Part shown: positions 1 through 64,000 of the stretch, piece after piece
How positions within the stretch are numbered: position 1 is the first letter of the stretch
How the letters are laid out: every line of letters begins with the position of its first letter
From: Bryoerythrophyllum caledonicum
Lineage: Eukaryota; Streptophyta; Bryopsida; Pottiales; Pottiaceae
DNA length: 64,000 nucleotides
Assembly (NCBI GenBank): GCA_963971425.1
Contig: OZ020523.1
Coordinates: 22,363,105 to 22,427,104 of the forward strand
Reading direction: 5' to 3'
Made by a program: the position numbers and the translations under genes
The notes under the pieces: generated by a model
The model's database searches: none
Told to the model about the DNA's origin: nothing
Seen by the model: the letters and a program-made list of their open reading frames with translations, nothing else

Positions 1-700
1 AAGGTTTAGATTGCAAGAGACTGACCTTAGATACTCGGAAGAGAAATGACCTTTAGATTTGCATAGAAACCTTATATCCATGTTCGAACCTTGTGCCTCA
101 AGTATACTAGTCAAAATTTGACTTTTGAACATTGGGCCTTTTGCTTTGTTTCTCCTTATGCTTAAACTTTTACATATTATATTAAAATTTCGGGCTATAT
201 GTAATACGAAGATACTTAGGAGTTTTTATTGCATAGTTTACCATATAAATTTTATGCATGTGTTGCAGGTAAAATGGGAAGGGTTGAAAAACATGGTCAA
301 CAACAACAGAATGGTGATTTAATGTTGAACGCCATCAAGCATGAGTGCGTATACCGCTAACACCTGCAACGTATTTTAAGGTAAACATTTATTTTTATAC
401 AAGTTTAAGATTGATTGTTGATTGATCTTCTATACAATGTTGTTTGTAGAATAACCTTTATGTGGATGTACAAATCCTTTTTTTTATTGGCAATTGTAAC
501 AAGTTCCAATGGTGTCAGTAATAGCAAGTAGACAACATGGTTCATTTTCTTCCCTAGATTTAGTGGATTCCTTTTGTTTCAGTTTAGTTGGATTCAAAAG
601 ATTGCATCACACATGATCTAGATTCATTATCATCAGGTCAGAAATGGTGTAAGTTCCATTTTCCACCAACGTTTAGGGATGTAGAAGTGGTGTAGCATAT
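1..700. other. Intergenic, no gene seen
   Basis: AT-rich sequence with only short open frames that have no recognisable protein content. I see no RNA gene or repeat structure here. Confidence 0.6.
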
Positions 701-1190
701 TTAACCCCTAAAGGATCAAGTGTGAAAAAAGGGCTTTTTGAAAATTCGGTCAGGTTCCTATGGTGTCAATTTCCAACATTTCTCTTTGAAAATTTTACTA
801 TAGAAAGGCATTACCAAGACTTTAGTAGGAAAACAATTTTTTACCTAAATTGGACATTTGATCAAAAAAATTTAGGGTTTTGAATTTGAAATGAAGCTGG
901 TTAGTCGAGCACGTCTAAAAACTTTTGCTAGGACACTTTGTTGGATGTGAGATTTTCAGTACTTGCAAGTAATATATTTTCCCTTAATGTTGTCAAATAA
1001 GTTCTTGTCTTTAGTGAAAAATAGCATACCAACCCAGGTCAAACATTTTCACACATTGTCAGTCAGTGTTGGGCAAGGTACCAAAAAAACTTCTTGTTTT
1101 CCAAATAATACCTAGATATCTTTTTAATTTTCACTTTTTTTTTTTCCACAACAATATGCGGTGTAAACCTGACCGCTTGAATGGATTCAT
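701..1190. repeat. Partial TTAA/CCCCTAAAGG element (piggyBac-like family A)
   Basis: The left end reads TTAA followed by CCCCTAAAGGATCAAG. The next ~480 bases align by eye with the complete element at 20,486-21,438, sharing the blocks 'CCTATGGTGTCAATTT', 'AACTTTTGCTA..GACACT' and 'CAAACATTTTCACACATTGTCA'. Similarity fades after about 1,190 and no right terminus was found, so this is a truncated copy. Confidence 0.65.
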
Positions 1191-4114
1191 TCTGGGAGCC
1201 ATCTGGAGAGAGCCATAGTTGGGTAGAGAAAAATGCATGGATTTTTTCATGGGTAGATTCACCGGAAAGAACCATGTCCGGGGCCAACGGGTGGAAAAAG
1301 CGCAATGTATTTGGAGTGTAGGTTGAAAGCAGGATTCGCATTCTTCAATCAGCAAAGGCTCACATACAACAATATATTGCAATGCAAACCGAAGCTATCG
1401 ATGACGACCGTTTGGAAGCAGCCCTATATTCTATGGAGTAGATAGTGTGCCTTTATGAGAGTATACTAGTTGTGTATGGTAATTGATATATGGTGTATGT
1501 GTAAGAGTAGTATATTCTAAGGGTGATATAAGACGTTATGTCATTAATCCTATAGAGTAAAGGTATTTTTACTATTGGTGCTAAGTCCATTTGTAGAAGC
1601 ATCTACATTTAGTTTCCACCATTGTATGCATTATGTACTACGTAGAATATCTTTTAATCAATTGCCAACCCTTGCATAAAGTATGTTTTTTTGTGATTAC
1701 GCATGTTTGTATACTACAATCCTTCAAATCTATCTTTGAAATATTGTGAAACTATATTAAATACACATTTATCTAGTACTAGGGTTGGTATCCGTCGTCC
1801 CGACGGGGAGAGCGGAGGGTGGTGTGTTAAACTTACGTTTGCATGTTTTGTATTTTAAAACCTATAAGCTCAAATCGAATCTAAATCGAATCAAGAACAT
1901 TCCCCGTTGTCATCAACTGACCGGGGCAATCCCAAGTTAAATAAACATATGTAAATGCAAAAATAAAATTTACCCATTATATATGCATTATGTACTATAT
2001 ATACCTACTATTCACTTTAAATATCCATTATTTATTTGATATACGTGTTATTGTCTTTAGATAACTATCATTTATTTTATGTAACCGAGGTAGTACATTT
2101 TGTAGTTTCAATATGTTGAAAATTATGGTTTTATTTTTCTATTTTTGATACATAATACAATTTCAAAACTCAATAAGCCAAATTTGAATAAAAGGGCACT
2201 GTAAAGGATTCCTCCAAAGGGCACTGTAAAGGATTCCTCGAAAGGGCACATATGGAGGATTCTTTCAAAGTTCACATTCAATTCAAAGGCACATTTGATT
2301 CAAATGGCAATTCCAAAGGTCATGTGACCGGGAGCGGCGGACGGACAGACACTGACGCCTATTATATAAGTAGATTAACGAGGGGCCACCAAAAATTAGT
2401 TGAAAATGCCAAAAAATCGCTTCCAATATTAACAACCATGATTGTACGTAATATTGTTGCAGAAGCTCAATTTTTTTTCCTTTGGAAAACTTTTTTTTTC
2501 TTTGAATTTTTTTTTTGCAATTTTGCCACTTTTGTTCCCAATGGCCGCCGTTGTACCCAAGTGCACTTTTAAATGGCCAAGTGCATAAGTTCTTAATTGC
2601 GTGTTTGTGTCCAAATCACTACAATCTAAAAAATAATTAGTTTGGCAGATAGTGTCCAAGAGTGACCACTTCGTACAGTACTATGTGTTTGAATATTTTT
2701 TGATTCCAAGATTTCATGAGAAATATTTTTTTATTTGACAAACACTTGTCAAATAAAAAATTTGTCAAATAAAAATTTACTTTTGTATGAAAGATTTAGC
2801 CAAGATTTAAGTAACATTGAGTAACTTGTTTAAAATCATCAACCTTTTGCAATCTTTATTTCAACTTTAATGGCTTGTATTATTCTTCTATCTTTATGCC
2901 ATTATCCTTATGCACTTTTTTAGAAATTCAATTCAACCATTTTTGGAAGATAGATCATTATATATTTTTTGAATGCATTTTTTTTGTTGGATGTGGAACA
3001 TACTATGGTATGATAGGAGTTGATTTAGTAATATTAGGACATTCAATCAAAGAGCTAGACTACTTTCTTTTAGAGAGCAAAAACATCTTATCTTCTCCAA
3101 ATTCATGCCAGATATTCTTATTCTAAGAAATTTTGGATTACCTAGTCACAATTGAAATAGAAATTTGTATGTCCCTCAAATTTTTGTTGTTGGGCAACAA
3201 AATTTATGTTTTTATGATTATATTATCTATAACCCTATATCTCTCTCATTACTAGCTATGTTGTGTTGTTCTTGGTTGTTTGGAAGTATTACATGACAAG
3301 AGCAATAAGATAAGTATTATGCTTAAGGTTGATGAGTTTTGGGTTATTTTACATAATGCTTTGGTCACTCTACTAGAAAGTATAGACGGGCACCCTATGG
3401 CCGTGTGGTGGTGCCATGTCACAATTGAGAAGCAACAAGGTGAAGGAATGGGGGAGCTCTGGCTCCAAAGCAAAATTTAGAGAGAGGAAGGGGGGAATAG
3501 TAGGCGGCACACAACGACGAGCAGGTGGAAATGGGAGGTTGCATCGGGCATCTTTGCGTGATTAAAAAATGTACTCACTGGCGGGTCTTGGTCGACTAAG
3601 CTATTATGAAAAACCTGTCACAAAGGATGTAGGGACAAGTCACATGGATTAACCCCATGCACCCCGCCCATTGATTACCCCCTTTCCCCACTAATTATCC
3701 CCTTTCGGCCAAAATTAGAAAACTTCCAATCTGCAATTTCTAATATCATTAATATTAATTAGTGAGTCACTAATTAGGTAAGAGAGATGTCTGTCATAGA
3801 TGTAGGTTACTTCAATGGGCAAAATCTATGCATTATTTTGTTGGTATTTGGCATTTTTTAATCACTCTTAAAGATGAAGGTTAAGAATTTATGTGTTGAT
3901 GTTTTTTTTCATGAAGTATTGAATCCCTAATGGACCAAGTTTTCACTTGATTGCAATTATTTTTCTTCCGTACGGTCAAAATTCACAATTTTTTTACTAC
4001 ATCATCTCAAATACGTTTAGAAGAAGATTCTACATCTACATTTTGAAATGGTTCATCTTGGCACTTATAATCAATAGGATAGAGATTCCTCTAAAATGCC
4101 TTGGTTCTTAGGGA
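1191..4114. other. Intergenic, no gene seen
   Basis: AT-rich, with short spurious frames only. It holds a 25 bp tandem repeat in three units at 2,191-2,266 (AAAGGGCACTGTAAAGGATT core). A sequence resembling a right terminus of the TTAA family (CCTTGGTTCTTAGGGA then TTAA) ends at 4,114-4,118, so part of 3.9-4.1 kb may be a decayed element half. Confidence 0.5.
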
Positions 4115-4118
4115 TTAA

Positions 4119-4330
4119 CTCTTAAAGGTCAGAAGGTGCTACTGGTGGCCATAATATTCTATAAGTAAGGTGTCATATTTGAACATGATAAGGTTCACAT
4201 ATTGAAATGGCCTTCAATTAAAAGATGTTAATTGAAGAATCTTCAATGCAAAGGTGTACGTCTTACTAAACTTTAATACGTTTTTGTATTCTATAAAAAT
4301 AAAATATGTGTCTGTATATACAATTGCCAA
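4119..4330. repeat. Short TTAA-flanked MITE, family F
   Basis: It starts after TTAA (4,115-4,118) with CTCTTAAAGGTCAGAAGGTGC. It aligns by eye with 19,084-19,285, 14,345-14,536 and the truncated pieces at 40,490-40,588 and 61,060-62,085 (shared: GGCCATA.TATTCTA, AACATGATAAGGTTCACATA, GAATCTTCAAT..AAAGGTGTA, AAAATATGTG). The right end is decayed. It does not code. Confidence 0.6.
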
Positions 4331-4519
4331 CTGACAAAGGTGAGTACATGAGAAATAGGAAAGGCAGGTAGGGGATGGGGATGGGGGGTAGGGAACAGAG
4401 ACGGGGTGGCAGTAGGAGATAGGAGACATGGATGAGGGCGGGGGATAGGGGATAGGGACATAGAAAGTGAGATAGTTGCTATGTTGACACATGGCATTTC
4501 AAATTCAAATCATCATTGC

Positions 4520-5436
4520 ACCTACTACAAAAACAATTTTTGAGGGACAATTTCCCTCAAAAACTAGTCAGAAATTGCCACGGTTAAAAAGAGGCACAAT
4601 AATCACATTTTCTAGTGATATTTTGGACTTTCAACGGTATGATCTTAAAGTAGACTTATATAAAAATATTCCCTATTTTTTTAAAAGCAATCCAATGTAT
4701 GGATATGAAGATTAAAGAATTGGAAGTGCAAGAAATAGTTTTTTTCCCCCTTCCCCTGCAAGGTCAGCCCACTTTGGCTTAGCATATCCTGGAACATTTA
4801 CGCTAAAGTCTATTTGGAACCATTACCAATATGACCCATATGGTGTTAGCCAACTGTGTGAAAAATTTGAAGACAAATCAAGGGGTATAACATGTGGGAA
4901 TTAATACTTTAGTGAAAGGGGTATAAAACTATGAGAATGAGTTCAATAGTGGTAAGATATTTCTTGCTACATCAAATTTTACAAATTTGATAATCCCAAC
5001 GGCTTGTGTGTGACATTTTTGTTTCCACTAATTTTGAATTTTTTTAAATAGTTAAATCTATAATTTCATGAATTTATTGAATTATTCAAGCATTGTGGAG
5101 GACAGTAGGGCTTGAAATTAGGGACCCTTCATGAAATAAAGGGCCACATCCTTCACCCACTCCCCCCTAGAAGTCAGGGTCTTCTAAGATTTGACTTCAG
5201 GTCAAGAACATTCCATTTTTACATTCTTTTAATTGGTCCATACTTCTTGGGCTTTGTGGGGTCTTTCCTTGCACTTTTCTCTCCCATGTTTTGGGGTGCC
5301 CCATCCTTACTCCACCCTTTGTGCCCCTGCTCCTCTTTGGTACTTGTGTTTCATTGGTTTACAGGGGTGCCCATGTTGTCCGTTGTCCCCATTTCTAACT
5401 TTGAGTGGTATTAACTTTCAAACCGTGAATCCATAG

Positions 5437-5487
<51 letters not shown>

Positions 5488-5625
5488 TAAAAATAATAAT
5501 AATACCTCCACAGAGCTCTTATCAAGGACAATCTAGCATAAAAAAATTAAAAGGATTTTTTTCAAATTTTAGGGACTTGCCCAAAATCAAAATTGTCTCC
5601 TCAAGGGACACCTTGGCCTCCCGCC
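4520..5625. repeat. Degenerate family A element, reverse orientation
   Basis: Both ends align with the intact element at 61,105-62,030. The left block carries 'CAGAAATTGCCACGGTTAAAAAGAGGCAC' and the right block 'GTGGTA.TAACTTTCAAACC', 'GAGCTCTTATCA' and 'ACTTGCCCAAAATCA'. The middle has been replaced or has decayed, and the terminal CCCC/GGGG ends are no longer recognisable. Confidence 0.55.
5437..5503. repeat. (AAT)n microsatellite
   Basis: About 50 bases of uninterrupted AAT repeats, then a short interrupted tail. It sits inside the degenerate family A element, at the position where the intact copy has a plain AAATAAAATAAAAAT stretch, so it probably grew from that A-rich seed. Confidence 0.9.
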
Positions 5626-6915
5626 TATTGGAGTCTTATGGTCTATTTAAGTTGTATTTTGAGATTTTATTTATAAGCCTTAATTATGCAGCTTTGTAAC
5701 CTTTTGTCATAACAAATCTAGGAAATTTTAATAGGGTTTACTTCCAGTTCTCGCTCCGGGGGGGATATTTAAGTAATACTCAATTTGACAAATAATAGTA
5801 ATGCCGAAGGCCGCCAATATCTAAGATTTTAAATCAAACCCTTGGCTAGTTTGAATTGCTTCCTATTTTTGTTTTGGGTAGTTAAGATAGTTTTAAGAAA
5901 ATTATTGACTATTTGACTCTTGGATTATTAGCCTATTCGCTTATTAATGATAAGGCCAAAGAGCGCCGTTGTTTAGAGGTTAAATGGCCCCTCACATGAT
6001 CTTTGAGATATTTTTGAAACCTAAATAACAAGGACTATCCTTGCCTTGTTGGATACGACGAGTCAATATACTAGTTTCCAAGAATGTTGAAACTATGTAG
6101 TTGTAATGATTCTAACATCATTCAAATCACTATGCTAAAAACGTAATTTTGTGCTTCCTTCTTTAAACCTTGTAGCATTTTCACACAAGTTAGTGAAACA
6201 ATTCCATTTAAAAATAGGTGATTCATGCTAAAAAATTATGTAATCCAAGTTTACATCTTTTAATTGAAAGCAAACACAAAACGTTATTTTTTTGTTAAAA
6301 CATGATGATATTTTGATACAAATTTAAAGAAGTAAATTCTATCTAACATAAATTTAGTGCAATTCTCTTTTACAATCTATTAATAATTTAGTGGCTTTGA
6401 ATGTAGTATTATTCTAGAATTGTAAAAAAGACATTAATCTTATATTCATATTAAAATACTATAATAAATCATACAAATTGTAGAAGTGATAAAATGAATT
6501 AATAATCAGTTATTTTTGTTCTTTCTTAATTCTCAAAGATTCCAATACTTTTTATTTTGACATTTTAATTATTTTTTTAAGGTACTTTGATTTATTTTTA
6601 AATAGTAGGCTAGGTACATAGTGTCTATCTTTGAGAAAAGAAAATAGTTTTGTACCATTAAACTATCTTCTCTGAACATGGGCTTAGTGGTAGAACAAAT
6701 AGATAGTTTATTCACGTCAACCTCTTTTGGAGAAGCGAGTTGTTGTTGTTGTTGTTGGTTTTCTTTTCCTCTTACAATTATAAAGTTTATATATTTTGTG
6801 ATACACCATGGTTTTCACATTAAAAATTGATTTTATATATACAAAATGGTTCTACTCAATCTTTCTCTATTTTACAGCAAATTTTCATTAAATGAATCTC
6901 TTCAAAACAATGTCT
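5626..6915. other. Intergenic, downstream of the CCDC40-like gene
   Basis: AT-rich, with no coding content recognised. The part nearest 6,915 should contain the 3' untranslated region of the minus-strand gene at 6,916-11,604. I could not fix a polyadenylation site. Confidence 0.5.
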
Positions 6916-9900
6916 TCATTGTGGAGCTTTAAGAGCCAATTCAATTTGAATGACTAAACTATCTAATTTTTGACGCATTATTGGTAATTGCTCATTCAAC
7001 TCATTGATTACTTCAATTAATGTTTTTCCCTTTGTTTGAGCATCTTTCAAATCTTCAGTAATGCTTTTCTTTACAACAACACCTTTCCACTTATTATTTT
7101 TAAAATCATCATGTTTCTTAGCAAGACGTTGATACATAGCAGTGGCTAAAAAAGCCCTTGACCTTGCATTGACAACCATTTTCAATCTTTCCCTACACAA
7201 ATCATAATACAACAAATCAATATATATTTATACACACATGATATTCATTTTTATTTCAATATAAATGGTTAAAACACGTACGAGCATTCTTCTTGTTGTG
7301 TAAGCACTGTACTGAGGTGATCATCCAAAATTGATACTCTATCAACTATAATAACCTTTTGTCTTTCAAGTTCTATCAGCCTGCTTACAAATAAATGAAT
7401 ATTGTTAGAAAAATTTAAACGTTTATGATAGAATAGAAATATAATCATTTATGGTTCAAGTAACCATAGTGACATTTCACTACAATGATTCATTGACATA
7501 AGTATCAAAATATTTTCTTGAAAAATAAAAATTACTATTGTATCAAGTCAAAAAAAATTCATAAATGCAGGTTTTGAATGAATGTAAAAAAATTCTGAAG
7601 AAAAATTACCTATCATTACATTCTCCAACACATTTAAATGTCTTTTTAATAGCTTTCTTTAAATCTCCATTTGCTCGAGCTAAACCTGCTTCAAAACTTG
7701 AAGGACCTTGAATTCCTTTTCGATGACATACTCCCTATAAAAAAAACTATCTTTAACAAAGTAATTGGCTATACAATACAATAAAACATATTAGTAATGC
7801 ATGTTTTTTGATGATAAAGAATTTTTTTTTAGTTTTAACGCAATATTTTATTATTTTTCTCCATATATATTTTTTTGAGACCCTAAACTCAATCTCAAAT
7901 AATTAAATACTTTCATATATTTGATGAAATGGTACTCTAATTAGATTGCACTAGATTCTATGAGTCTTTGAACTTTAGATTTAAATAATCTCTACAATGA
8001 TACAAAACATCATTTCTATAATTATTGTATTTAATCTATTTTAAGTATATCATAATGATAAAAAAAATCCATCAATAAGTCAAAACCTCCATTTTAGCTT
8101 CAATGACTTTGCGTGTGTCAACTTTTGTTTCCAAAGCATTTATCAATTTTTTTCTTTGCAAATTAAGACTATCAAGCTCATATTGCATCCGGTCCACAGA
8201 CTTTTTCAATCCTGCTAGTTCAGCAGCTCCTACGTTTGGATCTACTGCAGCCTGTAAGATTTCAAAGTACTCTATTATTTTACTAGATTTTCATCATGAC
8301 ATTCAAACATTCTTTGAATGAATTCAATTTCGGTATTTGAAAACATGTCGATCAAATTTTAAATAGAACAAATTTATAGTGATTTCTTCAATTTAAAATC
8401 AAAATTTAAACTTGTAATAATTTTTATTTATTTTCTTTAGTTGTAGAAAATTCATACATAATGTTTTAGTTTTAACTATATTACTTGCGTTTCAATCTCA
8501 AAAGATATCTTATATCTCCATAGCATCACATGGTGCTCAAGTTCATCTAAATGTTTTGAGGCATGCTCTTTTTCAGCTATTGAATTATCTAATTGAGATT
8601 GCAATTCAATCGTATTAGAAGCTAAATCTTTTAAAGCCAAATAATGTTGAACTTGCATATCTTTTGTAATATCAAGTAATGAGGTTTTTAAATGCTTGTT
8701 TTTTCCAAGTAAATCATTCAACCTATAATGAATGAAATTTTTAAAATTTGAAGAAAAAATTATGGTTTGAGTGAATATAGAATATTTTGATAACGATTAT
8801 TTAAATAATAGGAAACATTCAATAATACGGTATGTATCTAGTAGATGGAATAGATGTTAATATAATTAATTTCAATTCCAAAATCAACACAATATCCAAG
8901 TCAAATAATTCTTCAAATGAAATTATTATATACTATAATATTTAAATAGTAATTTTTAATATATTTATTGAATCGTAGAGTATCACCTAGTGATTAGGTT
9001 TTGTTTTTTGCCAATTCCATTATTTAGATCTTTAATAGCCTTTTCCAACATATTATATTGCGTATCAACTCTATATCTTCTTTGAGTCAATACACTATTA
9101 TCATAAGCTGCACGTTGTGCTTTCTCTGATAATGCATTTACATCATTTTGAAGAACAATAAGTGAAGTTTGTAAAGACAACCATAGCTTTTGAGATTCAT
9201 TAGATTCTTTCAATTTTTGATTAATTTCTATTTTCAAACTAGCTACCATAGCTTCCCATGGTGATGAAGCACCATCATCAAAATTAGCTGTTAATTTATC
9301 ATATTTCTTGTTTAACTTTATTATGTCTTTTTCTTTCATTTCTATGTCTCGATCTTTTTGCTTAATCTCAGCATCAAACTTTAATATGAGATTATATTTT
9401 GAATCAAGGTTTTCATTTACAGCTTTTAGTGCGGCAACTGTATCTTGGTTGTATGCTTTAATTGCAAGAATATCACACCGAATGCGGGAAAGTTCATGAT
9501 TCAAATCTATAGCCGTACTCTCTTCCTCTTTTACTAATTTTCTTAATTCCCTGATGTTTGTGACAATTGCTTCAGATCCTTTTTCTTCTAATGTCACTTG
9601 TTCTAGCAAACCGGTTAATACATTATTTTCAAATTCATGAGTCTTAGTTGTCTCTCTCCTATATTGTTTATTAATTTCCTGAAATGTATAAATACATATT
9701 TATATAATAAACCAATTGTATTTTCATTAGATGAATCATGTGAACGTTAATATGCAGTAATGTCTAGATATGTCAATACATTAAAAAATCAATTTGAAAA
9801 GTGAAAAATATATGTTACATGAATGTACATTACCTTAATTTCAGCTTCTATATTTGCAATTTCTTTTCCAACCAATTCAACATTGCCTTGTATCTTTTCA

Positions 9901-11604
9901 ACTTTACTAAAAATGTTTGCATATTGTTGAAGCACTTTTATTTGTCTTGCTTTTATAAACTCCTTGTATTTTTGGGTTTCTTTCATGTCACTATCAATTT
10001 TCAAAAGCATAAATTTGGCCCTATCATTCATTTTGATCACTTGTGCAGTATCTTTCACATATCTTTTCTTTTCAGTCATTATTCCGAGCATGGACTCTGC
10101 TTGTTGATGTATTGTAGTTCTTAAAATCTAAAATTATATGAATGATAAAAATAAATTGCATGTAAATTGTATATAATCTAACAATAGAAAATATTTGAGA
10201 CTTCGATACAAATATGTTAATTAAAGTATGCAATTTTTAAATCTCTTAACTTCCATTCAGTTTTGAAATAAACTTCAGCAATTGGAAGATGATATTTGAA
10301 ATTAAAATTTTAATATTCAAATCAATGTATTTATACAAAATTCTCCAAGTTGTCTTAATTTTCATATATTTATCAATTTGGACTTTTTTTTCATTGTTCA
10401 TGTTAAATCACCTTCATAGCATTATCACATCTAGTTAAAACAACCAAAGTAGAATTCCATTGAAATGTTAATTGTCTTTTCTCATAATGGATTGAACCCA
10501 TTTGTATATCAGCTTCATGAAGTGCAGTATTTGATGTATTTGATTCCCTTTTTTGAGCTGGAAATATGAACCAGAAAGATAATAAGTTTTTTTAACGATA
10601 TTAGATGCATCCAATGTAATATTTTCTAGTTCATTAAGTATTTTTAAAATAATAAAAACTGATTTTTTATACTTTTGATTAAGAGTGAAGTTATAAAATA
10701 GATTATTGATGATAGAATCAAAAACCATTTCTGAAAGAATTCAATATGTTTTTTAAATTTTAGTTTGAAAGATAAATGTGTTGAACAACCTTCAAGTTGC
10801 GCTTTGGCAATTGCAACTTTATCCGTTATTTGCTTAATGCGTTCTTGGCATTCGTCAATTGCAAGATCTTGCTTCTTTTTAAGAACTTCTATTGCAATAA
10901 CCTCTTCTTCCGTTGCATATGTAGCACGTCTTTTTGATATGACATCTCCTCTAATTTGTTCATTGAGTTGTTGAACCTTTTTTACTCTATTTGTAATACT
11001 ATCAAGTTTATTTCTTGTTTCGTTTGTTTTTTCTATTAGGTTTTTATGTTTTGTAGAACAAATTTCCCAATTTTTTTTATTTTTATCCAACTCTTCTCTA
11101 GCCTACAATAAATAAACTCAAATTTGAAAAGACCCTAAAATTAATGCAATAAATAAAATGATGCCTTTGATGTTCAAAGCATTTATTCATGAGAATCCTA
11201 TTGTATTAAAAAATCATGTTGAGATTAGATAGAAGTATTCATATAAGCTTATGAATTTGAAATCATTTGACCTTTTCATGAGATTCACTTGCTGACGTAA
11301 GGGAAGTAGTTGTCTTATTCAAACTTGTATAGAGACTTGAAAGATTGCATTGAAGATCATATAATTGCACTCCGGCTTCTTCTCGATCTTTTGTTGCACG
11401 CAATAAGAACTTTTTTTGTTCAAAAATTTGATCTTCAAGTTCATTTTTCTTATCTAACAATTGCTTCTTAAGCTTTTGTTGCACGTCTTGCAATACTTCT
11501 TGATTACGATAATTTACACTTAAACTATTTGGTTGACTGCTTAATGATCTTCTTTCCGCATGATCCAAGCCAACTTGGCTATTGTTGCTTGCTTGATTAG
11601 CCAT
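6916..11604 (-). CDS. CCDC40: CCDC40/FAP172-like coiled-coil protein of motile cilia (10 exons)
   Basis: CCDC40 (FAP172 in Chlamydomonas) pairs with CCDC39/FAP59 along axonemal doublets, sets the 96 nm repeat and docks inner dynein arms. I joined ten exons with GT..AG borders and matching phases: 11604-11272, 11102-10790, 10557-10412, 10127-9834, 9678-8987, 8722-8485, 8251-8087, 7734-7610, 7380-7282 and 7192-6916 (stop TGA). They give 2,682 nt, 893 aa, heptad-rich almost throughout. Family signatures appear in the expected order: DREEAGVQLYDLQ (exon 1), KKKQDLAID (exon 2), YEKRQLTFQWNSTLV (exon 3), KLWLSLQ (exon 5), LEHHVMLWRYKI (exon 6), and an NARSRAFLATAMYQRL C-terminus (exon 10). The start is the ATG of MANQASNNSQ; the N-terminus is shorter than in the human protein. 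Codons are AT-rich, unlike the acetyltransferase nearby. The family call rests on remembered motifs, not a search. Confidence 0.87.
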
Positions 11605-14030
11605 AGTGCAATAGATAAAGGCTCTTATAAGAAATTTGATTGTGAGTGATATAAGTTTAAAAGTTTAAGAATCTCAAATGAACTTTTGCTTCAAAATAAA
11701 CAAGTTGCTCCATGTCATGAATTGTGATGAAATTTATTTTAAAATGTTAACAAATTTCTTGCTGCATTCAATAAGACCTATCTTAATATTATCAAAATTT
11801 TGAACATAATGCTTTATTATAATAAAAGATATGATGGATATTTTAAAGTGTGTTTGAATTGATACTAATAAATAAGAAATATTTCTTTGTATTTGAAGAC
11901 GACAAGTTAATGTCATTATACTTTTAAAAATGAATTATGAATATCACCTAATAAATGATATTTAAAATTTATAAGACTTTAAAATTTATTAAGTATATAA
12001 ATATATTTTTGTAATTACAAACCAATATGTGTGGATTTAGATAGCAAATTTGACTACACTATGCGGTGAATTTCAATGAATCTTTGTTATTGTGATCAAA
12101 CTTTAAAGTATGAATTTCATTACCATGTCTATTAATGAGCTTTTGAATCAATGCTTGTTGAATAAGAATGTAGATTTGATATTTTTAAAATTTGCAATAT
12201 AAAATACACATGCATAAATCATTGTGCAAATAGAATTGAAAATTATTACATTTTCGTATCAATTGAATATTTAAATGAAAGTTCATATTTCAAACAAATT
12301 TATGCCATTAGAAAGTACCTTTTTTAAAAATTGTACCAGTGTTCCACAATATGTTTATCATCTTCTGTGTTTCATGATTTAAAACATGAAATAAAAAATT
12401 ATATACAAGAATAGATTATGCTTTCAAGATTATGAAAACATTTTAGGTTCATTTATTTCAATATTTTTGATTGTACCAGCTTTGAATTAGAATAGATTTG
12501 TATAAAACATTCTAAGAATGATTTTTATTTGAAAATAAATTCTTCTCTTTGTTTTTTTAGTAATAAGAAAATATTTGTAACAAATCAATTTTTCAAAATA
12601 CACAATAAATATAAAACTTATGATAAGAACAAATTTGATCCAAAAAAGGACTACACATTTTGACAAAGTTTTAGATTGATGTGTCATTTATATTTATAAT
12701 GTCAACAAAAGTTAAGTTATGTTTGTATTTTGCCTATGTTTGAATAAATGCATCATGAAATGAATTTATTTCTTATCACTTATTTCCTTTCGCTTTTAGT
12801 TCTAAGCTTATCATTATAAATTTTTCTCTATGATCAATAGATGTGGTTTCAATTAAAAATTAACATTGACTACAAATTTCAATCAATATCATTCTTCAAC
12901 TTCCACTAAAGAAATCGTTTGATTAGAAAACCCACCAAATAAATCATAGTTGGTTAAATTTCACAAAGACCTAAATATCAATGTATCATAAGAGTCACCT
13001 ATTCATTGTTAATTCAATAAAATTGCGTTTGAGTTGGTGCAACATTCTAAACCATTCTACAATAATTAAAACACATCATCAATCTTTTATAAAATGAAAA
13101 TTTCTTGCTTTGATTATCCCTTCTTGAAGACTTTTAAATCCAAATTAACTTTTGGAATAGAATATTGGATTTAATATGGAAACATAATTCTTGAAAATAA
13201 ACATACATATCCAAAGTATTCCATTTCTTCTTACATAAGCTATTTCCAAAAAGGAAAAAACGAATCTTAAAATAATAATTTATCGAGTTTAATGAAATTA
13301 TACGCTAGTGCTGAACAATTTTATATTTCACAACAATTGCTTAAAATAGATAAATTTCTACTTGCAATTACAATTGGAGTTTCTTCCACATAATTCAATC
13401 CATATTTCTCTTTAAGACTACTTTGAAATCCTTATCAAAAAGCCTAATGCAAGAAAAGTCTTCCCCACAAATCTCAATTGATGATCTTTCTCATATCTAT
13501 TTTTAAATGCTAAAATAAACAACTCTAAAACAAGTGAAATTTTTCGCAGATCCCAAGTTACATTTTGCTACAAAATCCACTTACAAACCCCCATCAAAAA
13601 CCCTATATCTCCAAAGCATCTCTCCTACTTTTATTATCTCTTCCATTATTGATAGGTGTATTTGCGCTTGACGAGGCAGCGATGTCTTGGTTGAATTTGA
13701 CTATATGCTGGGAACTCTGCAAAGACGATCAGCAGGGATTAAATAAATTCTGGTGATAAAAAATTCTTCACATGTAAGCAAACAACTCCATCAATCTTGG
13801 TCACTATCCTCTCAATTTGATCACAAGATCATCTGAGATGAACACCAATCCACTAAAAACAAATTAAAGCTCTTCGTCACAACAAGACCAACCAATTGCA
13901 ATAGAACTCAATCATACTTGCTCTTGTTGCAAACTCAAGAAACTCCAATGGAAAAACCCAAAAAATTAAAAAACCCTAATCTCTACAAAACCTCTCCAAA
14001 TTAGTCTCAAGAGCAAAGAAGCTATCCAAC
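11605..14030. other. Intergenic, upstream of the CCDC40-like gene
   Basis: Very AT-rich and without recognisable genes. The promoter and 5' leader of the minus-strand CCDC40-like gene must lie just above 11,604, but no clear core element can be assigned. Short frames at 12.5 and 13.6 kb have no family features. Confidence 0.5.
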
Positions 14031-14039
14031 CTCACCCGT

Positions 14040-15170
14040 CAAATTCTATCCAGTTGTGATCATTAGATATCATTAAACCTCAATTGTCAAATTCTATCTA
14101 GTCGTGACCTAAACCAATTGGATATCATTAAACCTAAACCATCAAATCTTATCAAATTGTGACCATCAAATATTATCAAACCTTACCCCTCAAATCTTAT
14201 CTAGTCGTGACCGTCACATGTTATGAAACCTCGCCCGCCAAATCTCATACAATCATGGGTTGCGGCGATCATCTAACAACATCAATAAGATCATATTCAA
14301 TTGTAACCGCCAGATATCATTACCCCTGAAACATCGAATGACCCACTAGTGGCCATAGTATTCTACATGTATGGCATTGTATTTGAACAAAATAAGGTTG
14401 AGATATTGAAATGACCTCCAGATGAAAAATGTTAATTGAGGGTTCTTCAATCTAAAAGTCTTCCTGAACTCTACGTACATTTCGGTGCTCCACAGAGTAA
14501 AAATATATGCATGCATATACGGTTTCCGACTGACGGTTAACCCTTTGAAGGGCGATGCGGGTGACCATGCCTCGAAGAATCCACAACTATAATATATCAT
14601 ATAAAACATCATCTACACAATAGGCACATCTCATTGCAACCAATCACTACAAACATCATCGTTTGTGACCGTTAGATATCATCAAACCTTTATTGTTTCA
14701 TTTGTGACTGTCACATATCATCAAACCTTTATTGTAAAAAAATCATCATTTGTGACCGTCAGATATCGTCAAACCATTATCGTTTCATTTGTGACCGTCA
14801 AATATCATCAAACCTTTATCATAAGACAATCATCATTTGTGACCGTCAGATATCATCAAACCTTAATCGTTTCATTTGTGACCGCCAGATATCATCAAAC
14901 CTTAATCGTTTCATTTGTGACCGCCAGATATCATCAAACCTTAATTGTTTCATTTGTGACCGCCAGATATCATCAAACCCTTATCATCAGGATCATCGTT
15001 TGTGACCGTTAGATATCATCGAATCTCAACCGTCAGATCGGATCCAGTCTTGACCGTCGGATATGACGGAACCTGACACGTCAGATCGCATCCAATCGTG
15101 GGCGCCGAGAACATCTAAGGGAAACCGTCAGATCTAACCACTCGTGGGCCGATCGTGGCCGTTGGATCTG
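14040..15170. repeat. GACCGTCAGATATCATCAAACC tandem array
   Basis: The core at about 14,650-15,015 consists of roughly 39 bp units (TTTGTGACCGYCAGATATCA / TCAAACCTTAATCGTTTCA), some with an extra ~19 bp spacer. Degenerate relatives flank it on both sides (14,040-14,300 and 15,015-15,170, e.g. 'ACCGTCAGATC'). A family F MITE sits between the left flank and the core. Open reading through the core comes only from the repeat period. It lies about 1 kb before the serine acetyltransferase start. Confidence 0.85.
14345..14536. repeat. Family F MITE inside the repeat array
   Basis: It aligns with 4,119-4,330 and 19,084-19,285 (ACTAGTGGCCATAGTATTC, ATAAGGTTGAGATATTGAAA, AGAGTAAAAATATATGC). It ends before a TTAA at 14,537-14,540. 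The left terminus is decayed. Confidence 0.6.
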
Positions 15171-16155
15171 GGTACAGCCCCCTTGGGCACGAATCGCCCT
15201 GGGTTCCCTCCCACCCAGCATTTTAAACAAGTAATTTTACACTCCCACTTCACAGGGTTTAAAGGATTAAACCTCCCACTTCACTTGGTAAGAAAACTTC
15301 ATGAGCTCAAGAAAGTGAACAAGTTTTATTTTTTATTCCCAGAAAATTGCAGTGACCTAATTCACAGAGCAAATTTTCTTTCTTTTTTTGTTTGTTTGTG
15401 TGTTTGTTTGTCTGTCTGTCTGTCTGTGGTTATTTGCAGGTTGAGGTGGAGATGCGGCATGGTTTGGTGAAGGAAGAGATTTGGCAATTCGAGTGGAGTC
15501 GGAGGAAGTAGTGTCGGTGGTGGTGTGCATTTTGGGATTTTGGGGGAGGAGCAAGTGAGTTACTGCATTGTGGGTATGGTGAATTCAGTGTTGTCTGAAT
15601 TGGGTGGCGTTTTTTTTCTTCTTCTTCAATCGAGGGGTGTTTGTCTGTCGAAACCCTAATTTTAATTTGGATGGCAGGCGCCGGTTGGAATCTCTTTATT
15701 CCTGTGCAAAAGTCCCAACTTTGTGAAGTGATTTCTGTCTCTTCAAGGGAGCAGCTGGGGATGCTTTTTGAGAGTACTCAATTTGCTGCTACTTTCTAGA
15801 GGAGGCTCTGTTGTGGAAACCGAACATGTTTTTTTTTTTTGTTTCTGGAGTCTAGCTTTGGGAGCACAACTTGAATTTCTTGAGGAGAGAATTCTCTACT
15901 GGATCGGCTAAGACATGTGTTGTTTGGTGGTTGTGATATTCACAGAAAATTCACATCGGAGGTTTCTGTTGTTTGAGAAAGAAGATTGTACTTTCCATGT
16001 TGTAGTAGGTGAGCGTTGATGAGCGCTTGGTTCGGGAACAAGCAATTGCTTGGCTTCATCTGGTCAAAGAATCCTCTTGAGATGCTGCAGGGAAAGCAAA
16101 CCAGGTGAGTAGGATAGTTAAGAAAAGGAAGCCGGGCTTTGATTTGCTCCCGGCG
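15171..16155 (+). promoter_or_regulatory. Presumed promoter and 5' UTR of the serine acetyltransferase gene
   Basis: No protein is seen before the ATG at 16,156. A likely UTR intron ends at TTTGCAG (15,440), and a donor-like CAG|GTGAGT occurs at 16,104/16,105. In-frame reading from 16,105 starts with GTG, so that extension is not used as the start. No TATA box could be assigned. Boundaries are inferred. Confidence 0.4.
15378..15430. repeat. (TTTG)n/(TCTG)n microsatellite
   Basis: A T/G-rich run that grades into four TCTG units, ending just before a TTATTTGCAG splice-acceptor-like sequence at 15,431-15,440. It probably forms the pyrimidine-rich end of an intron in the acetyltransferase 5' untranslated region. 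Confidence 0.7.
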
Positions 16156-17869
16156 ATGGAGACTCTGGCGTTCAAATTCTGCGCACAGGGCTGCGTGAAA
16201 TGCAGCCCAGTGTCGTTATCTCTTCGGTCTTCCATTCTGTCCTCATCCAGGCGATCGGAGTGCTCCCCCTCCTCATCCTCCGACTTCTATGGCGACCACC
16301 ACCTCAAGGTTGTTGCCGAGAGAGGAGCACCGAGCAGGAGGAGCTCCAGGCGGGGGCCGCTCATTCGAGTGGTTTTTGTGGACGAATGTGGGTCTGAGAA
16401 GGCGAGGGACACCACCAAAGATCAGGAGTCCAAAGAAGTTGCGAATGGTCATTCTGTACCGGTTACTACCCCTCATGAGTCGGCACGATCAGTGCCCTCA
16501 GCAATGTGCTGTGGATCGACTCTGGATCAGCAATCTGATGTTGATGAGCTGTGGCTCACCATCCAGACGGAAGCCAGATTGGAGTCGGAGAAGGAGCCGG
16601 CTCTTGCGTCCTACTTCTACTCTTCGGTCATATCTCACAGGTTAGTTTTTTCCTCTACCTTCCGAAAAGATATGTAGTTTGCTTCTTTGAACAAATAAGA
16701 GTTACTTTATGCCAACCCCATGTGAACTCGCATTGCGGTGAAAGGATGGAGTTATGGCTGTAATATCTAGTTTTTTCCTCTGTAATGGTGAAGATAATAT
16801 GGAAGATACTTTGCACCAACAAACGGGACCATGATCTAGTCGAGAAAGGAGATGTAGTTCATTCCGTTGAAAGTGAATATAGCTCACGAATAATATCTAG
16901 TGTTTCCCTCTCCTGAAGTGAAACCATGATCTAATCAAGAAAATAGATGTAATCTACTTCTCTGAAAGTGAAGAGAACAACGAAAGGTACTCTGCCTGAA
17001 CCTCGTGTAACCTTGCTGCATTATGGTGGAAGCATCTGCAATGTCTAATTTTCTCCTCCTAGTTATGATCTGGTGGAGCAAGGACATGTAATTCATTCCT
17101 TGTACATTGCACCAGCTCCATTGTTTCCAGATTCTGACCTACGCCTCGGTCTGTCCGCTTTAGGTCCCTGGAGCGCGCGCTGGCGTTCCACCTGAGCAAC
17201 AAGCTGAGCAACCCGACGCTGCTGAGCACGCAGCTGTTCGGGCTGATCGTGGACATCTTCAGCAGCGACGCGGCCATCCGGCAGGCGGTCCGGGAGGATC
17301 TGCGCGCGGTGCGCACCAAGGACCCGGCGTGCAGCTCCTACTGCCACTGCCTGCTCTACTTCAAGGGCTTCCTGGCGTGCCAGGCGTACCGCGTGTCGCA
17401 CTGGCTGTGGAACACGCGCCGCTCCTCGCTGGCGTTCCTGATCCAGTCGCGCGTCTCCGAGGTCTTCCACGTCGACATCCACCCCGCGGCGAAGATCGGC
17501 TCCGGCGTGCTCTTCGACCACGCCACCGGGCTGGTCGTCGGCGAAACCGCCACCATCGGCAGCAACGTCTCCATCCTGCACAACGTCACGCTGGGGGGCA
17601 CTGGGTCCATCATTGGCGACAGGCACCCCAAGATCGGCGACGGCGTGCTCATTGGCGCCGGGGCCATCTTGCTTGGGAACATCAGGATCGGCGAGGGCGC
17701 AAAGATCGGCTCCGGGTCGCTGGTGTTGATCGATGTGCCGCCGCACACCACAGCCGTGGGCAACCCGGCGCGCCTGGTGGGCGGCAAGCAGAGCCCCACC
17801 AAGCTGCAGGAGATTCCCAGTGAAACCATGGATCATACCATCAAAGGTTGGTCTGATTATGTCATTTAA
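16156..17869 (+). CDS. SERAT: Serine O-acetyltransferase, plant type, probably plastid-targeted
   Basis: It transfers acetyl from acetyl-CoA to L-serine to make O-acetylserine, the carbon skeleton for cysteine. Two exons, 16156-16640 and 17164-17869, join through a GTTAGT..TTTAG intron within AG|G (Arg) and give 396 aa. The first ~60 residues are Ser/Arg-rich with few acidic residues, fitting a plastid transit peptide. Then come the N-terminal SAT helical domain (HRSLERALAFHLSNKL) and the left-handed hexapeptide-repeat helix. Conserved catalytic and substrate positions are visible: Asp and His in DIHPAAKIG (from residue 266), His in DHATG (~281), and GDRHPKIG. The last residues, SDYVI, end in the Ile that enters the O-acetylserine(thiol)lyase active site, so it should form the cysteine synthase complex. 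Exon 2 is strikingly GC-rich in AT-rich surroundings. The start was chosen as the first ATG of the frame. Confidence 0.93.
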
Positions 17870-19083
17870 CTCAGTTTTGTCTCAAGTTTCTTCCTTTATA
17901 AGAATTTTCATTGCTGATGTTTCTTCCCTTTTGTAAGAACGTGCGACATGAAGTGAGTGCATACGCTAGTTTTGGAGGTCTCGGAACTTTATGTGAGTGC
18001 TCATGAGTCATTATTCGCTGCTTTTTTAAATTTTGCATGTTGTGTTTTGTATTTTGATTTATTTTTCTTTGAAGTTTGGTTAATGTGAGAGTATAGCGGG
18101 TGATCAGTTGATTTTTGTGGTGATTTTCAGCTGTCTTTCTTTGGCATGACGGGAGTAGTTTTGGTTGCATGGTTTTTTTTGGTAGTGTGTGACTTGTTGC
18201 AAGGGCGGTTTTTTTGCTCTGTACTTTGTATCTTTCTTATTTGGAAAGTTATCCTCAGTTTGTTCACTCTCTATAGTTATGGAAGAGTTGGTGGTCTCTA
18301 AACTCATGTCAGAGTAGCCATAATTGTTTTAAAATAGTTTACACAAGATGCCATGATAAATATGATCTGCCTCTCTCCCTTGAGCTGATGTTAGAGCTCA
18401 TGGTAGTCATTCATAACAAAAAGAAGAGGAGGTACCTTGTTCAAATGTCGGGCAACTCTTCAAAGAAATTGCACTATCACTACAGATGTTCATCCTGTTG
18501 ATTTTGATTGTCTTGGGATCTATGGTGCATCTGCATCTTGCTTTCATTGCAATACAATTATCAATGCGCTTGTCCAGAATAACATGTATGTCAAGGTTGT
18601 GCATGAGTTTGTATGTCTCCAGAATTGCACTGTCAAATGTAAATTGCACTTATACATCAAACTTGAAGACAATCGTGAACTTTATTCTGGTTTATAACTG
18701 CATTCACAATTGTACAATTGTAAGTTGATCATGGAGATTGTGCAATCATATTCCGGTTTGAGACTACTCACAGGCACAATGGGTATGTCTTTTGAGGTGC
18801 AGAGTGCCAAGTGAAACTCAAGCAAAAGTGCAACCCAAGTGTGAACACACAACACACGAATTTGAGTATGTAGATAAGAAAAGAGGACGACTTTTTTGCA
18901 ACTATAAAAGTACAACCAAGCTGCATGGATAGACATGACATTATACTGTTGTTGTGCAGAAGGTGTCAGCCTTGACAGGATCAGACAGCTTATTCGCTTG
19001 GGGATCATGGAGTTGCTGATCCTATTATTTGCTTCGGATTCATGGTTATGAACTAGGTATTTGGGGGGTTAGAGCATCCTTAA
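17870..19083. other. Downstream of SERAT, no gene seen
   Basis: The 3' untranslated region of the acetyltransferase, then AT-rich intergenic DNA. Short frames around 18.4-19.0 kb have no family features. No RNA gene was found. Confidence 0.5.
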
Positions 19084-19285
19084 CCCTTCAACGTCATAGG
19101 TGCCATTGGTGGTCACAGTATTCTACACGTATGGTGTCGTATTGGAACATGATAAGGTTCACATATTGAAATCACCTCGAAATGAAAGATTTTAGTAGAA
19201 GAATCTTCAATCCAAAGGTGTAAGTCTTGCTAAACTTTGATACATTTCTTGTATTTTATAGAGTAAAATATGTGCGTGCATATAC
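19084..19285. repeat. Family F MITE, TTAA-flanked on the left
   Basis: It begins right after TTAA (19,080-19,083) with CCCTTCAACGTCATAGGTGCC, the inverted partner of the right end CCTGTCGTTTAAGGG|TTAA seen at 40,574-40,592. The right terminus is missing: sequence passes directly into the LINE fragment at about 19,286. Confidence 0.65.
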
Positions 19286-22200
19286 TTTATCCTTGCCAAA
19301 TATGGTGGTGCTAAAAACATTCCTAGAATAAACAAAGCCCATTGCATTAGATCACCAATCACCCAAACAGTCTTTCTACAAAATGAAGCAAAAATTATGG
19401 TAAGAAACACATTCACGGATTTCCTTTTAGAACCCTCACCTTTGGAACAAGTGTGGCTACAAGAAACCCAAAATGATACAATAATTAACCACCTGATCTC
19501 CCAAAACTTTTACAAACACTTTCTATAGTAAATATTATTGGCTTAAAACAGTTTACACTAGTACACGGAACACACATTATGCACTACAATGACTTCAAAA
19601 CATTTCAAGTGAAACACCATCCAAATTTGTAAAGAGCGCTCTTAGTATTGCCCAACAACTATTTTGCTACCCTCCATGTCCTATTACATCCGCTTCACCA
19701 TGCCCTACATATCCAAACCCCTACACACTCAGGGACCCATATATCACCACCAACAACAACATCCAACCAAGAAACAACCCCCCACCAATTCACCCCGTCC
19801 AGTCCACCGCATCTATTCCTTCGTCCCCCCCAATACACATTATGAAAACCCATCCACATATTCCATAAATCTTATTATAGACCATAAACATAGAAAACAT
19901 GTTGACTCAAACAAAACTATAAAGAATGATACCTAATATTGAATATGCCAATGACAATACAATCAAAATACCTAAAACAAATGGTTACCCCAAGGGAATC
20001 GCTTCCCATGGCATGACCAAAACACCTCCATCCATAATACCATACAATTAATACAATACTATAAAAAACCTCCAAAAAATTCAACCTAGACACCATTCAA
20101 GCACACCACCTTCAACAGCAATCAAGTGATTCAAGATTTGTCACCCCACCCAATACCATTCCTCTCTTCAACATCCAGACAACCGAATGCAACCCTAAAA
20201 ACAATATCCTCACATCAACCAATACAATTTGAATTAACTATGGCCATGCACATATATACAAAGACAATAGAAGACATCTATTTACTAGACTCCAATGGTT
20301 ATGGAACCAATTTCATATCAAATTACAAAACCCCACAAACATAGAACCAATAATCCAACCATTTGAAATAGAAATAGTTTGGGTATTCCAAAGATATAAA
20401 TACTTCATTCCAAAGAATGACCCCATGAAAAACGCCAGATACACATACCCACACCCATTTTTAGCTCACTAATTTCAACCTTTAACCCCTAAAGACCCAA
20501 GAATCCCCTTAGGGGACTCTTGAAGGTTTGGGCAAGTTCCTATGGTGTCAATTTGTAACATTCCTTTTAAATTTTTTTACTGGAGATGGACATTGCTAAA
20601 AGCTTTGTGTGAGTCTAACTTTTTCCTAAATCCGACAATCTATGAAAAAGTTATAGGGTTTTGAATTTCAAACAGGGATAGCAGGCATGTCGAACACCTC
20701 CAAAAACTTTTGCTAAGACACTCTATTACATGTGAGATTTTCAATACTAAAAAATAATATTATTTCCTTTCATATTGTCAAAAAAAATCTCTTCTCGTAA
20801 GGGGAAAATAGCATAATAATCTAAGTCAAACATTTTCACACATTGTCACACTTCGTCAAACAAGGTACCAAAAAAACTTCTTCTTTTCCACATAAAACTA
20901 TGAGATCTTCATATTCTTACATTTTATTTTTTCTACTACGAGATGTGGTCTAAACCTTCATATTCACCATTCGGATTATCATTCTAAAATATATTTAGTT
21001 CACATATAACGAACAAATATATAAGGTGAATTTGCAATTTTTGAACCTCCACTCCATGCACATTTGTTTTGAATATGCTACACCCCTTCTCTACCTCTAA
21101 AAATTGGTGTTCAAGGCGAGAACACCATGATTAGCATGATGGTAATTTTTTCATACCTTGTGTAGTGCAAAAAATTGACACCAAGTGAAGTCAAAGTCTA
21201 TTGATCCATTCAACGCAAGGAAGGAAAAGAACAATTTTCTTGACTTCAAATACTACAATCTTTCAATCCATGTAGTCAAAGTTTATGAAATTTTTTATAG
21301 ACGTTAATCAAAAAGTCTTAATTTAGATCCTATGGTTAGATGTACAAATAAAAGGTTTTGATTACATCATTACTCATTGCACTAGAACGAGCAGTTTCGA
21401 AGTGTTTTTGGTGTCAAAATGCCTTGGGTCTTTAGGGCTAAACATCCAACACTCCTACTCCTCATCCCTCGTCACATGCTCCATGCAACTCAATAAGTCC
21501 TACTCACCCTTCAAAAGAGACAAAATTTTTGTCTCACAAGGAAACACTTTCAACCACAAATGGACTAGAAATGGTATTTCACACGCCCCCAATATTAAAG
21601 AAACGCAAAAAGCATTACATTGGGCAAGACTAGCAGCCAAAAATGACCCAAACTCTACATTTACTCTTATTGTCACACCAAACACTAATTAGTATCAAAA
21701 CTTTGACCCACATTTAAGTCCATTTCCAGATTCCCACATCATTGCACTATTTAGGCACACTCGGTACCATTCAAAGACTCCACTTTACCACCCAAATTAA
21801 TAAATAATCCTAGACTCGAGCCATCCACCATACAAATACTATGCATACACCATCAAAACAAAATATTGGTACTACAGAGCAACTTGCTACACTCACCTCT
21901 ACAACAAAAGATCTTAATGTACACCGGCTATACACAAAAATAGCTCCATCCACACCTCTCTAAACACGGTGAGTCACAACAAAAAATGGTCCCAAATTAA
22001 ATACATAAACATAGCACAAACTTACCTTACCGCACCACCTCCCCTCCCTACCTATCCAAACCACATCCCTTTAAGCTCCAACTCTGCATATAGCTACTAT
22101 ACAGGTGCTTCTTTCAAAGAAGCAACAGAAGCTAACCCAAGACATTGGCATAGAGAAAAGGCTGGATGTGGCAAATATAACTCCACCGAAGGAATAAAAC

Positions 22201-23205
22201 TATCCAAAAGACTACATGGATTTCAAAATATCCTTAGAGCAGAATTGATGGCCATCCATAAAACCCTCCAAATTATCACTACACAATACACTGATGAACT
22301 TGCACACATCTTTAAAGATTGTATAGATGTTTTGTATCAATAAACACATGGATAACACACCCTACCCTCCAAAATAGCCACCCCGACCAAGCCATACTAA
22401 CATCTATGGTTCAAATGCTACAAAATTGCACACAAATTATAACCCTCCATTAAGTGAGAGCACATGTCAATAAATGAACAAGCGGATAAATTAACCAAAT
22501 AAGGACTAGATAAATCCCATAGAGATGCCAAACACTTGCATGAACATGCCCACGCTACCCCATTCTACTTCCAAAGAGATAGCTGGTCTCCCATAGAAGA
22601 CACCGCGGACAAAGGCCTCATCAGATTTCTAGATAAATCTAAAAAACAAGATCTAATTAACAACCTAGATTTAATCTTGGAAAGTTTCCCTAACATAGAC
22701 AAATGGACCGGTAACAATAACATTGATAACAAAATCTCTACAAACTTTTGGAAAAATCCCACAATTACAAATTCATAGAAAACATGCTTTATCAAATTTT
22801 ACACTGGACAATATATGGGAAATGCCCACAAACAACTCTTCTATGGAATAAAACAATTTTCATCCATAACATGCCCAATATGCACCTCCACAGACCCGGA
22901 CACATGGCTACACATACTCCTCAAATGCCAAAACCTTCACATATATTCCCTAATTGTCAAAAGAAACAATAAGGCGGTATGGGAAATCCAAAAACTAATT
23001 GTTTTTTCAAACAAATCTAGGTGCTCTATACTTATGAACGTCGGAATCTTCAACAACAATCCGCAAGAGAACACCGTCCCTCCATGGTTACTTCCATGCA
23101 CATGTAGAATCAAAAGATGTCATTGTAATGCCAGATTTAAACCAGACATACTATGCGTCAAGGGACTACCATATAAAGACCCCCACCAAACTACATAAAA
23201 ACAAA
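19286..23205 (+). pseudogene. Second, fragmentary copy of the dual-endonuclease LINE
   Basis: It is collinear with 56,960-59,940 of the large LINE but both ends are missing, and stops and frameshifts run throughout. Recognisable parts are DFLLEPSPLEQ (19,410), the low-complexity linker (19,640-19,960), WARLAA (21,620), the RNase H region with HWHREKAGCGKYNSTE and ILRAELMAIHKTL (22,080-22,343), FRFLDK-type linker (22,536-22,778), the CCHC zinc motif CPICTSTDPDTWLHILLKC and the RLE motif RFKPDILCVKG (22,815-23,198). The RNase H 'TDC' is KDC here, so the catalytic Asp context is damaged. A 953 bp TTAA-family element interrupts it at 20,486-21,438. Confidence 0.85.
20486..21438. mobile_element. 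piggyBac-like MITE, family A, inserted in the LINE fragment
   Basis: The left end is TTAA|CCCCTAAAGACCCAAG; the right end is CTTGGGTCTTTAGGGC|TAAA, an inverted match of about 16 bp with the right TTAA mutated to TAAA. The flanking LINE sequences rejoin across it (LIS..IQHSYSSSLVTCS against LITSLNITHSYFSSPVTCS in the other copy), which fixes its limits independently. 953 bp, no transposase frame, so non-autonomous. Opposite in orientation to the copy at 61,105-62,030. Confidence 0.82.
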
Positions 23206-24606
23206 CCTTACTACAACATGCACATTATAGGAGTTTATTAAGCTATTCAAGCTCATAATATGTAGAGATTCCTAGGCCATACCCTCCAATATTTGTGATA
23301 GACCTAGATGATATCCGTGGATATCACCTCAAAAGGTGGCTAAATGCCTATGTTGCTTGTTAGCATTCTGGCTAAATTTCATCTAAATTTTTTTATTGTG
23401 TATAAGTAGTGACCCAATTTTTTGGTAGCTTTTCATCTAACTTTAGCCAGTTGAGGGATGGCTACCAACAAACCGCCTCAATGCTCCCTTTATTGAGACT
23501 CCATAAACTAAGATTTCTTTAAATCATGCCTCCCACTTTCCAAATTTGTGGAATATAGAGAGCCCTTTAAGTGACCCTTGGAAGTATTAATTAAGGCACT
23601 TTTGGCTCAAACTTCAATGATTCTTCCTGTTCTTTGCACCATCAATGAGGAGGTGTTGACACATGGGACAATAAAAGTCTAGAGAGTGAGTTTGAAGGCC
23701 TATTTAGAGGCTAACGGTTGAGTTGCAACGGCCTTCAAGTGGCCTCTAATTACCCTTCCTATTGAGGTTGAGGGCCTATTTTGAGGGCATGGGTTGACGA
23801 TGCTCTTATGGTAGGATGAGGCGGAATCCTAGAATTCTCCTCTCGCATTTGATTAGTAGGCATAACTATAGGACCAAGGTGATGATGGTCATGAGTCTTC
23901 TTGTGCATGGTTTTGAATGTGATTCTAACTTTTTCCAATGGTTGTGATTCAATCAACAAATTTTTAACTATTGTTTGAAACAATTTTTTTACTATTTTCA
24001 ATTGTTGGAACTTCAAGATGACAACTACAAGAATTACACTCAAAACCATTAGTAAACTTTGAGAACATGAATTGTAACATACATGCGTTTGGAGAGTGCA
24101 ATGTGGTTTTTTTTCCCTTGGGCAAACTGGATAAGCGTACCTTGAGTCAAGATTATGGCATACTTTCTACTACACATTGCATAAATTTTTATAATCTATC
24201 TTCTACCTTATGTCAAGTCATTGCACGCCAAAAATCACAAGTGATGAAGGTGTTTAGGATAAGAAAAATGGACTGGCAATGACTAGGGATATAGAAGGTA
24301 GCCATTGCTTAGAAAAGCAATTTTAAGTTTTATATAGAATTCATTAAAATACAAACGGTGGATAGAATCATTATGTCTCGTTAGTTGAAAGAAGAAAAAA
24401 ATTGAATAAAGTAAAATCCTTAATATCTACTCTATTTAACGTAAAAAGCTATGAGAGTTGCCAAGAACTTTCTTTCATTGCAACTTGCTTCAAAAACTTG
24501 CACTATTAAGCTCTACAATAGAACCAAAAAGAATAATTTGTAGAATCTATAAATCCACCTCCCTTTACTGTGTTCAACTTAAATAGAAGCTGAAGTAGGG
24601 AATGAT
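23206..24606. other. Intergenic, no gene seen
   Basis: AT-rich with no coding features that I can support. A minus-strand frame at 23.76-24.05 kb has no recognisable domain. Confidence 0.5.
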
Positions 24607-24610
24607 TTAA

Positions 24611-25697
24611 CCCCTAAAGCATCAACTCAACAGTTTTGGTATGATTTAGGGTCCGGTCAGGCTCCCTATGAGTCAAATTTTACCGGATGTGGCTGTAACT
24701 TTGGCACAGCATGGGAAATTGTCATATCTTCCTAACAAGACCAAATTTTACTTTCATCGGGCCCGTAGTTAAGAAATAATTCGTGTTTAAAGATCAAAAT
24801 TCAATTCAGGGCAGCTGGGGCAGGTTTGTGGCCAATGGGAGTGGTGTACCAAATCTGTGACAGTCTACAGTGACTTCCAAATGATCCTTTCTGAAATCGT
24901 TTCACAATTTTTTTTAAAACTTGATTTTGAAAAATCCAACCGTAGGATCTTGTTTAGAGCCATCCAATTAGTATATGTACCAAGTTTTGTAAATTTTGAC
25001 TGTACGGATCTTGAGATATATTCAGTCAAAGTTCCAAGTTTTATAAAAACTTTCAGGCAGATCAACAGTGATTGGGTCACCTTCGTCACCCATTTTTCCT
25101 TCACCATTTTCTCCTCCTAAACCACAGTATATGCTGTAAAATTCATATCTATTTTGGATTTATTTATTTTTTGGATTTCTTTCCTCTACAATTTCTTTTC
25201 CATACAAATGCATGTATACACCGTTCGGATTTCAAAAAATAGATGATCTTCTTAGGCATTTGTAGTGTGGAAAAAGAGCCAGTGTATATGCATTTCATTT
25301 GACTCCCGTCACTGGAAATGTGGTTTTCCAATGCTTCTGTGTGTTGTATTGTCTTCAATTTTTTTTGAGCATACTCCCAACTCACTTTAGAATCCAAAAC
25401 TGAAGAGCCTCCAACCACACGATCTCAAAAAACTGGCTGTTTCACTCTCCGAAGGGTGGCTGTCCCTGCCGGGCAGTACCAAAAAAAAACTTTTCTCTCA
25501 AGTTCAAACCTTATGATCTTCCAAACGGTGAGGAGTTACAATCTAAAATTCTGTGTACACATACATGTACAAGTTAGGTACTAGATCATACGGTTAGATT
25601 CTTTAAAATACGTTCGAATTTGCATAATTCTACCTTGAACTAAAACATGGCAGAATTGAGGCAGAATTTGGGATTTTATGGCCAGAAACTTTAGGGG
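24611..25697. mobile_element. TTAA-flanked 1,087 bp element, family C
   Basis: The ends are TTAA|CCCCTAAAGCATCAA (left, TTAA at 24,607) and AACTTTAGGGG|TTAA (right, TTAA at 25,698), so both target-site duplications are intact. The interior differs from family A although the outer ~10 bases match. It has short open frames only and no transposase. Named piggyBac-like from the TTAA/CCC signature alone. Confidence 0.78.
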
Positions 25698-25789
25698 TTA
25701 ATCATGCCCTAGATTTGCCATCATTTGACAAAGTTTTCTAGAATTTTTTTAAATTAGATAGAAAAGAGAAAGATATAGTGAGATTTGAT

Positions 25790-26510
25790 TCAAAAAATTT
25801 GTAACTATTATTTACCAAACCCACTTCAAAACTACTTATTTTAGTGCAAAAATTTAAAAAGACACTACTTTCAACTCCAACCGTAAGATTCTAATTTATA
25901 TTGCTATAGCCACATGCTTACAATTTTTCTTAATCTTTGACCACATGAATTGATAGATTATAGAGTTTAAAGTGAAAAAAAGTATTTGTTTGTCTTGTAT
26001 TTTGAGCATTGACAGACTTTGACTTCACTTGGTGTCAAAGTTTTGCATTACAAAAGTGTTGGATTCTATACCATTACAATGTATGTGACATTAGTTCCTT
26101 GTCCACCATTTTTTAGAGGTAGCAAAATATGGAAGCATATTCAAATAAATTATGTAATGAAGAGAGGTTCCAACATCACCAATACAAATTTTCATTTTGT
26201 ATTCATACAATGTTGTGTAGATTGAAAATTCAAATGTTCAAAACTAAGGTCCATAATTCTTCATGACGCTCATAAAATCAAATGAAAAACACAGAGACCT
26301 AAATTTTTATGTTGAAATGAATTTTTTTTTTGCACCTTGCCTGTAAAAAAATGAGCAAACTTTGACTCATTTTGATGTAAATTTTTTTCAATATGAAAGG
26401 TTGTTTTTTCTTTCAATCTCAAATAAAAATTTGTTTATTACTTGTAATAAAAATCTCATATTCAATAGAGGGTTGTAGCAATTGTTTTCAAAAAATTTAA
26501 AAATGCCCGT
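25790..26510. repeat. Degenerate family A element, reverse orientation
   Basis: It aligns along its length with 61,200-61,800: 'GACAGACTTTGACTTCACTTGGTGTCAAAGTTTTGCATT' corresponds to the same block at 61,345-61,380, and TTTTTATGTTGAAATGAA..AAACTTTGACT to 61,630-61,715. No termini are left. It lies directly next to the family C element and may be its former insertion target. Confidence 0.6.
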
Positions 26511-27060
26511 TCTCGACAATTTTTTTAATGACATAACTTTTTTTCTATACATTCAGTGAAAATGAAATGATATTCCTATGTAGCTCTTATTTTCGTGCAT
26601 CTTTGTACAAAGTTTCAGGATTTAAATGTATAATTTGCAATCATGCAAACATGCCAAAGATTGCAAAAGCCCATCTCAAAACATTTATGAAAAAAAGAGC
26701 ATGAGGAATTTCCTGCACCCTTCTCTAGTCCCAATGAGATGCATGGTAATCAATGTTCTTGGGACCTACCAAATGCAAGCTCAAGCTTCCTATAGTACCC
26801 AAGCTCCCAAATGTTGACTAGTAGTTCCCCCACATCTATCCCAAGTCAAGCCCTTCTCTCCATGTAGTTCCAATTACTAACATAAGACCATAAAGTAGGG
26901 GGGTGGCATGGGGGTGACATGGGAGATGACATCGCAGCCATGAGCCTTTGCAAACAACACTTTATAAAAATAAGATAGCATTGTCCATCTATAGTAGCCT
27001 CACAAGCCTATATAAAAGACTCTATTTTTTGAAATGGCTCCATAAAAGACATACACTAAG
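26511..27060. other. Intergenic, no gene seen
   Basis: Nothing recognised. Short frames only. Confidence 0.5.
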
Positions 27061-29527
27061 GCCCGCTTTACACTATGGTGGAGAACTCGACCGGCTAAGA
27101 ATTCAAGGGAAATGGAGCAATATAATTGGAGAACAATTTGTTCTTCACTGGATTGGGTTTACACTATGGCCAAGACTTGACCGGTGAAGAACTTCAAGCT
27201 TGGATGAAAAAATGACATGTATGCCTATGTGGCAACACTTTTTTGAAGAGGTCTTCTCCTCTTGATAAGTTTCTTGTCCGACCTCAACCCCCCGGACAAG
27301 AAACCAAACCACTGGAGAAGAAGAACTTACTAAAAAAATTCTTTCCCCCTCCAAATTCGCTGAGTTATACTGCAATTCAAGTTCTTTTTTCTCCTTCCAT
27401 GACTGTCAATTTTGAAAAAAAATTGTTGGATAAGATGCGCGTTTTTGTCTAGTTTGTATGGTACAAATTTCAAGTCCATTCAATAAGTATTGAGTGAGTT
27501 ACGTGCATTTTAGTGGAAGGGGGTTCTGCAAACAAATTCAGGGTCAGTTTTGAACACTGCAACTTCGGCGTGATGTAACTTCTTGGTGAAAGATTATTAT
27601 CCAACTTTTGTTTTTTCCAGAGATGCACATTTTTGTCTAGTTTGTGTGGTACAAATTTCAAGTCCATTCAATAAGTATTCAGTGAGTGACGTGCATTTTA
27701 GTGGAAGGGGGTTTCTGCCATAAAATTCAGGGTCAGTTTTGAACACTGCTACTTCGACGTGCTGTAACTTCTTGGTAGGAGATCCTTTTACAATACTTGT
27801 CTTCAATAAAGATGTGAATTTTTGTCTAGTTTGTGTGGTAAGTCCATTAAATTAGTATTGAGTGTGTTACGTGCATTTTAGTGGAAGGGGGTTCTGCATA
27901 TTTGCAAATTTTTATTGCTATTGATTTTCAACTGTTCTTTACTTGTAAATGACATGATTATGGGGCTTGTGTTTCAAGTAGGAGTTTACTACTTGTTACT
28001 TTTTCTTAGATTTTCAAAGTTGACTGTAACCCAAAAACTCTATGCTAGATTATGTTTTCTAAACAAGAAGTAGAGTTAAACCGGTGTAATAAATGGCTCT
28101 CAAAATTACATTGTATGTTGAGTTCATGTGAACTTTTTACCACACAAATTAGACAAGTAGGACCTTTTTTTCCAACAGGTTTTACTACATTTTTACACTT
28201 GATGTAAAATGTATAGATTTTGAAAGGTGATTATGGCCAAAAATGTATGGGGGACCTTATAACAATAAGTAGATGGGAGATATCCATCCTTTGTTCAAAG
28301 AAATCAAAAGCTAATTTGGAAAATGATTTTTCATCTACAAAAAGTTGGCACATTGAAGAAATTAAAAGGAAAAGACAAGATGACATTGGAAAAAGCGGGA
28401 AGGAAATTAAAAAAACAACTTACATTGGTGGTACATGTTTTATCTAGAATAGTTGCTTTTGAGTTTGACCTTATATTTGGACATCAATCGTTGTCAAGGT
28501 ATATCTTATTTTTATTTTATTTTTACATTGACATCTTTTGAGATATCTTTTACACACTCGTCTAATATGAAAAAATCATTTCATTTCTATTAATTGGGTC
28601 AATTATTGTCCAGACAAAAAAACAATGTCCTTAAGTTTCACACTAATCTTTTTTCCAAATTATGTGTTATTTTTCATATTTCATTTTTTAAATTATTGTA
28701 TTGAAAATATTTTATACCAACTTCATATTGTCTTTTTACAATATGATCTCAAGAAGGATTGAAACAATATTGATTTTATGTCAATATTGATATGGAATGC
28801 GATTTATGACCCATATGGAATCAATATGATCATAAGAAACATATATCTCTGATATGTTCTACATATGAACACAATTGCCTTCTATTTTCCTTATGTACTT
28901 TTGGTAAATAAATTTTGAACAACCAAATCGATTTTTTTTTGTAGTATAAAAATTATAAAGTAGAACCCACAGTAAGCACATAGATGTGTTGTTACCTAGT
29001 CTAATGTTAGCATCAACAAGCCTTATGTGGTAATTGAAGAAAAGACAAGCAAATAATTAAAAGGTTTGAAACAAATCAATTATAACATGGTTGTGTGTGC
29101 TAACAACATGTTTATTGTATTCATGTTAAATTTTTACCACACAAACTAGACAAGTAGGGGCTTTTTTCCCAACAACTATTACCGTACTACATTTGGACAT
29201 TTGATGCAAAAGATATAAATTTTTGTAGTTCAACGGAGCCCATAATGTTACATAACATGTCGATGGGGACCATTAGAAATTGTGGTTTCCATTGGCTAGC
29301 ACAAACTTTCTTGGTGGTGAAGTTCACTGGTGGTCTTCACCTTATGAAATTGGCCGGTGGACTTCACCGTTGGGTGTTTACACTACTAACCGGTCAAAAC
29401 TTCTTCATGCATTACTTTATTCTTTTTTTGTCTTGTCCAACATCCACCGCTCGCCTCAAATAACCATGTCTTGGCCAAGACTTCTTGACGAGCCAGTGGA
29501 GTTCTCCACCATAGTGTAAAACCCCCC
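27061..29527. mobile_element. 2.47 kb element with ~40 bp inverted termini
   Basis: The left end GCCCGCTTTACACTATGGTG / GAGAACTCGACCGGCT matches the reverse complement of the right end (GGTTTTACACTATGGTGGAG / AACTCCACTGGCT). TAAG flanks both sides (27,057-27,060 and 29,528-29,531) and may be the target duplication. The interior has no transposase frame but holds a 188 bp tandem repeat and a second set of GGTTTACACTATGGCCAAG-like half-termini at 27,147-27,200. Superfamily not assigned. Confidence 0.6.
27430..27900. repeat. ~188 bp tandem repeat, about 2.4 units
   Basis: TTTTTGTCTAGTTTGTRTGGT begins at 27,442, 27,630 and 27,819. Each is followed by AAGTCCATT..AGTATT.AGTGAGT and ACGTGCATTTTAGTGGAAGG. 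It lies inside the 2.47 kb inverted-repeat element. Confidence 0.85.
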
Positions 29528-29531
29528 TAAG

Positions 29532-30390
29532 TGCAAGGCAATTTTAAAGAGGCTCTTTTAGGCCGCTATAGTTCAAATTATAGGGACCATGACTTAACCT
29601 TTTGTAAATAGTAGTAGGAAGGAGTGCCATATCTTCACTTTAACTTGACCTTTTGTAGATAATGGCAAGAGGAAGTGCCAAGTTTTGTTTGTTTTTATCA
29701 ATATAGAGTGTCTTGAAATCAAGTGGCTCATGGGAATACCTTGACCTAGCTTGCCATCATGAAAACAATACCCCAGAAAGAGCCCTTTTGAAGGCTCGGA
29801 ACTCCTTATAAAAGTGTCACAAGCTTTTCTTACAAGGGAGGGAGACAAAACTTGCCCCTTATTCTTATGATGAATAGAGCCCCTTTCAAAATATGAAAAC
29901 CCCCCATTAGTGTTTAAATCACCATGGAGAGGCTACATGACATATTTTAAAGTCACAAGCCTGAAACTTGGCAAAATTTATCTCAAAAAAAGCTTCTAGA
30001 CCCCTCAAAATAACAAGGTCTCCCCCAATAGTTCAAAACTTTTTTTTTTGGGCTGAAATGCTACAATTTGCATTTTGAACAAGTTTGGTAGTCTATTCAA
30101 GCAAATATTATGTAGAGAGACCTAGGTGATATTCTACAATATCTATGATATACCTATGTAATATGTGTGGATATCATCACAAAATGTGGCTAAAATCTTA
30201 ATATAACATTGGTCAACAATATGGCTAAATATAATTATTCTTTATTACAGTTTCTAATAGCAACCAAGTTTTTCTTGTAGCTTTTCAACCAATTTTAGCA
30301 AGTTCAAGAATCGCTCGTCTCTCCATTACCAAGGATCCTGGCCATGTTCTCACATTTAGGAAAACTCTAATACTGTACATCTTGTGTAGT
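29532..30390. other. Intergenic, no gene seen
   Basis: No gene or clear repeat. A short direct echo (GTCAAGTTA..AAAGATTTGGCACTT-like) lies at 29.6-29.7 kb only. Confidence 0.4.
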
Positions 30391-30392
30391 AA

Positions 30393-30622
30393 AGTAAGAC
30401 AATCCAAAGCCGACCCACGACCAAATAATAATTTTTTCTATACCCTTCCTAGATTTCAGGGAGGAAATGTAGCCTGTCTTTTACACGACTTCTGCATTTG
30501 ACCAATGATTTATAAGTGATGTAAAGACATGCTACACTTCCTCCCTAAGATCTCCGAAGGGTATAGAAAACAATAAAGCGATATTGGGTCGCGGGTCGGA
30601 TTTCGGTCGTCCTACCTGAGAC
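30393..30622. repeat. Fold-back element, ~100 bp arms
   Basis: The left arm (AAGACAATCCAAAGCCGACC, then TTTTTTCTATACCCTTCCTA) is the approximate reverse complement of the right arm (CTCCGAAGGGTATAGAAAAC, then GGTCGCGGGTCGGATTTCGG). A ~30 base unpaired centre lies near 30,485-30,515. It looks like a MITE; a long hairpin RNA is possible if transcribed. Confidence 0.75.
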
Positions 30623-30956
30623 TAATAATAATATTATATCGCTTGCTCCACATTCTCCAACACAAAAATTAGAAAATATTAAAAAGTCCTGAGGACTGAC
30701 ATGTTCAAAGTATTGTTCCAAAGCTCCCCCAAATTACGGAAGAAATACACGAGCATCACGTCATGTGCCGCATCTCCAAAAAAATCATGTCAGCAGTGTC
30801 ACAGCAATGACGTTTGCTTTTCATGGAAATATACTTTCTTATTTAGTATCCAACCTCACAAAATTGAACCTAACCCATGCTCTTAACTTTTGGGAAATCA
30901 TTTGCACAATATTTAATGGTTGAAGTAATGTATTAAAGTGTTTAGTCATTGTATAT

Positions 30957-31179
30957 CGGTACACTAAAGATGGTCATAAGTGTTAACTACACTAATTTGT
31001 TTGTAAATGCTATAAGTTATGCTGTAAGAAATGCTTATGAATATATTTACCAACCATGTTTACCATGACCCTCCTCCTTAAGTAGTATAGATAGATGTGC
31101 TCTCAATGAAAAAAACTTCAAAAGTAAAAAGTTATAGCATTTTCAAAAGGTTACACTAATGACCATCTTTGGTGTAGTG
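30957..31179. repeat. Fold-back element
   Basis: The left arm GTACACTAAAGATGGTCATA (30,959 on) pairs with the right arm GACCATCTTTGGTGTAGTG (31,161 on), and an inner pair is seen at ATGCTATAAGTTATG against AAAGTTATAGCAT. It does not code. Confidence 0.7.
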
Positions 31180-31246
31180 AAAATTGTGAATTTTGGAGGG
31201 TGTACTATTTTATCAATAACTAGAATCTTACAAAAAAAATCCTTAA

Positions 31247-31524
31247 CCCATTAGGGCCGAGGTGGTCGTTTTTGGGCCGATTCTTATGCTTTAAGTTAGA
31301 TGAATTTTTTTCGTTGTGAATGTATATGACACTAGTTCATATGCTTGAAATGGAACAATTCCGACGCGCTTTGGTGCAAGCATTGGAGAGCTACAATGAT
31401 TTTTGTGAAGTGGGGTCAATATGAAATGTACGCTATGTGTAGATATTGTTGCGCATTATCTACTACATGTTGTGTACACTTGTGGATTCTCTTGTGCCTT
31501 GATAAGACCTCCGGCGTTAAAGGA
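31247..31524. mobile_element. TTAA-flanked MITE, family E, 278 bp
   Basis: TTAA (31,243) | CCCATTAGGGCCGAGGTGG ... CTCCGGCGTTAAAGGA | TTAA (31,525). The ends are imperfect inverted repeats and both target duplications are intact. The interior aligns with 43,443-43,706 (GGTGGTCGTTTTTGGGC, ACACTAGTTCATA, GAGCTACAATGATTT). Confidence 0.72.
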
Positions 31525-31528
31525 TTAA

Positions 31529-33439
31529 GAAAATGGACAAGGTTCACACGTGCATTATGTTGATAGCTTCTCATTGACATACAACATGTGAAGTAAACAT
31601 TTTTGCATGAATTTCAAAGAATTCTCATTTATTGTCTACTCAATGTTTGAAAACTTGAACATAAGCCTTATGTGATTCCAAAGATCAATGTTCACAAAAC
31701 ATCGGATAGTCTGTTAGAGACAAATTTCAATCAAAGTTTCTGACAAAAATCATTTTGCATTTCCATGAAATACTATATAGTATGTAACATTGTATAGGTT
31801 GATATACATTGTATTTTAGTGTATTAGACATATTTGACAATATATTACGAGATATTCCAAGAGTTCCATAACTTCAAATCATGATATGATTTTTGAACAA
31901 TGTGTGTGCAAGTCCACAAGCTACCGTAGTTCCAGAGATTTCATGCGTATTGAGATTTAACATATCCAGAGACCAAAATGTGGTCGCGTGCTCACAGGTC
32001 ACTAGGTAGACGCACATGACGACCATATGTGGCTTCATCTCCCAAATATGGTCCCTAAAAGTCCGGATCGGGCTCCTCATACCCACACCAATTTCATGGT
32101 AAAATCTGATATGGTTCCTAACCAAACCATTTGGTTACCCTCTTCTCATTTATCCTTTTAACCATATTATTACCACAACGTTCCCATTGCATTCCCAATG
32201 AGTTCCCATGTTGTTCATAGAGTTCCCAATGTGTTCCCAATGTTCCCCCGCTCCCAAAATAGTTTCCAACGTGTTTACACTCGGAACCGATTCATACTTT
32301 TAAAATTACATCCATATTTACCTTTTTTTAAAGCGGGGCCCACCACCAATCGTTGGGCACACATGTGCGTGAGCCTACTATAGGGTAACTAGTAAGGGTT
32401 ACTAGTACAGTAGTAGTAACAGTGTAGTAAGATACCAAATTTGACTGTACTGTATCATCTGAACGCGCATTGTTGCCCATTCATTGTTCGCGCAACTAAC
32501 CACCACAGCATTCACCATCGCCGTCGCCACAATTCAACCCCTGAGAGACATGCCAGAGATCCCAATCCACGCGTTCCTAGACTTTCCACCACATCCACAT
32601 GTAGTCTACATCCACCCTCGATTCACCCAAAACCGTGGTAGTCTACAGACGCTCACGTGAAATCTATTCCAGCCGTAGAGTGGGTCAGTTCTGGGACCTA
32701 GTGATGGCTCTCGGAATAAAGATCTGCCCCCTGAAATCCGTAGATTGGAGGTTATTTTCCGTAGAGGGAGTTTCAGGTTGGTAGATTTGAGGTCCGCCTC
32801 CCGCGCATTTAATAGCTGTACATATCCTCTTTTCGTAGATGTGTGATGGGTTTGGTAGATGAGATTCTGTGACTGGGAGATTGTGGCGCGGGTTTCGACG
32901 GCTGGGCTTCGTGGCGACGAACGAGGGGGAAGAAGGAGCTGGAAGGTGAGCGAGAGAGAGACAGAAGACGAGCTTCAGGTGCCTGTGGTTGTCGTTTGAC
33001 TTGACGTTGCTGCTGCGGAGGATCGGAGGAGCGTCGTTCCGTTGTTGGCGCAGTGCGGTTAGTTGGGAGCCTCGTCCCGTGGGGAATCCGGGGAGTGTTT
33101 CGGCTCCGCTTAAGGTGCGGTATCGCGCGTGATCGCGTTGTCGAAGCTCTGCTCTCTCTAGTGCGTCTGCTTGCTGTTGTGGCTCGCTCTACGCGTTTGA
33201 TTTTAGTGTTTAGTGTTCTTAGTGGCGTAGGGTGGAGGAGAGGGCGAGAAGACTAGGATTTCCAGGTACGGTCGCTGAGCTGCGGTTAATTGGCCGGGAT
33301 CTTGGACTGTGCGGGCCGTTAGTGAGAGGTTTTACTTGTGAGGGAGATGGCGTTTTTTGTTGTGTGTTGCGGTGTTAAAAATGGCGTTTATCGGAGGTGG
33401 TGAGGTTGCGTGTGCAGAGTGCGAGGGAGGTTCGCGGAG
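31529..33439. promoter_or_regulatory. Upstream region of the SMR-domain gene
   Basis: AT-rich and empty up to about 32.4 kb. From about 32,850 it becomes GC-rich, as expected for a promoter and 5' UTR. Frames there (e.g. 33,053-33,256) are arginine/leucine-rich with no family match. An earlier ATG at 33,348 opens an 18-codon frame that could act as an upstream ORF. No core promoter element assigned. Confidence 0.4.
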
Positions 33440-36400
33440 ATGTTTGAGCAGAGGCCAGCGCGGGGGTTGAGTTCGACGAGCGCGTGGAGCGCCAGGCCGG
33501 CGACGTATGCGTACGCGCCTCCACCAGCGAAGGCCGTTGAAGTTGACGCGCAGGGTGCTGAGGAACGAGAGAATATTGTGTTACGGGAGCTTCTGGCTGC
33601 GTTTCCGGGGTTTTCGCTGCAGGACATAGCGCAGGCGTTCACTGAGTCGAACTCGAACGCGGATGCAGCGGCGGGGCTGCTGACTACTAGGGAGCCGACG
33701 GTGAAACCGAACGCCGGGTGGGATTTGGCAGCGGAGAAGAACAGGAATGGAATTAGTAGGAGGCAGTCGACTGAGCACCAGCCGGTGGTGGGATCAGACG
33801 ATCTGTTGATGGAGAAGTATGGCATGAGAGTTGGCGAGATTATTAATCGAGAGTGTCCGAAACAGAATAATGGCTTGTACCGTAATATGCAGTCCGCTGA
33901 TGGTGGTACGTCGTCGTATCCGCATCAACAGGTGAAGAGTCCCACGCGGCATGGTGCGCGCTGGGACGTGAAAGCCTGGGGTGGAGGGGTGTTTATGCAC
34001 AAGGATGGTATTAATGGGGTTTCTGATGACGGTGCATTGTTAATTGGAAAGAAGAAGGCAAAGCAGAAAGGCTGGACTGGGCTAGAAAATGATGTAGAGC
34101 GTGAGGATGCTACTGCCTCCCGAGAGGCTGATGAAAAGCACTTGCTCTCTGTGCTTGGTGACAGTTTCCAGCTTGGCAGGGATGTCGTTAGGGACGTTTT
34201 GGGTACGTTCTTTGATGGCGCCAATGTCACATTGATTGTGTATGTATGTATATATTGTAATGCATGTAGAAATCTTGCTCCTGCATTATCGTCATCATCC
34301 TCATCCTCCTCACTATCATCTCTTTGGAAAGACTATTATTCGTGGCTTGCCTTTCACTGCTTCAAACCAATTCCGGGAGTATGTGTTTGGAACGCAAGTC
34401 TTGCAGCATTTCTGCTCATCACAACGGTGGGCGGGTGTTCCAGAACTTGATGAAAATGGTCATGATGCGCTCAGTATGGAGAGGATGGTAGAAGGGGAAT
34501 TGTTGGAAGTGGGGATGGTAAAAGAAGAGTTGAATTACCAATTCAGCATTTAGAGATGATCGACTATGCTTTTGTGCGTCTTTGCATATATCCGTCAGGC
34601 ATTTGTATTGAACGGTTGTGCTGGTTGATCAGTACTTAACATTTCCTACGTGTGTTTTGTTTCAGATAGTTTTAATGGTGACAAGCAAAAGGTATGTTCT
34701 ATTTTTGTGCCGCAATCTCGACTTTTGGTACCTTGTGTCATCGGGACAGAGCACATTAGAGTGGTTTGTGATCTTCCGGCTCATGAACGCTTTGTAGTTA
34801 CTACCAGTATGTTGGCATGCAAGATGAATGGGCCGTCTGAGCCGCTGGAATCCTACAGATTAATGTTAACAGAATACTCTCTTTGTTTAGCTTCTCTATC
34901 CTTCCTTTTTTCTCATGTTAGAGCGTGTGAAATGTTTGGGTTGGGCTGCAGAGTATTGAAGTGTTGCTGCAAATGGCGTCATCTACTTCACCAAAATCAC
35001 CAAAATTAAACTCAACAAACACTCATGATGGATGGTACTTCAACGACCAAGATGTTAAAACACATTCCTCTCATCATCTCACAAAAGTACACCCTCCCGT
35101 GCAGAATTCCCCGGAAAAACAGGTAGAATTCCCATCATGGAGGATGAGTTTGCCGTGGCGAGTCTGTATTCTCATTACATCCTTGTTTTTGCGTATCTTA
35201 ATGTGGAACTCACACTTCAGCGCAATTAGACTGGTATCCCTAATGTACATAGTGCAGTATGCTATGTATTTAGCTCATAAAGGGCTACTGCTGTCTCGGG
35301 TTAATCAATCAACTGGCCTTCAACCTAACTGGATCTCACATTCTGGCAGACGCTTCATGATGATTTTTGGAAAGCACCTAATATGATGCGCAGAGCTGGC
35401 GGTACGCCAAACAGTTTTACTCATTCAAAGTCGAAAACAGAACAAGACCATTTGAAAGTAGGGGTGAGTGCTTGCAATGCTGTCTCAGCTGCAGAAACTT
35501 GTGTCTTTATCTGTACTGTCCTGTACTTTGTTGATTTCGAGTGTGGCCTCGATTTAGTCCATCGCAGTCCAAAGGGAATACATATTCTTCACTGTGAAGC
35601 TCTGCTGTTCTCCTAGTGGAAGATCAAAGCCATTTGCAGATTTTGCAAAATATGTAAATCTGATTTGGCTTGGTCTGTTTCATTCTATTGACGTTGCTAG
35701 AGTCTAATGCGAAATCAGCTAAGCTCTGCCTAGTGGGTTTTTGTACTTCAGCTGTCTCTGAGCAGGCTGAAAGCAATGTTTCCACTTCATGACGACAGAT
35801 ATTTGTCTGAAGTACTGCAATCCAGTAACTTTGAAGTGAGGTACTTGCTCCAGTTTCAGCGCTTCTCTGTGTGCTTTTTTTCAACTGCAGGAGTCATTTA
35901 TGTATAATGTTACTATCGATGGGTTGCAATATCCCTTTGAACTTTACGATTGCCGCATATTTAATCCGCTGGTTTTTGTCAAAATTCAATAGACGCTGGG
36001 GTTGGTCCATGTTTTTTGGTGTAGAGATGTGATGTCTATGGATGAGGTTTTGTTAGTTTAAATTTATGAAAATGGGGACGCTGTGGTATATTAATAATTA
36101 TTGCAGGCACTCATTCCCATTTTTGTGAGGTCTTGTATATGACTGAGTAGTCGTATGTAAATACTGCCTTCGGTGACTTCCTAGAATTCTGACGTGCATA
36201 GCATTTTCACTAAGACTCTTTACTCAAGTTTCATAAGCTTACTTCTTCATCTGTGGGGTGAGTGTAGTATTGCAGCCCAATTTCTGTTGGATGGAATTCC
36301 TGACAACCGTTCGACATATTCTTCTGCTGGATCGAAAGTCGACCAGAGCCACTCACATACGAGCAAAATCAATTTGCATAAAGATGGTGGCGACTCTTTC

Positions 36401-38459
36401 GTGACCACTCGGCCAGCTCCATTGAGGGCATCGTGGGCTGATGTTAAACCAAAGATTACTCCAATGAAACAGAACTTGCTTGAAGTATCTCCTAAACGGA
36501 GGTTATTGGAGAGAACATCTGAAGGAAAGAAAGAGATTTCTCAACTTATCTTGTATTACAAATTTTTATTGCCCTCTGTTGTCATTTACAGGATGCTTTA
36601 AATTTCAATTCTACCTAGTGTTAGTCATTGCCTTAAGTCCTTGTAAGTAAATTAGTTTTTGTATTATCGTATTGTAGAACTAGACACATGTGCCTCACGT
36701 TACAAATATATAACAGAAGTGGCTTCAGAAAGGTTGACATGGAAGATGGATTTGACTACTGGGAACAGATGATTTTGGTGACTATGGACGCCAGCGTCAA
36801 TGTGCTCAAGATCATTGGCGCGTGATGGACTATTATTTCAAAGAGGTGCATACTCTGCTAGTTTTGATGTTAAACCATTATGTATTTGCGTTCTAAAGGA
36901 GTGTTCCTTCTACTTCATGTGCTATCTCGATCATCTTTTAAAACAAATACTTTGCTCTTACAGTTCAATAGATTATGGACCTGATTGGACCGAAGAACCG
37001 AGTCTCCATTCTATGAGGACTCTTTCATTACATGGGTCCAATATATTTTAAGTCCATTAAAGGAATATTTGTCCTATTTATCGATCTTTGGTCGAGCTCG
37101 GGTCTCTGCCTAAGCTCGTTTGTGAAGTGAGACATGAAAGTCTGAAACTTGTGATTTTCCCTACTTTGTTAGGCTGCTGCTGCCTATGATCGTGGGGAGC
37201 GCTGTCGTGCTGTTGATTTGGCTGAGAAGGTAATCATCTGTTGAGTTTTTTGTTGAGTTGGAGCATAGAATTTATACTTTGAATGATCATGGCTGAGCAA
37301 CTTTCTTCGGGAGTACCATATACGTGTTTCTAGTTCATCTTGTCTTGTATAATTAGGCGCGAATTGTTAGTACTAGTTCTATTTAATTCTTGACTTTAGT
37401 CTTTTTTCCTCTCAGGGAAAGGCACAGAAACAACTTGCTCAACAAGCTGATGAACGTGCTAGTCAGAGAATATTCCATGCTAAGTAAGTCGGTGCATTTG
37501 TGGAAGCTTGTTATTTAGCCGTGTGAGTTAATGAGGAAAAAGTTATATTTGCATGTGGAGACCTGATTTTGATTACTTGTTGTGTTGAGTGATCAGGAAC
37601 AAAGGCATTGTGAACAATATTACCATCGACTTGCATGCTCAGCATGTTCGTGAAGCTATGACAGTTCTGAAACGTCATCTGAAAACACTAAGTTCCATCC
37701 CTTGTATGTTTGGCTTCCCTTTGTGCTTCTTGTGAATATTGTTGCCCATATCATCAATTTCTCGTGGCCAAATCTTGTAGCCATCTGGATAAACTGATTC
37801 ACCTCACAGCCACTTTCTTATTGTGCGTTTGGTTATTCTATCACTATCCGATAGCGCGGATCTAAATTCATAACCTCATTAGACTTTTGAGGAGAAGCAT
37901 CATCTTTAAGTGGATGTTTAGCGATACTCAAGATCATGTATCCTTACGCAAATTTGTGAATGCTTGTGCAGCTGTGGATATGTTGACTGTGATTACTGGA
38001 TATGGCTCTCACAGTAACGGGCGTGCTAAAATCAAACCTGCAGTAAGTACTTCTTTATAATCCCCTTCTACTTGGATGTATGGCAGTATTGTGAACCTCT
38101 GTACTTCTACGATTGTTTTGCAAGATGTATTTTCTGTTCACTTTAAGAGTTTCTACGCTCATTTAAATTCAAAGCTCGAATGCACCGATGAAAGATTGAA
38201 GACAGCAGCAATGATTCGTGGTGTTGAGTTCCTTCAATATGCCCTGGATGTCTTGGTATTCTGTCTGCTCTCGCACGTGATACCTTGCAGAGCACGTGTT
38301 AGTATTCACCATCACCGTCTTCTATCATGTGTGCAGGTCACTGGTTATCTTTCTGGAAATGGGATACCTTGGGAAGAGGTAAATGAAGGCTGCTTGACCA
38401 TCAAGATGGTAGATGTTCGCGACAAGGAATTGGAGATGAGTGATGGAGAACAATTCTGA
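33440..38459 (+). CDS. CUE-like / DUF1771 / SMR domain protein (12 exons)
   Basis: SMR domains bind and sometimes cut nucleic acid; with CUE-like ubiquitin-binding folds and DUF1771 this is the plant 'PRL1-interacting factor'-like group. Exons: 33440-34202, 34666-34691, 34952-35122, 35350-35463, 35752-35840, 36268 to about 36555, 36769-36845, 37173-37229, 37416-37483, 37597-37703, 37972-38042 and 38337-38459. Phases agree except at the exon 6/7 border, where I found no good donor, so an exon may be missing. Three CUE-like helical segments are visible: LLAAFPGFSLQDIAQAF (~49-65), LDSFNGDKQKSIEVLLQMA across exons 1-3, and RLKAMFPLHDDRYLSEVLQS (exon 5). DUF1771 spans exons 7-9 (HWRVMDYYFKE, DRGERCRAVDLAEKG). 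SMR follows with IDLHAQHV and VITGYGSHS; the usual LDxHG glycine is Ala. The start is the first ATG. Confidence 0.82.
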
Positions 38460-39370
38460 TGCTGGTGATGGGCATCGAGTTGGTGGTGATGGGCCTTTTT
38501 TTTAAAAAATGTGAGGGCTTTGGTTTACTTATGAATGTTACGAGAAATAGAGAGCATCGATAGCATTGCTCCTTCTCCTTAAACTCCCCGTCTTAGGAAT
38601 AGCAATATTGTTATTGCAGTTGCATGGGTGATACAATATGTCTCCTAAGAATTTTCATTGTTGTTTGTATCTGCGTTTAGATTTAGAGCAATCGCACTAG
38701 GCTTCGATTACAACCATTGGTCAAGGCCTTCGAGAAACTTTGAGATGGCTCTTATTTAGTTTCGTGTTTTCTATTGTGAAATGAACCTCTGTAAAATTAT
38801 ACATAATATTTGCGATTATAAAGAATGCTGCTATCCTCATTGGCCCTAAACAGTTGCCATTTAAACAGTTGCGATTTCATTAAATAATTTTTTTTTGCGG
38901 TAAGCACATGGGGCAACTTCATTGCACTGTATTGTGATTGTCGATGTCTCATCACATACAAAAACTCCGTTTCAATTTGTAGACAAAAGTAAACTTCATC
39001 AATAATCATGTAAATGTTTTCTTCACACATGATATGTCAATGCATAGCTGCGTATGGGAACCTCTTTATGCAAAGTATAAATATTCTTGCAGAATCTATT
39101 GATGGATAAAGTAGTATATCCTCCAAAGTCCACAATTTTCATTACCAATGTAGGGTAACTTTAAACACTAAAATCCATTCCATCAACCATGGGTGTTGTG
39201 CAAAATTTTCCCAAAGTTTAGATTATGGTTTGATATCAATTTTGTAAGGTTGAATATTAAAATTAGGCATTTTATTTCCATCAAAGTTAGTTCAACAAAA
39301 AATTTAACAAATACCTTGGTTTAGGAAACATGAATTGGGTGCCAAAGGGTTAATTAGTGTGGTAGTCTTT

Positions 39371-39596
39371 CCATGGTGAAGCTACACTAAACACTGAATA
39401 TAGTGTAGAGGGATTATTGATGTAGATCACTCACACTAATTTCCATCAAAGCATGTGCATGCCAAGTTCTGATTGGGTATTTGTTCTCAAGCAAGTGTGT
39501 GTCAGTCAACAATTGCATGTAAATTTTCAATTAGTGTAGGAAATTTCAAATAGTCTAGTCTACACTATATTCACGGAACGGTGTAGTGAAGCCATG
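39371..39596. repeat. Fold-back MITE in the duplicated segment
   Basis: CCATGGTGAAGCTACACTAA ... TAGTGTAGA at the left is the reverse complement of TCTACACTATATTCACGGAA ... GTGTAGTGAAGCCATG at the right. The copy at 47,160-47,370 has lost most of the left arm, which shows decay after duplication. Confidence 0.7.
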
Positions 39597-39645
39597 TATG
39601 AATATTTGGTCTATGTAAAGCCATGTGGAGGGACCACCGGGACTT

Positions 39646-39796
39646 AACTGTGGACTTAATTAGGAGATAGTGGGTGGTGTTTTCTGCTGAGGAGACTCAA
39701 TTGGGGAGGATGATGGGGACTTAACTTGGGAGGAGGACATGGACACAACTAGGGAGGAGGACCGGGACTTAACTAGAGAGGAGGACGAGGACTTAA
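39646..39796. repeat. GA-rich minisatellite, copy 1
   Basis: Irregular 20-30 bp units around GGGGACTTAACTAGGGAGGA. The matching array in copy 2 (47,394-47,625) has several more units, so the locus varies in length. Confidence 0.75.
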
Positions 39797-40437
39797 CTAC
39801 ACCAATAATGTTCATTAGTGTTCGCAACACTATTTACGAACGTAAACGCTAAATGTCAATTACCCTACAAATGTAACTACATTATATGTCAATTTAAACA
39901 CTAATTCCCAATTTCTCTAACTTTTGCCCTTGTTACATTTTAACATATTGACATTTAGTGTTGGTTATGTAACAATTCATTGCAAGTCACCCAAATCTTG
40001 CCACATGCCAAATGATGATTTCGGGGGCAGTTTTTGTCCAATTTGAGATTTTTCTGTGCCTATCTGAACTGATTTGAAAAGACGCTTCCAATGGCACCTT
40101 ACCCATCTTCAAATTCGTCTTAAATAAAAAGTTATAGCGAATATTTTTGGGCAGATTTCTTGAGTTTTGGTTGAAAGTTTGAGGAGGCATATCTTTATCA
40201 GTTTCGCACCAATTCTATCGAGTGAGGTGACTAGCTTATGTGTTTTTTCAAGGAGATTCCATCGGTATATGGTACATCTTCAAATTCGTTGTGATGCAAA
40301 AGTTATGAGCAATTTTGTTAGGCAGATTTTTTTGACATTGAACACTAAATGTAAACAAATTGACATTTAGTGAAGGTCAGGTCATAGGGGTAGTTACACT
40401 ATTGGTGCCATAACACTAATGGACATTATTGGTGTAG
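39797..40437. mobile_element. 641 bp inverted-repeat element, family G (copy 1)
   Basis: The termini CTACACCAATAATGTTCATT / AGTGTT and the right end AACACTAATGGACATTATTGGTGTAG are ~26 bp inverted repeats. It has subterminal GACATTTAGTG repeats and no transposase frame. In the second duplicated copy a relative sits about 50 bases farther right, after GGGGTCCA, so the two insertions are independent. Superfamily not assigned. Confidence 0.7.
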
Positions 40438-40489
40438 GGACTGCCCATTCTCAGTTGGGGACATTGAGGGGTCCACTAGTATAAGATGA

Positions 40490-40592
40490 TAGTTGAAGAA
40501 TCTACAATCCGAAGGTGTAAGTCTTGGTACACTTAAAACACATTTTTTTATATTGTACAGAGTAAAATATGTGCCTGTCGTTTAAGGGTTAA
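40490..40592. repeat. 3' end of a family F MITE with the empty TTAA site
   Basis: The right terminus CCTGTCGTTTAAGGG is followed by TTAA (40,589-40,592). The left part is missing. The TTAA at 40,533-40,536 is the unoccupied target that holds the 926 bp element at 61,105 in the other copy. Confidence 0.7.
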
Positions 40593-40599
40593 CTGTAAC

Positions 40600-40866
40600 A
40601 TTCTAAATACAAGTGAGTAAGATTTTTCTCTTAGTAATAGTCACGAAAAAGAGCCTTCCATAGTGTGAAACTTTCGATCAAAGACGAGAGGAAACAGGAG
40701 TGAGATACAACACTGAAAAAACGTACTATGAAGAAAAGTGCAAGTTACTGATATTCCAGCCCCTGTGCGAGCAACATAACAAGAAAAGCCCTTTCTGAAG
40801 TGAAAGGAGTATTCCCCCTGGCAATACATTCCTCCTATCTCTCTCACTGAAGTAATTCAAGGAACG
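40600..40866 (-). other. Probable 3' part of the unidentified gene
   Basis: Sequence conserved with 62,096-62,413. It contains a 68-codon minus-strand frame (40,641-40,847) that differs at about three residues between copies, which is no more than the segment as a whole. It could be 3' UTR or a last exon; I do not claim it codes. Confidence 0.35.
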
Positions 40867-41265
40867 TTACGTTAAGTCAGTGCAGATAGAATGAATTACG
40901 TACCCGATCCAAATCACACTCTTGACGATGGAAGCTGCGACAGCAAACTTTGGAGCTCCTGGTGGTACTGCTGGAGCTGCTTCCTCCGGCGCGGGAGCTG
41001 TGCCTTCCCAGAAGCACTGACCGCCCTCGTTCTTGATGAGAATCTCCTTAAACTTGACGACGTCGTCGGCAGAGAAGGCGGGCTGAAGCGCCATGTTGTC
41101 GACCGTCCTGATCAGATCGTACTCGCGGTAGGTATCGTTGACGTTCACGACGAGCTTGCAGGTGCGGCCACGCTTTAACGCGGACACATGACGCGCGACG
41201 TTCCTCTCTCGAATCTTGAAGTCGAATTCTGTCGTATTTCTCACCTTCACCATGACCTTCACCAT
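40867..41265 (-). CDS. Small unidentified protein, duplicated gene copy 1
   Basis: Reads MVKVMVKVRNTTEFDFKIRE onward for about 132 codons to a stop at 40,867. The body is basic and probably beta-rich (RGRTCKLVVNVNDTYREYDLIRTVDNM), then comes an Ala/Pro linker and a hydrophobic C-terminal segment (VAASIVKSVIWIGYVIHS) that could be a membrane anchor. A splice acceptor (TTTTCGCAG) lies just before the ATG, so a 5' UTR intron is likely. A donor-like GG|GTACGT at 40,903 could splice out the last 11 codons. The second copy at 62,414-62,815 keeps the frame with few substitutions and a three-base length change, which argues for coding. I do not recognise the family and assign no function. Confidence 0.6.
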   Translation of the reverse strand: MVKVMVKVRNTTEFDFKIRERNVARHVSALKRGRTCKLVVNVNDTYREYDLIRTVDNMALQPAFSADDVVKFKEILIKNEGGQCFWEGTAPAPEEAAPAVPPGAPKFAVAASIVKSVIWIGYVIHSICTDLT

Positions 41266-42500
41266 CCTGCGAAAACGAAATGACAAAACAACTTCGACAC
41301 TCTCGTGAACCTATCCACTGGTGACGGATCGCCGATGGAGCGACGGCTTCAGCAGGAGCTCTCAGGAAAATGATGAAACTGATGTTGAAGCAGGCTCATG
41401 TTCAGTCTTTTACTTGAATGAGTACCGGCCAATGACTCAAAGCGTGATTGCGAAAGTGCCAAAACGCGACTGGGAAATTGCCAACTTGGTCCCCAAAACT
41501 GACAACTAATACACTCTACGTTTTTCATAGTAGACGATAGATTTCAAAGTACAAGATCTAGGTTCGCGAAGATAAAACGGTTTATGACGGTTTTGGGGTT
41601 GACCGAGGTAAAGGATGGGTCGAGAAAAAGCGAAACAGCGTCCCGAGAAAGCGACACAGCACCGCTACGTGTCCCGAGAAAGTCAGAAATGATTCTTAAC
41701 CCTTAATGTTGGGGCTCATTGTTCTGTAGATTCTTAACGCTAAAATGTTCTGTTTAGACTTCCTGACACATGCTCCCACGTGATGATAAAACATTACATT
41801 CATCCAAGTTTTTGTGAAGGTGTTGTTGCATGTACTACATGCACTGTAGATACCCTACATAGAGTGTGTAACTTTTTCTCTAAACAAGAAAATGTTTGTG
41901 ACATGGAACTCAACGTAGTGTATTTTAGAAACATCTAGCTTTAGCTCTAAATCAGAATTTGAGTCATCAAAATGATATTTTTTGAAATTGAGTCCAACTA
42001 ATGGAATGAAGTTTATCAAATCTTGTTTCCAATCCAAACTGAAAATTTGAAAAATACATAAAATTGAGTAAGTTATTGCAATTTGAACTTTAAGCCTATT
42101 ACCATGGATAACCAATTTTCTAATTCTATCTAAACACAGAAGTTTCATCTACACCACAAGTTTCAACACAATAGTGTACACATTCAGTGGAATTTATCAT
42201 ATTTTTAATGCAAAATTTATATATGATACTAACCTGCTAGCGAGGTCCCGGATTCGAGGTCCTGTTACCTCGTCCGGCGGCGATGCGCATCAACAGTGCG
42301 TCCTTGAGTGGTGAGAGACGAAGTCGGGGCGAGCGGCGACGCTACCTGCCTACCACGTCAGTCTCGCATTCCGTCGCGCGACGCGCTGCGCTCTTCTGCA
42401 GTGGCGATGAGGCGATGATGCCCACGACGTCGCCCACGTCGTAGCCACCCCTCGCATTCTATAGTATTCTTTTCTCCCCGGGTAGCCTACCCGAAAACAT
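41266..42500 (-). promoter_or_regulatory. Upstream region of the unidentified gene, copy 1
   Basis: On the minus strand this leads into the gene. A GC-rich patch with several CG dinucleotides at 42,240-42,480 probably marks the promoter or first exon, with an AT-rich intron-like stretch in between. The same order exists at 62,817-63,910. Confidence 0.4.
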
Positions 42501-42872
42501 ACGCAACTGGGTATTTTTTACCAGGTATTGTACGCCACTCCTAGCTCGCCTTCTATTCTCTGCTTTCCCATCCTATTTACCATTTCATTCACCTATTGAA
42601 CAATTATTCATTTACCTATTTATTTACCTATTTTTACCTACTTATTTATCTATTTAATGAATGTTCTTCAGTTTTTCTTCAGAAAATCACAATAACTTGA
42701 ATTTTCACAAAAAAATCTTGTGTTATTTGTGACATGAACAAAACATGTGGTGTCATCTTTGAAAAATGAAATAAAAATATTTCCACTTATATTTGGTGAA
42801 AGAATTAGAGCTCATATTAGAATGAAAATCAAGATTGATGCCACGGTCATAGCTCCGTCCTTTAAGGGTTAA

Positions 42873-42944
42873 CACCTAAAGGCCCAAAAGTCCCCCAAGG
42901 TGGACTGTTATTGTCTTCAAATGGGATTCTTGCGCCTTTAGGGG
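42873..42944. repeat. 72 bp TTAA-flanked mini-element
   Basis: TTAA | CACCTAAAGGCCCAA ... CTTGCGCCTTTAGGGG | TTAA. It has both inverted ends and both TTAA duplications around only ~40 bases of interior: a deletion derivative of the CCCCTAAAGG family. Confidence 0.75.
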
Positions 42945-43442
42945 TTAACCCTTATCAAGGTTAACAAGGTCAGAAATGACCCTTAACGACGACACCTTGC
43001 ACGGGGCCATGAAAAGTCTTACAACTTGATAGATTCCGCACAAAAGCATCTACACAGAGAGTACACTTCATCGTCAATTTTTTCATAGAAAGAGTATACT
43101 TCATTGTCAATTTTTTCACAGAAATCATTGTAGTTTGTTATTGCCTAAACCGACGGGAGATCAAGTTTTCTAGGATTCCGTGTTTGCTTCTAGGATCCCG
43201 TGTAAGTTTTCTAGGATTTCGTGTGGGTTGTCCGTGAAGGTTGTTGGTAGGGATGTCTCTCAGGGTTGAATTTGAATGGATTCCTATATCAGTGTAGTGC
43301 AACATTCTCTATCGTCGTCCCCAAATTCACTGATATAGTGTAAGCACAATATATGATGACTTGAAAGTGCTATAACTTTTGATGGAGATATTTACTAAGA
43401 ACACAACTATCTATACTACTCAAAGAAGGTGATCAATATTAA

Positions 43443-44290
43443 CTCTTTAGCGCCAAGGTGGTCGTTTTTGGGCTGATTAAGATGTATTTCCGGTTATACG
43501 TCCATGTGTGTAAGGAAGGTGCACTTTTTGGTCGCAACGTGTCTAACACTAGTTCATACACATTTCTGGGTGCATTGGTGAGCTACAATGATTTCCGTGA
43601 AGTAGGATCATTAGTGAAATATATTTTGTGTGTAGATGTTGTTTTGCATGATCTATTACACTCATGGATTCTCCCAAGCCTTCTGAAGCTAATTGATGCT
43701 TAAGGGTCAACCCTTTGAGGCCTATGAGGCCATGGGAGGATCAATTTTGGTGCTCTTAATGTTGCAATTTTCCCCATGATTGGCCATTGTCGTTGCAATC
43801 TTCAAAACACACATCAAGCTTTGTGAGAGTTTTGCAACACATATCTTTGATCTCCAATTGATGTAGACATTGGCAAACTACAATGATTTCCGTGAAGTAG
43901 GATCATTAGCGAAATATATTCTGTGTAGATGCTGTTATCCATGATCTATTCAACTAATGGATTCTCCCAAGCCTTCTGAAGCTCATTGGTGCTGAAGAGT
44001 CAACCCATTGAGGCCTATGAGGCCCTTGGAGGATCAATTTTGGTGCTCCTAATGTTGCAATTTTCCCCATGATTGGCCATTGTCGTTGCAATCTTCAAAA
44101 CACACATCAAGCTTTGTGAGAGTTTTGCAACACGTATCTTTGATCTCCAATCGATGGAGACATTGGCAAACTACAATGATTTCCATGAAGTAGGATCATG
44201 ATGTATCTAGTGTGTAGATCATAATTTGCATAATCTATTATAATCATAGATTCCAAGGCCTTGTGGTCCACTTTGGCATTAAAGGGTTCA
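43443..44290. repeat. Family E MITE followed by ~294 bp tandem repeats
   Basis: A family E element starts after TTAA (43,439) with CTCTTTAGCGCCAAGGTGG. From inside it, a unit repeats: CTACAATGATTTCC at 43,583, 43,878 and 44,171 (spacing 295 and 293), and GAGGCCTATGAGGCC at 43,717 and 44,010. The array ends near GGCATTAAAGGG. So a MITE half plus flanking DNA has been tandemly amplified. Confidence 0.8.
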
Positions 44291-45349
44291 CATAGTTGGT
44301 AAAAATCAACTCATCAAGAGTAAAAACTTATAGCATGTATAGATCATATAGTGTGGATACACTAAACATCATAGTTAGTGTGTTGGTGGCGGTTGCGCAA
44401 ACAATGAACATTATTTGTACACATAATAATATTATAACAAAACTTTGGACATGCAAATCCTCAAGAAAATACATGATGTTTTATTACTGGTATGTGTTAG
44501 GGAATGTGGAGCCAGTGAAATAATATTACTAGTCTACAAATGACTGTACTATCTGAGACATACTAGTTTTCCTGAAAGTGAAATGGGGTGATAACATGGC
44601 CAAGGGCCTTCGTAGTAGGGAGCCTTTGGACCTTTCTTTTTAATAAAAAATCGTTTACATAAAAATATGGAACTAGTGGAATTAAAATTATAATTTGATA
44701 AATTAGTTCCTAGGATCTATGGTGTCATCCTCTCAAATATCAACGCACCAAAGCCGCTCATAAAATGAATCAATGGATTTACACTCAAGAGAGAGATCCA
44801 CAGCCTGCCATGGATTCACCTGTATAATTTCTAGCTTTGAAGCACATGCTCTACAATAAAGAGACAACTTTACCTTCTAACAACTAGATAACTTCATCTA
44901 GATTCAACTCACAAATCCTGCTTAGTTGATAATGGGAAAACCAGGCTCAACATGGAAGTATGCCATACCTTCACAATAGAAAACGTTGACCTGCCGAAGG
45001 AACTTTCACAGCACGTTTCTCTGAAGAAGCTTTGGTCAAGTTGCTGATTGTTGGCTACACTCCTGCACTTCATGCAAGACAATGCCAGGTAGTATATTCC
45101 GTGAGCTGAGCTCCAGCACCAGACGATGATTGTCTACACCATGCACCTTCAGCGTCACCTGTAAAATTTGAACGATTCAGGGTGTTAGAGCAAGTTTTTT
45201 TTACAACGTGAACCAGTCTAATTACGAACAAAGTTGAGACCAGGATCAGCGAAGTAGGGAGCAATATTGATAACCTTTTCTGACGGTAGAAGTTTCGCCT
45301 GGTTGACATCGTGTGACCATGTACCGGAGTGTACAGAAATTCGAGCAGA
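44291..45349. other. No gene firmly identified; possible minus-strand gene fragment
   Basis: On the minus strand, about 45,217-45,310 reads VNQAKLLPSEKVINIAPYFA onward. After a TTTTACAG acceptor, 45,160-45,060 reads VTLKVHGVDNHRLVLELSSR onward. Both look protein-like and GC-balanced, but I cannot name a family and the frame ends in stops on both sides. It may be a relic of a host gene cut by the duplication breakpoint at about 45,350. Nothing else is seen in the stretch. Confidence 0.25.
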
Positions 45350-45489
45350 TGAAGACAACAGTAATGCTTCGTGGTGTTGAGTTCCTTCAATATGCCCTGG
45401 ATGTCTTGGTATTCTGTCTGCTCTCGCACATGATACCTTGCAGAGCACGTGTTAGTATTCACCATCACCGTCTTCTATCATGTGTGCAG

Positions 45490-45612
45490 GTCACTGGTTA
45501 TCTTTCTGGAAATGGGATACCTTGGGAAGAGGTAAATGAAGGCTGCTTGACCATCAAGATGATAGATGTTCGCGACAAGGAATTGGAGATGAGTGATGGA
45601 GAACAATTCTGA
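45490..45612 (+). pseudogene. Orphan copy of the last SMR exon
   Basis: A 123-base copy of exon 12 of the SMR gene (38,337-38,459) with its splice acceptor GTGTGCAG. It differs by one residue (Val to Ile in TIKMIDVRD) and keeps the stop. No other exon of that gene is nearby, so it cannot make the protein on its own, though it could be captured by an upstream transcript. Confidence 0.85.
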
Positions 45613-45705
45613 TGCTGGTGATGGGCATCGAGTTGGTGGTGGTGGGCTTTTTTTTTCCAATTGTGAGGGCCTTGGTTTACTTTTGAATGTTTCGATAAAT
45701 AGAGA

Positions 45706-46361
45706 CACAGGGGGCTCCAAGTGCCATTACCACATGGTAAAATGGTTGATTTAACCACGTTGGTTTCAGATATATTACACTAAACGGGTAATCTCACTTG
45801 ATGTGGTAAAAAGGCGACTTCACCACATGGAAAATTACCACATGGTAAAATGCAGTGTTTTCACACATGGTAAATTGCGAGGTTTTCTCACATGGCAAAT
45901 TGTGGGGTTTTCTCACATGGTAATTTTTTCTTTTGAATATTATTTGTCATTAACCAAGTCTTCAAATACATAATTAGACCAAAGTAATTTTAACATGCAT
46001 TCTATTTTTGAACATGGAAGACCTACAAGGTAGGGCATCCAACTCCAAATCTGGAAAAAGCATGTCAAGAGTAACTGGGAAGTCCAAAGTAATTGGGGTG
46101 TATCTCCGCACCTTGATATACTTGTCTTTTCACTTGCCCAGGACAATCCTTATGGGATATACAAGAAACCATGGTTTACAATCAAAGTATTAAAAGTGCA
46201 GCTTGTACCATATGCTTCAAATGGTAAAACCTTCTGAAAGTAGTAAAAACAGTGTATTTGACTCAAGGAATGAAATTTACCACATTGGCAGTGAATAGAC
46301 CTGTTAAGAGTGCAGTTTTTATCATGTCCTGCAAGTGGTAACACCTCCCAGGACCCTTGTG
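45706..46361. mobile_element. 656 bp CACTA-like MITE with AGA target duplication
   Basis: The ends CACAGGGGGCTCCAAGTGCC and GGTAACACCTCCCAGGACCC / TTGTG are imperfect inverted repeats beginning CAC and ending GTG. AGA flanks both sides (45,703-45,705 and 46,362-46,364). The duplicated locus at 38,551-38,553 has a single AGA and no insert. TTACCACATGGTAAA motifs repeat inside. It has no transposase. The 3 bp duplication and CAC ends fit the CACTA superfamily. Confidence 0.78.
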
Positions 46362-47393
46362 AGAGTATCTATAGCATTGCTCCTTCTCTTTATACTCCCC
46401 ATCTTAGGAATAGCAATAATGTCATTGCAGTTGCATGGGTGATACGGGATTTCGAGCAATCGCACTAGGCTTCGATTACAACCATTGGCCAAGGCCTTAG
46501 AGAAACTTTGCGATGGCTCTTTTCTAGTTTCGTGATTTCTATTGTGAAATGAACCTCTGTAAAATTTTACATATTATATGTGATTATAAAGAATGCTGCT
46601 ATCCTAATTGGCCCTAAACAGTTGCCATTTAAACAATTGCGATTTCATTTAATTAAAAAATTATGCGGTGGCAACTTCAACTTCATTGCATAGTATTGTG
46701 ATTGTTGATGTCTCTTCACGTACAAAAACTCTATTTCAATTTTTACAAGATTGGAATATTTTTGTATACAATCAAGTAAACAAGTATTCGAAAGTAAACT
46801 TCATCATTAATCAATATTCTTCACATATGATATGTCAATGTATAGGTGCATATGGGAACCTCTTTTATTCAAGGTACAAATATTCTTGTAAGAATCTATT
46901 GATGGATAAAGTAGTATACCCTCCAAAGTCTACAATTTTCATTACCAATATAGGGTAACTTGAAACACTATAATCTATTCCATCAACTATTGGATGTTGT
47001 GCAAAATTTTCCCAAAGTTTAGATTATGGTTTGTATTCAATTTTGTAAGGTTGGATACTAAAATTAGGCATTGTATTTCCATTAAAGTTAGTTCAACTTA
47101 AAAAAAGAAGCAAATATTTTGGTTTTGGGGAAACATGAACTGGGCCCCAAAGAGTTAATTAGTGTGTAGTGTAGAGGGATTATTGATGTAGATCACCCAC
47201 ACTAATTTTCATCAAAGCATGTGCATGCTAAGTTCTGATCGGGTACTTGTTCTCAAGCAAGTGTGTGTTAGTCAACAGTTGCATGTAAATTTTCAAGTAG
47301 TGTAGGAAATTTCAAATAGTCTAGTCTACACTATATTGACGGAACGGTGTAGTGAAGCAATGTGTGAATATTTGTTCTGTGTTTGTGGAGGGA

Positions 47394-47625
47394 TGACGGG
47401 GATTTAAGTGTGGACTTAACTAGGAGATAGTGGGTGGTGTTTATGAGGAGGAGGACGGGGACTTAACCGGTGAGGAGGAAGGCGACTCAACTTGGGGAGG
47501 AGGATGGGGACTTTACTCGGAAGAGGACGGAGATGCAACTAGGAAGTAGGATGGGGACTTAACTAGGGAGGAGGATGGGGTTTTTGGGGAGGAGGACGAA
47601 GACTTAACTGGAGACTGCCCATTCT
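47394..47625. repeat. GA-rich minisatellite, copy 2
   Basis: Expanded relative of 39,646-39,796, with GGGGACTTAACT..GGAGGAGGA units. Confidence 0.75.
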
Positions 47626-47810
47626 CAGTTGGGGACACTGAGGGGTCCACTACACTAATGATGTTCGCAACACTATTTACGAACTTAAACTCTAAATGTC
47701 AATTACCCTACTAATGTAACAACATTAAATGTCAATTTAAATACTAATTGTCAATTTCTGTAACTTTTGCCCTTATTACATTTTAACATATTGACATTTA
47801 GTGTTGGTTA

Positions 47811-47821
47811 TGTAACAATGT
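47811..47821. repeat. LINE target-site duplication, 5' side
   Basis: TGTAACAATGT, repeated exactly at 60,516-60,526. Confidence 0.85.
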
Positions 47822-50800
47822 TATTTAGAGTCAATGGGTGAAGAGTAGCTCCGCATTTCCTGGTGAGGAGGGTTCTGAGTGTTAGACAAATTTTTGTCCC
47901 ACAAGGCAGTAGGAGGTGCTGGTCCTTACTTGCAAGCCCACTTGTGTGTGTCAAAATTTGTTGAAAGGTGTGGTGAGTATTTACATGTGTTGGATGGGGC
48001 TTTTTTGAAATAGAATTAGATTGGATCTTGCAAAGAAGGTTGTTGGAATCTGGAGGTTATGATTTATGAGGTAGATCTGCTGCGGGCCCTGTGTTGGACT
48101 AGATCAATAGCAACGGATCCACAACCTTCACGGCAAGATCCAGATCCAGGTTCTAGATTTGAATAGGGTACGAATACTCACACACTCTACACTCGAACCA
48201 TCCAAACCGGGTCACATTCAAACAAGAGATGTTGCGCAAGACCCGAGCCGCCCAAACAACTACAATCATATACTCTTTTCTTTCCTTACACTTGCTTACC
48301 AATTGCTTTTTATTCTTTCATTACAAGATGTCATCTTCCTAACAAACAGGTACACCACAAAGGCACAGCTAGGCATGTACATAGGAAACACTCGAATCAC
48401 AAGGACAACGACATTCAACTCACAAAGAGGCCCAAGCCGAGGCAGTCAAAAAAACAATCAAGACACTGACGACTCCAAATCACAGGTATGATTCCTCTCT
48501 CCATTTCCCTCATCACATGCATAGTTCTAAAAAATGCCTATAATGTTAGATCCCCTGTCATAAGCATGCCACAAATCACACCACAAAGTAGGCACATTTA
48601 TCTATTAGAACAACCACTGCAGGCAATACATAGACAGCCCCACAGGAATGCCGTAGACAACAACGACCCGAAGTTCCACAAAGAAGGCAGGGCAGCAGAA
48701 ACCAGAGGCAAGACCACTCTTTCTCCTCACAGGCATGCATATGCAAGACATCAACAAACGCAGCAGAGAACATAACGCAAATACGCAAACAACATCGACG
48801 TGAAGACACATAAAGACGTGGTGACACAAAACGACAACATAGGCGACAATTCCAAAAACAAGACAGACAACATTGACGTGAAGAATCAGGACGACACAAA
48901 TACAGCAATAATGACCACATGTCAAGTGTGTGTATACACGCAGACCCTTAGCAGAAACATGAGTATTGTAAACTCGGTCAAGACAGCCCGCAGGAGCCAT
49001 ACAGGCGATAGTGGTCACGGTTTGAAGCGCAAAGGCTTCACCGAAGCAAAGCCCTACAGTGGCTGCCCAGCGGAGGCTGCATTACAGTGGATGTCCCGGC
49101 CGACCTACAGAAGCGCAGCTCATAGCTCACCCACGGAAGCTCCAACCGTAGAAGACACAGCTCACAGATTCAACATAAGCAGAATCACCACGGACGTGAC
49201 AGCCCGACTAGCCCACACGATACAGGTAAGTCCTCCTATACCAACCTCTTGGCTCTTTTTGTGCTTCTCTCCAATACCAAGATACTCTAACAACTGCAGA
49301 AGAAAAGCCGCCATAGTAGACACCAACTCGTCCCACCTGCAACATGAGCAAGATGTCAACGGGCCTAAAAATCCATGCAGCAAGACAAAGCGTAACCCTA
49401 ACGCCGATACTTCTAGAAAAGACCAACGGAAGGCAACAGCAAGCACAGATCCAAAACGTAGCCATCACAACCACTAAGATCTAATCGAACGGCCAACACT
49501 CCCACACAACCCTAGCCGCCAGCAACAAGAAAGAAGGATGTATCCAACGTCAACAGAAGTATTCATCACATCTTAAGAGCACACAACAAGGTATATAACA
49601 CTGCACCTTCTCTCGCAAAAATCCTCTTTCTCTCAGTTTGCGCATACTCCCTCTCCTACTGCACCATGTCCTCTCTGGGAGAACACACCTTCGATGTGGA
49701 GGGACTCCAACCACCTGCCGAGACGAGCAGACACAAAGACGGGCGCCAACAAAGGACGACGACATCATCCAACAAGCGGCCAGATCCAGGAGGACATTTT
49801 GATCATCTGCAATACGGCAGCAGAATCTGCACACAGTGGAGCACATCTTACTCCCTATTTTCTTTTCAATACAAAGCTTTGTTGTTTTTATTTGTTGTAT
49901 CATCTAGCTTCTAGACCTAAGATAAGTTATGACGTCCGATCCTTCTGGAACTTGACACCAGTATTCCCACTTACGCATGTGATGCAAAAAACTGTATACG
50001 GCACCCACTGGCATACTAACTCAACTAATCCTGGAAATTCACAGGAAGAGTTCGAAAGCGAAGACAGGGCGAAAGCACCTAAGATCGAGATTGACCAACA
50101 ATCACAAGACGAACAGTGCAAGTTTGCAAACCTGCATGCGAAGCCCAAGGTGCGTCGGCGCAGGATCCAAATCCTACGTCGAAGAAGACAACTGGCACAC
50201 GATCAAAGTCGGCAGCGACCAATCTCGCAACAACACCCATTCGTAAGCAGCAGACAGTGCCTACTCTCGCGCCGACAATCACTCGAAAGCAGTCGGTACC
50301 GTGCAGACAGAGAGACCCGAGCAACCTGGACACGGGCGGACGCAAATCCAAACCAGCGACTATCCAAGCTCCATCTCCGTCGTAGCATCACAAGAAACCT
50401 GAGGGAGTCCCGCCAAGGAGGGAATCGAGGGAGAAATCAAGCCGGCAGTTGGAGTGAGCACCAAGGTAACAGCCGGCGAGAGAAACAAGAAAACAATCGG
50501 AGAGAGCACCGCCTATCAGACAGCAAACGGCAGGGAGCCGTAAACGTACACAACAGCGAAAGGAGGGACGCAGCCGAGCGGAGTACCACCAAGATCTGCA
50601 GAAGACACTCGAAGGGTGACGCCGCGCGCAAAGAGACGCAGCCGAAAGAAGCCGACAGGTCCTGCACCTAGAGGAAGCAAAGAGCCGGCTGGGTGTTGTG
50701 TACTCCCAGACGTACGCAGCAGGGTACAAACGGCAGGAAGATGCAAAGATCCGAAGCAGAAGAACGGAGTGCAACGGTCGCCTCAAGGACCCCAGCCGCC

Positions 50801-51377
50801 CCTCCTAAACCAAGAACAGAACTTCTCCCACAACCAGGTGGAAGGTGGACCCATCACCAAGGCGAAAGTAGACCATCAGTGGTTCCCTCTCTCCCACTGA
50901 ACCATAGGTTCAAACTTAGTGGTACAGTACGGTAGCCCAAGCAAGTCAAGGACGAAGACCACAACACACAAGTTGTAACCAAACCACCAGGTCATACTAC
51001 TTTCTCACCCCCATCACAATCTTATGTCATTTGGTGCCATTTGGTTTATTATGCAAACCTATGGACATCCAAACATTGCTTAATATCAAAAGAAACTTTT
51101 TCGGAGGTAGCCAATATTCTGGCACCTCTCATGTGTGTGGTCTTGTAAGGTCTAGTAGTTATCAACCTTCTAACCCACAAACCCTAGTATATAGGAGTCA
51201 AGTTTATGCTTTGCATGTTGATAGTAAGGATAATCTTCACTCCTTCTTGGCCACTTTAACATCAAAAAGCCTTCAACGCATGTTGTTGGGAGATGTTGAG
51301 TACAAGATGATAAGGAGAAAAACTGAAGTATTACTCTACATTCAAACTAGTAACACCTTTTGTTTTTATCTCTACAG
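47822..51377 (+). other. Long LINE leader with splice-like sites
   Basis: From ~48.8 to 50.9 kb the base composition is richer in GC and purines. Several overlapping frames are open (48,800-49,477; 49,694-50,671; 50,616-50,900), all very Arg/Gln/Ser-rich without a recognisable domain. Good donor sequences occur at 48,486 (CACAG|GTATGA) and 49,226 (TACAG|GTAAGT), and acceptors at 50,044 (TTCACAG|GAAGAG) and 51,377 (ATCTCTACAG|C, one base before the ORF1 ATG). It could be a 5' UTR, an extra ORF, or host sequence picked up at the 5' end. None of these is shown. Confidence 0.4.
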
Positions 51378-51378
51378 C

Positions 51379-52964
51379 ATGTCTCAGCCACAAGTGACCA
51401 CCACACCTTCCAAGAGGCTGTTTGTTCAAGTGATTGAAGAGAATGTATGTCGTGAGGATGGAACCCATAACACCTTAGTTGTGTCTACAGCCACCGAGAA
51501 AAAGGGGAGGACAACAAGTTTGCCGTCTACCAAATACTGGCTAGGCTTCCAAACGATGAATACAATTGCTAGAAACAATGGGGGCCTAAAAATCCCTATT
51601 TCTACCATAGAAGAGTTAGAAAAAAACGGATTGAGCAAACAACAAGTCGATGAGAGTTTGGTGGCGATCCCTTCATTTCCTTTTGTCCCTCAAGAAGAAT
51701 GGTCTTCTAAAAAGAATGATGGGAAAAGCGGCAATCATTTCAATCTCACCCAACTTCCAAGTGAAATTGAGGTAGATGAAAATGGTTATGCCCTAGACTA
51801 CCAAGTGTCAATACACTTTGAATTGGGAAGTCAGCTTTGGTCTAAACATGTTGTGTTAGAAATGGTGAAAACAAGACTCAGTGAGATGGAAATTCCATCA
51901 GGGACAAGGATTGGGGAACCAATAGCCATTTTTTGCCATCACCAATCCGACAATTGGACTGGTGTGGTAAAATTGCACCTAAAAACCCGGATATTGATGC
52001 CAAAGGGCTGTTGCAAGGGCGGAAACCTTTCATCCTTACCCTAAATGAAGGAATTCCACACCAAGGAAAAGTATGCAAGTCATATGATTCCTTGGCTTTC
52101 TCACACCTCTTGTCGGTGAAAATTACCGGCCCAAATCTTGTAAACATAGAACCCTATGATTTACATGCGGAGATTGTCAAAGATAGCTTTGCTAGGGGTT
52201 ATGATTTCGAAGTGACAGGGGTAGAAAAAAAGGGCTATTCTGAGTTTGCATGGGTCAAAACTCCCTCCCCGGAACAAGCTGCAAAAATTAAAGATTATAA
52301 AGTCTCATTTTGTAATGAGATCTTTGTACCTGTCTTTGCAACCCGGAAAATGGATGAGGATGAGATCGCAAAAAAGAATTGCCTAATTCTCATTGCCAAA
52401 AACCTTAACAAAACAAAAAATGAAAAAGAGCTTGAGGAAGGAATAAAATCCTTAATGGAGGAAGAGAATGTGGTGGACACATTCTTCAAGCTTGAACATG
52501 GCCGACATGTTGGAACTTGTAATATTGAATGCCTAAATGCCACGGTATACAAAAAATATGTTAGACAGAGTAAGAAACTCCATGGCAAGTATATCATGTT
52601 CACTCCCCACCCCAAAAGCTTGGATGGAAGCAACAAACCTAGCGCGGAAGAGCTAACAAGACTAGGATTTACGGATGTAAACGCAGCAGTAGCGAATGCG
52701 GTAATAGCCATGGTAAATGGCCCAAACAAAGGCAACGGTGTCACTTTACACCAACTTCGGAAAGAAATGAAAGCCATGAAAGGGGAAATTGTGGAAGAAG
52801 CAAGACAATACGCGGATATGATACAAACAAACACGATAAAGTCCCTAAGAGGGGAAATGTCGACCCTCCGATCGCAACTGATTGCAACCATCATGGCAGC
52901 GGAAACACAAGCATCAGAACGAGAGCAACGTGTCATTGAAAGCAAGATGGACACGTCAAACTAA
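51379..52964 (+). pseudogene. LINE ORF1 protein (one frameshift)
   Basis: Start ATG (MSQPQVTTTPSKRLFVQVIE) is one base after a TCTACAG acceptor; the frame is also open upstream. Reading is in frame until an AAAAA run at 51,981-51,985, where a -1 change is needed to continue (HLK then NPDIDAKGLLQGRKPFILTL) to the stop TAA-TAG at 52,962. Joined length is about 528 residues. The centre (KNCLILIAKNL...KELEEGIKSL) may be an RNA-binding fold, and the last ~75 residues are a coiled coil suited to trimer formation. Expected role: RNA-binding partner in the RNP. I recognise no specific family. The frameshift is probably a lost A; programmed slippage is the alternative. Confidence 0.7.
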
Positions 52965-53188
52965 TAGCGTTAAACAACGCTACAATAATAAATAATAATA
53001 TAGTATATATCTATACTATAAGAATACTAATCATCATAAACATTAAAAACATAAATATATTTACAAATAAAACCATAGTATATTTATATACTAATAAACA
53101 AATAAAAAACAACAACAACAACTACAACAACTACAACTACAGTAAACAACAACAACACTCCACACCCCTTCCTCTAGTAGCCATAAAT

Positions 53189-53248
53189 ATTACACATTGC
53201 AAACTATTAATCATACGTTGTGGAGACATAGAAACTAACCCCGGCCCA
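53189..53248 (+). other. 2A-type ribosome-skipping peptide
   Basis: In the ORF2 frame the codons before the first ATG read ITHCKLLIIRCGDIETNPGP. This fits the 2A consensus D(V/I)ExNPGP, with the usual hydrophobic stretch upstream. In known 2As the ribosome fails to join the final Gly and Pro, releasing the upstream product. The frame is open from 52,940 without any ATG, overlaps the end of ORF1 by 25 bases, and encodes an Asn/Gln-rich spacer before the motif. Confidence 0.85.
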
Positions 53249-56200
53249 ATGCCAAACATCTTCCTTAATCATCCAAAAATACACAAAAGATTATCAAAAA
53301 TATACTTCATTCCGAATACTATAAAACTCCACCCCAAATATCAACACCTAGCATCTTCATTTGCCCCACTTCTAAAAAATAATCACATACTGCACCAAAC
53401 CTACTCCACCCTCTATCCCAACATTTCCCGCTACATACATCAAAAAATCAACCACCCGTCCACACATATTTTATTCGCCATAATCACCACCCTCCACCCT
53501 TCAATAGAAGAATGCGACAATATCACCAGCCAACACTCTACCAACACAAACCTAACAAATTGGACAAATACATTACTAAACACTCTATCCTCTTTACATA
53601 ATCCCCCCGAAAGACATATAGATACACTCCACCCATACACTAAATTCCTAGAGGAGAACCAACACCTCTTTGAACACAAAACCTCTCTGTACAATGATCT
53701 ATATAACTTTATTCATAGCCAAACCCCACCCCCTTCTCCCGATGAACTACAACTAAAATTTCCCTACTTCCCACAGAATCTCATCCTTGAAGCTCTTCGA
53801 TGCTTCGAACCAATTCATGCTTACACACACCCCACCCCAACACCCACCTTCACTCCCCCTCAACTTTGTAACTACGACAACATATGCTACAGAAACACAT
53901 ACATAATTACATGGAATGCCTCAACGCTAAACACTACTTTACCATGTATCCACAAACTAACCACCTGCACCAACACACCACCCGCCATAATCGCCATACA
54001 AGAAACTAAACTAACCGCTACTAAATCCACAAAATACATTCAAAAAACATTCCCCGATTACAAACTTATATTTAATAACACTCATTCTCTCACACGATGC
54101 ATCCAACAAAGAAGGCCATATACACCGGCAAGAGGAGGTCTACTCATGCTCATACACCAAACATATGCCTTCCCCGGGAATATTACTAAAATCCCTACCC
54201 CGGCCAATATATCACCATACCTTCAAATTATTGAAATCAATAACCGACCCTTCCAACCATGGCTCATCCTTCATCTATACATGCCCTTGCATATAGAAGA
54301 CTCCAGGCTTATTCCAGAGATCCAAAATTACATCACTTTACAAATAAATACACACACTAACCATACAATAATACTTTGCGGAGACTTTAACCGAGACATA
54401 GCCCTTATTGGAAGACAAAACGGAGGAGTTATCACCCCCCCATTTGGCATAGACTATCAATGGCAAAATTATACGGATGACCGAGAATTAAATTTAATCC
54501 CAACCGATACACAATATTCTTGTCAGGGTGGACTTGATTACACACACACTAGCCTAATTGATGGATTCTACATCAAAACACCTAACCATACCCGTTATAC
54601 ATCTACCACCAATACCACAACCAAATTAAATTCGGACCACTTCCCAGTCCAACTCGATATACCTCACAACACCCTCATAAGTAGACCTCTCACAACCATC
54701 AACTCAAATAACATTAAAATACTAAACCCCATCCCAAAAGAAAACCTTGACAACTTTAATACAATATTCTTCGAAAAAATCTCACTACAAATAGACTTCC
54801 TTACATATATCCTTTCTAACCAACAACACCTCACACATATACAATGGCAAGAAGCTTGCGCAGCTCTTGACAAACTTATTAACGAAATTTCTACTACACT
54901 AGAAAAGACTTGCTAAGCGCCCCCAATCCCACAACTAACACCTAGAACCTCAAAACAAGGGGGGTATCTCCCAAGAAAACTAGCCAAAAAGTGGAAACAA
55001 CATCTTGCCACATACCACATTATTCGCAAAACAATTTATATTGCTAAAACCAACCAAAATTGGCAAACCCACCCCATACTCTCCGAACTACAAAACCTCC
55101 GATCTCCCCAAATCCCACAAGTACCACCACCCAACACCCCTCACGAAAACTGGCTTAAAGACATCGCAATCATTGCAAAAACCGCCAACAAAGAAGCTCG
55201 AAAAATTACTACAAAATATGCAAGAGAATGTGTCAAAAAAGCCATTTCTAAGTATCATCAATTATACAAAACTAGCCCAAAAAAGATTAATAGAAAAGTC
55301 TTTAAAAACAACACAAACCTACCACTAGACTGCATTTTAGACCAAAACAATAACATACTAACAAGCCCAGATGACATCGCAAACGAAATACATCTTCAGC
55401 AATCCATAAACAATAGATCAACAATCCCCCCATGCCACTTTCAACCACAACACACACCAACATGCACATGCGGAGTTAGACAATACCCGTGGCACGATTT
55501 AGACGGATTTACTATTGATAAAAGAGGCGAACCAACAACACCCCTCCACACATATTATAACAGAGACACATACAACATGTGCCTAAAAAATCTGGGAAAC
55601 AACAAAGTCCCTGGCCCGGACCATATACCCAACTCAATTCTAAAAAATATGCCCCCAAGATTCCACGATCTTCTATCATTATTTTTCCTTCATTGTTACA
55701 AACAAAAATCCATTCCCGCATCTTGGAAAACAAGTCTAACAATCTTATTATACAAAAAAGGCAACCCATCCGTACTAACTAACCACCGACCTATTGCCTT
55801 AGCTAACACCATTTACAAATTATATACTAGTACACTTACATCCATGTTATCGGCCTACGGAGAAATACATCAAATATTACACGAAAGCCAAGAAGGGTTT
55901 AGAGCCGAGAGAAGTACCACACGGCAACTTCAAACCCTCATTGCCGCACTCAAAGATGCAAAATACACCAATAAAGACATTTATATACTCTATATTGACT
56001 TCAAAAACGCATTTGGTTCCATTGACCATCCTCGACTGCTAGCCGTTATGAGTGATCTTGGAACCCGGAAGACGCAGTCACACTAATTGGCAATATATAC
56101 TCCCAATCTACCACTACATACGTGAAGAATTTTTTGGTAAAACACGCCCCATCCCCATCCAACGTGGTACCATCCAAGGCAACACATTGAGCCCATACCT

Positions 56201-59200
56201 CTTTATTATCTTTCTAGAACCTCTACTGAGATGGCTTCAAAGAGGTAATAATGGCTACACATTTGGAACCTCTAAAGTCACCGTAAATTCGGCCGCATAT
56301 GCCGACGATCTAGCGGCCATCTCCGGTCGTCTTAAATCACTCCAAATTCAATTAGACAAAATAGACAAATTTTGTCTATGGACCGGGATGGAACTCGGGG
56401 TCCAAAAATGTGCCGTAACCGGATGCCCAAATAAATCCAAAATAAATCCGACCGCCTTCAAAGCCCTTATCTAAGCTACCAATATCCACTATCGTAACCA
56501 ACCAATTCCGGTTCTCAACCAAAACCAACCTTACATATACCTTGGAATAAACCTAGTCCCATCTCTAAAATGGAAAATCCAAATTCACGCCACTACTACA
56601 AAACTTATTAAACAATGCAAGGAACTTACACTTTGTCCAGCCACACTGCAACAAAAAATAAAAATGATTGATACCGTCATACGTCCGGGTATCTCATATA
56701 GTTTCTATGCGGTCCCGTATTCCATGCCCGCCATAAACAAACTTGACAAAAAAATCATAGCCATACAAAAGAAAGTATGCGGACTCTCCAACTGTACGCC
56801 CAATGTCATAACACAACTCCCCCACGAACTATTCAGATTAGAAGCTTTTTCCCTCAAAAATGCCTACCTACGTTGCATTGGAGAACAACTCCAGAATGCA
56901 CTTAACGATAAAGGCCGACTAGGACTAATTTACAGTGGACTCCTTCGGCACATCCTTGCCATTTATGGAGGAGCTCAATACCTCCAAAGACTTAAAAAAT
57001 CTGATTGTCTTTGGTCTCCCATTACCCGCACACTTATTTTATTCAAAACAGAAGGTCAAACATATCTAAAAAGCACACTAGAAGATTTCCTACTAGGCCC
57101 CGCGCCGCTCGAACAAAATTGGGCAAATGAAATACACAACCTCCCTAGACTTGACCGACAATTATCCGCCAAACTCCTACAAAAACTTTTCTCTGCAAAC
57201 ATTACTGATCTAAAACAAATTACACTACCAAATGGAACACACCTTATGGACGACAAGAGCTACAAAACACTCTATGGTACTCCTCATAAATTAATAAAAA
57301 GTGCACTAAATATTGCTAAACAATTATTTTGTCACCCTCCATGTCTCCCTACATGCCCCAACCCTTGCACCACTCACGCCTCACCATACACACTTAAAGA
57401 CTCATACATCATCAATCACAATGACAACCACCCCAACATCAACCCTCTAGCAATCCCTCCAAACCCGTCATATTCACGACTATATGCTCCTCCACCACAT
57501 ATATTAAAAAATCCTTCCATACACCCAATAAACAACATAACCGCGCACAAACATAGAAAACACATTGACTACAATAACATAAGCAAACAATATACGTCAT
57601 ACCTATGCCATTGGTCCCACAATAACAACACCTACGCCAAATGGCTCCCACAAAGAAATCTTTTCCCTTGGCACAACCCAAATATTTCCCTCCATAATAC
57701 CGAAATCCTCACACAATACTACCTCAAAACTCAAAACAATTATTACCTAAATATCATACAATTACACCACCCTCAAGCACAACCTTGAGATAGAAGATTT
57801 GTCACGCCACCTCTTATTATCCCCCTTCTTAACTTCTTTACAACTGAATGCAACCCAGAAACGGACATCCTAGCACAAACAAATACAATCAAAATACAAC
57901 AAGACAATGCCCACATATATGAAGGTAATGGTAGACATCTAATAACCATACCACTCCCTAGACTACAATGGCTATGGAACCAATATTATAATGCACTACA
58001 AACCCCCATTAACATTGAACCAATACCCAATCATTTGAAACCAAAATTGTTTGGCTATACCAAAGATATAACTACCGAATACCCAAAAATGACTCCTTTA
58101 AAAATGCACACTACACATTACCCGATCCTATCTTAGACTACCTTATTACATCTCTGAACATCACACATTCATACTTCTCATCCCCCGTTACATGCTCCAC
58201 AAAAATCTCAAAATTTTACTCTCCATTGGAACGAGATAAGATTTTTGGTTCTCTTGGAAAAGCTTTTGATTATAAATGGAGTGGAATAGGCCTTGCACAC
58301 CCTCACAACGAAGAAGAAACACAACAAGCAACACACTAGGCACGCCTAGCGGCAAGTAATGATCCCAACCACAATATCACCATTATTATTACTCCCGACA
58401 CTCACTGGTACCACAACCCTAATCCACACTTAGGCCCATTCCCGGACTCTCACATCATAGTACTATTTGAAGCGGACTCTATGACATACAAAGAACCCAC
58501 TATACCACCACAAGTACAAACACCCCGCCTTGAACCAGCAAACCTACGTATCCTATGTATACATCAACAAACTCGTGAAATATGTACTCTAGAAAACCTC
58601 ACTCATCTCACTTCGATAGCTAAAAATCTAAACATTAATAAGGTATACACCGCCATTGCCTCTCCCACACCCATTCCAACCGGTGTAAACCGCAACAAAA
58701 AGTGGTCTAAAACCCCCCACACAAACATCTCCACATCACCAATTACCGAATTGAGCCTCCCCCTCTCCTACTACCAAACTAATACTGACCTTAAATTTGA
58801 CCCCAACTTCAACTACTACACTGACGGCTCCTTCAAAGAACCAACCGAAGTAAGCCCGGGACATTGGCACCGTGAAAAAGCCGGTTATGGGATATACAAC
58901 TCAACCAAACAAATTAAATTAGGCAAAAGACTACATGGACTCCAAAATATCCTAAGAGCCGAAATGATGGCTATACACAAAACCATTAAAATAATCACCA
59001 CTCAATACCCAAACGAACCAGCTCACATTTTTACAGATTGCATAAATGTATTATATCTCCTTATTACACACATTAAACACCCTACTTTACACAACAGTCA
59101 CCTGGATAAAACTATCCTTACATCCATGGTTGCAATGCTCCAAAACCGTACACAGATTACTACACTCCATAAAGTCCGAGCTCATGCTAATATCGACGGC

Positions 59201-59604
59201 AATGAACAAGACGACAAACTAGCAAAGGAAGGAAGGGAAAAAACCCACAAGAATGCCTAACACCCATACGAACATGCCCATGCCATCCTTTATTACTTTC
59301 ACATATATGAATGGCCCTCTATGGGTGAAACTCCCGATAAAGGCCCCATACGATTCTTGGACAAATACCTCAAAAGACATGATCTTGTAAAAAAGTTAAA
59401 AACCTATAAAAACTTACAGAAAACTTCTCCAATATTGATAAATGGACTGGCAACCCAAACATTCATAATGTACTATCCAACAATTTTTGGAAAAACCCCA
59501 TTGTAACGGATCCACAAATCACATGCCTAATCAAATTCCGCACCGGGCAATATATGGGCAACGCCCGCAAACAACTCTTCTTTGGAATAGAAAGATTCCC
59601 TACA

Positions 59605-60130
59605 ATTACATGTTCAATTTGCAACACCACGGACCCGGACACATGGCTACATGTCTTACTCAAATGCCAAAACCCCCATATACACTCACTAATTGTTAAA
59701 AGACATAACAAAGCCGTATGGGCTATCCGTAAACTACTTATTTCATCAACCAAATCCCATTGCTTCACTCTCATGAATGCCGGAACCTTTAATGACAACC
59801 CACAAGAAAATACGGTCCCCCCTTGGTTATTACCATGCATATGTTGCACTCAAAGATGCCACTGTAATGCAAGATTCAAACCGGACCTGTTATGTGTTAG
59901 AGGACTTTCATACAAAGACCCCCCACCAAACCACATAGACCCTAGTCTCACCATTCAGTTTATTGAATTCACATATTGCAATGATAGATTCTCTCCGGAC
60001 ACTATTGCAAACAAAACAAACAAATACCAACCATTACTCAACCATATTCAAGCTCTAGGATGGAAAGTAGACCCCTACATTGTCATTACCGCGGGTGCTA
60101 GAGCCACCACCTTCATTCCCTCAATGACAA
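59605..60130 (+). other. CCHC knuckle plus restriction-like endonuclease (RLE) region
   Basis: A Cx2C...HxxxxC knuckle is followed by a second Cys cluster (CICCTQRCHC), then KPD, a hydrophobic strand ending in E (FIEFTYCND), Lys/Tyr (NKYQPLL) and a GW..D...V..GARAT tail. This matches the PD-(D/E)xK layout of R2/Dualen C-terminal nucleases. The KPD part also survives in the 23.1 kb fragment. Both endonucleases are readable in this single element. Confidence 0.75.
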
Positions 60131-60426
60131 CTCTTGAAGAAACATTTAAAATCCCCATCACTTCAATCAAAACCACCTTCTCAAATATTAACATTATTGC
60201 AATCCAACATGCTATGTCAATACTCCTGCATAAACGGAAACTTGAAAACAACCAACCCCTTCGTGACACATCGAATCCCCCTTCATAGACCTACACTTGT
60301 ATTTTCACTGCACACGCCCTCCCTATCTTAGAGACTTTGGGGACCTTGGATCCCTTGATATTGGTCACTTGTTACTGGTACATAGTGTCCACCCTCGAAA
60401 GGGGGAAGTAGTTCCATACTACTAAC

Positions 60427-60445
60427 CCATGCCCGGTGGGCATGG
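60427..60445 (+). promoter_or_regulatory. LINE 3' UTR hairpin 1
   Basis: CCATGCCC-GGT-GGGCATGG: a perfect 8 bp stem with a three-base loop. Confidence 0.75.
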
Positions 60446-60478
60446 ACTTTGTGGTGGAATGAACGGACACTTTATCCA

Positions 60479-60503
60479 CGCCGGCCCCCTTCGGGGACTG
60501 GCG
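60479..60503 (+). promoter_or_regulatory. LINE 3' UTR hairpin 2, next to the tail
   Basis: CGCCGGCCCC-CTTC-GGGG-A-CTGGCG: ten base pairs (one G-T) with one bulged A and a CTTC tetraloop, directly before GTTCTTCTTCTTC. A position right before the repeat tail is typical of the 3' stem-loop that some LINE reverse transcriptases recognise. Confidence 0.78.
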
Positions 60504-60515
60504 TTCTTCTTCTTC
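60503..60515 (+). repeat. (TTC)n tail of the LINE
   Basis: GTTCTTCTTCTTC, followed directly by the target duplication. The element ends in a short microsatellite instead of poly(A). Confidence 0.8.
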
Positions 60516-60526
60516 TGTAACAATGT
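60516..60526. repeat. LINE target-site duplication, 3' side
   Basis: TGTAACAATGT, identical to 47,811-47,821. Confidence 0.85.
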
Positions 60527-61104
60527 CATATGCCACATTTCATTGCAAGTCACCCAAATCTCGCCACATGTCAAAAGCAAACCTTCCATGTTGGGCTGAT
60601 TTTTTGAAGGTTGGATTTTCAAATGATGATTTCGGAGGCAATTTTTGTCGAATTTGAGAGTTTCTGGTGCCTATCTAAACTGATTTGAAAAGACGCTTCC
60701 AATGGCATCTTACCCATCTTCAAATTCGTCTTAAATAAAAAGTTATAGCAAATATTTTTGGGCAGATTTCTTGAGTTTTGGTTGAAAGTTTGAGGAGGCA
60801 TATCTTTATCAATTTCACACCGATTCTATCGAGTGAGGTGACTTGCTTACTTTTTTTTCCAAGGAGATTCCATCCGTATACGGTACATCTTCTAGTTCGT
60901 TGTGATGCAAAAGTTATGAGCAATTTTGTTCGACTGATTTTTTGACATTAAACACTTAATCTAAACAAATTGACATTTAGTGAAAGTCAGGTCATAGGGG
61001 TAGTTACACTATGGGTGCCATAACACTAATGAACATCATTAGTGTAGTGTATGATGATAGATGAAGAATCTACAATCCGAAGGTGTAAGTCTTGGTACAC
61101 TTAA

Positions 61105-62030
61105 CCCCTAAAGGACCACGACCACTTTCGCTCTAAAACCAGTCCAAAACTGCCACTGCCAAAAAGAGACATGAAAATCACATCTTAAAGTGAACTTTGG
61201 ATTTTCAACCGTAAGATCTTAAAAAAGACATCTATATAAACATGCCATAAAATTTTGGTTGCAATCCACCGCACAGATTGATAGATTTTAGTGTTTGAAG
61301 TCAAAACAATGGTTCAAGTTCTTCCCTGCGTTGAGTAGATCAGCAGACTTTGACTTCACTTTGTATCAAATTTTTGCATTGTACAAGGTCTAAATCCTAT
61401 ACCATTGTCTTAAGCATGATGTTATTTCCCAGCACACCAATTTTAGGAGGTAAAAAAGGGGTATAGCATATCCAAAACAAGTGTGCAAGGAGTGGAGGTT
61501 CAAAAATTGTCATTTCACGTTTCATTTTTTTGTGAACTACGTATGTATCCAAATGATAATCCAAACGGTCAATAAGAAGGTTTGCACCATATATTGTTTT
61601 TGAAAAAATAAAAAGTGAAAAATATGAAGATCTCTATGTTTTATGTAGAAAAGATGAAGTTTTTTTCCCCCGTTGCCCGACAATGTGTGAAAAAGTTTGA
61701 CTTGGAATATAATGCCTTTTTACACTAAAGACAAGAATTTTTTTTGAAAATTTACAGAAAAGGAAATATTCTTTATGTGTGTGAAAAATCTCAATGTCAA
61801 TAGAAACTTTTGTCAAAATTTTTGGAGGTGCCCGGTCTCCCCACTTTTGGCTTTAAGTGGTACTAACTTTCAAACCACAAATCCAAAAAATAAAATAAAA
61901 ATATGTCCACGAAGCTCTTATCAGAGGCAATCTAGAATAAAAATTTCAGAGGAAAAAGATTTTTTTTCGAATTTTAGGAACCTGCCCAAAATCAGAAATC
62001 CTCCCGAAGGAGACTCTGGTTCTTTAGGGG
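61105..62030. mobile_element. 926 bp piggyBac-like MITE with a visible empty site
   Basis: TTAA (61,101) | CCCCTAAAGGACCA ... TGGTTCTTTAGGGG | TTAA (62,031). The duplicate at 40,525-40,545 reads GGTACACTTAAAACACAT with a single TTAA and nothing inserted, so the element inserted precisely and duplicated TTAA. It is the reverse complement of the copy at 20,486. No transposase frame. TTAA duplication with CCC-starting ends is the piggyBac signature. Confidence 0.88.
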
Positions 62031-62319
62031 TTAAAACACATTTTTTGTATACTGTACAGAGTAAAATGTGCCTGTCGTTTAAGGGTTAACTGTATCATTC
62101 AAAATACAAGGAGTAAGATTATTCTCTATGAAATAGTCACGAAAAAGAGCCTTCCATAGTGTGAAACTTTCGATCAAAGACGAGAGGAAACAGGAGTGAG
62201 ATACAACACTGAAAAAGGGTACTGTGAAGAAAAGTGCAAGTTACTGATATTCCAGCCCCTGTGAGAGCAACATAACAAGAAAAGCCCTTTCTGAAGTGGA
62301 AAGAGTATTCCCCCCGGCA

Positions 62320-62398
62320 ATACATTCCTCCTATCTCTCTCACTAATTACATTCCTCCTATCTCTCTCACTAATTACATTCCTCCTATCTCTCTCAAA
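62320..62398. repeat. 26-27 bp triplication
   Basis: CATTCCTCCTATCTCTCTCA followed by CTAATTA (or AAG in the last unit) occurs three times; copy 1 (40,826 region) has it once. A local tandem expansion after the segmental duplication. Confidence 0.85.
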
Positions 62399-62413
62399 GT
62401 GCTTCAAGGAACA

Positions 62414-62815
62414 TTACATGAAGTCGTTACACACAGAGTATATTACGTACCCGATCCAAATCACACTCTTGACGATGGACGCTGCGACAGCAAACTTTGG
62501 AGCTCCTGGTGGTACTGCTGGACCTGCTGCCTCCGGCGCGGAAGCTGTGCCTTCCCAGAACCACTGACCGTCCTCGTTCAGCTTGACGAGAATCTCCTTA
62601 AACTTGACGACGTCGTCGGCAGAGAAGGCAGACTGAAGCGCCATGTTGTCGACCGTCCTGATCAGAACATACTCGCGGCAGGTGTCGTTGACGTTCACGA
62701 CGAGCTTGCAGGTGCGGCCACGCTTTAACGCGGACACATGACGCGCGACGTTCCTCTCTCGAATCTTGAAGTCGAATCCTGTCGTATTTCTCACCTTCAC
62801 CATGACCTTCACCAT
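62414..62815 (-). CDS. Small unidentified protein, duplicated gene copy 2
   Basis: Partner of the gene at 40,867-41,265, about 133 codons from MVKVMVKVRNTTGFDFKIRE to the stop at 62,414. The changes are few: Glu to Gly, Tyr to Cys in NDTCREY, Asp to Val, and an extra codon in LVKLNEDGQ. The frame is intact, the acceptor TTTTCGCAG before the ATG and the donor-like GTACGT (62,450) are kept, and the C-terminal hydrophobic segment remains. The last codons differ from copy 1 (YSVCNDFM against HSICTDLT), which fits an intron there rather than true C-terminus. Family not recognised. Confidence 0.58.
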   Translation of the reverse strand: MVKVMVKVRNTTGFDFKIRERNVARHVSALKRGRTCKLVVNVNDTCREYVLIRTVDNMALQSAFSADDVVKFKEILVKLNEDGQWFWEGTASAPEAAGPAVPPGAPKFAVAASIVKSVIWIGYVIYSVCNDFM

Positions 62816-62816
62816 T

Positions 62817-64000
62817 CTGCGAAAACGAAATGACAAAACAATTTCGACACTCTCGTGAACCTATCCACTGGTGACGGATCGTCGATGGAGCGACGGCGTC
62901 AGCAGGAGCTCTAAGGAAAATGTTGCAATTGACGTTGAAGCAGGCTCATGTTTAGTCTTGTAGGCTTGAAGAAACGCATCTGATTAGAAAGTTGAGTTGG
63001 TCCCCAAATCTGATAACTAACCACGCTCTACGTAGACAATAGATTTCAAGCGCGGTTCTACGTTTTTCGGTTGACGGTTTTGGGGTGGACCGAAGGATGG
63101 TCTAGAAATGCGAAAAGCGTCCCATGTAAACGACACAGGATCGCTGCCACGTCAGAAATAACTGCCATGGTGTACCGGCTTCCTGACAAATGCTCCCACG
63201 TGATGATAAAACATTACATTCATCCAAGTTTTTGTGAAGGTGTTGCTAGCTTTGTGCATGTAGTACATGTACTGTAGATACCCTTCATAGAGTGTGTAAC
63301 TTTTTCTCCAAACAAGAGTGACATGGAACTCAACGTAGTGTATTTTAGAAACTTCTAGGTTTAGTTCTAAATATGAATTTGAGTCATCAAAATGATATTT
63401 TTTGAAATTGAGTCCAACTAATGGAATGAAGTTTATCAAATCTTGTTTCCAATCCAAACTGAAAATTTGAAAAATACATAAAATTGAGTAAGTTATTGCA
63501 ATTTGAACTTTAAGCCTATTACCATGGATGACCAATTTCCTAATTTGAGCTAAACACAGAAGTTTCATCTACACCACAAGTTTCAGCACAATAATGAACA
63601 CCTTCAGTGAAATTATCATATTTTTTATGCAAAATTTATATGTGAATACAAGCCTGCTAGCTAGGTCCCGGATTCGAGGTCCTGTTACCTCGTTTGGCGG
63701 CGGTGCGCATCAGCAGTGCGTTCTTGAGTGGTGAGAGACGAAGTGGGGGCGAGCTGCGACACTACCTACCTCCCACGTCAGTCACGCATTACGTCGCGTG
63801 ACGCGCTGCACTCTTCTGAAGTGGGCGCTCTTCTGCACTGTCGCCCGCGTCGTAGCCACCCCTCGCATTCTTCAGTATTCTTTTCTCCCTAGGCAGCCTG
63901 CCCCAAAACATACGCAACTGGGTATTTTTTACCAGGTATAATACGCCACTCCCAGCTCGCCTTCTGTTCTTTGCTTTCCCATCCTATTTACCATTTCATT
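62817..64000 (-). promoter_or_regulatory. Upstream region of the unidentified gene, copy 2
   Basis: Mirrors 41,266-42,595: AT-rich intron-like stretch, then the GC-rich patch at 63,660-63,870. It carries small deletions relative to copy 1. No separate gene is seen. Confidence 0.4.

Follow-up and report, generated by a model that had tools for sequence, protein, structure and literature searches.

Peptides of the 2A (StopGo) type are said to have been recognized by Heras in 2006 in the trypanosome element L1Tc, and reportedly by Odon in 2013 in LINEs of the APE type from multicellular organisms, sea urchin among them. In those elements the 2A separates the element's proteins. Natural use of StopGo is ascribed, in the relevant sections of two papers, to viruses, trypanosomes, and some animals (PMC4981915, PMC5972666), and a survey from 2026, in its passages on plants, found nothing to indicate that plant viruses use StopGo naturally and records that 2A tags work in plants (PMC12846837). 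The section of the same survey on motif classes describes, and in part tests, a group with an L-rich upstream region ending in (A/S/C)G before the D. In cardioviruses StopGo is combined with a -1 frameshift; as far as the portion of the account dealing with the pair goes, StopGo precedes the frameshift, which lies just beyond it (PMC5009743). Dualen/RandI elements, according to the parts of four papers that concern them, carry both endonuclease types and are found in green algae (PMC4640811, PMC3747384, PMC3636483, PMC8226300), and the LINE section of a review on the elements of land plants lists L1 and RTE as the plant LINEs (PMC9033089). No 2A of a plant LINE was reported in any of the literature matches listed, a comparison that did not take in the principal earlier papers on LINE 2A peptides.

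The window analyzed here, a stretch of 64,000 nucleotides from the moss Bryoerythrophyllum caledonicum, contains a non-LTR retrotransposon that resembles the L1Tc and sea urchin LINEs in having a 2A core. It differs from them in that the host is a plant, the cores number 1,717, ORF2 is more than 2,200 aa long, and a long microsatellite linker is present; furthermore, the 2A is located behind an ORF1 stop that lies in another frame, mostly without an upstream AUG. The 2A/StopGo peptide ITHCKLLIIRCGDIETNPGP occupies 53189..53248 on the forward strand and was recognized through translation, pattern match, and conservation among copies. Within it, GDIETNPGP is encoded by 53222-53248 and the core GACATAGAAACTAACCCCGGCCC by 53225-53247, with the bond predicted to be skipped lying between Gly (53243-53245) and Pro (53246-53248). 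The ORF2 body starts immediately 3' of the 2A with ATG CCA AAC at 53249, and the 2A frame contains no ATG between the last upstream stop and the 2A. A degenerate 2A-core pattern matched the window here and nowhere else, and matched none of 100 shuffles; the motif is real and not a product of chance. It conforms to D(V/I)ExNPGP as well as to the expanded form (D/G/C/N)(V/I)ExNPGP. The hexapeptide preceding the D is LIIRCG in the window and commonly LIILCG or LIILSG among copies, LIILCG matching, by eye and unscored, the L-rich class ending in (A/S/C)G as characterized in the section of the 2026 survey devoted to it (PMC12846837). With motifs 2 and 6 of the viral L-rich sequences in that section the peptide shares the L-rich character, C/S-G before the D, (V/I)ExNPGP, and D at p12, and it differs from them in being encoded by a plant retrotransposon.

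Searching the host genome (437 Mb in 894 contigs) with the N-terminal part of ORF2 yielded 67 scored copies out of 5,709 candidates, and junctions were compared for the window and the 66 others; 65 of the 67, the window included, could be anchored, L036 and L067 being the exceptions. GDIETNPGP was exact in 60 of the 67 and NPGP was kept in 62, while the non-exact anchored copies carried, one each, GDIDTNPGP, GGIETNPGP, GDRETNPSP, GDIETNPSP, and GDIETNPRP. Because the ORF2 query included the 2A these copies are not a blind sample, and because all are related and come from one genome they are not independent. Genome-wide counts of the core are free of the query bias: exact D-(V/I/M)-E-x-NPGP cores numbered 1,717, compared with 2 for the reversed pattern and 397 for a control pattern in which the Gly codon was replaced by any codon not starting with G. 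The 2A was followed by ATGC in 64 of the 65 anchored copies (by GTGC in one), and genome-wide ATGCC came directly after 1,616 of the 1,717 cores. Even the divergent copy L075 retains LSGDIEKNPGP-MPN. The preliminary description had placed a 2A motif directly before the ORF2 body of a plant LINE and looked to other genomic copies for its conservation. The motif was confirmed at this position, its NPGP core persists throughout most copies, and the plant setting is borne out by a serine acetyltransferase gene of the window (17138-17869, +), for which the best match, 4n69 (362 bits), presumably the soybean enzyme, exceeded the next chain, 1t3d (255 bits), which we take to be bacterial. Another gene in the window gave a weak, below-cut-off match to an At5g58720-type UBA domain, and a CCDC40/FAP172-like motile-cilium gene was seen at 8983-9699 (-), according to which the host plant probably has motile sperm.

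A separate observation concerns a subfamily in which, among the pairs listed, two 2A-like cores lie 494-511 bp apart. In eight such pairs, all on G000:C1, the upstream core is degenerate (DMETNPRP) and the downstream core intact (500274/500784, 3291150/3291661, 3580432/3580942, 7056261/7055751, 8787556/8787046, 10433371/10433881, 11508119/11507609, and 12482885/12482391), and in one listed pair on the same contig, 6319950/6320460, both cores are intact and each is followed by ATGCC.

The ORF2 remnant of the window, delimited by ORF reading, extends over 53246..60288 (+), begins P-M-P-N, and is interrupted by stops from 54914 on. An APE-type endonuclease at 53969..54649 (+) was matched by Exo_endo_phos_2 (E 3.2e-5) and Exo_endo_phos (E 6.3e-5), both below the Pfam gathering score; of four copies, only L018 exceeded the cut-off for Exo_endo_phos_2 (29.5 bits vs 27.4). 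The first part of a reverse transcriptase (RT) is found at 55754..56071 (+; RVT_1, E 1.5e-11), after which the frame is broken, and the four intact copies L024, L017, L018, and L015 possess the full RVT_1 domain (E 1.4e-27 to 6.6e-30). An RNase H domain follows at 58811..59236 (+; RNase_H, E 1.3e-11) and was detected in all four intact copies (E 9.3e-11 to 1.8e-12). Between RT and RNase H, at about residues 1584-1720 of ORF2, these same four copies exceeded the cut-off for PCIF1_WW (PF12237; E 1.4e-10 to 4.8e-8), which we take to be the family of the cap-adenosine N6-methyltransferase; the direct match to the PCIF1 structure 6irx was weak (E 0.055), and the literature matches listed included no report of a PCIF1-like domain in LINEs. 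Genome-wide, 150 PCIF1_WW places were scored out of 2,614 candidates. Thirty-three of the listed places, among them G000:C8:15561129, C10:1426394, and C11:2058331, have one score, 50.6 bits, and the same 3,087-aa open frame, which suggests a recently amplified subfamily; the three places compared on C1 (3626835, 7120052, and 8816568) are each 4,770 bp downstream of a 2A core.

At its C terminus (59410..60285, +) the translation of ORF2 displays C-x2-C-x9-H-x4-C and a KPDLL...EFTY stretch, motifs that tentatively resemble a restriction-like (PD-(D/E)XK) endonuclease. Sequence comparison of this region with solved structures returned no matches; the motifs suggest that a second, restriction-like endonuclease may be present there. 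A decayed fragment of a related LINE, comprising RNase H and the C terminus, was noted at 21500-23400 of the window; it is 73-76% identical to parts of 58.8-59.7 kb and retains the CCHC and KPDIL motifs. The best structure matches of the L024 ORF2 were R2 chains (111 bits), followed by 8c8j (65 bits), presumably human LINE-1 ORF2p. In Dualen/RandI LINEs the RT is placed between the R2 and L1 groups. No relatives were found among viral contigs scanned with the RT alignment. With an APE endonuclease upstream of RT and an RNase H, the domain set points to putative membership of the Dualen/RandI group. The elements in the descriptive sections of the papers on that group (PMC4640811, PMC3747384, PMC3636483, PMC8226300) share with this one APE and RNase H, a possible C-terminal restriction-like endonuclease, and a host of the green lineage; those sections make no mention of a PCIF1-like domain, a 2A, or the -1 arrangement, and the host here is a plant and not a green alga.

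Although it lies upstream of the ORF2 AUG, the 2A core is under strong purifying selection. Among 27 representatives less than 96% alike, drawn from the 56 copies with the full 102 nt, pN/pS over DIETNPGP was 0.075, as against 0.31 for the ten codons preceding CGDIETNPGP and 0.20 for the 14 codons that follow it. Read in the two shifted frames, the core region gave 6.3 and 2.3, and the ten preceding codons about 1.0 and 0.8. Selection on the encoded residues argues that the 2A frame is translated.

ORF1 of the window copy was traced over 51280..52964 (+) through the ORFs 50920-52044 and 51885-52964, with one frame change between 51885 and 52044. It stops at TAA (52962-52964) in a frame that differs from that of the 2A, and the 2A therefore does not stand between two in-frame ORFs. 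Position 51280 corresponds to the Met opening a 561-aa form of ORF1 seen in other copies (e.g., L024), for which Pfam gave no matches above cut-off in the L024 form. The ORF1 frame is open over exactly 1,604 aa in 7 of 78 listed matches, so that the real start is uncertain and ORF1 may far exceed 561 aa. The last residue of ORF1 was placed by tblastn in 52 of the 65 anchored copies, with 4 matches falling short and 9 copies giving none, and the counts given here rest on these placements rather than on a pattern presupposing the site. CAAAC-TAR ends ORF1 in all 52, copies in which the identity of ORF1 to the query along the aligned part ranges from 39 to 97% (100% being the window itself). In the window the proposed recoding site is GTCAAAC followed by the stop TAA (52955..52964, +). 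The heptamer is GTCAAAC in 48 copies, GACAAAC in 3, and ATCAAAC in 1, the stop is TAA in 40 and TAG in 12, and the last codon is AAC and never AAT, preceded by TCA in 49 and ACA in 3. L034, where the match stops five residues short of the end, has GTTAAAC TAA.

About 1,600 2A-ATG-CC cassettes are present in the genome, and the arrangement upstream was examined in the 67 copies. In the 52 scored for frame, which were chosen by an ORF1 match reaching the last residue, ORF2 is offset relative to ORF1 by -1 in 36, by 0 in 13, and by +1 in 3. Among those at -1, 33 of 36 have no ORF2-frame stop throughout the spacer, the exceptions being L025, L049, and L065 with a single stop apiece. Going upstream in the 33 open copies, the first stop met in the -1 frame is 19-178 nt away from the ORF1 stop (at -25 in 12 of them), and in the window the open ORF2 frame begins 25 nt ahead of that stop and continues into the 2A; openness thus starts where ORF1 ends, with -1-frame stops common upstream of that point and rare after it. 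An in-frame ATG before the 2A is present in 9 of the open copies and absent from the other 24, indicating that in the latter the region would have to be translated by means other than ordinary in-frame AUG initiation. Ten copies, from 20 long ones and the window, have an ORF2 unbroken over the stretch examined, and eight of the ten show the open -1 arrangement; L014, with an unbroken ORF2, yet has an offset of 0 and four spacer stops, and for L013, likewise unbroken, tblastn found no ORF1 end. Copies not at -1 (16 in the tblastn-anchored set, 18 in the pattern-anchored set) are read as probably decayed, since the closures of their frames resemble small indels: a stop in the A/T-rich part ends the -1 frame of ORF1 in 14 of the 18, and in L035, L044, L048, and L055 that frame runs on through the microsatellite and is closed shortly before the 2A. 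The layout is that of a -1 shift, with a downstream ORF in the -1 frame overlapping the end of the upstream ORF. The heptamer departs from the classical X XXY YYZ, since in G-TCA-AAC, G-ACA-AAC, or A-TCA-AAC only the AAC part fits; as the first triplet is not a single-base run, only the AAC half would re-pair well, and the site is better said to work like a -1 shift than filed as a classical one.

The spacer between the ORF1 stop and ORF2 is 287 nt long in the window (52962..53248, +) and encodes LIALNNATIINNNIVYIYT...NNNNN...QQQHSTPLPLVAINITHCKLLIIRCGDIETNPGP in the -1 (ORF2) frame, where it has no stops, with 17 and 8 in the other two frames; among copies its length varies from 261 to 1,361 nt. 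A small hairpin, AGCGTTAAACAACGCT, follows the ORF1 stop (52966..52981, +) and folds with -7.1 kcal/mol in the window copy. Across nine copies folded it is present in several and weaker or different in divergent lineages, and known RNA families gave none over threshold in the window. The window sequence further contains the A/T palindromes AGTATATATCTATACT (53002..53017, +) and AGTATATTTATATACT (53077..53092, +) and short CAA/AAC-type repeats over 53108..53156 (+; 53108-53122 and 53145-53156). Palindromes like AGTATATATATATACT recur in the spacers of copies and encode IVYIYT-like peptides in the -1 frame. Where the window has short repeats, other copies have a long (AAC)n or (CAACCA)n microsatellite translated as polyAsn, polyGln, or (His-Asn)n; spacers of this kind are seen in L024, L010, and L020, among others, with up to 322 Asn in L024. 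As the units comprise 3 or 6 bases, changes in length by whole units preserve the frame. The Asn, Gln, and His-Asn tracts are predicted to form a prion-like tail on the transframe product.

Stop codons in the A/T-rich part of the spacer were counted in 25 distinct sequences from 31 open pattern-anchored copies, three copies with a stop having been dropped. Over 1,504 codons the -1 frame contained 0 stops and the other two 182 and 105, while dinucleotide shuffling, repeated 300 times, gave a mean of 157 and no count below 118. No conservation of the spacer was found at the peptide level, pN/pS being 0.78 in the A/T-rich part and 1.17 in the first nine codons. We read the linker as a translated segment whose residues hardly matter and which has only to stay open. 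The first nine codons are less diverged (pS 0.099 vs 0.258 further on; pN 0.115 vs 0.202) and are read as a short stretch probably conserved as RNA near the ORF1 stop. An intron between ORF1 and the 2A was considered and rejected, since an intron need not stay stop-free in one frame.

The reading to which we assign a probability of roughly 0.6 is that ORF2p of the LINE is the product of two successive recoding events, a -1 change of frame at the ORF1 stop followed by skipping at the 2A. Most ribosomes would terminate at the TAR stop and release ORF1p, while a minority would enter the -1 frame at the invariant CAAAC-TAR, most simply if, with the stop codon in the A site, tRNA-Asn moved one base back from AAC to pair with AAA. 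In ribosomes that slipped, the spacer would yield a low-complexity linker (polyAsn, polyGln, or His-Asn) whose main constraint is to remain open. At LIILCGDIETNPG-P the nascent chain would prevent formation of the Gly-Pro bond, freeing an ORF1p-linker-2A chain, and the ribosome would continue to produce a free ORF2p starting P-M-P-N. The slip, the skip, and the resulting stoichiometry are inferred from sequence: the rate of recoding would set the ratio of ORF2p to ORF1p, and, owing to the 2A, ORF2p would carry neither ORF1p nor the linker. On balance we also favor the wider formulation of stacked recoding, in which a -1 slip or a short hop opens a microsatellite-built linker ending in StopGo, such that ORF2p would be rare and always free of ORF1p. 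Like the cardiovirus pair, as presented in the section cited (PMC5009743), these would be two recoding events side by side on one mRNA, but here the frame change would come first and give access to the 2A. The preliminary description had proposed that ORF1p and ORF2p are made from one mRNA by skipping. The conserved and selected 2A core at the ORF1/ORF2 junction bears out part of that description, skipping itself being a prediction from it; skipping alone would not suffice, since ORF1 ends at TAA or TAG with ORF2 at -1 in 36 of 52 copies, and a further step, of which a -1 frame change at the ORF1 stop would be the simplest, must precede it. A simple polyprotein, with ORF1 and ORF2 in one frame and the 2A between them, was rejected on the same stop and offset. 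Against double recoding stand the 16 of 52 copies that are not at -1, the 3 of 36 at -1 that have a stop, the arrangement in L014, the non-classical heptamer, the lack of conservation of the downstream hairpin in divergent lineages, and the 9 of 33 open copies that do have an in-frame ATG.

Termination at the ORF1 stop could instead be followed by reinitiation, with subunits scanning an unstructured A/C-rich spacer and restarting at the AUG behind PGP, the 2A being a relic or rarely translated. The near-invariance of that AUG (64 of 65 anchored copies; 1,616 of 1,717 cores) agrees with such a restart, as does a mild depletion of AUG in the A/T-rich spacers (19, vs 28 +/- 3.3 in shuffles), and for SART1 and mammalian LINE-1 the section of PMC5972666 on coupled reinitiation presents it as established or proposed. 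It would leave the amino-acid selection on the 2A and the stop-free -1 frame unexplained, however; the context of the AUG looks poor (C at -3, C at +4), and spacers of up to 1,361 nt would seem long for a restart of this kind. We consider reinitiation unlikely. Quite unlikely too is non-AUG or internal initiation in the spacer or just upstream of the 2A, giving a short leader-2A-ORF2 protein in which the 2A would trim the leader or act as a signal-like N-terminal 2A, comparable to that reported for sea urchin NLR proteins. The lack of an AUG before the 2A in 24 of 33 open copies would be accounted for in this way, and the passages of PMC4981915 on the subject describe an N-terminal 2A that has a dual role in targeting. 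Initiation so close to the 2A needs no frame open as far as the ORF1 stop, yet the frame is open to at least 19 nt before that stop in 33 of 36 copies, and no reason is given for the invariant CAAAC-TAR.

The invariant ORF1 end and the open frame could also be joined by a longer step than a slip. GTTAAAC (52969-52975), inside the hairpin, is a near repeat of the recoding site located 14 nt downstream in the -1 frame, and in the 36 copies at -1 the 7-mer at the end of ORF1 is repeated at +14 exactly in 19, with 6 of 7 bases in 12, and with 4 or 5 bases in the remaining 5. Bypassing would have tRNA-Asn leave the AAC before the ORF1 stop and land on the AAC 14 nt downstream, from which the linker and the 2A would follow, and the low divergence of the first nine codons speaks in its favor. 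The landing place, however, is AAG in L021, a copy with an unbroken ORF2, AAA in L064, AAT in the divergent copies L018, L019, and L042, and CAC in L016, and a one-base slip is simpler; we regard bypassing as very unlikely. That the 2A and the open spacer are relics, inherited from an ancestor and having no present function, is scarcely credible. The window copy is broken and many copies have decayed, as a relic would lead one to expect, but the pN/pS of 0.075 over the core speaks against it, the frame and the core are maintained in copies whose aligned ORF1 parts have diverged by as much as about 60%, and the arrangement is kept in eight of the ten copies with an unbroken ORF2.

If the proposed series of -1 recoding and skipping is correct, it would represent a natural and massive use of StopGo in a plant, and a case in which one recoding signal is reachable only through another. 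Double recoding, should it hold, would explain how a two-ORF LINE sets a low ratio of ORF2p to ORF1p, with the exact site given, and multi-gene expression in plants could then draw on a set of 2A peptides evolved there. The spacer itself is a clean evolutionary signature, in which the frame has been kept while the sequence is little constrained.
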